Below are positions 1-35,572 of a stretch of 35,572 nt of DNA, piece by piece; positions within the stretch are counted from its first letter, which is position 1; every line of letters starts with the position of its first letter. The stretch covers positions 1-35,572 of the forward strand of contig JAPOTD010000074.1 of assembly GCA_026709365.1 (NCBI GenBank), read 5' to 3'. A program made the position numbers and the translations under genes. The notes under the pieces are model-generated. The model saw nothing but the letters and a program-made list of their open reading frames with translations. It searched no databases and was not told the DNA's origin. The stretch comes from Gammaproteobacteria bacterium (GTDB lineage Bacteria > Pseudomonadota > Gammaproteobacteria > Pseudomonadales > Azotimanducaceae).

Positions 1-5
1 AGAGA

Positions 6-119
6 CCTCGCGCTCCCCGGCTGAAGGCTCCCTCATGCGAGGGGCAGGCCCCTCGCGCTCCCCGGCTGAACCTGTCTTCATGCGAGGGGCAAGCCCCTCG
101 CGCTCCCCGGCTGAAGGCT
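6..119. repeat. 45-bp GC-rich tandem repeat, about 2.5 copies
   Basis: The string CCTCGCGCTCCCCGGCTGAA occurs at 6-25, 51-70 and 96-115, so the period is exactly 45 bp. Each full unit also holds the near-perfect hairpin GCGAGGGGC / GCCCCTCGC with a 2-base centre (around 38-57 and 83-102). The array supplies the stop codon and last residues of the minus-strand gene that ends at 78. The left edge of the window cuts it, so the true copy number is unknown. There are too few copies and no variable spacers, so it is not a CRISPR. Confidence 0.85.
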
Positions 120-989
120 CTCCAAGCGGTAGGGCCGTTCGGGCTTTAACTGCTGATCTCCGCAATTTGCCAAGACCGGCACCGGCTCCTCGGCCACTGC
201 AACGTTGACGAAAAGCGGTTTTCCTTGATGGTTGAAGGTCACCTTGGCGTGGCCTTCACCCTCCTCCAACGCCACCCACTCCAAGCCGTCATGGCCCGCA
301 AATCCCTCCGCCGCCTGCACGGGCTTGGGATAGCGCGAGCGGCCCCGAAGATAGCGCCGCGGCACGGCACCGGCTTCCACTTCGGTGACAAATCGCTCGA
401 CGGCCTCCTCACCGGCATCGTCGCCGACGGTGCCCACGCGGCCGTAAAGCACGCCTTGCGGCAGCACCAGCACGTTGGGCGCGAAGCGGTGGCCGCCCAA
501 GTGAGTCGCTTGCCAAACACGCTCCCCGAGGCGTTCCCGAAGCCGGTTGTAGAGTGGCAATCCGAAGCGGGCGCAGCACAGGTCGCGCTGGCCGTTGGTG
601 CAGACAAAGTAGCGAGGCGCCTCAAGACGCTCGCCTGAATCCTCATGCAGCAGCGCCTCGATCGGTGTGCGAACCAAGCCATCGTAGCCCGGACCTCCAG
701 ACCCGAAGACCCGCAGCACGCCATCCCGATGAACCAGCAGGCGAGTGTCCGACCGGTCGATTTCCGGCTGGCGGATGAACTGCGCACGAACCTTGTGGCC
801 TTGGCCCTCAAGCGCTGCGACGCCTTGCGCCAACCAACTTCGCACGCCCTCGCCCAAGGCGTTGTCCGTCATCGCCTTTGCCCGCCAAGCGGGGCGGTAC
901 TCAAGCAGCAGCGAAATGTCCACCACCGCAGCCGTGCCCAGCATGGGCTGGTCGGCGCTGGCCTCGCAACAGTAGATTCGCTCGCTCAT
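78..989 (-). CDS. sucrase/ferredoxin-like (Apd1/Aim32-type) thioredoxin-fold Fe-S protein
   Basis: About 303 residues from ATG 989, belonging to the sucrase/ferredoxin-like family (thioredoxin-like fold, PF06999 type). The diagnostic part, numbered from a longer TTG start at 1016, has Cys139, Cys148 (C-x8-C) followed by His172 and His176 (H-x3-H). That matches the ligand spacing of the bis-histidinyl non-Rieske [2Fe-2S] cluster described for yeast Apd1. The segment RFAPNVLVLPQGVLYGRV after the histidines is typical of the family. I prefer ATG 989 because the product then begins MSERIYCCEAS, as relatives do; no clear Shine-Dalgarno site separates the options. The C-terminal 12 or so residues are encoded by the 45-bp repeat, so the original end may have been replaced. 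A cytosolic electron-transfer or redox role is likely, but the partner is unknown. Confidence 0.8.
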   Translation of the reverse strand: MSERIYCCEASADQPMLGTAAVVDISLLLEYRPAWRAKAMTDNALGEGVRSWLAQGVAALEGQGHKVRAQFIRQPEIDRSDTRLLVHRDGVLRVFGSGGPGYDGLVRTPIEALLHEDSGERLEAPRYFVCTNGQRDLCCARFGLPLYNRLRERLGERVWQATHLGGHRFAPNVLVLPQGVLYGRVGTVGDDAGEEAVERFVTEVEAGAVPRRYLRGRSRYPKPVQAAEGFAGHDGLEWVALEEGEGHAKVTFNHQGKPLFVNVAVAEEPVPVLANCGDQQLKPERPYRLESLQPGSARGLPLA

Positions 990-1071
990 CGGCGTCATTT
1001 CATCGCAGGCCAGCAACCTGAATCAAGGGCAACCGCACAGCTTCGCTGTTGCAAGACAGCAAGTGCAAAAA

Positions 1072-1107
1072 TTGACGTTTTTTGACCCTTATTCGACAAT
1101 TGTTGAC
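1072..1107 (+). promoter_or_regulatory. AT-rich promoter with overlapping palindromic operator
   Basis: This is the most AT-rich stretch nearby. TTGACG at 1072-1077 and GACAAT at 1095-1100 are separated by 17 bp, a plausible sigma70 promoter for the broken fic gene starting at 1150. A near-palindrome centred on ACAATTGT (1093-1106, one mismatched pair) overlaps the -10 element and could be an operator. Autoregulation by an AbiEi-like N-terminal domain would be consistent with this, but that is inference. Confidence 0.4.
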
Positions 1108-1149
1108 ATGCTGCCTCCAAACGCCCCTGTTCAATCACAAAAAAACCCA

Positions 1150-2245
1150 ATGGCTGAAGTCTTCCTCTCCACAAAGGAAACGTCCAAGGCAACCCAGCGC
1201 GCGGCGCAGCGCGGTCTGGCCAGGAAGCTGGGGCCTAGACTTTACACGTCCAACATGGATGGCTCTCCTGAGCAGGTCATCCGCAGAAACCTCTGGCAAG
1301 TGATCGACGCCTACGCGCCTGGCGCGCTCATTGCCGACAGGACCGCCTTGGAATTGGCCCCCGCCGACGACGGAAGCATTTTCATCGTCTCAAACCGCCG
1401 CAGGGATGTGGTTCTTCCCGGCATCACCATCAAGTCCAGGGGCGATGGCAAACCGACGGATGGCGACCTCCCCTTCATGGGCGGCTCGCTCCGGCTGAGC
1501 TCCCCCCATCGTTCGCTGCTGGACAACCTGCACCGTTTCCGCACCCAACGGGGGAGCGCGTCCCGCACCTTGGGCCAGGAGGGCGTGGAGGCCTACATGG
1601 AGCGCATTGCGGCCACCGGCGGCGCGGATGCCTTGGGCAGGGTGGTCGATGCGGCATCCCGAGTGGCGGCCTCCATTGGCCGCGAAAGTGAATTGCGCCG
1701 CTTGCGGGGCATGTTTGCCGAACTGTCAGGCGGAGCGACCGGCTGGCTGAAGACCCCGCTGGCCAAGGCCAGAGCCCAAGGCGAGCCTTATGACCCGGCA
1801 AGCTGCGCCCGCTTTGACCGCATGGTCGCCGCACTCAGGCTCCTGCCCAGAACGGCGATGCGCTCAAGGCTCGAGGCAGGCGGGGAGGCATGGCGCGCCT
1901 TTGCCTTCTTTGACGCCTGCTTCTCAAACCGTGATGAACGTCGAGCTGAACGCAGCTGGCCTGCAGCCCATCCTCATCCCAACAGCCTATCGGGAGAACT
2001 ACTTGGCCGCCCAACGCTCCCCATCGGCAGGAAACGCCCCGGAGACCCTTCCCAGGGCGCTGCACCGCATTCAACAATGGGTGTGCGGCATCAGTTGGAA
2101 GGATGGCGTTGATGCTGCCGCCCGTGAGCTCAAAGCGAGGCATGCCTTCATGACGGAGGCCGAGCTTGATGACCTGAACCTTCGGCTGCTGGATGCGCCT
2201 GAGGACGGTCCAAAGGCGTCCGAGCCAAGCATCGAGTCCCACTGA
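1150..2245 (+). pseudogene. Fic-family protein with AbiEi-like N-domain; catalytic core deleted and frame shifted
   Basis: From ATG 1150 the first frame encodes a winged-helix AbiEi-like N-terminal region (RGLARKLGPRLYTSNMDGSP and following). It then gives a Fic-protein linker ending at AFAFFDACFSN near 1929. Functional relatives continue into the Fic fold and its HPFxDGNGR motif. Here that whole stretch is missing and the sequence jumps to MNVELNAAGLQPILIPTAYR (ATG at 1934), which in relatives directly follows the Fic motif. The second part lies in the +1 frame and ends at 2245; the first frame runs on as nonsense to 2112. I estimate 100-130 residues lost. Without the Fic His and the phosphate-binding loop there can be no AMPylation. 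The N-terminal half could still be made as a DNA-binding remnant. Confidence 0.8.
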
Positions 2246-2314
2246 CCGACGAAGGCTCTGGCTGTCGGCCTACGTTCCCCGAGGACTGAACGACTGACCC
2301 ATGCAGCTCAAAAG

Positions 2315-2398
2315 ACACATCGGAACCCGACCCACGCAACGTGCGCGGAGTTTCGCGTCAGCGAAACTCCACCCGCCTCTCGCCCCTGGGCGAGAGGC
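2315..2398 (+). repeat. composite dispersed palindromic repeat, family A copy 1
   Basis: The element starts ACATCGGAACCCGACCC, passes through ACGCAAC and then forms two hairpins. The first is GGAGTTTCGC / GCGAAACTCC (2347-2370), a perfect 10-bp stem with a 4-base loop. The second is GCCTCTCGCC / GGCGAGAGGC (2375-2398), also a perfect 10-bp stem. Related copies lie at 13287-13341, 21468-21520 and, inverted, 30564-30665. It fills most of the gap between the broken fic gene and the operon at 2463. It may act as a bidirectional transcription or mRNA-stability barrier, but there is no U-tract. Confidence 0.8.
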
Positions 2399-2462
2399 GC
2401 ATGACCTTGCGCCAGTCGCGCCGCTCCGCTAGCTTTAGCCACCTCAAGCGAGGAGCGATCTT

Positions 2463-3806
2463 ATGGACATCACTCAACAATTGGCTCAGCGCATCGTTGA
2501 CACGCGCCCCGAGCGCATTCCCGAGTCGGCGCGGGTGGTTGCCCGCCAAGCGTTGATGGACTTCATTGGCGTTGCCATTGCCGGTGCGCGGGAGCCGCTG
2601 GCCGACATTTTGGCGGCGGAAATCGACGCTGAGGGCAGTCATCCCCAAGCCCAGCTTCTGGGTCGTTCGGGCCGCGCCTCCGTGCGTCAGGCGGCGCTGT
2701 TCAACGGCTCCGCCGGCCACGCCCACGACTACGACGACGTACAGGCGGCCATGACCGGCCATCCCACCGTTCCGGTGGCGCCGGCGGCTTTGGCCTTGGC
2801 CGAGCACTTGGACCGAAGCGGCGCCGAGGTCGTTGCTGCCTTTTGCGCAGGGGTGGATGCCGAGTGCGTACTGGGCCGATTCGCCGGCACCAACCACTAC
2901 ACAAGGGGATGGCATTCCACGGGCACGTTGGGCGCCTTCGGCGCCGCCGCCGCCGCCGCCCAACTGCGCCATCTCGACGTGACGCAAACCGCCACGGCGC
3001 TGGGCATCGCCGGCACCCAGGCTGCCGGCCTCAAGGCGCAGTTCGGGACCATGTGCAAGCCGCTGCATGCCGGCCACGCCGCCGCCACGGGCGTCGATGC
3101 GGCCAACCTCGCCGCCCGGGGCTTCACCAGCCGCTTGGACATCCTGGAAGCCGATCAGGGCTTTCTCGCCACGCAAAGCGAGTGCGGCAGCGCGGCGCAG
3201 TGGGAGAAGGCGCTGTCCGTGCCCGCCTACACCCAGGACATCTGCTTCAAGTACCACGCCGCCTGCTACCTGACCCACTCCTCCATCGAAGCGGTGAAAT
3301 CCCTGAGCGAGCGCCACGGCCTCGCGCCCAAGGACGTTGCCGACATGGAGATTTGCGTGGATCCGGGTCACTTGAAGGTCTGCAACATTGCCGAACCCCA
3401 AACCGGACTGGAGGCCAAGTTCAGCCTGCGCCTCACCGCCGCGATGGCGATGGCTGGGGTGAACACCGCCAGCATCGACGTGTTCACGGATGAAGCCGCC
3501 CAAAACGAGGAACTGGCCGCATTGCGAGACCGGGTAAGCGTTGCCGCCCACACCGATCGCAACCCCAACAGCATCGTCAACATCCGCACCGCGGATGGCC
3601 GCAGCTATTCCGAAGCCTGCAACGTGGCGATTCCCATGACCGACCTGGATGCCCAGTGGCGCAAGCTCGAAACCAAGTTCCGCGCCTTGGTCGCCCCTCG
3701 CCTTGGGGACGCCGCGGCCAGCGCCATCATCGAAGCCTGCCACGGGCTGGAGCAGGCGGACAGCATCAAACCCTTGATGGCATTGGTGAAAGGCCATGCC
3801 GCGTAG
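2463..3806 (+). CDS. MmgE/PrpD family protein
   Basis: A 447-residue protein of the MmgE/PrpD family, which includes 2-methylcitrate dehydratase and cis-aconitate decarboxylase. Family landmarks are HAHDYDDV with a following GHPTVPVAPAALALAE, then GWHSTGTLGAFGAAAAAA, and GLKAQFGTMCKPLHAGHAA. ATG 2463 has a clear AGGAG at 2451-2455 with 7-bp spacing. It is the first gene of a tight four-gene plus-strand operon with a malyl-CoA-lyase-like enzyme, an acyl-CoA dehydrogenase and a MetX-like protein. This context suggests catabolism of a branched C4-C6 dicarboxylate or tricarboxylate, rather than the methylcitrate cycle, because prpB and prpC are absent. The substrate cannot be told from sequence alone. 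Confidence 0.85.
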   Translation: MDITQQLAQRIVDTRPERIPESARVVARQALMDFIGVAIAGAREPLADILAAEIDAEGSHPQAQLLGRSGRASVRQAALFNGSAGHAHDYDDVQAAMTGHPTVPVAPAALALAEHLDRSGAEVVAAFCAGVDAECVLGRFAGTNHYTRGWHSTGTLGAFGAAAAAAQLRHLDVTQTATALGIAGTQAAGLKAQFGTMCKPLHAGHAAATGVDAANLAARGFTSRLDILEADQGFLATQSECGSAAQWEKALSVPAYTQDICFKYHAACYLTHSSIEAVKSLSERHGLAPKDVADMEICVDPGHLKVCNIAEPQTGLEAKFSLRLTAAMAMAGVNTASIDVFTDEAAQNEELAALRDRVSVAAHTDRNPNSIVNIRTADGRSYSEACNVAIPMTDLDAQWRKLETKFRALVAPRLGDAAASAIIEACHGLEQADSIKPLMALVKGHAA

Positions 3807-3818
3807 CGCGAGGAAGCC

Positions 3819-4730
3819 ATGAATCCACAACCCCGACGCCCCCGCCGCTGCCAGCTCTCGGTGCCCGGCAGTTCCGAGAAGATGATGGCCAAGGCCGCTG
3901 GCCTGGACCTCGACCATGTGTTCCTTGATCTGGAGGATGCCGTGGCCCCCAGCGCCAAGGCCGAGGCCCGAGGGCTGGTGGTCGATGCCATCAATGGCTT
4001 GCAATGGCGGCCGCGTGCCGTCTGCGTGCGCATCAACGACGTGGACACCGAGTGGTGCCACGACGACATCATCGAAGTGGTGGCCGGCGCCGGCGCCAAG
4101 CTCGACACCCTGATGCTCACCAAGGCCAAGCGGGCGGCGGACGTGATCTTCGTTCACCTCATGCTCGATCAGCTCGAGAGGAAGCTCGGCCTTTCCCGGC
4201 GCATCGGCATCGAGTGCCTGATCGAGGAGGTCGAGGGCATGATGAACGTCAATGAGATCGCCGCCTGCTCCGACCGCTTGGAGTGCTTGGTGTTCGGCAT
4301 GGGCGACTACTCGGCGAGCCAGCAGATGCAAATCGCCACCGTGGGCGGCTCGGGCAGCTATCCGCCGGACCTCTGGCACTACCCGCGCTACCAACTGACC
4401 GTCGCCTGCCGGGCCAACGGCATCGATCCGGTGGACGGCCCCTATGCCAACTTCCGCGATGCGGAGGGCTACCGCAAGGAGGCCGAGCGCGCCCATGCGC
4501 TGGGCATGGCCGGCAAGTGGGCGATCCATCCCAGCCAGATCGAGCTGGCCAACGAACGCTTCACGCCCTCCGCAGCGGACGTGGCCTCAGCCCGCGCCCA
4601 GAAGGCGGCCTACGATGAGGCGCTGGCCCAGGGCATCGGCTCGATCAACGTGGATGGCGTAATGGTCGATGCGGCCAGCATCCGCATCGTTCAGAACACC
4701 ATCGACCGCGCCGACCTGATCGGCATCTGA
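3819..4730 (+). CDS. HpcH/HpaI-type CoA lyase, similar to Mcl1 malyl-CoA/beta-methylmalyl-CoA lyase
   Basis: A 303-residue TIM-barrel C-C lyase. LDLEDAVAP supplies the conserved metal-site acid region. GMGDYSASQQM and the C-terminal block VDGPYANFRDAEGYRKEA followed by GKWAIHPSQIELANERFTPS closely follow the L-malyl-CoA/beta-methylmalyl-CoA lyase (Mcl1) subgroup. Expected products are glyoxylate or pyruvate plus a short acyl-CoA, with Mg2+ as cofactor. ATG 3819 has GAGGAA a few bases upstream and follows the previous stop by 12 bp. Citramalyl-CoA lyase activity is an alternative that family membership alone does not exclude. Confidence 0.85.
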   Translation: MNPQPRRPRRCQLSVPGSSEKMMAKAAGLDLDHVFLDLEDAVAPSAKAEARGLVVDAINGLQWRPRAVCVRINDVDTEWCHDDIIEVVAGAGAKLDTLMLTKAKRAADVIFVHLMLDQLERKLGLSRRIGIECLIEEVEGMMNVNEIAACSDRLECLVFGMGDYSASQQMQIATVGGSGSYPPDLWHYPRYQLTVACRANGIDPVDGPYANFRDAEGYRKEAERAHALGMAGKWAIHPSQIELANERFTPSAADVASARAQKAAYDEALAQGIGSINVDGVMVDAASIRIVQNTIDRADLIGI

Positions 4731-4742
4731 AACCCAATCCCC

Positions 4743-5921
4743 ATGACCGAGCACTACCTCACCGACGAGCGCCGCATGATTCAGGACGTGGCGCGGGAGT
4801 TCACCCGAAACGAAGTGCTGCCGACAGCCAACGCGCTGGATCCCGTGCAGGGCGAAATCCCCATGGCGCTGCGCGACAAGATGGGGGAGATGGGCTATTT
4901 CGGCATCCAGATGTCCGAGGAGCATGGCGGCATGGGCTTGGGCGTCTTTGAGTACTGCCTGGTGGCCGAGGAGTTGGCGCGGGGCTGGATGAGCGTGGCC
5001 AGCATCATCGCCCGGGCGGCCTCGCTGATGGGCGTCGGCGGCTGGCCGGAGGACAAGCGCTGCGAACTGACCGCCAAGGCCGCCCAAGGGAAGTACTTGG
5101 CCGCCGTATCCCTCTCCGAACCCAACGTCGGCTCCGACCTCGCCTCGGTCAGTTGCCGGGCGGTGCTGGACGGGGACGAATGGGTCATCACCGGCAACAA
5201 GTACTGGTGTACCTTTGCCGACGGCGCCGACTACATTCAACTGCTGGCCCGCGCCGAGGGCAGCGACGATCCGACGCTCAAGGGCCTGAAGAGCTTCATC
5301 ATCGAAAAGGAGCGCGGCGCCCTGCCCGAGGGCTGCTCCGGGTCGCCCATCCCGAAGATCGGCTACTTTGGCTGGAACACCTTTGAGCTGGCTTTCGACG
5401 GCTGCCGCATTCCCAAGGAGAACGTCATCACCGGCGGCGCCGGCGACGGCTTCAAGAACACCGTCAATTGGCTGAACGTGGCCCGGGCGCACACGGCAGC
5501 GCGCTCCATCGGCTTGGCGCGGGGAGCGCTTGAGGACGCCATGGACTACGCCCACGAGCGGGTGCAGTTCGGCGTGTCCATCGCCGACTTCCAGGAAACC
5601 CGCTTCAAGATTGCCCGCATGGCCAGCGAAGTGGAAGCCGCCCGGCAGCTCATGTACCACGTCGCCACCCTCATGGACAACGGCGAGAAGGCTGACCGCG
5701 AAGCCGCCATGGTGAAGTGGTACGCCAGCGAGATGGCCGAACGGGTCACCTCCGACGCCCTGCAGATCCTTGGCGGGGCCGGCTACACCAAGCTGCACGC
5801 CGTGGAGCGCTACTGGCGCGACGCCCGGCTGACCAAGATCTTCGAGGGCACCAGCGAGATTCAACTGCGCATCATCTCCGACCGGCTGCTGGGCAGGCCG
5901 TCGAGCCGGAACCTGGCCTAA
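4743..5921 (+). CDS. acyl-CoA dehydrogenase
   Basis: A 392-residue FAD-dependent acyl-CoA dehydrogenase of usual length. LSEPNVGSDLASVSCRA and WVITGNKYWCTFADGADY mark the middle beta domain. The C-terminal helical domain has ILGGAGYTKLHAVERYWRDA and the catalytic-base segment FEGTSEIQ, with Glu368 as the probable general base. It starts 12 bp after the lyase gene. Within this operon it probably forms or reduces the double bond of a branched short-chain acyl-CoA, of the methylsuccinyl-, glutaryl- or isobutyryl-CoA type, passing electrons to ETF. The exact chain cannot be read from sequence. Confidence 0.9.
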   Translation: MTEHYLTDERRMIQDVAREFTRNEVLPTANALDPVQGEIPMALRDKMGEMGYFGIQMSEEHGGMGLGVFEYCLVAEELARGWMSVASIIARAASLMGVGGWPEDKRCELTAKAAQGKYLAAVSLSEPNVGSDLASVSCRAVLDGDEWVITGNKYWCTFADGADYIQLLARAEGSDDPTLKGLKSFIIEKERGALPEGCSGSPIPKIGYFGWNTFELAFDGCRIPKENVITGGAGDGFKNTVNWLNVARAHTAARSIGLARGALEDAMDYAHERVQFGVSIADFQETRFKIARMASEVEAARQLMYHVATLMDNGEKADREAAMVKWYASEMAERVTSDALQILGGAGYTKLHAVERYWRDARLTKIFEGTSEIQLRIISDRLLGRPSSRNLA

Positions 5922-5934
5922 GAACCAACAACCC

Positions 5935-7017
5935 GTGAGCGCCGTCAGGAAACTCGTCGTTGACGGGCCGTTCCCCATGCGCCGCGGCGTCTTGGACAGT
6001 CCCACCATCGCCTTCGAGACTTGGGGCACGCTCAATCCCCGAGGGGAAAACGCGGTGCTGGTCTTCACTGGCCTGTCGCCGTCCGCCCACATCGCCTCCT
6101 CGCCTGAAGACCCCTCTGCGGGTTGGTGGGAGGACATGGTCGGCCCAGGCAAGCCGATCGACACGACCCGCTTTTTCGTGATCTGCGTCAACTCGCTGGG
6201 CAGCTGCTTCGGCTCCACCGGGCCCGCTTCGATCAACCCAGCCACCAACAGCCACTATCGGCTCGACTTTCCAGTGCTCTGCCTGGAGGACATCGCCGCC
6301 GCGGGCGCCCAAGTGCTGGACCATTTGCGCATCGACAGGGCCCACGCCGTGGTTGGCGCTTCGATGGGCGGCATGACGGCGCTGGCCTTCGCCCTGCTCC
6401 ATCCCGGCCGCAGCGCGAGGCTGGTTTCGATTTCCGCCGCCGCCCGCAGCCTGCCCTTCGCCATTGCGCTGCGCTCCTTGCAGCGGGAGATGATTCGTCG
6501 CGACCCCGAGTGGCGCCAAGGCGGTTACGACTTCGAGAAGGGGCCGATCACCGGCATGCGGCTGGCGCGCAAGCTCGGCATGATCACCTATCGCTCGGCA
6601 GCGGAGTGGGCGCAGCGTTTCGGGCGCGAGCGGGCCACGGCGGAGCCGCCCCATGAGCATCCGTTCGGCATCGACTTCGAGGTCGAATCCTACCTTGAGG
6701 CGCACGCCAACCGATTCATCGGCGCGTTCGACGCCAACTGCTACCTGTATCTGTCCCGGGCCATGGACCTGTTTGACGCCGCCGACCACGGCGGCACACT
6801 GGACCGGGCGTTCAGCCAGCTTGAGCTGGACCAAGCGCTGATCATTGGCGTGGAGTCGGACTTCCTCTTCCCCGCCCACCAGCAGGCCGACTTGGCCGCC
6901 GCTCTGGCGCCGCACGTCAAGGACGTTGATTTCAAGCGCTTGGGCTCCTTGCAGGGACACGACTCCTTCCTGGTCGATATGGATCGCTTCCGACCCGCCA
7001 TCGCCGGCTTCTTCTGA
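5935..7017 (+). CDS. MetX-like (homoserine/serine O-acyltransferase family) alpha/beta hydrolase
   Basis: A 360-residue protein with GTG start at 5935, 13 bp after the acyl-CoA dehydrogenase. It has the MetX-family region VNSLGSCFGSTGPASINPAT and a nucleophile elbow GASMGGM (Ser143). Asp309 in GVESDFLFP and His342 in GHDSF complete the triad. The elbow differs from the common GGSMGGMQ in two places, and the gene sits in a catabolic CoA operon rather than with met genes. I would therefore not call it metX outright. It may acylate homoserine or serine, or hydrolyse or transfer an acyl group from one of the CoA intermediates. It ends the operon 47 bp before a convergent gene, with no evident terminator between. 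Confidence 0.75.
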   Translation: MSAVRKLVVDGPFPMRRGVLDSPTIAFETWGTLNPRGENAVLVFTGLSPSAHIASSPEDPSAGWWEDMVGPGKPIDTTRFFVICVNSLGSCFGSTGPASINPATNSHYRLDFPVLCLEDIAAAGAQVLDHLRIDRAHAVVGASMGGMTALAFALLHPGRSARLVSISAAARSLPFAIALRSLQREMIRRDPEWRQGGYDFEKGPITGMRLARKLGMITYRSAAEWAQRFGRERATAEPPHEHPFGIDFEVESYLEAHANRFIGAFDANCYLYLSRAMDLFDAADHGGTLDRAFSQLELDQALIIGVESDFLFPAHQQADLAAALAPHVKDVDFKRLGSLQGHDSFLVDMDRFRPAIAGFF

Positions 7018-7064
7018 GGCTTGCGAGCGGCCGCCACCGGGTGCCCTGAACCAACCAACGGCCT

Positions 7065-7703
7065 TCAAGGCTCGATGGCCCGCCTTGCAAACTCCAGCAA
7101 CGCCTCCGCGGTTAGATAGCCGCCAGCCAAGAGTCGCCGTTCACGGCCCCGCTGCTCCAGAACCGACGGCAGCGCGCTGGTGCCGAAGTCCCGGGACGTG
7201 CTCATCTGAAAGTACGTTGCGGCCCGCACCTTCTCCGACCCGGCAGCTTGCAGAAACGCCTCGCGATCCAAGCCGCAACCCTGGGCGGCTGCGGCCAAGA
7301 CCTCAAGATTGTTGATGTCCGCCCCCTCCACGAAGAAGCGCTCCTGCAAGCGATGCAGGTAATCGAAGGGCGGTGCGTCAAGCACCTGCCGGACGGCCTG
7401 CACCGCGATGCAGGGCAAGGTGCTGTTGTAGATCAGCGGCGTCGGCAGCTTGAAGCCGAAAGCCTGGCCCGTGGTGGCTTGGACCTCGCGCCAGATGCCC
7501 ATCAGATGGCCACGCCCGAACTCACCGATCGGCTGGGTGCCGTGAATGTTGATGCCTCCCATCAACAGGTCGAACGCCTCCGGCAGCACTGCCCGCGCCC
7601 GGTCCACCTCCGGCGTCATGCCCCAGCACCAGGAGCACATCGGATCGGTGACGATCAGAATTTTGGCCCCGCCAGTATCACTTGATCCAAGGTCTGCGGG
7701 CAT
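7065..7703 (-). CDS. DsbA/FrnE-family thioredoxin-fold protein
   Basis: A 212-residue DsbA-like protein without signal peptide. The redox motif is PMCSWCWG (Cys23, Cys26), typical of cytosolic DsbA-family proteins of the FrnE/HCCA-isomerase-like group. The cis-proline region is GTSALPSVL. The alpha-helical insert is of normal size. It is convergent with the operon at 2463-7017 and precedes no obvious partner. A role as disulfide isomerase or oxidative-stress protein is inference. Confidence 0.75.
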   Translation of the reverse strand: MPADLGSSDTGGAKILIVTDPMCSWCWGMTPEVDRARAVLPEAFDLLMGGINIHGTQPIGEFGRGHLMGIWREVQATTGQAFGFKLPTPLIYNSTLPCIAVQAVRQVLDAPPFDYLHRLQERFFVEGADINNLEVLAAAAQGCGLDREAFLQAAGSEKVRAATYFQMSTSRDFGTSALPSVLEQRGRERRLLAGGYLTAEALLEFARRAIEP

Positions 7704-7772
7704 TTGGTCAACGGCAATCTAAGCGCTCTCCAGCAGACCTCGCCAGTCTTCCCGCGCGTCCAGGGGCGCACC

Positions 7773-8714
7773 TCAAGAATCCAGTTCCACATCAATTTCG
7801 GTGGGCAATCCGGTTCGCCAACTCATCATCGGTGATGACGCTGTCCGCTCAAAGTTCATCCACAAGGACTCCTGCCTGGTTTGACGCACCGAGTGACAGT
7901 TGCGCGGCGGTGCATCCACCCGGCGCCAGCTTGCGTACAAGTGGTCGTAGAGCGGGGTTCGGTAGCCGGACAGCACCGCACGGCCGCGGATGGTGTGGAG
8001 CACCGCGGCGAGTTCGGCGTGTTCCGCATCGATCATTTCGTGGCCATAGGCGGCCTTGTCGCCCCGGGCGGCATGGACATAGGGCGGGTCGAGATAGAAG
8101 ACGGTCTCCGGGGTGTCGTAACGCTGAATGACCTCGACTGCCGGCGCGTTTTCGATCTGCACCCTGGCCAAGCGCTGGACAATCTCCGGCAGAGCCTCGA
8201 CGGAACCCAACCAGCGGGAGACCGCACCCGCCATGCCGGCGCGGGAAGTCAGCACGCAATGGGCCCAGCGGCCTTCGCTGCTGGTTTGGGCCAAGCCGGT
8301 GCGGGTTTGCCGAGCGCGCACGAAGAAGCGCCGCGCCCGCTCGATGGCCGGCAGATTCGGTTCGTGCTCGCAAGCCTTGGCGAGCTCCTCGCGGGAAAAA
8401 GGCGTCAGGCCGATGGCGCGAATCAAGTCATCACTTTGATCGCGCAGCACCGTGAAGAAATTGACCAGCTCCCCGTCAATGTCGTTGTAGGTCTCCACCG
8501 GCGCGGGTTGCCGGTTGAGAATCACCGCAGCGGAGCCGCCGAAGACGTCACAGAAGTGGGTGGCGTCTTCCGGAATCTGGGGCAGGATGAAGGGCAGGTG
8601 GCTGAACTTGCCGCCATACCAGCCGAAGGCGATCAGCTTCTTGCGCTTGCCTGTGCCCTTGGCAATGCGGCGACCGCTGCCTGTGCTGTTGACCGAGGGT
8701 TGCGACCTGCTCAT
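7773..8714 (-). CDS. Dam-type (D12 class) DNA adenine-N6 methyltransferase, solitary
   Basis: About 313 residues. Motif I-like FGWYGGKFSHLPFIL with FCDVFGGSAAV binds AdoMet. YNDIDGELVNFF is the usual following element. FYLDPPY (DPPY at about residues 209-212) is the catalytic motif IV. The C-terminal block ends SLWMN, as in phage-type Dam enzymes, followed by an unusual tail of about 25 residues. The start is ATG 8714, which has GGAGG 5 bp upstream; a TTG at 8726 overlaps that site and is unlikely. No restriction endonuclease gene lies beside it, so it is an orphan or phage-derived methylase. A LexA-type box 70 bp upstream suggests damage-inducible expression. Confidence 0.85.
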   Translation of the reverse strand: MSRSQPSVNSTGSGRRIAKGTGKRKKLIAFGWYGGKFSHLPFILPQIPEDATHFCDVFGGSAAVILNRQPAPVETYNDIDGELVNFFTVLRDQSDDLIRAIGLTPFSREELAKACEHEPNLPAIERARRFFVRARQTRTGLAQTSSEGRWAHCVLTSRAGMAGAVSRWLGSVEALPEIVQRLARVQIENAPAVEVIQRYDTPETVFYLDPPYVHAARGDKAAYGHEMIDAEHAELAAVLHTIRGRAVLSGYRTPLYDHLYASWRRVDAPPRNCHSVRQTRQESLWMNFERTASSPMMSWRTGLPTEIDVELDS

Positions 8715-8783
8715 GCACGCCTCCAAGGTTGCGATGTTAGCCGGATTGGCCGATCCAAGGCCAACCGCCGACTACGCTAATTT

Positions 8784-8799
8784 CTGTATGGGTAAACAG
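8784..8799 (-). promoter_or_regulatory. candidate LexA (SOS) box upstream of the Dam-type methylase
   Basis: CTGTATGGGTAAACAG fits the gammaproteobacterial LexA consensus CTGT-N8-ACAG exactly at the conserved ends, and is followed by TAAC like the TA of the extended consensus. It lies in the 133-bp gap between the selD stop and the methylase ATG, 70 bp upstream of that ATG. No other gene reads away from it. Confidence 0.55.
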
Positions 8800-8847
8800 T
8801 AACGGAGGAAGCGTGAGGTGTCCACGACTTTTGCTTCACCTTTTGCT

Positions 8848-11022
8848 TCACCCATGGTCGGCGACTTCGGCCCGGTGCGTCCCATGCGAGATCGAGCTCG
8901 CGCCTTCAGCCATGATCCCGATGCAGGCGCTGTCGGCGTATCCGGCATTGCGCAGCGCTTGCAGGCAGGTCGGCGCTTCCGCATCCGGTACGCAGGCCAG
9001 CAGACCACCGGCGGTTTGCGGGTCGGCCAACAGCCGCACGGCCGGGTCCGCAGGCAGGCAGCCGCGCAGTTCAAAGCGGGACAGCACGCGCTCGTTTTCG
9101 GGCTGCAGCACGCTGGCCGCGCCGCGCTCGAAGGCGTCCATCGACCCGTCCAAGACGGGCAAGCCATCCAACCAAAGCTCCGCGCCCAATCCGCTGGCGT
9201 CCAACATCTCCGCCAAGTGCCCGATCAGGCCGAAGCCGGTGACGTCGGTTGCGGCACGAACCCCGTGCCGACGCAGCAGGGCAAGCGCATCGGCATTGGA
9301 ACGGTCCAAGCGGCGCAGGGCATCGTGGACCTGGGCGGTGGGCGCCATGCCACGCATGTGCGCGGCGAGCAGCACGCCGATGCCCAAAGGCTTGGTGAGG
9401 ATCAGCCGGTCGCCGGGCTGCGCGTCCCCCTTGCCCAGCGGGGGATCGACCGCTGCGCCGCTGATCGCCAAGCCCAGCGACAGCTCCGCGCCTTCGGCGG
9501 AGTGGCCGCCCACCAGCGGCACGGCATCGGCGTTCAACACCTGCACCGCGCCGAGCAGCATTTGGTGCAGCTCATCCTCCATCAAAGCCTCCGACATCAG
9601 CGGCACCGTCGCCAGCGCCAAGGCGCCGGTCGGCACCGCGCCCATGGCGTAGATGTCATTCAGGCAGTGATGGGCGGTCAGGCGGCCGAACTGGTGGGGG
9701 TCGTCCACCAGGCTGCGAAAACCATCGATGGTCAAGGCCAAGGGGGCTGGGTTGGACGCCAGCAGGGCTGCATCATCACCGATGCCCTGCAGCAGATGGG
9801 GACCCGATTGCACGGGCAGCCGGGACAGTACCCGATTGAGCACGCCGGCTCCGATCTTGGCGCCGCAGCCGCCGCAGCGCATGGCGTCGAGCCCATCGCC
9901 TTGCTCCAGCGCCGCCTCATCCATGCTCGGCAACGCCTGGTAGCGCCGCATGAAGCGCCGATCAATCCGCCGCTTCCAATGCCACGCCCAACGCCCGGAA
10001 ACGGCCAAGGCGCCCCTTGAGGCCACCGCCCGGCCATTGCCGGTGCCGACTAGGCTCAAGGCCCGGCGCTGGAGTCGAAAGGGCCGCGCCGAACGGCCGG
10101 CAAGGAAACGGCGCAAATTGGTCGCCAGCGCGGGCCCCGCGCGCACCGCGTAAACGCCGGACTTCGGGCGTCCCCCGCCTTCGAGGTGAGCAATGTCCCC
10201 GGCGGCGTAAACCCGTTCGTGGGAAACGGAGCGCAAGTTGGCGTTCACCCGGACGAAGCCCCTGTCGTCGGTGGCCAGCCCGCTGTCCGCAACCCAGGAC
10301 GGCGCTCGGACGCCCGTCACCCAAAACAGATGATCGAATGCCAGTTCCGCGCCATCCCGCAAGCGCAGCGCCTGCGGCGACCCTGAGGCGACCTGGCCGC
10401 GAACTAGGGCTATGTCCGCTTTGGCCAACTCGCCAAGGAGCAGCCTTTTCGCCAGAAAGCCGTGGCCCGGCAGAATGTCGTCGGCGACCACCTTGATATC
10501 GGTGGATTCCGGCAGGGCCCGGCGGGCGGCCAAGGCCAACTCAAGGCCTCCGGCGCCGCCGCCGACAAGCACCAGCTTGGCGTTTGGGCGGATGCCGTCG
10601 CGCAGCTTGTCCCATTCCGGCAGAAAGCGGCCAATGGGCTTGACGCGAACGCCCAATTCGACGGGAGCCTCCGGCGCCGCGCCACAGTTGATGGACAGCA
10701 GGTCAAAGCGAATGGGCGGCCGCTGGGCGCAGTGAACCCAGCCTGCATCCAAGTCAAGCCCGCTCACCTCATCTGCCAGCAGACGGGCACCCGCAAAGCG
10801 GCACAGCGGGCCGAGGTCGATGTGAATGTCATTCCATCGATGGAAGCCCGCTACGTATCCAGGCAGCATGCCCGAATAAGGCGTATGGACCTCCCGGGCA
10901 ACCACGGTGACTCGAACCCCGTCCAATGGCGCCATGCCGAACGACTTGAGCACTTGGACGTGGCTGTGCCCTCCCCCGACCAACACGAGATCCCGACGGG
11001 GCGGTTTGGACGGCGTCTTCAC
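8848..11022 (-). CDS. selD: FAD-dependent oxidoreductase / selenide, water dikinase fusion
   Basis: A 724-residue two-domain protein starting at GTG 11022. A longer frame reading back to 11313 would overlap the upstream gene heavily. Residues 1-360 or so are an NADH-dehydrogenase-like flavoprotein: LVLVGGGHSHVQVL, a second Rossmann motif VLVGGGAGGLELAL, and VYAAGDIAHLEGGGRPKSGV. Residues 380-724 are SelD: RCGGCGAKIG with Cys383 and Cys386 (no in-frame TGA, so a cysteine form), GIGDDAALL, NDIYAMGAVP, and DPQTAGGLLA. SelD makes selenophosphate from selenide and ATP; the fused flavoprotein may supply reduced selenium. It is the last gene of a minus-strand operon beginning with a rhodanese. SelA, SelB and SelU are not in the window. 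Confidence 0.92.
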   Translation of the reverse strand: MKTPSKPPRRDLVLVGGGHSHVQVLKSFGMAPLDGVRVTVVAREVHTPYSGMLPGYVAGFHRWNDIHIDLGPLCRFAGARLLADEVSGLDLDAGWVHCAQRPPIRFDLLSINCGAAPEAPVELGVRVKPIGRFLPEWDKLRDGIRPNAKLVLVGGGAGGLELALAARRALPESTDIKVVADDILPGHGFLAKRLLLGELAKADIALVRGQVASGSPQALRLRDGAELAFDHLFWVTGVRAPSWVADSGLATDDRGFVRVNANLRSVSHERVYAAGDIAHLEGGGRPKSGVYAVRAGPALATNLRRFLAGRSARPFRLQRRALSLVGTGNGRAVASRGALAVSGRWAWHWKRRIDRRFMRRYQALPSMDEAALEQGDGLDAMRCGGCGAKIGAGVLNRVLSRLPVQSGPHLLQGIGDDAALLASNPAPLALTIDGFRSLVDDPHQFGRLTAHHCLNDIYAMGAVPTGALALATVPLMSEALMEDELHQMLLGAVQVLNADAVPLVGGHSAEGAELSLGLAISGAAVDPPLGKGDAQPGDRLILTKPLGIGVLLAAHMRGMAPTAQVHDALRRLDRSNADALALLRRHGVRAATDVTGFGLIGHLAEMLDASGLGAELWLDGLPVLDGSMDAFERGAASVLQPENERVLSRFELRGCLPADPAVRLLADPQTAGGLLACVPDAEAPTCLQALRNAGYADSACIGIMAEGASSISHGTHRAEVADHG

Positions 11023-11039
11023 GAAACCCGCCAATCTCC

Positions 11040-12101
11040 CTAGACGGAGACGGATTCCGCGGCAGCGGCTGGGCAATCCGAAAAATAGGTCGCGCCGAAC
11101 AGGGAACTGAAGTCGAGCCGATCCTGGTCCGGGCTGAAGCCGCGCCCAACGGGTGGTGCCAGCAGGCGCCAAGCCGCATCGAAGCGCGCTTGCATGGAGA
11201 AGAAGCTCTCGCCGGGGTCCAAGGTGGCGCCGTATCGGAGATCGCTTGAGGTGACCTGAAATCCACCGGCCGTCGGCTGCGCCGCGGGAAAGCTCCAGCC
11301 CATGGTGAACCAATCAAAGGTGCGGCCTTCGTCCGTGGCCGCCAACGCCGAAACCGCCGCTTGGCCCGCCCGCGGCGCCCGTCCCCATTGGATGGCGCAT
11401 GGCGACCAAGTGGAGAGGTAGCCGATCCGCACCTCGCCGGGGGTGCGCGCGACAATGCGCCGGTAATGCACTTGCAGGATGGTGGGAAAGGCGCTCAACT
11501 CATAGTCCGCCACGCCTTCCGCCTCCAGTTGGGCGGCGGCAAACCGCTCCGCCTCCCGGTTCTGCGCCCATCCGTAGGCAAGGTAGGCGCAGCTCATCGC
11601 CAAGGCGGCAAGGGCCGCAGCCTTGCGGCGGCGCGGGCCTTTGAACCAAATGCCCACCGCCAATCCGCCGAGCAGGATCAGGGTGTAGGCCGGATCGATG
11701 ATGGGCATGGCGTTGATCGCAAAGCGCCGATCGGAAAACGGCGCCAGCCACTGGGTGCCGTAGGTCGTCAAGCCGTCCAAAAGCGGGTGCGACAGCAGCG
11801 CCAGCGTGGCCACCGCCAGCCACCAGAGATGTTGGCGGCCCCAGCGCAAGCCATCGCCGAAGCGCCGCCACAGCCAGTGGCCAGCCAGCGGGCCCACCGC
11901 CAGCAACACCGCAAAGGAGTGGGTGACGCCCCGATGGTGCCGCAGGGCGTCAAAGAAATCGCCGCCGATGGAGAGCGCCACGTCAATGTCTGGAGCGGCT
12001 CCCAAGGCGGCGCCGGCGATGACCACCCCCTTGGCCATGTCCGCGGGCGCGGCGCTGCGAGCCGTAATCGCGCCAAGAGCCGCTTGGGAGACCGGATCCA
12101 A
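11040..12101 (-). CDS. YdjM-type membrane-bound metal-dependent hydrolase
   Basis: A 353-residue integral membrane protein. HHRGVTHSFAVLLAVGPLAG and LLSHPLLDGLTTYGTQWLAP carry the conserved histidines and aspartate of the YdjM/DUF457 family. Four or so hydrophobic segments occupy residues 20-180, and the C-terminal 170 residues look soluble. The start is TTG 12101, immediately after the stop of a tiny upstream gene. The substrate of the family is not established. Its place in the rhodanese/MauD/SelD operon is unexplained. Confidence 0.75.
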   Translation of the reverse strand: MDPVSQAALGAITARSAAPADMAKGVVIAGAALGAAPDIDVALSIGGDFFDALRHHRGVTHSFAVLLAVGPLAGHWLWRRFGDGLRWGRQHLWWLAVATLALLSHPLLDGLTTYGTQWLAPFSDRRFAINAMPIIDPAYTLILLGGLAVGIWFKGPRRRKAAALAALAMSCAYLAYGWAQNREAERFAAAQLEAEGVADYELSAFPTILQVHYRRIVARTPGEVRIGYLSTWSPCAIQWGRAPRAGQAAVSALAATDEGRTFDWFTMGWSFPAAQPTAGGFQVTSSDLRYGATLDPGESFFSMQARFDAAWRLLAPPVGRGFSPDQDRLDFSSLFGATYFSDCPAAAAESVSV

Positions 12102-12230
12102 TCAGCGCTCCCCTGAGGCCGCCATGCGGTCGATGTTCGCTGCACCTTGGCCGGCCAGCCTGTGGACGGCGATCGGCACGGCGATCCCCGCGCCCAAGTC
12201 GAGCATCCCAGGCACTTGAGGGATCGTCAC
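12102..12230 (-). CDS. small translationally coupled protein, 42 residues
   Basis: GTG at 12230 overlaps the stop of the MauD-like gene (GTGA), and the frame ends TGA at 12102, one base before the TTG of the membrane hydrolase. The product begins MTIPQVPGMLDLGAGIAVPI and ends in DRMAASGER. The exact fit between two genes and the ordinary amino-acid composition favour a real gene. No family is recognised and it could be fortuitous. An internal ATG at residue 9 is an alternative start. Confidence 0.4.
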   Translation of the reverse strand: MTIPQVPGMLDLGAGIAVPIAVHRLAGQGAANIDRMAASGER

Positions 12231-12793
12231 GCCGCCTCCGTATGTTGGGCAATGATCTTGGCCAGTTGCGCCGGTCCCCGCAGGCGCACGCGCTCGAACA
12301 GTTGCCCTTGCCGGTCAAGCAGCACCAAGGTCGGAGTTTGCATCACCTGCGCAGCGACGGCCAGTTCGGCGCTGGCCACAACCCGCTCCTCGCGCAAGCC
12401 ATGCCGATGGGCAAAGCCTGCCAAGGCCCGGCTGGCAGCGCCGCCCACCATGACCAGCGGCAGGGCCGGATGGCCGTGCAAAGCGGCTTCATAGCCCGGC
12501 AGCAAGGACTTGCAGACGGCGCACTCATCGTTGACGAAGAGCAGCGCGATGGGCCGGCCTGCGGAGAGCGCCCGCAACGGGCCGGCAAAGCCTGCCGCCG
12601 TGGCCACCTGCATGGCGTCAAGGTCGATTCGATCCACCTTGGCGGCCTCCCGGCGGGCCTTCTGCAACAATCCGCCCACCGGCGCAGTGCGCTCGTGGAG
12701 CACGCCAATCTGGCGGGCCAGGGACAGCGTCACGAAGCCGAGGGCCAACAAGCCCAGCAGCAGGCCAACTTGGGAGGCGATGACGGCGGTCAC
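12227..12793 (-). CDS. MauD-like membrane-anchored thioredoxin
   Basis: 188 residues. One N-terminal membrane helix (residues 5-26, VIASQVGLLLGLLALGFVTL) is followed by the MauD signature ARQIGVLHERTAPVG. Then comes a periplasmic thioredoxin domain with NDECAVCKSLLPG (Cys91-x2-Cys94) and cis-proline MQTPTLVLLD. MauD helps disulfide formation in methylamine dehydrogenase, but no mau structural gene is nearby. Here the gene lies between a rhodanese and a selenophosphate synthetase, so it more likely handles thiol/selenol redox for another target. It starts 3 bp after the rhodanese stop. Confidence 0.8.
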   Translation of the reverse strand: MTAVIASQVGLLLGLLALGFVTLSLARQIGVLHERTAPVGGLLQKARREAAKVDRIDLDAMQVATAAGFAGPLRALSAGRPIALLFVNDECAVCKSLLPGYEAALHGHPALPLVMVGGAASRALAGFAHRHGLREERVVASAELAVAAQVMQTPTLVLLDRQGQLFERVRLRGPAQLAKIIAQHTEAA

Positions 12794-12796
12794 GGG

Positions 12797-13216
12797 CTAC
12801 GGCTTGCGCATCCAGCGGCTTGCGGAAGCGGTTTCCTCCACTGCCTCGCCGACTTTGGCCCAGCCGTTGAAGCCGGGCTCCAAGTGGGCGACGTCCGGAT
12901 AGCCCATGTCGAGCAGCGCCTTGGCCGCAAGCGCGGAGCGCCCGCCAGCGGCGCAATAGACGACGATGCGCGCATCCGGCGTGAAGTAGTCCCGAAAATA
13001 GGGGCTTTCCGGGTCGGCCCAAAATTCCAGCATGCCCCGGGGCGCGTGGCGGGCGCCGGGAATGGCGCCCAAGTCCACGTACTCCTGAATTTCCCGCACG
13101 TCAACCAGCAGCAGGTCATCCCGTTGCGCAAGCTCCCCCTTCAACGCCTCGACGGAGAGGTTTTCAATGTCTTGCTTGATCTCCCCGACAGTGGCAAAAA
13201 CGGACTTGATGCCCAA
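12797..13216 (-). CDS. single-domain rhodanese
   Basis: 139 residues from TTG 13216. AGGAG lies 7 bp before that start, whereas the longer frame to 13318 begins inside a repeat. LLLVDVREIQEYVDLGAIPG and the active-site loop YCAAGGRSA (Cys88) identify a rhodanese/sulfurtransferase domain. As first gene of the operon leading to selD it could carry sulfane sulfur or selenium to the SelD fusion. That is inference from gene order. Confidence 0.85.
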   Translation of the reverse strand: MGIKSVFATVGEIKQDIENLSVEALKGELAQRDDLLLVDVREIQEYVDLGAIPGARHAPRGMLEFWADPESPYFRDYFTPDARIVVYCAAGGRSALAAKALLDMGYPDVAHLEPGFNGWAKVGEAVEETASASRWMRKP

Positions 13217-13230
13217 GGTTCCTCTCCTTC

Positions 13231-13250
13231 GCAAAAAACGGCATTTTTGC
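13231..13250. promoter_or_regulatory. A/T inverted repeat at the rhodanese translation start
   Basis: GCAAAAA and TTTTTGC form a perfect 7-bp inverted repeat with a 6-base loop, just upstream of the rhodanese Shine-Dalgarno site, in the otherwise GC-rich divergent region 13217-13390. It could be an operator or an mRNA hairpin controlling the selD operon. There is no direct evidence for either. Confidence 0.3.
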
Positions 13251-13286
13251 AGATTTGCCGACGCAATGCTGCGCGGGCTTAAGAAA

Positions 13287-13341
13287 ACATCGGAACCTGA
13301 CCCAAGCAACGCGCGCAAACGCGCCCGCCGTGCGGGCGCGC
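13287..13341 (+). repeat. dispersed palindromic repeat, family A copy 2 (variant)
   Basis: ACATCGGAACCTGACCC and AGCAACGCGCGC match the left part of the copy at 2315. The GGAGTTTCGC hairpin is missing, and a different GC hairpin (GCGCCCGC / GCGGGCGC, 13321-13339) takes its place. It sits between the divergent rhodanese and aldo/keto reductase genes. A possible -10 element TATGAT follows at 13353-13358, but no good -35 is seen. Confidence 0.65.
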
Positions 13342-13390
13342 CGGCTCGGGGTTATGATGGGCCGACAGCGGATCAACGGGAGGGAGCGAC

Positions 13391-14608
13391 ATGAGTTCAC
13401 GCAGGCAATTCCTTAAGGCGGGCGCCCTAGGCACCGGTGCTGCGGCCATGACCCCGGCGCTGCCCCAAGCCGCGGTTCGGCGGGCGGATGCTGCCAATCA
13501 GGTGCGCCGCTACGTGACCTTGGGCCGCACCGGGCTGAAAATGTCCGATATCTCGTTCGGTTCCAGTCGGCTGCGCGAGGGTGAGGAGGATCTGGTCCGC
13601 CACGCCTTGGACAAGGGCGTCAACTACTTCGACACCGCCGAGGGCTACACGGACGGCCAATCGGAACGAGTGCTCGGCAACGTGCTCAGGGACGAGCGGG
13701 AACGCGTCATCATCGCCTCCAAGACCTTCGCCTCGGCGAGCGCGTCCAAGGAGCGCATCATGGGCGATCTGGAGGGCAGCCTAAAGCGCCTGCAAACCGA
13801 CCATGTGGACATCTACTTCAACCACGCCGTCAACGACCCTGACCGGCTCGACAACCCGGAGTGGCTCGAGTTCTGCGAGCGCGCCAAGCGGCAGGGCAAG
13901 ATTCGGTTCACCGGAATGTCCGGGCACGCCGGGCGTTTGGTGGAGTGCCTCGACCACGCCTTCGACCAGGACATGGTGGACGTGGTGCTGGTCTCCCTCA
14001 ACTTTGGCCAGGATCCCGAGTTCCACGAACGCTTCACCCGCGGCTTCGATCTGGTCGCCCGCCATCCGCAACTGCCGCGGGCCTTGCGCCGCGCCAAGGA
14101 ACTCGACGTGGGCGTCATCGCCATGAAGTGCCTGATGGGCGCGCGCCTGAACGACATGCGGCCCTACGAGCGGGACGGCGCCTCATTCGCCCAGGCGGCC
14201 TTCCGTTGGACGCTCTCCCAGCCCCATGTGGACGCCTTGGTCATCTCCATGACCTCAACCGCCAAAATCGACGAATTCCTGGGCGCATCGGCTGGGCAGT
14301 CCTTGGCCACCGGCGACGCCGCCCTGTTGCGCCGCTACGCCGCCTTGAACGGCGCAAGCCACTGTCGGCAAGGCTGCAGCGATTGCGTCGGCGCCTGCCC
14401 GTTCGACGTCCCCATCGCCGACGTGCTGCGCACCCGCATGTACGCCACGGACTACCAGGACCTGGACTTCGCCCGCCGTGAGTACGCCCAATTGGAGGTC
14501 AACGCCAGCGCCTGCCTCGGCTGCAGCGGGGCACCCTGCCAGGACGCCTGCAGCCACGGGCTGGCCATCGCCGAACTCTGCGCACCCACTCATCGGATGC
14601 TGGCCTGA
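13391..14608 (+). CDS. Tat-signal aldo/keto reductase with C-terminal Fe-S cluster motifs
   Basis: 405 residues. The N-terminus SRRQFLKAGALG is a twin-arginine signal (Arg4, Arg5) ending in a short hydrophobic stretch. The aldo/keto reductase barrel keeps the full catalytic tetrad Asp81, Tyr86, Lys111, His145. The C-terminus has two cysteine clusters: Cys325, 329, 332, 336 (CRQGCSDCVGACP) and Cys375, 378, 383, 387 (CLGCSGAPCQDAC). These suggest one or two iron-sulfur clusters. GGGAGG precedes ATG 13391. It heads a nine-gene operon, with larB 4 bp downstream. Tat export of an NAD(P)H-type fold with Fe-S clusters is odd, and the physiological electron partner is unknown. Confidence 0.85.
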   Translation: MSSRRQFLKAGALGTGAAAMTPALPQAAVRRADAANQVRRYVTLGRTGLKMSDISFGSSRLREGEEDLVRHALDKGVNYFDTAEGYTDGQSERVLGNVLRDERERVIIASKTFASASASKERIMGDLEGSLKRLQTDHVDIYFNHAVNDPDRLDNPEWLEFCERAKRQGKIRFTGMSGHAGRLVECLDHAFDQDMVDVVLVSLNFGQDPEFHERFTRGFDLVARHPQLPRALRRAKELDVGVIAMKCLMGARLNDMRPYERDGASFAQAAFRWTLSQPHVDALVISMTSTAKIDEFLGASAGQSLATGDAALLRRYAALNGASHCRQGCSDCVGACPFDVPIADVLRTRMYATDYQDLDFARREYAQLEVNASACLGCSGAPCQDACSHGLAIAELCAPTHRMLA

Positions 14609-14612
14609 AGAC

Positions 14613-15365
14613 ATGGCGCTGGACGACATTCTGGCCGCCTTCAAGGACGGCGCCATCGACTCCGATGAGGCAAGCCGTCGGATCCGCGCGTCCTTCTACC
14701 GGAATGTCGGCCAAGGCGGCGGAGGCCATTCGACCCTGGACAGCGACCGCCTGGCCCGCACGGGCGCCTCGGAGGTGATCTACGGGGCGGGCAAGAGCGC
14801 AGTCGAGATCGCCGAATTGGTCGAGGCCCTGGTCGAGGAAGGGCAAAATGCCTTGGTCACTCGAACCACCGTGGAGGCTTACGAACGGGTGATTGAACGC
14901 ACTGCCATCGCCCGTTACCACGAGGCGGCGGCAGCCATCACCGCCACCGTTCAGGAGCCTGCCGGCGTCGATGCCCTGGTCGCGGTCATCACTGCCGGCA
15001 CGTCGGATGCGCCGGTGGCGGAGGAGGCGGCGGTCACCGCCGCCTTTTACGGCAACCCGGTGCTGCGCGTGCGCGACGTGGGGGTCTCCGGCCTACACCG
15101 ACTGCTGGCCCGGCTCGACGAGATTCGCCAAGCGCGGGTGGTGATCGTCGTGGCCGGCATGGAAGGCGCCCTGCCCAGCGTGGTCGGCGGCTTGGTGGAG
15201 GCGCCGGTCATCAGCGTGCCCACCAGCGTCGGCTACGGGGCCGCCTTCGGCGGCGTCACGGCACTGCTGGGCATGCTGTCCAGCTGCGCGGCGGGCCTGG
15301 CCGTGGTCAACATCGACAACGGCTTCGGCGCCGGCTACCTCGCCCACAAGATCAATCGGCTTTGA
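14613..15365 (+). CDS. larB: LarB, pyridinium-3,5-biscarboxylate mononucleotide synthase
   Basis: 250 residues from ATG 14613. An upstream in-frame ATG at 14478 lies inside the previous gene and gives unlike sequence. LarB carboxylates nicotinic acid adenine dinucleotide and releases AMP, the first step of the nickel-pincer nucleotide cofactor. The PurE-like C-terminal half shows VAVITAGTSDAPVAEEA, VVAGMEGALPSVVGGLV and PVISVPTSVGYGAAFGG. Cys225 in LSSCAAGLAVVNIDNGFGAG matches the position of the cysteine reported to bind the pyridinium ring. Its end overlaps the larE start by 4 bp. LarC and LarA are not in the window. Confidence 0.93.
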   Translation: MALDDILAAFKDGAIDSDEASRRIRASFYRNVGQGGGGHSTLDSDRLARTGASEVIYGAGKSAVEIAELVEALVEEGQNALVTRTTVEAYERVIERTAIARYHEAAAAITATVQEPAGVDALVAVITAGTSDAPVAEEAAVTAAFYGNPVLRVRDVGVSGLHRLLARLDEIRQARVVIVVAGMEGALPSVVGGLVEAPVISVPTSVGYGAAFGGVTALLGMLSSCAAGLAVVNIDNGFGAGYLAHKINRL

Positions 15366-16207
15366 CCGTGGCGCTCCAACCGCTTTCCGGCGAACACGCC
15401 GCCAAGCTGGAAGCCCTCAAGGCCAGCCTGCGGGCGATGGACAGCGCCTTGGTCGCGTACTCGGGCGGCGTGGACAGTTCCTTGGTCGCCTTCCTGGCCG
15501 CCGAGGCTTTGGGTCCCAAGGCGCTGGCGGTCACCTCCGGCAGCGCCAGCCTCAAGCGCTCCGACCTAAGCCTGGCCAAACGCCTGGCCGGTGAGTGGGG
15601 CATGCGCCATCGAGTGATTGTCACCGACGAGCTCAGCAAGCCGGACTACCGCGCCAACCCGGTCAACCGCTGCTTCCACTGCAAGACCTCGCTGTACACG
15701 GCACTGGCGAACATGGCCCGGCAGGAGGGGTTTGCCGAAGTCCTGAACGGCACCAACACCGATGACCTCGGCGACCATCGGCCGGGCCTCATCGCCGCCC
15801 AGGACTTCGCCGTCCGCTCGCCCTTGGTGGAGGCGGACGTGGACAAGGCCGGGGTTCGCGCCTTGGCGGCCCATCTTGGCCTCGACAATGCCGGGAAGCC
15901 GCAGTCCGCCTGCCTGTCGAGCCGCTTCCCTTACGGCGCCTCGATCAGTGCCGAACGGCTTGCCCAGGTGGAGCGGGCCGAGGAGTGCCTGGCTCGGCTC
16001 GGCTTCGTTGAATTCCGGGTCCGCCACCACGAGGATGTCGCCCGCCTGGAGATTGGCGCTGACGAGCTCGGGCGGGCACTGGAGCTGCGCGATGCGCTGC
16101 AAGCCGAGATTCAGGCCTGCGGCTACCGCTTCGTTACCTTGGATCTTGGCGCCTTCCGCTCCGGATCATTGAACGAAGGCATCATCAAGGCGATCAACGT
16201 CAGATAG
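15362..16207 (+). CDS. larE: LarE, ATP-dependent sulfur transferase of nickel-pincer cofactor synthesis
   Basis: 281 residues from TTG 15362, overlapping the larB stop; GTG 15368 is an alternative. The PP-loop YSGGVDSS (Ser34-Ser40) binds ATP for adenylation of the pyridinium carboxylates. Three conserved cysteines, Cys104 and Cys107 (NRCFHCK) and Cys184 (SACLSSRFPYG), suggest the catalytic form that uses a [4Fe-4S] cluster, rather than the single-cysteine sacrificial form of Lactobacillus. That reading rests on cysteine number only. It is co-transcribed with larB and followed after 11 bp by a GNAT-like gene. Confidence 0.9.
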   Translation: MTVALQPLSGEHAAKLEALKASLRAMDSALVAYSGGVDSSLVAFLAAEALGPKALAVTSGSASLKRSDLSLAKRLAGEWGMRHRVIVTDELSKPDYRANPVNRCFHCKTSLYTALANMARQEGFAEVLNGTNTDDLGDHRPGLIAAQDFAVRSPLVEADVDKAGVRALAAHLGLDNAGKPQSACLSSRFPYGASISAERLAQVERAEECLARLGFVEFRVRHHEDVARLEIGADELGRALELRDALQAEIQACGYRFVTLDLGAFRSGSLNEGIIKAINVR

Positions 16208-16218
16208 GCGGAAGAACC

Positions 16219-17352
16219 TTGACCCTCGAAATCATCCCGGTGAGCAACAAGCGCCTGCTCAAGGCGTTCATCAAGGTGCCTTGGCCCATCTACAGGGACG
16301 ACGGCGCTTGGCGTGCGCCCTTGGTGATGGAGCGCTTGATGGCCCTCTCCCCGAAGTCGCCGGTGTTCGACCATTTGGACTGGCAGGCTTGGATCGCCCG
16401 ACGCGATGGCCGGCCGGTCGGCAGGATCACCGCCCAGATCGATGCCCTCCACCAAGCGCAGCACGATGAGGGCACGGGCTTCTTCGGGCTGATCGAGGGC
16501 GAGGATGACCCAGACCTGTTCGACACCCTGTTCAAGACCGCGGAGGATTGGCTGCGCCACCGGGGTATGCAGCGGATCATCGGCCCGATCAACCTGAACA
16601 TCAACCAGGAGATCGGGCTGCTCACCGAAGGCCACGACACCCCGCCCTACGTCATGATGGGCCACGCCCGTCCCTACTACCGTCAACGCATTGAGGCCCT
16701 AGGCTACCGGCCGTGCCAACACTTGCTCGCCTACGAAGCGGCGAACGCCTTTGAGGAGCCCCGAGCCATCGCCGCTCAGCGCAAACGGCTGGCGCGGCGC
16801 ATTGCGCTGCGGCCGTTGGACCGGGCCCGGAAGGCCGCGGACCTGGAACGGATGCGCAGCATCTTCAATGACGCCTGGGCGGACAACTGGGGCTTCGTGC
16901 CCTTCACCGAGCGGGAGTTTCAAGCCTTGGGCCAAGTGCTGTTGGCGGTGGTGCCGAACGACCTGATCTGGCTCGCCGAAATCGAGGGCGAAGCGGTGGG
17001 CTTCATCGTCATGCTGCCCAACATCAACGATGCGGTCGCCGACTTGAATGGCCGGCTGCTGCCGTGGGGATGGGCCAAGCTGCTGTGGCGGCTGAAGGCT
17101 CGGTTGCCGTCCAGCGGCCGGGTGCCGCTGATGGGCGTGCGCCGTCAACTGCAAGACGGCCCGCTCGGCGCCGGGGTCGCCATGAGCCTGATCCATCGAA
17201 CCGCCCAAGCCGCCTTGGGCCACGGCATCACCACCTCCGAGACCTCGTGGATACTTGAGGACAACAAGGGCATGCGGGCCATCATGGAGCGCATCGGCGG
17301 CGTGATCAGCAAGCGCTACACGGTGTACGAAAAGTCGCTGGTCCCGCCATGA
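16219..17352 (+). CDS. GNAT-fold acyltransferase family (often mislabelled dATP pyrophosphohydrolase); ceramide-synthase-like
   Basis: 377 residues from TTG 16219. Two GNAT-like halves are seen. The N-terminal one has WIARRDGRPVGRITAQIDAL and GFFGLIEGEDDPDLFDTLF, then RGMQRIIGPINLNINQEIGL. The C-terminal one has LAEIEGEAVGFIVMLPNIND and LGHGITTSETSWILEDNKGM. This architecture matches a proteobacterial family annotated in databases as dATP pyrophosphohydrolase. From memory it contains the bacterial ceramide synthase of Caulobacter, which N-acylates a sphingoid base. The gene is coupled by ATGA to a nucleotidyltransferase and then to a lipid kinase, which fits lipid acylation. The family assignment is fairly firm; the substrate is inferred. 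Confidence 0.7.
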   Translation: MTLEIIPVSNKRLLKAFIKVPWPIYRDDGAWRAPLVMERLMALSPKSPVFDHLDWQAWIARRDGRPVGRITAQIDALHQAQHDEGTGFFGLIEGEDDPDLFDTLFKTAEDWLRHRGMQRIIGPINLNINQEIGLLTEGHDTPPYVMMGHARPYYRQRIEALGYRPCQHLLAYEAANAFEEPRAIAAQRKRLARRIALRPLDRARKAADLERMRSIFNDAWADNWGFVPFTEREFQALGQVLLAVVPNDLIWLAEIEGEAVGFIVMLPNINDAVADLNGRLLPWGWAKLLWRLKARLPSSGRVPLMGVRRQLQDGPLGAGVAMSLIHRTAQAALGHGITTSETSWILEDNKGMRAIMERIGGVISKRYTVYEKSLVPP

Positions 17353-18266
17353 AGGCCGTCGTGCTGGCAGGAAGCCGTGCTGAGGAACGGCGCCTCGCGC
17401 CGTCTGAGGGCGGAAACCCGCTTCAGGCGGAACGCCTGTCTCGAGTGGGGTCGCGGAGCGAGGGCGGCCCGTCCTCAATGGGGCCGCAGGAGTGCGCTTC
17501 CGGCCAGGAAGCTGGAAGTGCGTTCCATGGAAGGCTCGGCGCAATGCGACCATCCCCCCTGACGCCGGTGGCGGGGATTCCCTCGCTCGTTCGGGTATTG
17601 CGGGCGCTGCGCGGCACCGAGGCGATCGACGGCGGCCTGCTGGCCGGCCCTGAGCAACGGCATGGCCAACATGCAGGCGCGGTCTCCAACCTGCTTGCCG
17701 CCGGGGACTTTGAGTGGACTGCGCCGGCGGCGGGGCCAGCCCAAAGCGCGCTCAAGGCCGTTCAGCAACTCGACACTTGGCCCATTCTGCTGACCACGGG
17801 CGACCACGCCCTCCTGACGGCGCCAACCATCGACAGCTTCTGCGCTGCGGCAGCCGTCCAGAACGCCGATTTGACGGTGGGCTTGGCGCCCCATCGCTTG
17901 GTCGCCGAGCGCTTTCCGGGCTTGAAGCGCACCCGGCTGCGCTTCGCCGACGGCCCCTATTGCGGCACCAACCTCTTCTACCTCCACAATGCCCGGGCGG
18001 CACGGGCCATCGCCTTCTGGATTGACGTGCAAGCCAACCGCAAGCGGCCCTGGCGAATCGTGCGGCGCTTCGGATTGCGCATCTTGGCTGCCTACGCCTG
18101 CGAGCGCTTGAGCGTCGATGGCGCTTTGGCCACAGCGTCCCGCTTGACCGACTGCTCCATCGGCTGGGTGGGCGTGTTGGATCCGGTTGCCGCCATTGAC
18201 GTGGACTCCGCCGCCGATCTTGAAGTTGCCGAACGGATACTGCGATGCCGGTCCCGCTCCTGTTGA
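17349..18266 (+). CDS. MobA-like NTP transferase with in-frame repeat insertion
   Basis: 305 residues, ATG overlapping the previous stop (ATGA). The N-terminal MKAVVLAGSR and the later TPVAGIPSLVRVLRALRG belong to a nucleotidyltransferase Rossmann fold. ILLTTGDHALLTAPTIDSF provides the metal-site Asp, and VLDPVAAIDVDSAADLEVAE the C-terminal signature. Between residues 11 and about 70 the protein reads like translated repeat DNA, and no lysine occurs where relatives have the conserved Lys before P-V-A-G. The protein is about 50 residues longer than usual. It may be inactive or altered, though the frame and couplings are preserved. A role in activating a headgroup for the neighbouring lipid kinase product is speculative. 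Confidence 0.65.
   Translation: MKAVVLAGSRAEERRLAPSEGGNPLQAERLSRVGSRSEGGPSSMGPQECASGQEAGSAFHGRLGAMRPSPLTPVAGIPSLVRVLRALRGTEAIDGGLLAGPEQRHGQHAGAVSNLLAAGDFEWTAPAAGPAQSALKAVQQLDTWPILLTTGDHALLTAPTIDSFCAAAAVQNADLTVGLAPHRLVAERFPGLKRTRLRFADGPYCGTNLFYLHNARAARAIAFWIDVQANRKRPWRIVRRFGLRILAAYACERLSVDGALATASRLTDCSIGWVGVLDPVAAIDVDSAADLEVAERILRCRSRSC
17379..17561 (+). repeat. repeat cluster inserted in frame within the NTP-transferase gene
   Basis: This stretch contains several short hairpins. It includes GGAGCGAGGGCGGCCCGTCC (from 17455), which recurs between genes at 22629-22651 (inverted) and 22683-22702. It also contains AGTGCGCTTCCGG paired with an imperfect inverted partner GGAAGTGCGTTCC (17490-17527). 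It replaces the conserved loop of the enzyme. The boundaries are estimated from where recognisable protein stops and resumes. Confidence 0.55.
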
Positions 18267-19090
18267 CCAACCCGAACGCAGGGCTCGGCGAACGCCAGCT
18301 CGCGTTTCCAGGGGAGCGCTTCGTGCTGGGCTCAGGGCCGCTTCCGGACCTGTCCCGCTTCAGCGTCCTGGTGCTTGCCGGTGGCGACGGCACCGTGCAG
18401 CGCACCCTGACCGAGGCTCTTGAGCTGACGCCGGCCAGCGCCCTGCCGCCCATTGCCGTGCTTCCGGCTGGACGCACCAACATGTCGGCGGTGGACATCA
18501 ATCACCACCGGCGCTTCACGCAGTGCGTCAAGGCGCTCGAGGCGATGCTGGACGGCGGAGTGCTGCCGCCAAGCACCACTCGGCCGCTCGTTCAGGTGGA
18601 CCAGGCCGACAGCCGCCAATACGGCTTGTTCTTCGGGCTGGGCGCGGTGTGCTTCGGGGTGGCTCATTGGAAAGGCGACCGCCCCGGCAGCCAGCTCGGC
18701 ACCACGTTGCGCACCGTTTGGTCCTCGGCAAAGGGCTACTTGGCCCCCAAGCATCAAACGGTCCGCTGGAACGGCGAGACCCGGCAGGTGTTTGCGATGA
18801 TCGCCACCTCCCTGAACCGGCTGCTCTTCGGCTGCCGTCCCTATTGGGGGGACGGCAAGGGGATGCACAACACCTGGGTGTTCGCCAACGCCCAAGGCCG
18901 GGTGCGGCGCAGCTTGCGGCTGCTCCGGGGCGATGCGTCCCTGGCCCGGCTGCCGGGCTACGCCAGCGGCAACCAAATCGACATCGAACTTGAGCTCGAC
19001 GGCCCGTACACCATTGACGGCGAGCTGTTCGAGAACCGGGGGCCGTTGCGGCTTTCCTTGAGCGAACCCTTGCGATGGCTGGCGCTGTGA
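18245..19090 (+). CDS. diacylglycerol/ceramide-kinase-like lipid kinase
   Basis: 281 residues. LLLTNPNAGLGE opens the DAGK catalytic domain, AGGDGT (Gly46-Thr50) is the nucleotide site, and LPAGRTNMSAVD replaces the usual PxGTxND loop. The C-terminal part YASGNQIDIELELDGPYTID followed by GELF is the usual lipid-kinase end. It overlaps the upstream gene by 22 bp and the downstream one by 16 bp. Proteins of this class phosphorylate diacylglycerol, sphingosine or, in Caulobacter, ceramide. Next to the GNAT-like gene a ceramide-type lipid is the favoured substrate, by inference only. Confidence 0.75.
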   Translation: MPVPLLLTNPNAGLGERQLAFPGERFVLGSGPLPDLSRFSVLVLAGGDGTVQRTLTEALELTPASALPPIAVLPAGRTNMSAVDINHHRRFTQCVKALEAMLDGGVLPPSTTRPLVQVDQADSRQYGLFFGLGAVCFGVAHWKGDRPGSQLGTTLRTVWSSAKGYLAPKHQTVRWNGETRQVFAMIATSLNRLLFGCRPYWGDGKGMHNTWVFANAQGRVRRSLRLLRGDASLARLPGYASGNQIDIELELDGPYTIDGELFENRGPLRLSLSEPLRWLAL

Positions 19091-19851
19091 ACAACCGGGG
19101 GGGCGGCGGGAGAGGCGGCGCGCCCAAGCCGCGGTTCGCAATCCGCTTGGGCAAGCTGGTCATGCGCGCCTTGGATGCCTTTCTCGCCCGCCACTCGCGC
19201 ATCGCCACCACGCCGTTCATTGATCGCAGCGCTTTTGCCTGGGTGCCCGTGCTGGAAGCCGAAGCCGCCGCCATCCGCGCCGAACTCAACGCCATCATGC
19301 GCCATCCCCAGGACATACCCACGTTCCATGAAATGTCGCCCGATCAAGTCCGCATCTCCAAGGGGGACAACTGGAGGACGTTCGTGATGCGCGTGTTTGG
19401 CCACCGGATCGACGACAACTGCGCCGCCTGCCCGAACACCGCAGCGCTCATCGACGCCCTGCCCGGCGTGCAGAACGCCTGGTTCTCGATTCTGGCCCCC
19501 GGCTACCACATCCCCCCCCACCGGGGACCGACCAAGGCCCTGGTGCGCTGCCACCTCGGCTTGCGGATTCCCGCCAACGCGGCGGACTGCTGGATTCGGG
19601 TGGGCGATCAGGTTCGCCAGTGGGAGGACGGCCGCTGCCTGCTGTTCGACGACACCTTTGAGCACGAGGTGCGCAACGACACCGCCGAATCCCGGGTGGT
19701 GCTGTTCCTGGACGTGGAGCGCCCCTTAAACGGCGCCGGGCAAGCCTGCCGAAAGCTGGTGCTGGCCCTGTTTCGGGCGACCGCCTACGTCAAGCGTCCG
19801 TTGGCCAACATCAAGCGCTGGAACCAAGGGCTGCGGGAAGGTGCTGACTGA
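19075..19851 (+). CDS. aspartyl/asparaginyl beta-hydroxylase-family Fe(II)/2-oxoglutarate oxygenase
   Basis: 258 residues. The double-stranded beta-helix core is clear: GYHIPPHRGPTKALVRCHLG with His149, then LLFDDTFEHEVRND with His197 as second iron ligand, and SRVVLFLD with Arg207 for 2-oxoglutarate. The N-terminal 70 residues contain a basic amphipathic stretch (RFAIRLGKLVMRALDAFLA) that may touch the membrane. Members of this family hydroxylate not only proteins but also lipid acyl chains (LpxO type). Its position after a lipid kinase and before a GMC oxidoreductase favours lipid hydroxylation. Confidence 0.8.
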   Translation: MAGAVNNRGGGGRGGAPKPRFAIRLGKLVMRALDAFLARHSRIATTPFIDRSAFAWVPVLEAEAAAIRAELNAIMRHPQDIPTFHEMSPDQVRISKGDNWRTFVMRVFGHRIDDNCAACPNTAALIDALPGVQNAWFSILAPGYHIPPHRGPTKALVRCHLGLRIPANAADCWIRVGDQVRQWEDGRCLLFDDTFEHEVRNDTAESRVVLFLDVERPLNGAGQACRKLVLALFRATAYVKRPLANIKRWNQGLREGAD

Positions 19852-21460
19852 CTTCGCCCAAGCCAAGGCACCCCGCGCCGCCCACGCCGATGTCTGCATC
19901 ATCGGCGCCGGCGCAGCCGGCATCACGCTGGCTCGAGGCTTGAGCGGCCAAGGTCTGCGCATCCTGCTGGTGGAGAGCGGCGGCTTGGACTACGGCCCCG
20001 AGAGCGCCGCCCTCGGCGTCGGCGAGAACGTCGGCGCGGCCTACTATCCACTTGAGGAGAGCCGCCTGCGGTTTTTCGGCGGCACTACCAACATCTGGGG
20101 CGGCCGCTGCGTCCCCTTGGACGAGATCGACTTTGCAGCGCGGGACTGGGTGGCGCACAGCGGCTGGCCCATTGAGGCGAAGGAACTGGCCGACGGCTAC
20201 CGCGCCGCCCACGCCGACTTGGGGCTGGGCGCCCTCGATGACGGCGCCGATGCCCAGCGCCGTTGGGGCGCACCTGCCCTGTCGATGAACGCCGCCCGCT
20301 TCACCAGCCGCTGCTGGCGCTTCGACCGGCAGCGAGAGCGCTTCCATGCCAAGCAGACCCAAGACGTGCTCAAGGCGCCGGACGTCGAAACGCTGATCAA
20401 CGCCACGGCCACGTGCCTCCAAGCCAACCCCGATCGTTCAGGCCTCGACCATGTGCTGGTGCGCAACGCGGACGGACATTCGGCAAGGATCAAGGCGCGC
20501 GCTTACGTGCTGGCTTGCGGCGGCATCGAGAACGCCCGCCTGCTGCTGGCCTCAAACGACGTGGAACCCCAGGGCATCGGCAACCGGCACGACCAAGTGG
20601 GGCGCTTCTTCATGGAACATCCCCATGGTCGCCTCGGCCGCATCCGCACCCGCAAGCCCTACCGTCTTTGGAACGCCTTCCGCATGCGCTTCCCGCCGGG
20701 CGGCATTCCCGTGGCGCCGGTGCTGCTGCCGACGCCCGCCCTGCAACGGGAGCGGGGCACGCTCAACACCGCCTTGACCTTCAAGTGGCAGCGCAATCCC
20801 GAAGCGGGCGTGCCCCGCGCCCGGCAGGCCTATCAGGCACTGAAGCACCAGCTGACGCCCGGACGCGGCAACCGGCGGCTCTGGCATGCCTACCGCGGGC
20901 TGCGATTCGCCTATGCGCGATCCCTGCGTCCGCTCGTCACCCGAGGCCTGATGCGGCTGCAGGACTTCCAACTCAGCGTCATGATCCGCGCTGAACAGGC
21001 GCCCAATCCCGCCAGCCGCGTCCTGCTCTCCACGCGCAAGGATGCGCTCGGCTGCGCCAAGGCGAACTTGGATTGGCGGCTTGGCGAACAGGACAAGCAC
21101 ACTCTGCGGGAGCTGGCAGATGCCCTGAACGAAGAGTTGGCGCGCCTCGATTTGGGCATTTTGGAGCCCTCGCCTTGGCTGGATGAACCCGGCCTCGATT
21201 GGCCCGTGGACGACACGGTGGGCAACCACCCCATCGGCGGCTATCACCATGCGGGCACCACCCGCATGAGCGCCGACCCGACTGATGGGGTAGTTGACCG
21301 CAGCTGCGCCGCCCACGGCTATCCCAACCTCTACATCCTTGGCAGTTCCGTGTTCCCCACTGCCGGCTGGGCCAACCCCACCCTGACCATCCTGGCATTG
21401 GCGCACCGCTTGAAGGCCCATCTGCTGCGCGAGCTCAAAAAAATATCGAATCTGGCCTAA
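19841..21460 (+). CDS. GMC-family FAD-dependent oxidoreductase
   Basis: 539 residues from GTG 19841, overlapping the oxygenase gene by 11 bp. ADVCIIGAGAAGITLARGL is the FAD Rossmann motif, with ESGG at the strand 2 end, and GGTTNIWGGRCVPLDEIDFA is characteristic of the GMC-like subgroup. The C-terminal GYHHAGTTRMSADP (His469/His470) and SVFPTAGWANPTLT (Asn512) hold the catalytic His-Asn pair. It oxidises an alcohol group. As last gene of the operon it could act on the hydroxyl introduced by the upstream oxygenase or on a long-chain base. No signal peptide is seen. Confidence 0.82.
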   Translation: MLTDFAQAKAPRAAHADVCIIGAGAAGITLARGLSGQGLRILLVESGGLDYGPESAALGVGENVGAAYYPLEESRLRFFGGTTNIWGGRCVPLDEIDFAARDWVAHSGWPIEAKELADGYRAAHADLGLGALDDGADAQRRWGAPALSMNAARFTSRCWRFDRQRERFHAKQTQDVLKAPDVETLINATATCLQANPDRSGLDHVLVRNADGHSARIKARAYVLACGGIENARLLLASNDVEPQGIGNRHDQVGRFFMEHPHGRLGRIRTRKPYRLWNAFRMRFPPGGIPVAPVLLPTPALQRERGTLNTALTFKWQRNPEAGVPRARQAYQALKHQLTPGRGNRRLWHAYRGLRFAYARSLRPLVTRGLMRLQDFQLSVMIRAEQAPNPASRVLLSTRKDALGCAKANLDWRLGEQDKHTLRELADALNEELARLDLGILEPSPWLDEPGLDWPVDDTVGNHPIGGYHHAGTTRMSADPTDGVVDRSCAAHGYPNLYILGSSVFPTAGWANPTLTILALAHRLKAHLLRELKKISNLA

Positions 21461-21467
21461 GCGAGGA

Positions 21468-21520
21468 GCGCGGAGTTTCGCGCCAGCGAAACTCCAACCG
21501 CGCCGGCTTCGCGGGTGCGC
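21468..21520 (+). repeat. dispersed palindromic repeat, family A copy 3
   Basis: GCGCGGAGTTTCGCG and the matching arm GCGAAACTCC (21472-21495) are identical to the copy at 2347-2370 apart from one loop base. It is followed by AACCGC and an imperfect GC hairpin to 21520. It starts 8 bp after the GMC stop codon, so its stem could end or protect the operon transcript. Confidence 0.75.
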
Positions 21521-21554
21521 ATCTGCTTGCCGCACGGGACATCCGTCGTCCTTA

Positions 21555-21709
21555 GGGAGCCTCTGACCAAGTCCCGTTCGTCCAGCGCTTCACGACTTGC
21601 GGATCGAAACGGTCCCGCGAGGCGGCGCTCCATCCGGAGGCGGAGCGGAATTCAGGCCGCAGATGCCGTGGGGCGCTCTGATCTTCCCGGACTTAATCAG
21701 AGAGGCTCC
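21555..21709. mobile_element. 155-bp MITE-like element with about 20-bp terminal inverted repeats
   Basis: The left end GGGAGCCTCTGACCAAGTCC (21555-21574) and the right end GGACTTAATCAGAGAGGCTC (21689-21708, plus C) are inverted copies with a few differences. They resemble IS5-group termini (GAGCCTCTGATTAAGTCC-like). No transposase frame fits inside. TTA precedes and TTG follows, compatible with an eroded 3-bp target duplication. It is probably an old non-autonomous derivative. Confidence 0.5.
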
Positions 21710-21823
21710 TTGGTGTCCTGCCCCAAGTTGGGCTTCTGAAGTGCGCCCTCGGTCGGGATGCTGCGCATCTGATTCATGGGCGGCTTCAACCCGGCATCAA
21801 GGCAAATCGATTAAACTGGAACG

Positions 21824-22564
21824 ATGAAAGTGATCGTTCTTTCCGCCGGCCAAGGCAAGCGGCTGCTGCCGTTGACCGAGGGCCGTCCCAAGTGCGCCTT
21901 GATGCTGGGCGAACGAACCGTGCTCGGCTGGCAGTTGGAGGCATTGGCGGCCGCCGGTGCCACCGAAGTGGTGGTGGCCACGGGCTTTCGCGCGGGGCTC
22001 ATCGGCCAACTCATCGACGGCTATGCCAAACTTGTCGTTCGCACGGCCCACAATCCCTTCTACGCCCACTGCGACAATCTTGGCACCTGCTGGGTGGTGC
22101 GCCATGAAATGACCGACCCGTTCGTCATCGTCAACGGCGACACCCTGTTCGAGCCCGAGGTCTTTGCCCGGCTGATCAACAGCCCGGACGACCATCCCAT
22201 CACCTTGGTCACCAACCTCAAGGACGGCTACGACGATGACGACATGAAGGTGATCGTCTGCGGCAACGAACTCAAGCAGGTGGACAAGAAGCTGCCCGCC
22301 AGCGAGGTTCACGGCGAGTCCATCGGCATGATCCGCTTCCAAGGTGACGGCCCTAGGCTTTTCCGGGAGCGGCTTGAATCGATGATGGCCGTGGAGTCCA
22401 CCTTGGGCCGTTGGTATCTGTCCGCCATCGACGCCTTGGCCGCCCAAGGCCATGTGGGCGTAGTCACCACCGGCAGCCATGACTGGTGCGAGATCGACGA
22501 CCGCAAGGACTTGGAGCACGCCCGCGCCACCGTGCCTCTGTGGTTTAAGGAGACATGCCTGTAA
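21824..22564 (+). CDS. phosphocholine-cytidylyltransferase-like sugar/alcohol nucleotidyltransferase
   Basis: 246 residues. MKVIVLSAGQGKRLLPLTEG with the following RPKC is the nucleotidyltransferase signature (Gly-rich loop, Arg, Lys). FYAHCDNLGTCWVVRHEM and FVIVNGDTLFEPEVF (metal Asp) resemble the LicC-type phosphocholine cytidylyltransferase branch rather than sugar-1-phosphate enzymes. TTGSHDWCEIDDRKDLEHAR ends the domain. It would form a CDP-alcohol for transfer to a lipid or glycan. It follows the lipid-tailoring operon on the same strand, separated by a MITE, and may originally have been part of it. Confidence 0.75.
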   Translation: MKVIVLSAGQGKRLLPLTEGRPKCALMLGERTVLGWQLEALAAAGATEVVVATGFRAGLIGQLIDGYAKLVVRTAHNPFYAHCDNLGTCWVVRHEMTDPFVIVNGDTLFEPEVFARLINSPDDHPITLVTNLKDGYDDDDMKVIVCGNELKQVDKKLPASEVHGESIGMIRFQGDGPRLFRERLESMMAVESTLGRWYLSAIDALAAQGHVGVVTTGSHDWCEIDDRKDLEHARATVPLWFKETCL

Positions 22565-22628
22565 GCACGCTTCAGCAGATGCTGAGTGAGTGCGCAAACC
22601 CGCTGCGTTGTCCCGGCGGATTTCCAAT

Positions 22629-22705
22629 CGAGGGCGGGACGCCCTCGCTCCGTGGGTCGTCGCCCGAACCCAGCGGATTCCCGGAGCGAGGGTGCCCCGT
22701 CCTAG
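22629..22705. repeat. family B repeat, two copies facing each other
   Basis: CGAGGGCGGGACGCCCTCGC (22629-22648) is the inverse of the GGAGCGAGGGCG-type unit, which appears again directly at 22683-22702 as GGAGCGAGGGTGCCCCGTCC. A third copy lies inside the NTP-transferase gene at 17455. The pair could fold into a long stem. The rest of the 22565-22785 gap shows no gene. Confidence 0.65.
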
Positions 22706-22785
22706 AAATGAACCAAGGAACTCCGCCCAATTTCGTTGACTGAATCTGGTTTAGGGGCATGTGAGGAAAAAGCCGTTGCGCCAGT

Positions 22786-23634
22786 TCAATCAGCCGCACC
22801 CCGATGGTCCCGGAGTGCGTTGACCTCGCGCCGCAACGCCAGCGCCGCTTCGCGGGACGCTTCCTCGAAGCGAGCTTCGTTGCCGTCAGCGCCTGCATAG
22901 AGCACCGAGCGCGAGGCATTGATGATGAGCCCTTGGCGGTCGGCATCCAAGCCGGCCGCAAGCGCTTGCGCCAAGTCGCCCCCTTGGGCGCCGACGCCCG
23001 GAACCAGCAGCGGCATGCAGCCGACAGCTTCACGAATCCGGGCCAACTCTTCGGAGTGGGTGGCGCCGGCCACCAGCATTAGGTTGCCGTCGCGATTCCA
23101 CTCCTTGGCAGCCGCCGCAACGCGCAGGTACAGGGGCGCATCAAGGGGATGCGCCTGCAGCCAGCCGCTGCCGGCGTTGCTGGTACGGCAAAGCAGGGCC
23201 ACGCCGCGCCCTGGATAGCTTAGGAAAGGGCGAATGCTCTCTTCGCCAAGATAAGGGTTGATGGTCACGGCATCTGCGTTGTAGCGCTCAAAGGCTTCCT
23301 TGGCGTAAAACTCGGCCGTGGCACCGATGTCGCTGCGCTTGGCGTCGAGAATGACCGGCACGTCCGGCCAGCGCTGGTGAATGAAGGCGATGAGGCTGGC
23401 CAGTTGATCCTCCGCGCCCTCGGCGGCGAAGTGCGCCGCCTGGGGCTTGAAGGCGCAGACCAGATCGGCGGTGGCCTCGACGATGGCGCAGCAAAAGTCG
23501 CGCAAGGCGAGCGGGGATTGGCGCAAGGCGGCGGGCAGGCGGCTGCGAACCGGATCCAAGCCCACGCAGATCAGCGAACCGCTGTGCGACCAAGCCTGTC
23601 GGAGGCGGTCATGGAATGCGAGGGCGGCGCTCAC
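22786..23634 (-). CDS. pyrF: orotidine 5'-phosphate decarboxylase (type 2)
   Basis: 282 residues, type 2 OMP decarboxylase, the last step of UMP synthesis. LICVGLDP opens the barrel, ILDAKRSDIGATAEFYAKEAF holds Lys99 and Asp102 of the charged tetrad, and TINPYLGEESIRPFLSY and LLVPGVGAQGGD are family blocks. GTG 23634 overlaps the ribE stop (GTGA), so the two genes are translationally coupled. The coupling of pyrF to ribE is not a standard arrangement. Confidence 0.93.
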   Translation of the reverse strand: MSAALAFHDRLRQAWSHSGSLICVGLDPVRSRLPAALRQSPLALRDFCCAIVEATADLVCAFKPQAAHFAAEGAEDQLASLIAFIHQRWPDVPVILDAKRSDIGATAEFYAKEAFERYNADAVTINPYLGEESIRPFLSYPGRGVALLCRTSNAGSGWLQAHPLDAPLYLRVAAAAKEWNRDGNLMLVAGATHSEELARIREAVGCMPLLVPGVGAQGGDLAQALAAGLDADRQGLIINASRSVLYAGADGNEARFEEASREAALALRREVNALRDHRGAAD

Positions 23635-24251
23635 AGCGGGGTTCCCCGCTCCTTAAGCATGCGCTCGACGGTTTCAACGATGGCGCGGGTTTGGGAATCA
23701 ATTTCCAGATTCACCCGGTCCCCCTGAGCCACTGACCCCAAGGTGGTGCGGGCGATGGTCTCGGGAATCAGGCTCACCTTGATGCGCCGGGCTGACGCCT
23801 CCACGGCGGCGATCGTGAGGCTTGCGCCGTCGAGTGCGGCGAAGCCCTTGTGCTGCAGGAAGCGCAGCCAATCGGCCTCCACGCGGAACCACAGGTTGCG
23901 CTCGTTCTCGCCTTCCTCAATGGCATCCACCAGTGCGGTGCCAACGATGTGGCCGGAGAGGATGTGCCCGCCGATCTCGTCGCCGACCCGAAAGGAGCGC
24001 TCCACATTGACTCGGCTGCCTGGGGCAAGCGCACCAAGATTGGTGTGGTCGAGGGTTTCGCGAACCACGTCAAAGCAGGCACTGCCCGCCTCAACGCCAG
24101 TGGCCGTCAGGCAAACGCCGTTGACCGCCACGGATCCCCCAAGAGCCAAGCCTTGGGAAAGATCGCCGATCTGGATGCGCATGCGCCGCAGCCCCGGCTG
24201 GTCCGCCACCGAGGCCACTTCGCACAGTCCTTGGACAATTCCGGTAAACAC
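23631..24251 (-). CDS. ribE: riboflavin synthase, alpha subunit
   Basis: 206 residues from GTG 24251, giving the family N-terminus MFTGIVQGLCEV. The longer frame upstream overlaps the TPR gene and is not conserved-looking. Two lumazine-binding repeats are present, with NGVCLTATG in the first and LDGASLTIAAVE in the second, and GGHILSGHIVGTALV between. It dismutates two 6,7-dimethyl-8-ribityllumazine molecules to riboflavin. No FMN riboswitch fits in the 49-bp leader. Confidence 0.93.
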   Translation of the reverse strand: MFTGIVQGLCEVASVADQPGLRRMRIQIGDLSQGLALGGSVAVNGVCLTATGVEAGSACFDVVRETLDHTNLGALAPGSRVNVERSFRVGDEIGGHILSGHIVGTALVDAIEEGENERNLWFRVEADWLRFLQHKGFAALDGASLTIAAVEASARRIKVSLIPETIARTTLGSVAQGDRVNLEIDSQTRAIVETVERMLKERGTPL

Positions 24252-24264
24252 TAGGACATGGGAA

Positions 24265-24292
24265 CGGGAAACGCGAGCAACCGCGCTTCCCG
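24265..24292 (-). other. GC-rich hairpin between TPR gene and ribE
   Basis: CGGGAA, G, CGCG on one arm pair with CGCG, T, TTCCCG on the other around a 6-base loop, giving an 11-bp stem with one G-U. It fills the gap between the TPR stop (24301) and ribE start (24251). No U-tract follows on the minus strand, so it is more likely an attenuation or mRNA-processing structure than a classical terminator. Confidence 0.5.
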
Positions 24293-24300
24293 CACCGTTG

Positions 24301-25680
24301 CTAGAGCGCCGAAGCGAGCTGCTGGCGGCGAGTGGCTTCCCGGTCGATGTAGGTGATCCATTGCTGGCAGATGCGCTGGTTGGACTGGTCGCGCACACGC
24401 CGGGACTCGTTGCGGCAAGCCACGAAGGAGGTGCGGGCCGACGTTAGGCGGTCGCGATTGTAGTCGCACATGCCGCGCACAATCTGCACACTCTGCGCCT
24501 TGCGCAATCCACCCTTGTCCAAAGCGTTGGAAGCCGCTGCAACGCACCGGTCGAACTGGTCGTCCTCCAAGTAGAGCTGCGCCAGGCTCTCGTAAATTCT
24601 ACCGTCATCAGCCAGCTGGGCGGCCTCCTCGAAGACCGGAATGGCCTTGTCCACCTCCTGGGAAAGCTGGTAGGCCTGCCCGAAGGCTCGCAGGTTCTTG
24701 TCGGTGCGCTCGATGATCTCGTCGCCAAATCCCTGGCCCATGACCGCCGCAGCGCGAATGGGCACCTCCTCCTGCATCAGCAAACCGGCCAAGGTGGTCA
24801 GGTCCGACTCGCGGGTCAGGAACCCAGCTTCGTAGGCGGCCATCATGGTATAGACCTGTTGCTTGCCCATGCCTTCCTGGCCTTGGATGCCGGCAAGGCG
24901 TATCCAATAGTCCCGCTTGGGGAAGTCCCGCACCAGAATTTCCAGAATTTCCAGAACCTTGGGCCAATTCTCCAATTCAAAATATAAGAAGTTGAGCAGC
25001 GCCCACCAGTTTTCCTTGACGGCGGTGTCGCGCTCCTTGGCGACGGCGATGCCGCGTTCGATCTGGCCGACGGCGCTGGCGTAATCCTGCATTTGGTAGT
25101 ACACCTGCCCCATGAAGATATGCGGTTCCGGTCCCGGATTGTTGGCCTTGGATATCCAGATCTCCATGTAGCGCAGGGCGTCGTCGTAACGTTCATCCAC
25201 GAAGCAAAGCTGCGCCAGGGTGTATAGGGTGGTGGTCTCCAGACCCTCCGGAATGTCCTCCCCCTGCTTAAGGACTTCCTCATAGTGGCGAATGGCCGCG
25301 CCATAGTCCTCCTTAGAGAAGTGGACGAAGCCGAGCATGTTGTGAATCTGCCCCACTTCGTTGCCGTTGTAGCGGCAGCTGCGACCAGTGCGGCAACGGT
25401 CAAGCATGCCTTGCAGCACCGCTTGCGCGCCATTGAGATCCGTGGCGTCAATGAACTCCTGCGCCTCGGCCAGCTTCTTGAAGGTGGCCTCGCTCATGGA
25501 CGGCACCCGGCGGGTCTTCTGGCGGGGCTGCTCATCCTCCTGGCCGAAAGCCGACGCAACGCCACCGAGCTTGAGGCCGGGCGACACCTGAATGCCAAAC
25601 AGGAGAACCAGCGTCGCCGTCAAAGCGGCGGCAACGCCACCGATGCGCCTTGCCATTCCAAAGCGTTCCACACTCGTCAT
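24301..25680 (-). CDS. TPR-repeat protein of the TonB2-type cluster
   Basis: 459 residues from ATG 25680, which has AGGAG 6 bp upstream; a longer frame to 25788 overlaps the tonB end. A signal or anchor helix (AAALTATLVLLFGIQV, residues 15-30) is followed by tetratricopeptide-like helices from about residue 60 to 420: QIHNMLGFVHFSKEDYGAAI, LYTLAQLCFVDERYDDALRY, GQVYYQMQDYASAVGQIERG. It is the last gene of the DUF3450-ttpC-exbB-exbD-tonB operon, as in Vibrio TonB2 loci. It is likely periplasmic, and its exact role in TonB energy transduction is undefined. Confidence 0.82.
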   Translation of the reverse strand: MTSVERFGMARRIGGVAAALTATLVLLFGIQVSPGLKLGGVASAFGQEDEQPRQKTRRVPSMSEATFKKLAEAQEFIDATDLNGAQAVLQGMLDRCRTGRSCRYNGNEVGQIHNMLGFVHFSKEDYGAAIRHYEEVLKQGEDIPEGLETTTLYTLAQLCFVDERYDDALRYMEIWISKANNPGPEPHIFMGQVYYQMQDYASAVGQIERGIAVAKERDTAVKENWWALLNFLYFELENWPKVLEILEILVRDFPKRDYWIRLAGIQGQEGMGKQQVYTMMAAYEAGFLTRESDLTTLAGLLMQEEVPIRAAAVMGQGFGDEIIERTDKNLRAFGQAYQLSQEVDKAIPVFEEAAQLADDGRIYESLAQLYLEDDQFDRCVAAASNALDKGGLRKAQSVQIVRGMCDYNRDRLTSARTSFVACRNESRRVRDQSNQRICQQWITYIDREATRRQQLASAL

Positions 25681-25735
25681 GTTTCGCTCCTGCTCCTTCC
25701 GTTCCTTCCGCACAGTGAAACTCGTTCCAGCCGAA

Positions 25736-26341
25736 TCAGCCGTCCTGCAACTCAAAGGTGATGCGGTTGCGCACCCCGGCCACGTCAATCGGTTCGCCGT
25801 TCACGACCTTGGGCTTGTACTTGAACTTGAGCGCGGCGTTGACGGCGGCGCGGTCGAAGATGCCCGGCGGCTTGGACTCGATCACCACCGGATCGCGCAC
25901 CCCGCCGGTGCGGGTGACGACGAACTCCAGCAGGACGTAGCCCTCGATGCCTCGGGTTTGCGCCCGGCGCGGATACACCGGGGCCACCTTGACAATGGGC
26001 AGGTACTCGCCGTCGGAACTGAAACCCCCGGTGCCGCCGGGATCGACTTCCACCTGAATGTCCACCGCGCCGAATTCGACGCCTTGGGAGACTTCGGAGG
26101 CATCGAAATCCGGCCGGGGCATGTCCGGAGGCGGCTCATCCGGCGGCGGCGGCGGCTTGGGCTTGCGCTGCTTGGTCTCAATGGAGATGTCGTCCTCAAC
26201 CCGGACGAAGTCCACAATTTTGCCGGAAACGCCGTCATCGAAGGGGCTCTTGTCGCTTTTGATGAGCGCCTGCATGAGCAGGAACAGGCCAAAGGTGGCA
26301 ACGGCGCCCAAGGCCACCGCAAAACCGAATCGCATCAACAT
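25736..26341 (-). CDS. tonB: TonB energy-transducing protein (TonB2 type)
   Basis: 201 residues. An N-terminal membrane helix (residues 5-25) is followed by a short proline-rich linker KPKPPPPPDEPPPDMPRP (61-78). The C-terminal TonB domain has PVYPRRAQTRGIEGYVLLEF and FDRAAVNAALKFKYKPKVVN. The short length is typical of TonB2. It couples the proton-motive force from the ExbB-ExbD complex to outer-membrane receptors. It starts one base after the exbD stop; ATG at residue 3 is an alternative start. Confidence 0.93.
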   Translation of the reverse strand: MLMRFGFAVALGAVATFGLFLLMQALIKSDKSPFDDGVSGKIVDFVRVEDDISIETKQRKPKPPPPPDEPPPDMPRPDFDASEVSQGVEFGAVDIQVEVDPGGTGGFSSDGEYLPIVKVAPVYPRRAQTRGIEGYVLLEFVVTRTGGVRDPVVIESKPPGIFDRAAVNAALKFKYKPKVVNGEPIDVAGVRNRITFELQDG

Positions 26342-26342
26342 G

Positions 26343-26750
26343 CTACACCTCCGTGGAAATGGCGACTTCGGTGAGGCCCGCAGCGCGGGCCGCCGACAGA
26401 ACCGCCTTCAATTGTCCGTACTTGGCCTCCCGGTCGGATTGGATCACCAAGCCGCCTTTCGGGTTCTCCGCATGGAGGCGCTCAATGTGGGCTCGAACCG
26501 CCGTTGAGTCCACTTTCTTCTTGTCGATCCAAATGTCGCCGTTGGGGCCGATGGCGACCAGCACGCTGACCGTCGGCTTCTGCTCCGCGGTGTCGGCGTC
26601 CGGACGCAGGATGTCAATGCCAGCCTGCTTGATGAAGGTGGCCGTGACGATGAAGAAGATCAACATGATGAACACCACGTCGAGCATGGGGGTCAAGTTG
26701 ATGTCCGAGTCCTCATCGGTACGGGAAAATCGGTTTGACCGACGCGCCAT
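26343..26750 (-). CDS. exbD: ExbD biopolymer transport protein
   Basis: 135 residues. A short cytoplasmic tail leads to INLTPMLDVVFIMLIFFIV, with Asp24 as the proton-conducting aspartate in the single membrane helix. A periplasmic ExbD/TolR domain ending EVAISTEV follows. AGGAG precedes ATG 26750. It belongs to the TonB2-type operon and forms the motor with ExbB. Confidence 0.95.
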   Translation of the reverse strand: MARRSNRFSRTDEDSDINLTPMLDVVFIMLIFFIVTATFIKQAGIDILRPDADTAEQKPTVSVLVAIGPNGDIWIDKKKVDSTAVRAHIERLHAENPKGGLVIQSDREAKYGQLKAVLSAARAAGLTEVAISTEV

Positions 26751-26796
26751 ATCGTTTTGCTCCTGTTGGCTTATGCCGTATCGCTTGGCGAAACGC

Positions 26797-27315
26797 TCAG
26801 TTGTCCATGGTCAAGTGGTCCTCAAACAGTTCGACCTCGAAATCCACTTTCCGCTTGACGAAGGTGCTGCCAAGCAGGCCCGACAGGGACGCGATCATGC
26901 CGGACATGGTGGGTATGGTGGCCATCGAGACGCCGGCGGCCATGGAGCGGGCGTTGCCGCCTTGGGTGGCCATGGCGTCGAAAACCGAGATCATGCCGGT
27001 GACCGTGCCCAGCAACCCAAGCAGCGGGCACAGGGTCACGCAGGTTTGAATGAGCGGCAGGCTCCCGGTGATGCGATCCGAGGCTTCGGAGATGATGCGG
27101 TCCCGAATCTGGTGGGCACTCCATGAACGCCGCTCCGGACGGCTTTCCCACAAGTCCGCGGCCTCCTGAACCACCAGTTTGTGCTGGGAGAGGAAGTACC
27201 ACATGCGCTCGAAGATCAATGTCCACATCAGGAAGGTCAGGGCGGCAATGAGAAAGAGCACGTTGCCGCCCTGCTCCATGAACAGGACGATGGCCAGATA
27301 GGCGTCGCCTAGCAT
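26797..27315 (-). CDS. exbB: ExbB-type MotA/TolQ/ExbB proton channel, short form
   Basis: 172 residues. Three membrane segments are seen: residues 17-35 (NVLFLIAALTFLMWTLIFER), around 92-112 (TLCPLLGLLGTVTGMISVF) and around 128-150 (GVSMATIPTMSGMIASLSGL). This is the compact ExbB2 typical of TonB2 systems. It begins 9 bp after the ttpC stop. It stabilises TonB and forms the proton channel with ExbD. Confidence 0.93.
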   Translation of the reverse strand: MLGDAYLAIVLFMEQGGNVLFLIAALTFLMWTLIFERMWYFLSQHKLVVQEAADLWESRPERRSWSAHQIRDRIISEASDRITGSLPLIQTCVTLCPLLGLLGTVTGMISVFDAMATQGGNARSMAAGVSMATIPTMSGMIASLSGLLGSTFVKRKVDFEVELFEDHLTMDN

Positions 27316-27324
27316 CGTGACGCC

Positions 27325-28806
27325 CTACTCCAGCGCTCGGCCTGACTTTTCGGCGTGCTCGGCGATCAAGCCCTGGGTCTGCTCCTCAAGCACGTGAATG
27401 ACCGAGCGGCTGCGCTGGGCGACGATGGCGTGCAGCAAGGTGGTGGGAATGGCCACGCACAAGCCGAGCACCGTCGTCATCAAGGCCGTGGAAATGCCGC
27501 CGGCCATTGTCTTCGGATCGCCGGTGCCGAACAAGGTGATGGCTTGGAAGGTCAGGATCATGCCGATCACCGTGCCGAGCAGCCCGAGCAGCGGCGCGAC
27601 CACGGAAATCACCTGAATGAGCGTGATGTTCCTTGTTATCTTGGGCGTCTCGCCCAAGATCGCCTCGCCAAGCTTCAATTCCAAGGTCTCGACGTCCACG
27701 TTGGTGTTTTGATGGTAAACGTTGAGCACACGGCCAAGGGGGTTGCCCTCGCTGGGCTCATCGGATCGCTTCTGGGCATTGACCCGGGCGCCAGTGACCG
27801 ACAGCGTGATCAGGCGTTCAACGGCCAGCAGCACACCGATGATGCCGCCGAGGATGATGACCGCACCCACATAGCCGCCTTGGCCGTCGCAGAACGGCAA
27901 GTAGCACTCGCCCTTGGCGATGCCGCCGAACGGCGAGCCAACCCGTTCGCCCACGGTGGCCGCCTGAATGAGCAGGGACAGCAGGGAGCCGCGAGTGGGA
28001 TCCACGGCCAAGGGGACCACCTCGCCAACGCCGGCCGCCTCAAGATCCTCCACGGTGTTGGTGAAGCGGGCTGCCGGTTGGCGCGCCAATTCGACGATGG
28101 CCCCGTCGTCGGGATCGTAGTTGAGGTACTCACCGTCGCCAATCAGCGCGAAGGCGCCGACTCGCACCACGTCCGTCTCCTTCTGCTCCCCGCTCAACAG
28201 CGTAACGGTCGCCGGAAAGCGGGCGATGCGACCGGATTCGGTCATTTCACGCTGCAGTTCGAACCAAAGATCCTCCATCTCCTCAATGGTGGCCAGTTGG
28301 CTGGCGGTGCCCATCTTCGCCGCCAGTTGGCCCAGCCAATCGCCGCGGTTGGGGAACTCGGCGGAGATCAGGGAGCCTTCAAACAGTCCGCGGGTGTCGC
28401 CGGCCACCTGCTGCAGAACGCCGAACAGCTCGCGCAGGGAGCCGAGACGCCGATCAAGCTGCTCCTGAAGGTCGCCGATGCGGATTTCGTTTTCGTTGAA
28501 TTGGGTCTCCAGCCGGTCCGAGCGCCGTTCCTCACGCCGCCGCTCCGCCTTGGCATCGTCAAGCATTTGCGCTTGGCGCGCCTTGTCGTTCTGGAAGCGC
28601 TGCTCGCGCTCGCGGTGCTCAGCGGACTCCACCACCCGCCGCTGCTCAACGTTGCGCAGCAGCTCGTCAAGGCTGTCGGCCTGATTCACCTGCAAGGTGC
28701 TGGCCGAGCCGCCGGACTCCTCCGCGGCCTGGGTGCCGAAGGCGGCGAACAGCAGCATCCCCGCCGCTGCGGAGCAAGCCAGAATGACTCGATTGGCTGA
28801 TTTCAT
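27325..28806 (-). CDS. ttpC: TtpC-like protein: periplasmic coiled coil plus MotA/TolQ/ExbB domain
   Basis: 493 residues. The signal peptide ends near TQAAEE (residue 28). Residues 35-150 are charged and heptad-like (AEHREREQRFQNDKARQAQM), a coiled coil. A periplasmic region follows. Membrane helices begin with GAVIILGGIIGVLLAVERLI, and VISVVAPLLGLLGTVIGMIL and GGISTALMTTVLGLCVAIPT form the ExbB-like core. This long ExbB variant is TtpC, needed for TonB2 function in Vibrio. GGAGGT lies upstream of ATG 28806. Confidence 0.88.
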   Translation of the reverse strand: MKSANRVILACSAAAGMLLFAAFGTQAAEESGGSASTLQVNQADSLDELLRNVEQRRVVESAEHREREQRFQNDKARQAQMLDDAKAERRREERRSDRLETQFNENEIRIGDLQEQLDRRLGSLRELFGVLQQVAGDTRGLFEGSLISAEFPNRGDWLGQLAAKMGTASQLATIEEMEDLWFELQREMTESGRIARFPATVTLLSGEQKETDVVRVGAFALIGDGEYLNYDPDDGAIVELARQPAARFTNTVEDLEAAGVGEVVPLAVDPTRGSLLSLLIQAATVGERVGSPFGGIAKGECYLPFCDGQGGYVGAVIILGGIIGVLLAVERLITLSVTGARVNAQKRSDEPSEGNPLGRVLNVYHQNTNVDVETLELKLGEAILGETPKITRNITLIQVISVVAPLLGLLGTVIGMILTFQAITLFGTGDPKTMAGGISTALMTTVLGLCVAIPTTLLHAIVAQRSRSVIHVLEEQTQGLIAEHAEKSGRALE

Positions 28807-28809
28807 CGG

Positions 28810-29580
28810 TTAGACCTCCGGTCCGGTGATCGGGAGCGTAATCATGTCCACGGACAACTGCTTGCGCGCCATGCGGATGCCGTTTCGAACCGGGGTGGTG
28901 AACTCGTCGCCGACCACCTCCCAACGGTTGTCAACCTTGTTCCACATGCCGGTCTCCTCGCCGTCGGGAGTCTGGAAGACCAAGGCGACGCGGCCCACCT
29001 TAAGGATGTCCGCCTTGCGGTCCACGCCATCGACGTTGATGGTGTCGCCGTAGGCTTCCATGGTGCGGCCGTACTCGTTCTCGATCTGAAAGGCGCGCAG
29101 CACCTGCGAGAACTTTTCCGAGACGGCGACATCGGCCCGATCCATCATCTCCCGCAGCCGCTCCACGCGGTCGTTGCGCTCATCGAGCAGAAAGGGCAGG
29201 TCCAGGTTCACGAACTGCTCAAGGCCGTCGATCATGCGCAGCATGAGCGGCGTGATCTGGCGCTCGATGATCGTCACCCGATCGATGGACTCGGTCAGCT
29301 GGGTCATCTCCCGTTCCTGATTGGCAATTTGCCTTTCAAACTGCCGGTTATAGACGCGCAGCCCCTCAATCTCCTTGAGCACGGTCTTGTAGTCGTTGAG
29401 GAGCTTGTGGGTCTCCTCAGTGAGCGCGTCAATCCGGGCTTGGGAGGTCTTGGCTTGCTGGTTGATGCGCTCCGCGACCTGATAGATGTCCGCCAAAGTG
29501 GCCCCTGCGGCAGGGCCGGCTGCGCTCACGGCCATAAAGAACATCAACGAGGAAAGCCAACCGTGGCATCTGTTTCTCAT
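28810..29580 (-). CDS. DUF3450 periplasmic coiled-coil protein
   Basis: 256 residues. A signal peptide (SLMFFMAVSAAGPAAGA) is followed by a long coiled coil (residues 40-130, RINQQAKTSQARIDALTEET and onward) and a globular C-terminus ending NGIRMARKQLSVDMITLPI. This is the DUF3450 family that regularly precedes ttpC in marine gammaproteobacteria. AGGA lies 6 bp before ATG 29580. It is probably a periplasmic partner of the TtpC coiled coil. It heads the operon. Confidence 0.85.
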   Translation of the reverse strand: MRNRCHGWLSSLMFFMAVSAAGPAAGATLADIYQVAERINQQAKTSQARIDALTEETHKLLNDYKTVLKEIEGLRVYNRQFERQIANQEREMTQLTESIDRVTIIERQITPLMLRMIDGLEQFVNLDLPFLLDERNDRVERLREMMDRADVAVSEKFSQVLRAFQIENEYGRTMEAYGDTINVDGVDRKADILKVGRVALVFQTPDGEETGMWNKVDNRWEVVGDEFTTPVRNGIRMARKQLSVDMITLPITGPEV

Positions 29581-29833
29581 ACGTCTTCCTAGGAAAGTGA
29601 ATTAAATCGGCAGCAGCCCGTCAAGCCCGCCGCGCACCTTGGCGCAACCGCCCGGGCGTCGCTGTCACCCGCAGGCCGACTGGCAGCCCAACCATCGGTG
29701 GTTGACGCGCTCCTCTTGGATGTATCCCGGCCTGATGTCCATGCCAGATGCGCCGCCCCCTTCCAATGTCGGCAAAGCATCAACAAACGGTTTTGCCTTG
29801 TCAAGGCAGTTTTCGGACCAAGCAGTTTTCGGA
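29581..29833. other. upstream region of the TonB2-type operon, no gene supported
   Basis: 253 bp between the dienelactone hydrolase stop and the DUF3450 start. On the minus strand TTGACG, GATTTAATTCAC and AGGA occur within 50 bp of the start codon and may include the promoter, but the spacing to a good -10 is poor. I looked for a 19-bp Fur box and did not find one. A short open frame across 29589-29837 resembles no protein. Confidence 0.4.
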
Positions 29834-29837
29834 TCAA
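29806..29837. repeat. 16-bp direct tandem repeat at the end of the dienelactone hydrolase gene
   Basis: GCAGTTTTCGGACCAA (29806-29821) is followed at once by GCAGTTTTCGGATCAA (29822-29837), differing at one base. The second copy contains the stop codon of the gene ending at 29834, so the first copy may be a local duplication. A tight palindrome TGCCTTG-T-CAAGGCA lies just upstream. Confidence 0.6.
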
Positions 29838-30505
29838 CCCAGGCGTTCCTGAAAGAACGCCAAGGTGCGCTGGCGGGCCAAGTCGGCGCTCGGCGCGTCA
29901 TAGCTGCCGCGATGGTCGCAGTTGAAGCCGTGGTCCGCCGGATAGACGTAAACCGGGACATCCGGCTGGGCGGACCTCACCTGATCCACGTCGGACATCG
30001 GAATGTGGGCATCGAGCTCCCCGAAGTGCATGATGACCGGACACTTCGGCGAGCGCGCCGCCTCCCCGGCCACGCCGCCCCCGTAGTAGGAGGCGGCGGC
30101 GGCCACGCCAGTCAATTCACAAGCCGCCAGCCAAGTCAGCAAGCCACCGAAGCAGTAGCCCACCACCCCGACCGAGCCATGCGCCGAGGCGTGATTGACG
30201 GCAGCTTGGATGTCCGCCAGGGTGTTGGGCATTTGCAGCTTCTGAAACGCGAGCTCAATGCCCCGCCCCATGTCCGCCGCCTCGTAGCCAAGCTCCACGT
30301 TCGGCTCCACGCGGTCGAAAATCTGCGGCGCAACGGCCGCGTAGCCAGCCTCCGCATAGCCGTCAGCCACCGCACGGATGTGGCCGTTGACCCCGAAGAC
30401 CTCCTGAATGACCACCACGCCGCCCTTCGGCGCGCCAGCCGGCATCGATTCCCAAGCGCCCAACTCGAACCCGTCCGCGGAGCGCAACGCGATTTGCTGT
30501 CCCAT
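29834..30505 (-). CDS. dienelactone hydrolase family protein
   Basis: 223 residues from ATG 30505 with GGGAG about 9 bp upstream; upstream codons run into repeat DNA. The triad is Cys118 (GYCFGG), Asp165 (FGELDAHIP) and His192 (ADHGFNC). Glu36 in VIQEVFGVN is the residue that restrains the resting cysteine in dienelactone hydrolase. It could open carboxymethylenebutenolide or another small lactone or ester. No aromatic-degradation genes are nearby, so the substrate is open. Confidence 0.88.
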   Translation of the reverse strand: MGQQIALRSADGFELGAWESMPAGAPKGGVVVIQEVFGVNGHIRAVADGYAEAGYAAVAPQIFDRVEPNVELGYEAADMGRGIELAFQKLQMPNTLADIQAAVNHASAHGSVGVVGYCFGGLLTWLAACELTGVAAAASYYGGGVAGEAARSPKCPVIMHFGELDAHIPMSDVDQVRSAQPDVPVYVYPADHGFNCDHRGSYDAPSADLARQRTLAFFQERLG

Positions 30506-30563
30506 GGCTTTTTTCTCCCAGCCTTGCGAAGCGCCATGTTGTAACACAGTTTGGCCGGGAATG

Positions 30564-30665
30564 CGCACCCGCTTTGCGGGTGCGTTGGAGTTTCGCTGGC
30601 GCGAAACTCCGTGCCGGTTGCGTCGGGTCGGGTTCGATGTGTTCACCCGCTCCGCGGGTGCGTGT
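30564..30665 (-). repeat. composite dispersed palindromic repeat, family A copy 4 (inverted)
   Basis: Read on the minus strand it gives a CACCCGC / GCGGGTG hairpin (30644-30660), then ACATCGAACCCGACCC and GCAAC. The GGAGTTTCGC / GCGAAACTCC hairpin (30587-30610) and a CGCACCCGC / GCGGGTGCG hairpin (30564-30584) follow. The central order is the same as at 2315-2398, while the flanking hairpins differ. It lies between the divergent dienelactone hydrolase and phoB genes. Confidence 0.8.
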
Positions 30666-30669
30666 TTTG

Positions 30670-30698
30670 CCGTCACGGATTCGTCATAATTGTGTCTT
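30670..30698 (+). promoter_or_regulatory. candidate Pho box upstream of phoB
   Basis: Three CTGTCAT-like half sites follow each other with an 11-bp period: CCGTCAC at 30670, TCGTCAT at 30681 and GTGTCTT at 30692. Each matches five of seven bases, and the 4-bp spacers are GGAT and AATT. This is the layout of PhoB-binding direct repeats. It lies 36 bp before the phoB ATG, immediately beside repeat A, and would allow autoregulation. Confidence 0.5.
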
Positions 30699-30734
30699 GT
30701 AATGCCGCCAAGCCATCCTCCCGCAGGCACCAGC

Positions 30735-31418
30735 ATGGACAGCAAGGTTCTGGTCATTGAAGACGAGCTCGAGATTCGCGAGATGCTCAACTTTTCGCTG
30801 ACCCGGGCGGGTTTCAGCGTCTGCGAGGCGGACAGCGCCGAGTCAGCGCTGCGTCAACTTGACGGCCCGCTGCCGGCGCTGCTCATCATCGATTGGATGC
30901 TGCCGGGCATGAGCGGCGTGGAACTCGCCCGCCAGCTGCGGCGGGACGAGCACACGGCCCACCTGCCGATGATCATGCTCACCGCGCGCGGCGAGGAGAC
31001 CGACAAGCTCAAGAGCTTTGACTCCGGCGTGGACGACTACCTCACCAAGCCCTTCTCGCCAAAGGAGCTCGCCGCCCGCATGCGGGCGCTGCTGCGGCGC
31101 ACCGGAACGCCGGACAGCGGTGTCATCGCCTGCGGCCCCATGCGCTTGGACCTAAAGGCGCACAAGCTCTCCGTCGATGGACAGGCGGTGAAGGTCGGGC
31201 CTACCGAGTTCCGCTTGCTGGAGTTGTTCATGCGCAATCCGAATCGCGCCTTTGACCGGGCCCAACTCCTCGATCGTGCATGGGGCCGCAGCATCTATGT
31301 CGAGGAACGCACGGTCGATGTGCACGTGCTGCGCCTGCGCAAGACGCTCAAGCCCCACGGCACCGACCACCTCATTCAAACCGTGCGCGGCGTGGGCTAT
31401 CGATTCAGCCCCGCCTGA
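30735..31418 (+). CDS. phoB: PhoB phosphate-regulon response regulator
   Basis: 227 residues from ATG 30735. Receiver domain: VLVIEDELEIREML with the acidic pocket, phospho-acceptor Asp53 in IIDWMLPGMSG, and the conserved Lys in YLTKPFSPKEL. C-terminal winged-helix OmpR/PhoB domain: VGPTEFRLLELFMRNPNRAF and YVEERTVDVHVLRLRKTLKP, ending GVGYRFSPA. Length and the adjoining PAS-type sensor kinase identify it as PhoB rather than another OmpR-type regulator. It overlaps phoR by one base (TGATG). Confidence 0.93.
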   Translation: MDSKVLVIEDELEIREMLNFSLTRAGFSVCEADSAESALRQLDGPLPALLIIDWMLPGMSGVELARQLRRDEHTAHLPMIMLTARGEETDKLKSFDSGVDDYLTKPFSPKELAARMRALLRRTGTPDSGVIACGPMRLDLKAHKLSVDGQAVKVGPTEFRLLELFMRNPNRAFDRAQLLDRAWGRSIYVEERTVDVHVLRLRKTLKPHGTDHLIQTVRGVGYRFSPA

Positions 31419-32719
31419 TGGATCTCTACAGCCGCAAGGAACTGCTTGCCGCCGCAGCGCTGGCGCTGGCCGCCCTCGCCATCGGCCTCCCGCTCGGCAT
31501 CCCGGGGTGGGCGTTGTTCGCCGTGGCCACGGTCGGGCTCGTTTACCAGCATCGGGACTTGCGCAAGTTCGTGCGCTGGGCCAAGAATCCGCTGCGGCGT
31601 CCCAAGTTCGCGAACGAGGGGCTGCAGCAGGCCAGCCGCTCCCTGCGTCGGTCCTTGAAGCAGGCGCGACGGCGAACGCGCGAGGCCCTGCGGCAGACGT
31701 CCCACTTCCGCGGTCTGACGGCGGCGCTGCCGGATGCCGCCATTCTGGTGGACCCACAAGGCAACATCGTCAACTTCAACAACGCCTCAGTGCTCCTGCT
31801 GCACCTGAATCGCGAGGACACCGGCAACCACCTAGGCACCCTGTTGCGGCACCCAGAAGCCATCCGGTTGCTGGAGCAGCAAACGCCGGACGCAACCGCG
31901 GAGTTCAGCTCCCCGTTCGTCGAGGGCCAACGCTTGGAACTGCGCCGCGTGCCCGTGGCCAAGGACCAGGATCTCATCCTGGCCCGAGACGTGACCCATC
32001 TCAATCGGCTGTTGAGCATGCGGCAGGACTTCGTGGCCAACGTCTCCCATGAACTGCGCACCCCGCTGACCATCATCGTCGGCTACTTGGAGGTCATTGA
32101 GGACGAGGAGTTGGATGACGCAACCCTGCGCCAGCTGGTACGTAAGCTGGCCTCGCCAACGCATCGCATGCAGACCCTGGTCGATGACCTGCTCGTGCTC
32201 ACTCGGCTGGAGTCGAGCCCCACGCCCGAGCCCAGTGACCTGGCCGCGGTCGATGTCAAGCAGTTGGTGGACGGCGTGGTGGAGGACTTGGCGGGCTTGG
32301 CCGGCAAGCGCCACCGGATCAACCAGCGCATGTCCTGCGACTTGCGGCTGCTCGGCATCGAGAAGGAGTTGCACAGCGCCTGCAGCAACCTGATCGCCAA
32401 CGCCATCAAGTACAGTCCCCAGGGCGGCAACGTCAACGTCAGTTGGACGGACTGCGGCGACAACGGAGCCGTGCTGGAGGTCTGCGACGACGGCGTGGGC
32501 ATCGCGCCCGAGCACCTGTCAAGGCTGACCGAGCGCTTCTACCGCGTCGATCGGGCGGGGGGGCGCGTACGGGGCGGCACCGGCTTGGGGCTGGCCATCG
32601 TCAAGCATGTGCTCATGCGGCACAACAGCCAACTGCAGATCGAAAGCGAGGTTGGCAAGGGCAGCCGCTTCTACTGCCACTTCCGGCCTGGCCAGCTGCA
32701 AGCGCAGCATTCCGGCTAA
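31418..32719 (+). CDS. phoR: PhoR phosphate-regulon sensor histidine kinase
   Basis: 433 residues. An N-terminal hydrophobic hairpin (residues 10-43) has almost no periplasmic loop, and a basic linker follows. A PAS domain spans residues 95-190 (LPDAAILVDPQGNIVNFNNA). The DHp box is NVSHELRTPLT with His211. The ATPase domain shows NLIANAIKYSP, CDDGVGIAPEH and RGGTGLGLAIVKHVL. It senses phosphate through the Pst/PhoU system and phosphorylates PhoB. pst and phoU do not follow in this window. Confidence 0.93.
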   Translation: MDLYSRKELLAAAALALAALAIGLPLGIPGWALFAVATVGLVYQHRDLRKFVRWAKNPLRRPKFANEGLQQASRSLRRSLKQARRRTREALRQTSHFRGLTAALPDAAILVDPQGNIVNFNNASVLLLHLNREDTGNHLGTLLRHPEAIRLLEQQTPDATAEFSSPFVEGQRLELRRVPVAKDQDLILARDVTHLNRLLSMRQDFVANVSHELRTPLTIIVGYLEVIEDEELDDATLRQLVRKLASPTHRMQTLVDDLLVLTRLESSPTPEPSDLAAVDVKQLVDGVVEDLAGLAGKRHRINQRMSCDLRLLGIEKELHSACSNLIANAIKYSPQGGNVNVSWTDCGDNGAVLEVCDDGVGIAPEHLSRLTERFYRVDRAGGRVRGGTGLGLAIVKHVLMRHNSQLQIESEVGKGSRFYCHFRPGQLQAQHSG

Positions 32720-32868
32720 GCGGCGGGACGGCCACTGCAATTGACCGAGACCCGGCGTTGTCTGCCGGGAGCGAACCTCAGCCATTGAAGCCGGCCCGAT
32801 GCCGTCATCCGCGCCCCAGCTAGCCCTCTCCAATGATCCCGTGGAAGTCCGGGAAGGCTGGGTTCACG

Positions 32869-32884
32869 GCTGCGGCGCCGCAGC
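32869..32884. other. 16-bp perfect palindrome in the convergent phoR/SDR gap
   Basis: GCTGCGGCGCCGCAGC lies two bases before the SDR stop codon. A second hairpin, CCCGGC / GCCGGG, occurs at 32751-32769, 32 bp after phoR. Either may serve as a bidirectional end signal, although no T-run accompanies them. The rest of 32720-32886 shows no gene. Confidence 0.4.
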
Positions 32885-32886
32885 GC

Positions 32887-33675
32887 TCAGCGCCGCGCCA
32901 TCGGCGTCTGCATCAGGTGGTGGCCGCCATCGAGGATCAGGGTCTCGCCGGTGACCACGCCGGCGCCGGTGAGGAAGAGGAGAATGCCCTCGGCAACGGT
33001 GTCAGGCGTGGTGGTCAGGCGCAGCGGGGTGTTCCGCTCCAGATGTGCCTTGGCCCGGTCATAGGCCTCCTGGCCCATGCCTTCGGCCAGCCAATCCCCT
33101 TGAATGAAGCCTGGGCAGACCGTGTTGACCCGGATCTCCGGCCCCAAAACCCGCGCCAACGATAGGCCCAGGGTAATCAAGGCACCCTTCGAGGCGGCGT
33201 AGGCAATGGAGCTGCCCACTCCCATGACCCCGGCGATGGAGGCCACGTTGACGATGCTGCCGCGGCCGCCACGCCGCATCAGGGGCGCGGCGGCGCGGGC
33301 CATCTGGTAGGGGCCCACCGCGTTGACGCCGTAGATGCGCAGGAAGTCCTGCTTGTCCAAGCCCGCCAAGTCGTCGTGGGCGCAGAACTTGGTGGTGCCG
33401 GCGTTGTTGACCAGGCCATCGAGCCGTCCCCACCTCGATTCCGCCGCCGCGACCAGCTTGCGGCAGTCCGCATCGTCGCTCACGTCGGCCCGCACTACCT
33501 CGGTTTCAACGCCAAGGGCATGGCACTCCGCTTCCGTGCGCTTGGCCCCGGCTTCGTTGTGGGCGTAGTTGATGACCAAGTGACAGCCCAACTCGGCCAA
33601 CTGCCGGGCGCAGGCCGCCCCGACGCCGCTTGATGAGCCGGTGACAATGACCACGCCGTCCTGCAAGTCCATCAT
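32887..33675 (-). CDS. SDR-family NAD(P)-dependent oxidoreductase
   Basis: 262 residues, classical short-chain dehydrogenase. Cofactor loop VTGSSSGVGAACARQL, NNAGTTKF, catalytic Ser in VNVASIAGV and Tyr-x3-Lys in AYAASKGAL, then CPGFIQGDWL. An FabG-like reductase is likely; the substrate is not evident. ATG 33675 is preceded by AAGGA; a second ATG follows at once. It is transcribed divergently from the HAD gene across a repeat-rich 247-bp gap. Confidence 0.88.
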   Translation of the reverse strand: MMDLQDGVVIVTGSSSGVGAACARQLAELGCHLVINYAHNEAGAKRTEAECHALGVETEVVRADVSDDADCRKLVAAAESRWGRLDGLVNNAGTTKFCAHDDLAGLDKQDFLRIYGVNAVGPYQMARAAAPLMRRGGRGSIVNVASIAGVMGVGSSIAYAASKGALITLGLSLARVLGPEIRVNTVCPGFIQGDWLAEGMGQEAYDRAKAHLERNTPLRLTTTPDTVAEGILLFLTGAGVVTGETLILDGGHHLMQTPMARR

Positions 33676-33710
33676 GCCGTCCTTTGCTTAAACTAGGGAA
33701 ACTGAAGGCT

Positions 33711-33758
33711 GTTGCCCGGCCCTTGGAGCCTGCGGCGCAGGCTCCAAGGCAACCGGGC
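33711..33758. repeat. long inverted repeat in the SDR/HAD divergent gap
   Basis: CCTTGGAGCCTGC (33721-33733) and GCAGGCTCCAAGG (33737-33749) form a perfect 13-bp stem with a 3-base loop. It is extended by GCCCGG (33714) and CCGGGC (33753). A further small palindrome GGGGATCCCC lies at 33808-33817. The remainder of 33676-33922 holds no supported gene apart from the Shine-Dalgarno site of the HAD gene. Confidence 0.7.
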
Positions 33759-33922
33759 GGAGGCTCCTCAAGCGAACCGAAGGGAGCTTCTTCAGCCGTT
33801 GATTCTGGGGATCCCCTCAACGCCAACGGATTCCAAGGCCGTGACCCCAAGCAGTGGCTTAACGCCCTCATCCCCGAAATCAAGGGTAGTATTCGCCTTT
33901 TTTGCTAGGAGGTCAAAGCCGC

Positions 33923-34576
33923 ATGGGAACCATTGAAGCCGTCATCTGGGACTTCGGCGGCGTGTTGACGACCTCGCCGTTCGAGGCATTCAGCCGCTAC
34001 GAGCAGGCCCACGGGCTGCCCAAGGACTTCATTCGCGGCGTCAACGCCACCAATCCGGAAAGCAATGCTTGGGCGCGATTCGAGTCGGCTCAGCTAACCT
34101 TGACGGAGTTCGACGCGGCGTTCGCCGCCGAGACGGCAGCAAAGGGGTGCAGGGTGCCAGGACGGGACGTCATCGCGCTGCTCAGCGGCGACCTGCGGCC
34201 GCGCATGGTCGAGGCGCTAAAGCGCTGCAAGGCGCACTTCAAGGTGGCCTGCATCACCAACAACGTCAAGTCCGGCAAGGGGCCGGCGATGGCCACCAGT
34301 GACGCCAAGCGCAAGCGAACCGAAGCCGTCATGGCGCTGTTCGACCTCGTGGTGGAGTCGAGCGTCGAGGGCATCCGCAAGCCGAACCCGGAGATCTACC
34401 GCCTGACTTGTGACAGGCTCGGCGTCGCCCCCGACGCCTGCGCCTTCCTCGACGACCTTGGCGTCAACCTAAAGCCCGCCCGTCAGCTTGGCATGCGAAC
34501 CATCAAGGTGGTGGTGGAGGATCAGGCGATTCGGGAACTGGCGCAGATCACGGGTATCAAGATGCCCTCCGCCTGA
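33923..34576 (+). CDS. HAD-superfamily (subfamily IA) hydrolase
   Basis: 217 residues from ATG 33923, with a perfect AGGAGGT 9 bp upstream (33907-33913); the TTG at 33902 lies before this site and is not the start. Motif I is VIWDFGGVL, with the nucleophile Asp followed by Gly instead of the second Asp. This is common in the epoxide-hydrolase-N-like group and may alter phosphatase activity. Motif II is CITNN, motif III KPNPEIY, motif IV FLDDLGVNL. It shares its convergent end with the MoaD-like gene after 3 bp. The substrate is unknown. Confidence 0.88.
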   Translation: MGTIEAVIWDFGGVLTTSPFEAFSRYEQAHGLPKDFIRGVNATNPESNAWARFESAQLTLTEFDAAFAAETAAKGCRVPGRDVIALLSGDLRPRMVEALKRCKAHFKVACITNNVKSGKGPAMATSDAKRKRTEAVMALFDLVVESSVEGIRKPNPEIYRLTCDRLGVAPDACAFLDDLGVNLKPARQLGMRTIKVVVEDQAIRELAQITGIKMPSA

Positions 34577-34579
34577 AGG

Positions 34580-34822
34580 CTAACCGCCCTCAATGCGCGA
34601 CATGAAGAAGACCTCGCTGTCGGCGCCGATGGGCTCCAGGAAGGCGTCCTGGTAGATCTGCCCGTCGATGGCCACCGCGGCCCTGTTCAGCGGCTCGCCA
34701 ACCCCGGGCCAGCGCCTCTCCAGCGCAGCCAAAAGATCCCGGTAGCTGGCCGCCGCCACCTCGATCTCCCGCTCGCCCCCGGTGTGGGCGAGCAGGTGAT
34801 CGGGGAAGACGACCGTGGCCAC
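34580..34822 (-). CDS. MoaD/ThiS-like ubiquitin-fold sulfur carrier
   Basis: 80 residues from GTG 34822, ending MSRIEGG. The di-glycine C-terminus and the pattern of strands (VVFPDHLLAHT, ALERRWPGV, RAAVAIDGQI) mark the MoaD/ThiS family, whose terminal Gly is adenylated and thiocarboxylated. It lies 17 bp downstream of a molybdenum hydroxylase gene on the same strand, suggesting a dedicated sulfur carrier for molybdopterin or for another thiolation linked to that enzyme. Confidence 0.82.
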   Translation of the reverse strand: MATVVFPDHLLAHTGGEREIEVAAASYRDLLAALERRWPGVGEPLNRAAVAIDGQIYQDAFLEPIGADSEVFFMSRIEGG

Positions 34823-34839
34823 CTGCGCCCGCTTGACAC

Positions 34840-35572
34840 CTATTCGCCGCCAAGCGCCGCCAGTACGCGCGGCGGCGACAGCGGCAGGTCGTTGATGCGC
34901 ACGCCGGTCGCGTCGCGCACCGCGTTGGAGGCAACCGCCAGCGGGGCGACGATGGGCGTCTCGCCGACGCCGCGCACCCCGTAGGGATGGCTCGGATTGG
35001 GCACTTCAACGATTTCCGTGTCGATCATCGGCAAGTCCGAAGCCACGGGCACCCGGTAGTCCAGGAAGCCTGCGTTCTCCATCACGCCATTCGCGTCGTA
35101 GATGTACTCCTCATTGAGCGCCCACCCCAAGCCTTGGACCGCGCCACCTTGCATCTGCCCCTCCACGTAGGCCGGATGGATGGCCTTGCCGGCATCCTGA
35201 ATGCCGGTGAAGGACAGCACCTCGACGGCGCCGGTTTCCGCATCCACCTTCACATCGCCGAAATTGATGGCGAAGCTGGCCCCCGCGCCTTGGGCGTTCA
35301 ACGATGCCCGGCCCAGGATCGGACCGCCGGTCTTGGGTGCGCTGGCCGCGAGGTCCGCTAGGCTCAGGGGCTTGACGTCGGCGTTCACGCCGGGCGCCGG
35401 AACCGCCTGGCCGTCCTGCCACTCCACCTGCTCCTCGTCCATGCCCCAAGTGGCGGCCGCCCGAGACTTGCACTGGGCGATGATGTCCTCGCAAGCCTGC
35501 ACCACGGCCATGCCAGTGGCGAAGGTGGTGCGGCTGCCGCCGGTGACGTTGCAGAAGCCGGTGCTTTCGGTA
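34840..35572 (-). CDS. xanthine-dehydrogenase-family molybdopterin-binding subunit, C-terminal part
   Basis: The open frame runs off the right edge of the window, so only about the last 244 residues are seen. TESTGFCNVTGGSRTTFATG, GQMQGGAVQGLGWALNEEY and YGVRGVGETPIVAPLAVASN are typical of the large molybdenum subunit of xanthine dehydrogenase, aldehyde oxidase or CO dehydrogenase. The Glu of GVGE is the catalytic base near the molybdenum centre, and it is retained. The substrate specificity residues lie outside the window. A MoaD-like gene follows. Confidence 0.9.
   Translation of the reverse strand, partial: TESTGFCNVTGGSRTTFATGMAVVQACEDIIAQCKSRAAATWGMDEEQVEWQDGQAVPAPGVNADVKPLSLADLAASAPKTGGPILGRASLNAQGAGASFAINFGDVKVDAETGAVEVLSFTGIQDAGKAIHPAYVEGQMQGGAVQGLGWALNEEYIYDANGVMENAGFLDYRVPVASDLPMIDTEIVEVPNPSHPYGVRGVGETPIVAPLAVASNAVRDATGVRINDLPLSPPRVLAALGGE

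Follow-up and report, generated by a model that had tools for sequence, protein, structure and literature searches.

A gammaproteobacterial operon resembling the second half of the Caulobacter ceramide (di)phosphoglycerate pathway, with two added genes for putative oxidising enzymes

The window, i.e. the whole 35,572-nucleotide stretch of DNA that we analysed, carries six open reading frames on the forward strand between positions 16219 and 22564: a CerS/YghO-type N-acyltransferase with tandem GNAT domains, which is a ceramide synthase candidate (16219..17352; PF00583, 27.8 bits, cut-off 20.7), a MobA/CofC-like nucleotidyltransferase of the CC_1153 type (17349..18266; PF12804, 30.8 bits, cut-off 27), a diacylglycerol/ceramide-type lipid kinase and CpgB candidate (18245..19090; PF00781, 35.7 bits, cut-off 23.6), an aspartyl/asparaginyl-hydroxylase-type 2-oxoglutarate oxygenase as candidate N-acyl-chain hydroxylase (19075..19851; PF05118, 176 bits, cut-off 22.6), a GMC-family FAD dehydrogenase as candidate added tailoring enzyme (19841..21460; PF05199, 76.6 bits, cut-off 24.6) and a CpgD-like CTP:phosphoglycerate cytidylyltransferase (21824..22564; PF12804, 48.6 bits, cut-off 27). 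As all six score above the curated Pfam thresholds, the families assigned in the first-pass annotation stand, and so does its layout of five genes overlapping head to tail with a LicC-like gene after them: the successive overlaps measure 4 (GNAT/MobA), 22 (MobA/kinase), 16 (kinase/oxygenase) and 11 bases (oxygenase/GMC), and a 363-base gap follows the GMC gene. The arrangement is not a chance one, since all six genes keep an identical order on one strand in five of the 17 relatives' loci compared (L039, L040, L044, L047 and L049); the remaining 12 miss at least one gene, in some cases through a contig end. LarB and LarE were considered as operon members and rejected: the distance from LarE to the GNAT gene is 11 bases here but 3.0 kb (G033) and 4.5 kb (G057) in the two same-genus genomes, so the pair probably lies outside the system.

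The GNAT protein is 48% identical over 376 amino acids to E. coli YghO, and yghO is listed together with CC_1154, as counterpart of Caulobacter CerS, in a published study (PMC9386255), in agreement with its earlier placement in the ceramide synthase family. It is 52% identical to an Azotobacter vinelandii protein and 47-52% identical to its relatives in six named clusters, and in named records from E. coli, Klebsiella, Pseudomonas and Azotobacter such relatives adjoin aasR-cerR-acpR-spt. Structure comparison returned a tandem-GNAT fold with MAB_4324 and glucosamine acetyltransferases as best matches, and with no bacterial ceramide synthase among the matches listed; comparison of its sequence profile with solved structures gave a single match at E 0.074. 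While best matches to non-lipid enzymes, taken by the letter, speak against the assignment, a common fold does not fix the substrate, and we therefore do not regard them as decisive.

The MobA-like protein is 36-38% identical to products of the same cluster in Pseudomonas BYT-5 and A. vinelandii. In Caulobacter, CC_1153 is required for CPG2, as judged from a mutant (PMC11324152). The gene may be damaged here: some 44 codons, inserted in frame within 17378-17555, are absent from both same-genus genomes. In the kinase, the GGDGT motif is invariant in all 15 aligned sequences; a sequence-profile comparison with solved structures gave bacterial diacylglycerol/lipid kinases as best matches and reached sphingosine kinase 1 with an E-value of 1e-4. 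The protein is a candidate CpgB-type ceramide kinase, as judged from its sequence; tblastn detected no kinase in nine related clusters. The ‘LicC-like’ protein is by homology a cytidylyltransferase, as claimed, and is better named CpgD-like: it is 45-46% identical to A. vinelandii and Pseudomonas BYT-5 cluster proteins, and 12 of the 13 active-site and glycerate-contact residues named for CpgD have a counterpart by spacing if offsets of 3 to 6 are tolerated; the exception, T88, makes a backbone contact and falls on C83.

The rest of the pathway was sought in the same genome, an assembly of 144 contigs. Contig C58 carries aasR-cerR-acpR followed by the first 13 codons of spt, where the contig ends. 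The search for CerR and a sphingoid-base synthase proposed in the first-pass annotation therefore yielded the former, at 38-43% identity to five named clusters, and only the start of the latter, there being no intact serine palmitoyltransferase in the assembly. We rejected this absence as evidence against the pathway, since the assembly is fragmented and the gene is cut by the contig end beside aasR, cerR and acpR. Both same-genus genomes (G033 and G057) carry a full AOS gene; an ACP-Spt fusion suggested by a 467-residue open frame in G057 was rejected, as the ACP is encoded in a different frame that overlaps the beginning of spt. Contig C143 found no support as the neighbour of C58: its end carries a dispersed repeat, and the gene expected from synteny was not read there. 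A further contig, C85, carries a CDP-alcohol transferase, a CpgC (CC_1161) candidate assigned by elimination, a phosphoesterase, a flippase, LptF, LptG and an LptA-like protein. The stretches of this genome that we examined yielded no counterpart of the HIT-type gene seen in the clusters of the family. Among GNAT-bearing genomes of the family, 15 of 18 have an AOS match at E 1e-20 (these matches include other enzymes of the AOS family), six of them 10-14 kb from the GNAT gene; G026 and G036 have none at this threshold.

The gene set was compared with known systems, orthology to Caulobacter being drawn from published statements and by way of E. coli YghO and A. vinelandii. With the Caulobacter crescentus region CC_1168-CC_1152 it shares CerS, the CC_1153-type and CpgD-type genes, the ceramide kinase type, the CDP-alcohol transferase, the CC_1161 candidate, the phosphoesterase, the LptF/LptG pair, the flippase and aasR-cerR-acpR with the start of spt; it differs in being split over three contigs and in the added PF05118 oxygenase and GMC dehydrogenase. 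Relatives of 13 of 16 proteins (15 from this genome plus AOS from G057) lie within 13.6 kb in A. vinelandii, including those of the kinase, the CpgD and CC_1153 types, the CDP-alcohol transferase and the CC_1161 candidate; the three without a relative there are the GMC, the phosphoesterase and the flippase. This agrees with the published description of A. vinelandii, in which at least 13 of the 17 Caulobacter genes have good orthologues and the phosphoesterase and flippase types are missing (PMC11324152). The Azotobacter vinelandii and Pseudomonas sphingolipid clusters (L170, L114 and L111) hold most of the same set without a GMC, although the P. veronii stretch has no match to the MobA-like gene, CpgD, the CDP-alcohol transferase or c13. 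In the spt-bearing yghO region of E. coli (L113), a YghO-type GNAT stands beside aasR, cerR, acpR, spt and LptF/LptG, but the 25 kb examined gave no match at E 1e-4 to the kinase, the MobA-like protein, CpgD, the CDP-alcohol transferase, the oxygenase or the GMC.

The first-pass annotation called the combination of an oxygenase with a GMC enzyme unfamiliar, which holds for one half of it: the GMC dehydrogenase is a new part of the cluster and the oxygenase is not, its relatives in the Azotobacter and Pseudomonas sphingolipid clusters being 42-53% identical to it. In the accessible portions of the literature searched, nothing was found that assigns an enzyme of the GMC or PF05118 type to the synthesis of bacterial sphingolipids; Caulobacter acyl hydroxylation is attributed to a DesA-family gene outside the region, CC_0202 (PMC11324152). 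The best NCBIfam match of the oxygenase is OlsC (NF052565; 200 bits, below the curated cut-off of 450), and it reaches 122 bits against LpxO (NF033391; curated cut-off 500).

Conserved His and Asn residues of GMC enzymes have roles at the flavin, and the corresponding H469, H470 and N512 are invariant in all 14 aligned sequences. While membership of the GMC family holds, the earlier name ‘alcohol oxidase’ is not borne out: among solved structures the closest relatives are dehydrogenases of fructose and glucose (about 23% identity). The protein has the GMC fold and the conserved His and Asn in common with the large subunits of these FAD-dependent dehydrogenases, and differs from them in that no neighbouring gene codes for a cytochrome or small subunit and that inspection by eye shows no evident signal peptide. 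At 49% identity or above, a GMC is found in 10 of 18 GNAT-bearing and none of 43 GNAT-less family genomes (Fisher p 5e-7, uncorrected for relatedness). In the wider set, 38 of 49 GNAT-bearing genomes have no GMC at 48% identity, and A. vinelandii has none anywhere in its genome at E 1e-50. In one locus (L158) the GMC gene is flanked by spt and cerR, with 12 bases separating it from the match to spt.

Taken together with C58 and C85, the gene content of the operon points to a ceramide (di)phosphoglycerate pathway whose genes are spread over three loci, and we put at roughly 85% the probability that the operon represents the second half of the Caulobacter pathway plus two added oxidising enzymes. 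The YghO-like GNAT, the aasR-cerR-acpR-spt neighbours and the CpgD-like gene likewise support, at the level of sequence, the earlier proposal of a sphingolipid or N-acyl lipid that is hydroxylated and bears a headgroup, and the CpgD-like gene suggests phosphoglycerate as the headgroup. In the relatives it is established that AcpR receives a fatty acid from AasR, that Spt joins this acid to serine and that the ceramide, once finished by CerS and CerR, is phosphorylated by CpgB, while CpgD makes CDP-glycerate. The oxygenase would hydroxylate the N-acyl chain, probably at C2, as reported for the DesA-type enzyme in Caulobacter; the GMC might oxidise one lipid hydroxyl, most likely on the headgroup or the hydroxylated chain, its resemblance to sugar and polyol dehydrogenases leaning to the headgroup; and the LptFG set would carry the product to the outer membrane. 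Such anionic sphingolipids are reported to support Caulobacter survival without LPS (PMC12275187). We propose only tentatively, as something rather less probable than its opposite, that a mostly uncultured gammaproteobacterial lineage makes a distinct class of outer-membrane phosphosphingolipid with a GMC-made oxidised group (keto, aldehyde or acid) atop acyl hydroxylation. The gene set reveals what travels with the pathway outside the Alphaproteobacteria, singles out two candidate tailoring enzymes open to testing gene by gene and places an unexplained flavoenzyme in the pathway, and the clusters with no detected kinase bear on the question of phosphoglycerate attachment.

Could the locus make no sphingolipid at all? 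The GNAT might acylate another amine, giving an ornithine-lipid-like aminolipid that the OlsC-like oxygenase hydroxylates, with no sphingoid base involved; OlsC being the best score of the oxygenase, and the lack of an intact AOS-family enzyme in this genome, G026 and G036, fit such a scheme. We consider it very improbable: the oxygenase stays under the OlsC cut-off, spt starts at the contig end after aasR-cerR-acpR and is carried by both same-genus genomes, and AOS lies within the stretch examined in 41 of 80 named GNAT loci, a count limited by contig ends. It is also unlikely, though less so, that a ceramide phosphoglycerate core carries the oxygenase and GMC genes as passengers acting on another molecule. 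Neither gene belongs to the Caulobacter set of PMC11324152, the GMC is unlinked in one of 10 family genomes that bear it (it is in the cluster in the other nine) and in three of 11 others, and the close oxygenase is unlinked in three of 10 and also occurs in G035 and G059, two genomes without the GNAT. Against this, the reading frames overlap here, the genes recur at different cluster positions, the close GMC type is confined within the family to GNAT-bearing genomes and, in Roseomonas gilardii, a sterol-desaturase-family gene (another possible kind of hydroxylase) overlaps the GNAT gene.

If the operon does add two enzymes to the later part of a ceramide (di)phosphoglycerate pathway, these could act in series, the oxygenase making a 2-hydroxyacyl chain that the GMC oxidises to a 2-oxoacyl chain. 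The family sample is what such a scheme predicts, all 10 GNAT genomes with a GMC having a close oxygenase and the other eight having neither at 49% identity. The wider set is not: four genomes have a GMC but no oxygenase above 39% identity (G066, G069, G074 and G075), and several have an oxygenase without a GMC. Together with the GMC's leaning to the headgroup, this makes serial action improbable to us, and strict oxygenase-GMC coupling, true in the family sample, is rejected; on the tree, the oxygenase follows the GMC in about 3.8 of five independent pairs (sign test p 0.125).

The six open reading frames that the first-pass annotation had placed at 16219..22564 occur as described, on the forward strand, and domain matches bear out their families: a GNAT acyltransferase, a MobA-like nucleotidyltransferase, a kinase, a PF05118 oxygenase, a GMC oxidoreductase and a LicC-like cytidylyltransferase, better called CpgD-like. 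The first five genes overlap by 4, 22, 16 and 11 bases, in order; the cpgD-like gene follows 363 bases downstream. The window is the full length of contig C87. The assembly totals 3.70 Mb over 144 contigs (completeness 95.7%), and a search of it at E 1 yielded no second GNAT match. All six genes are found in the same order and on a single strand in 5 of 17 relatives' loci.

The GNAT protein is 48% identical to E. coli YghO over 376 residues. In the sections of PMC9386255 consulted, yghO (ECD_02850) and CC_1154, the Caulobacter ceramide synthase gene, are listed as required for dihydroceramide synthesis. In a selection of five neighbourhoods from 44 plasmid records with a GNAT match, the relatives adjoin spt (serine palmitoyltransferase), acpR, cerR and aasR on a Pseudomonas veronii plasmid and in E. 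coli, Pseudomonas sp. BYT-5 and Klebsiella michiganensis; in Roseomonas gilardii a kinase, a CDP-alcohol transferase and a sterol-desaturase-family gene lie nearby.

The sphingolipid pathway proposed in the first-pass annotation would draw on a serine palmitoyltransferase and a CerR-type reductase encoded elsewhere: the rest of the genome supplied cerR and, on contig C58, the first 13 codons of spt, and no intact spt. All 11 frames matching PF00155 were read, and none resembles an alpha-oxoamine synthase (AOS); a TIGR01825 search was negative at E 1e-20. The latter search was positive in the controls from Caulobacter and Bacteroides, as well as in E. coli and others, and thus detects the AOS family rather than serine palmitoyltransferase alone. 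At the same threshold an AOS was found in 15 of the 18 GNAT-bearing genomes of the family Azotimanducaceae, the exceptions being the present genome, G026 and G036, and in 6 of 13 GNAT-less genomes searched; it is present in G033 and G057, the two genomes of the same genus. C58 matches the spt region of G057 right up to the contig terminus (aasR 89% identity, cerR 77%), with acpR at 274-38 after aasR and cerR. An ATG at position 41 opens 13 codons, MSLLAKLAAVEEA, before the contig ends; the G057 counterpart reads MSLLAKFAAVEEA. We conclude from this match that spt appears to be interrupted by the assembly at the end of C58.

Contig C85 (14674-21479) encodes relatives of the flippase, c13, CDP-alcohol transferase, calcineurin-type phosphoesterase, LptG, LptF and LptA-like protein, as judged by matching its proteins to those of the family clusters, where the family assignments were made. 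No domain family was assigned there to c13, which by elimination would be CC_1161 (CpgC), and the HIT-type gene of these clusters was not found in the stretches of the present genome compared. AOS and GNAT genes lie 10-14 kb apart (start to start) on one contig in six family genomes, and the nearly complete set is together in G012, G015, G019 and G055; the G011 cluster lacks the kinase and GMC genes, and that of G003 holds less of the set. For 13 of the 16 own-lineage proteins, A. vinelandii carries a relative inside a 13.6-kb stretch; GMC, phosphoesterase and flippase are the three with none there. According to PMC11324152, which describes the Caulobacter genes, at least 13 of these 17 have good A. 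vinelandii orthologues, those missing being the phosphoesterase, the flippase and two others.

The backbone and headgroup steps would be as expected from the named enzymes. CpgD produces CDP-glycerate (PMC12275187, consulted in part), and its residue contacts are given in a preprint (PMC13228409, in excerpt). Pairing by eye, which allowed offsets of 3 to 6 and is not an alignment, suggests that CpgD G12, R16, K26, N90, T93, N110, G111, D112, M147, K161, S170 and W201 may correspond to G9, R13, K23, N85, T88, N104, G105, D106, M141, K155, S166 and W197 of the window protein; T88 of CpgD, a backbone contact, pairs with C83.

In a sample of 61 family genomes drawn from a larger group, 18 of them with GNAT, GMC at 49% identity or more occurs in ten, all GNAT-bearing, nine times in the cluster and once (G011) on another contig; none of the 43 GNAT-less genomes has GMC at this level, the best match there being 39% (G029). 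The oxygenase, at the same cut-off, occurs in these ten and in two GNAT-less genomes. The association with GNAT gives Fisher p values of 5e-7 (GMC) and 2e-5 (oxygenase), uncorrected for relatedness. In a wider sample of named loci, the best 80 of 579 confirmed, all searched for the markers, the counts, lowered by contig ends, are 12 for GMC, 17 for the oxygenase and 41 for AOS. Two of these 12 GMC loci (L171 and L172, Gemmatimonadetes) are distant, with no match at E 1e-50, the L171 match spanning 74 residues; both have AOS, AasR, GNAT and kinase, with no CerR match at the locus. In genome-wide searches covering 49 of these best 80, GMC at 48% or more was found in 11 (eight in the cluster, three elsewhere) and the oxygenase in 17 at E 1e-60 or below, with one more at 1.3e-60. 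A GNAT tree of 63 rows needs 8 changes for GMC presence and 12 for the oxygenase; over five independent pairs, too few for p 0.05, oxygenase presence tracks that of GMC in ~3.8 pairs, against 0.0 pairs with the opposite pattern (p 0.125).

GMC lies directly upstream of cpgD on the same strand, on the opposite strand with the MobA-like gene and cpgD on either side (L123, L126, L131, L132), or between spt and cerR (L158). That it recurs at different places in the cluster speaks for its taking part in the pathway. We put the probability that its substrate is some part of this lipid at roughly three in four, with little weight on any single position; the headgroup is somewhat favoured, since the enzyme resembles sugar and polyol dehydrogenases. 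LpxO and OlsC hydroxylate acyl chains, and by comparison with them and with Caulobacter N-acyl hydroxylation the PF05118 enzyme would be an acyl hydroxylase; it falls below the membership cut-offs of both LpxO and OlsC. Its target could as well be C2 of the N-acyl chain as not. The Caulobacter N-acyl chain is reported to be hydroxylated by CC_0202, an enzyme unrelated to PF05118 (PMC11324152). The pathway itself is already known, and the oxygenase within it is apparent in Azotobacter and Pseudomonas records, without discussion in those parts of the literature examined; a GMC enzyme in such a pathway was not encountered in searches of the open-licence literature.

Nine loci (L119, L122, L123, L126, L128, L130, L131, L132, L150) are CpgD clusters, most also with a CDP-alcohol transferase, within which tblastn at E 1e-4 found no kinase. 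In these, ceramide might be a direct substrate of the CDP-alcohol enzyme; alternatively, there may be a diverged kinase or one encoded elsewhere in the genome.

The MobA-like gene carries an in-frame insert of ~44 codons (within 17378-17555), which G033 and G057 lack, immediately downstream of LAGSRA and inside what should be the nucleotide-binding region. A dispersed palindromic repeat of the GAGCGAGGGCG...CCCTC type is present in the insert and recurs elsewhere in the genome. A second such repeat (GGAGTTTCGC...GCGAAACTCC) lies at 2315-2376, 21448-21501 and 30584-30642, one copy falling in the 363-base gap upstream of the cpgD-like gene; between matching parts this gap measures ~396 bases here, ~40 in G033 and ~110 in G057. 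Upstream of the operon, 13391-16207 encodes an aldo-keto reductase that has a TAT signal and matches 4Fe-4S families weakly. It is followed by the nickel pincer cofactor proteins LarB and LarE, which both exceed the NCBIfam cut-off. This order is kept in G033 and G057, where 3.0-4.5 kb of other DNA separates the LarE block from GNAT. At the left contig end (6-140), a 45-base unit is present in three tandem copies.
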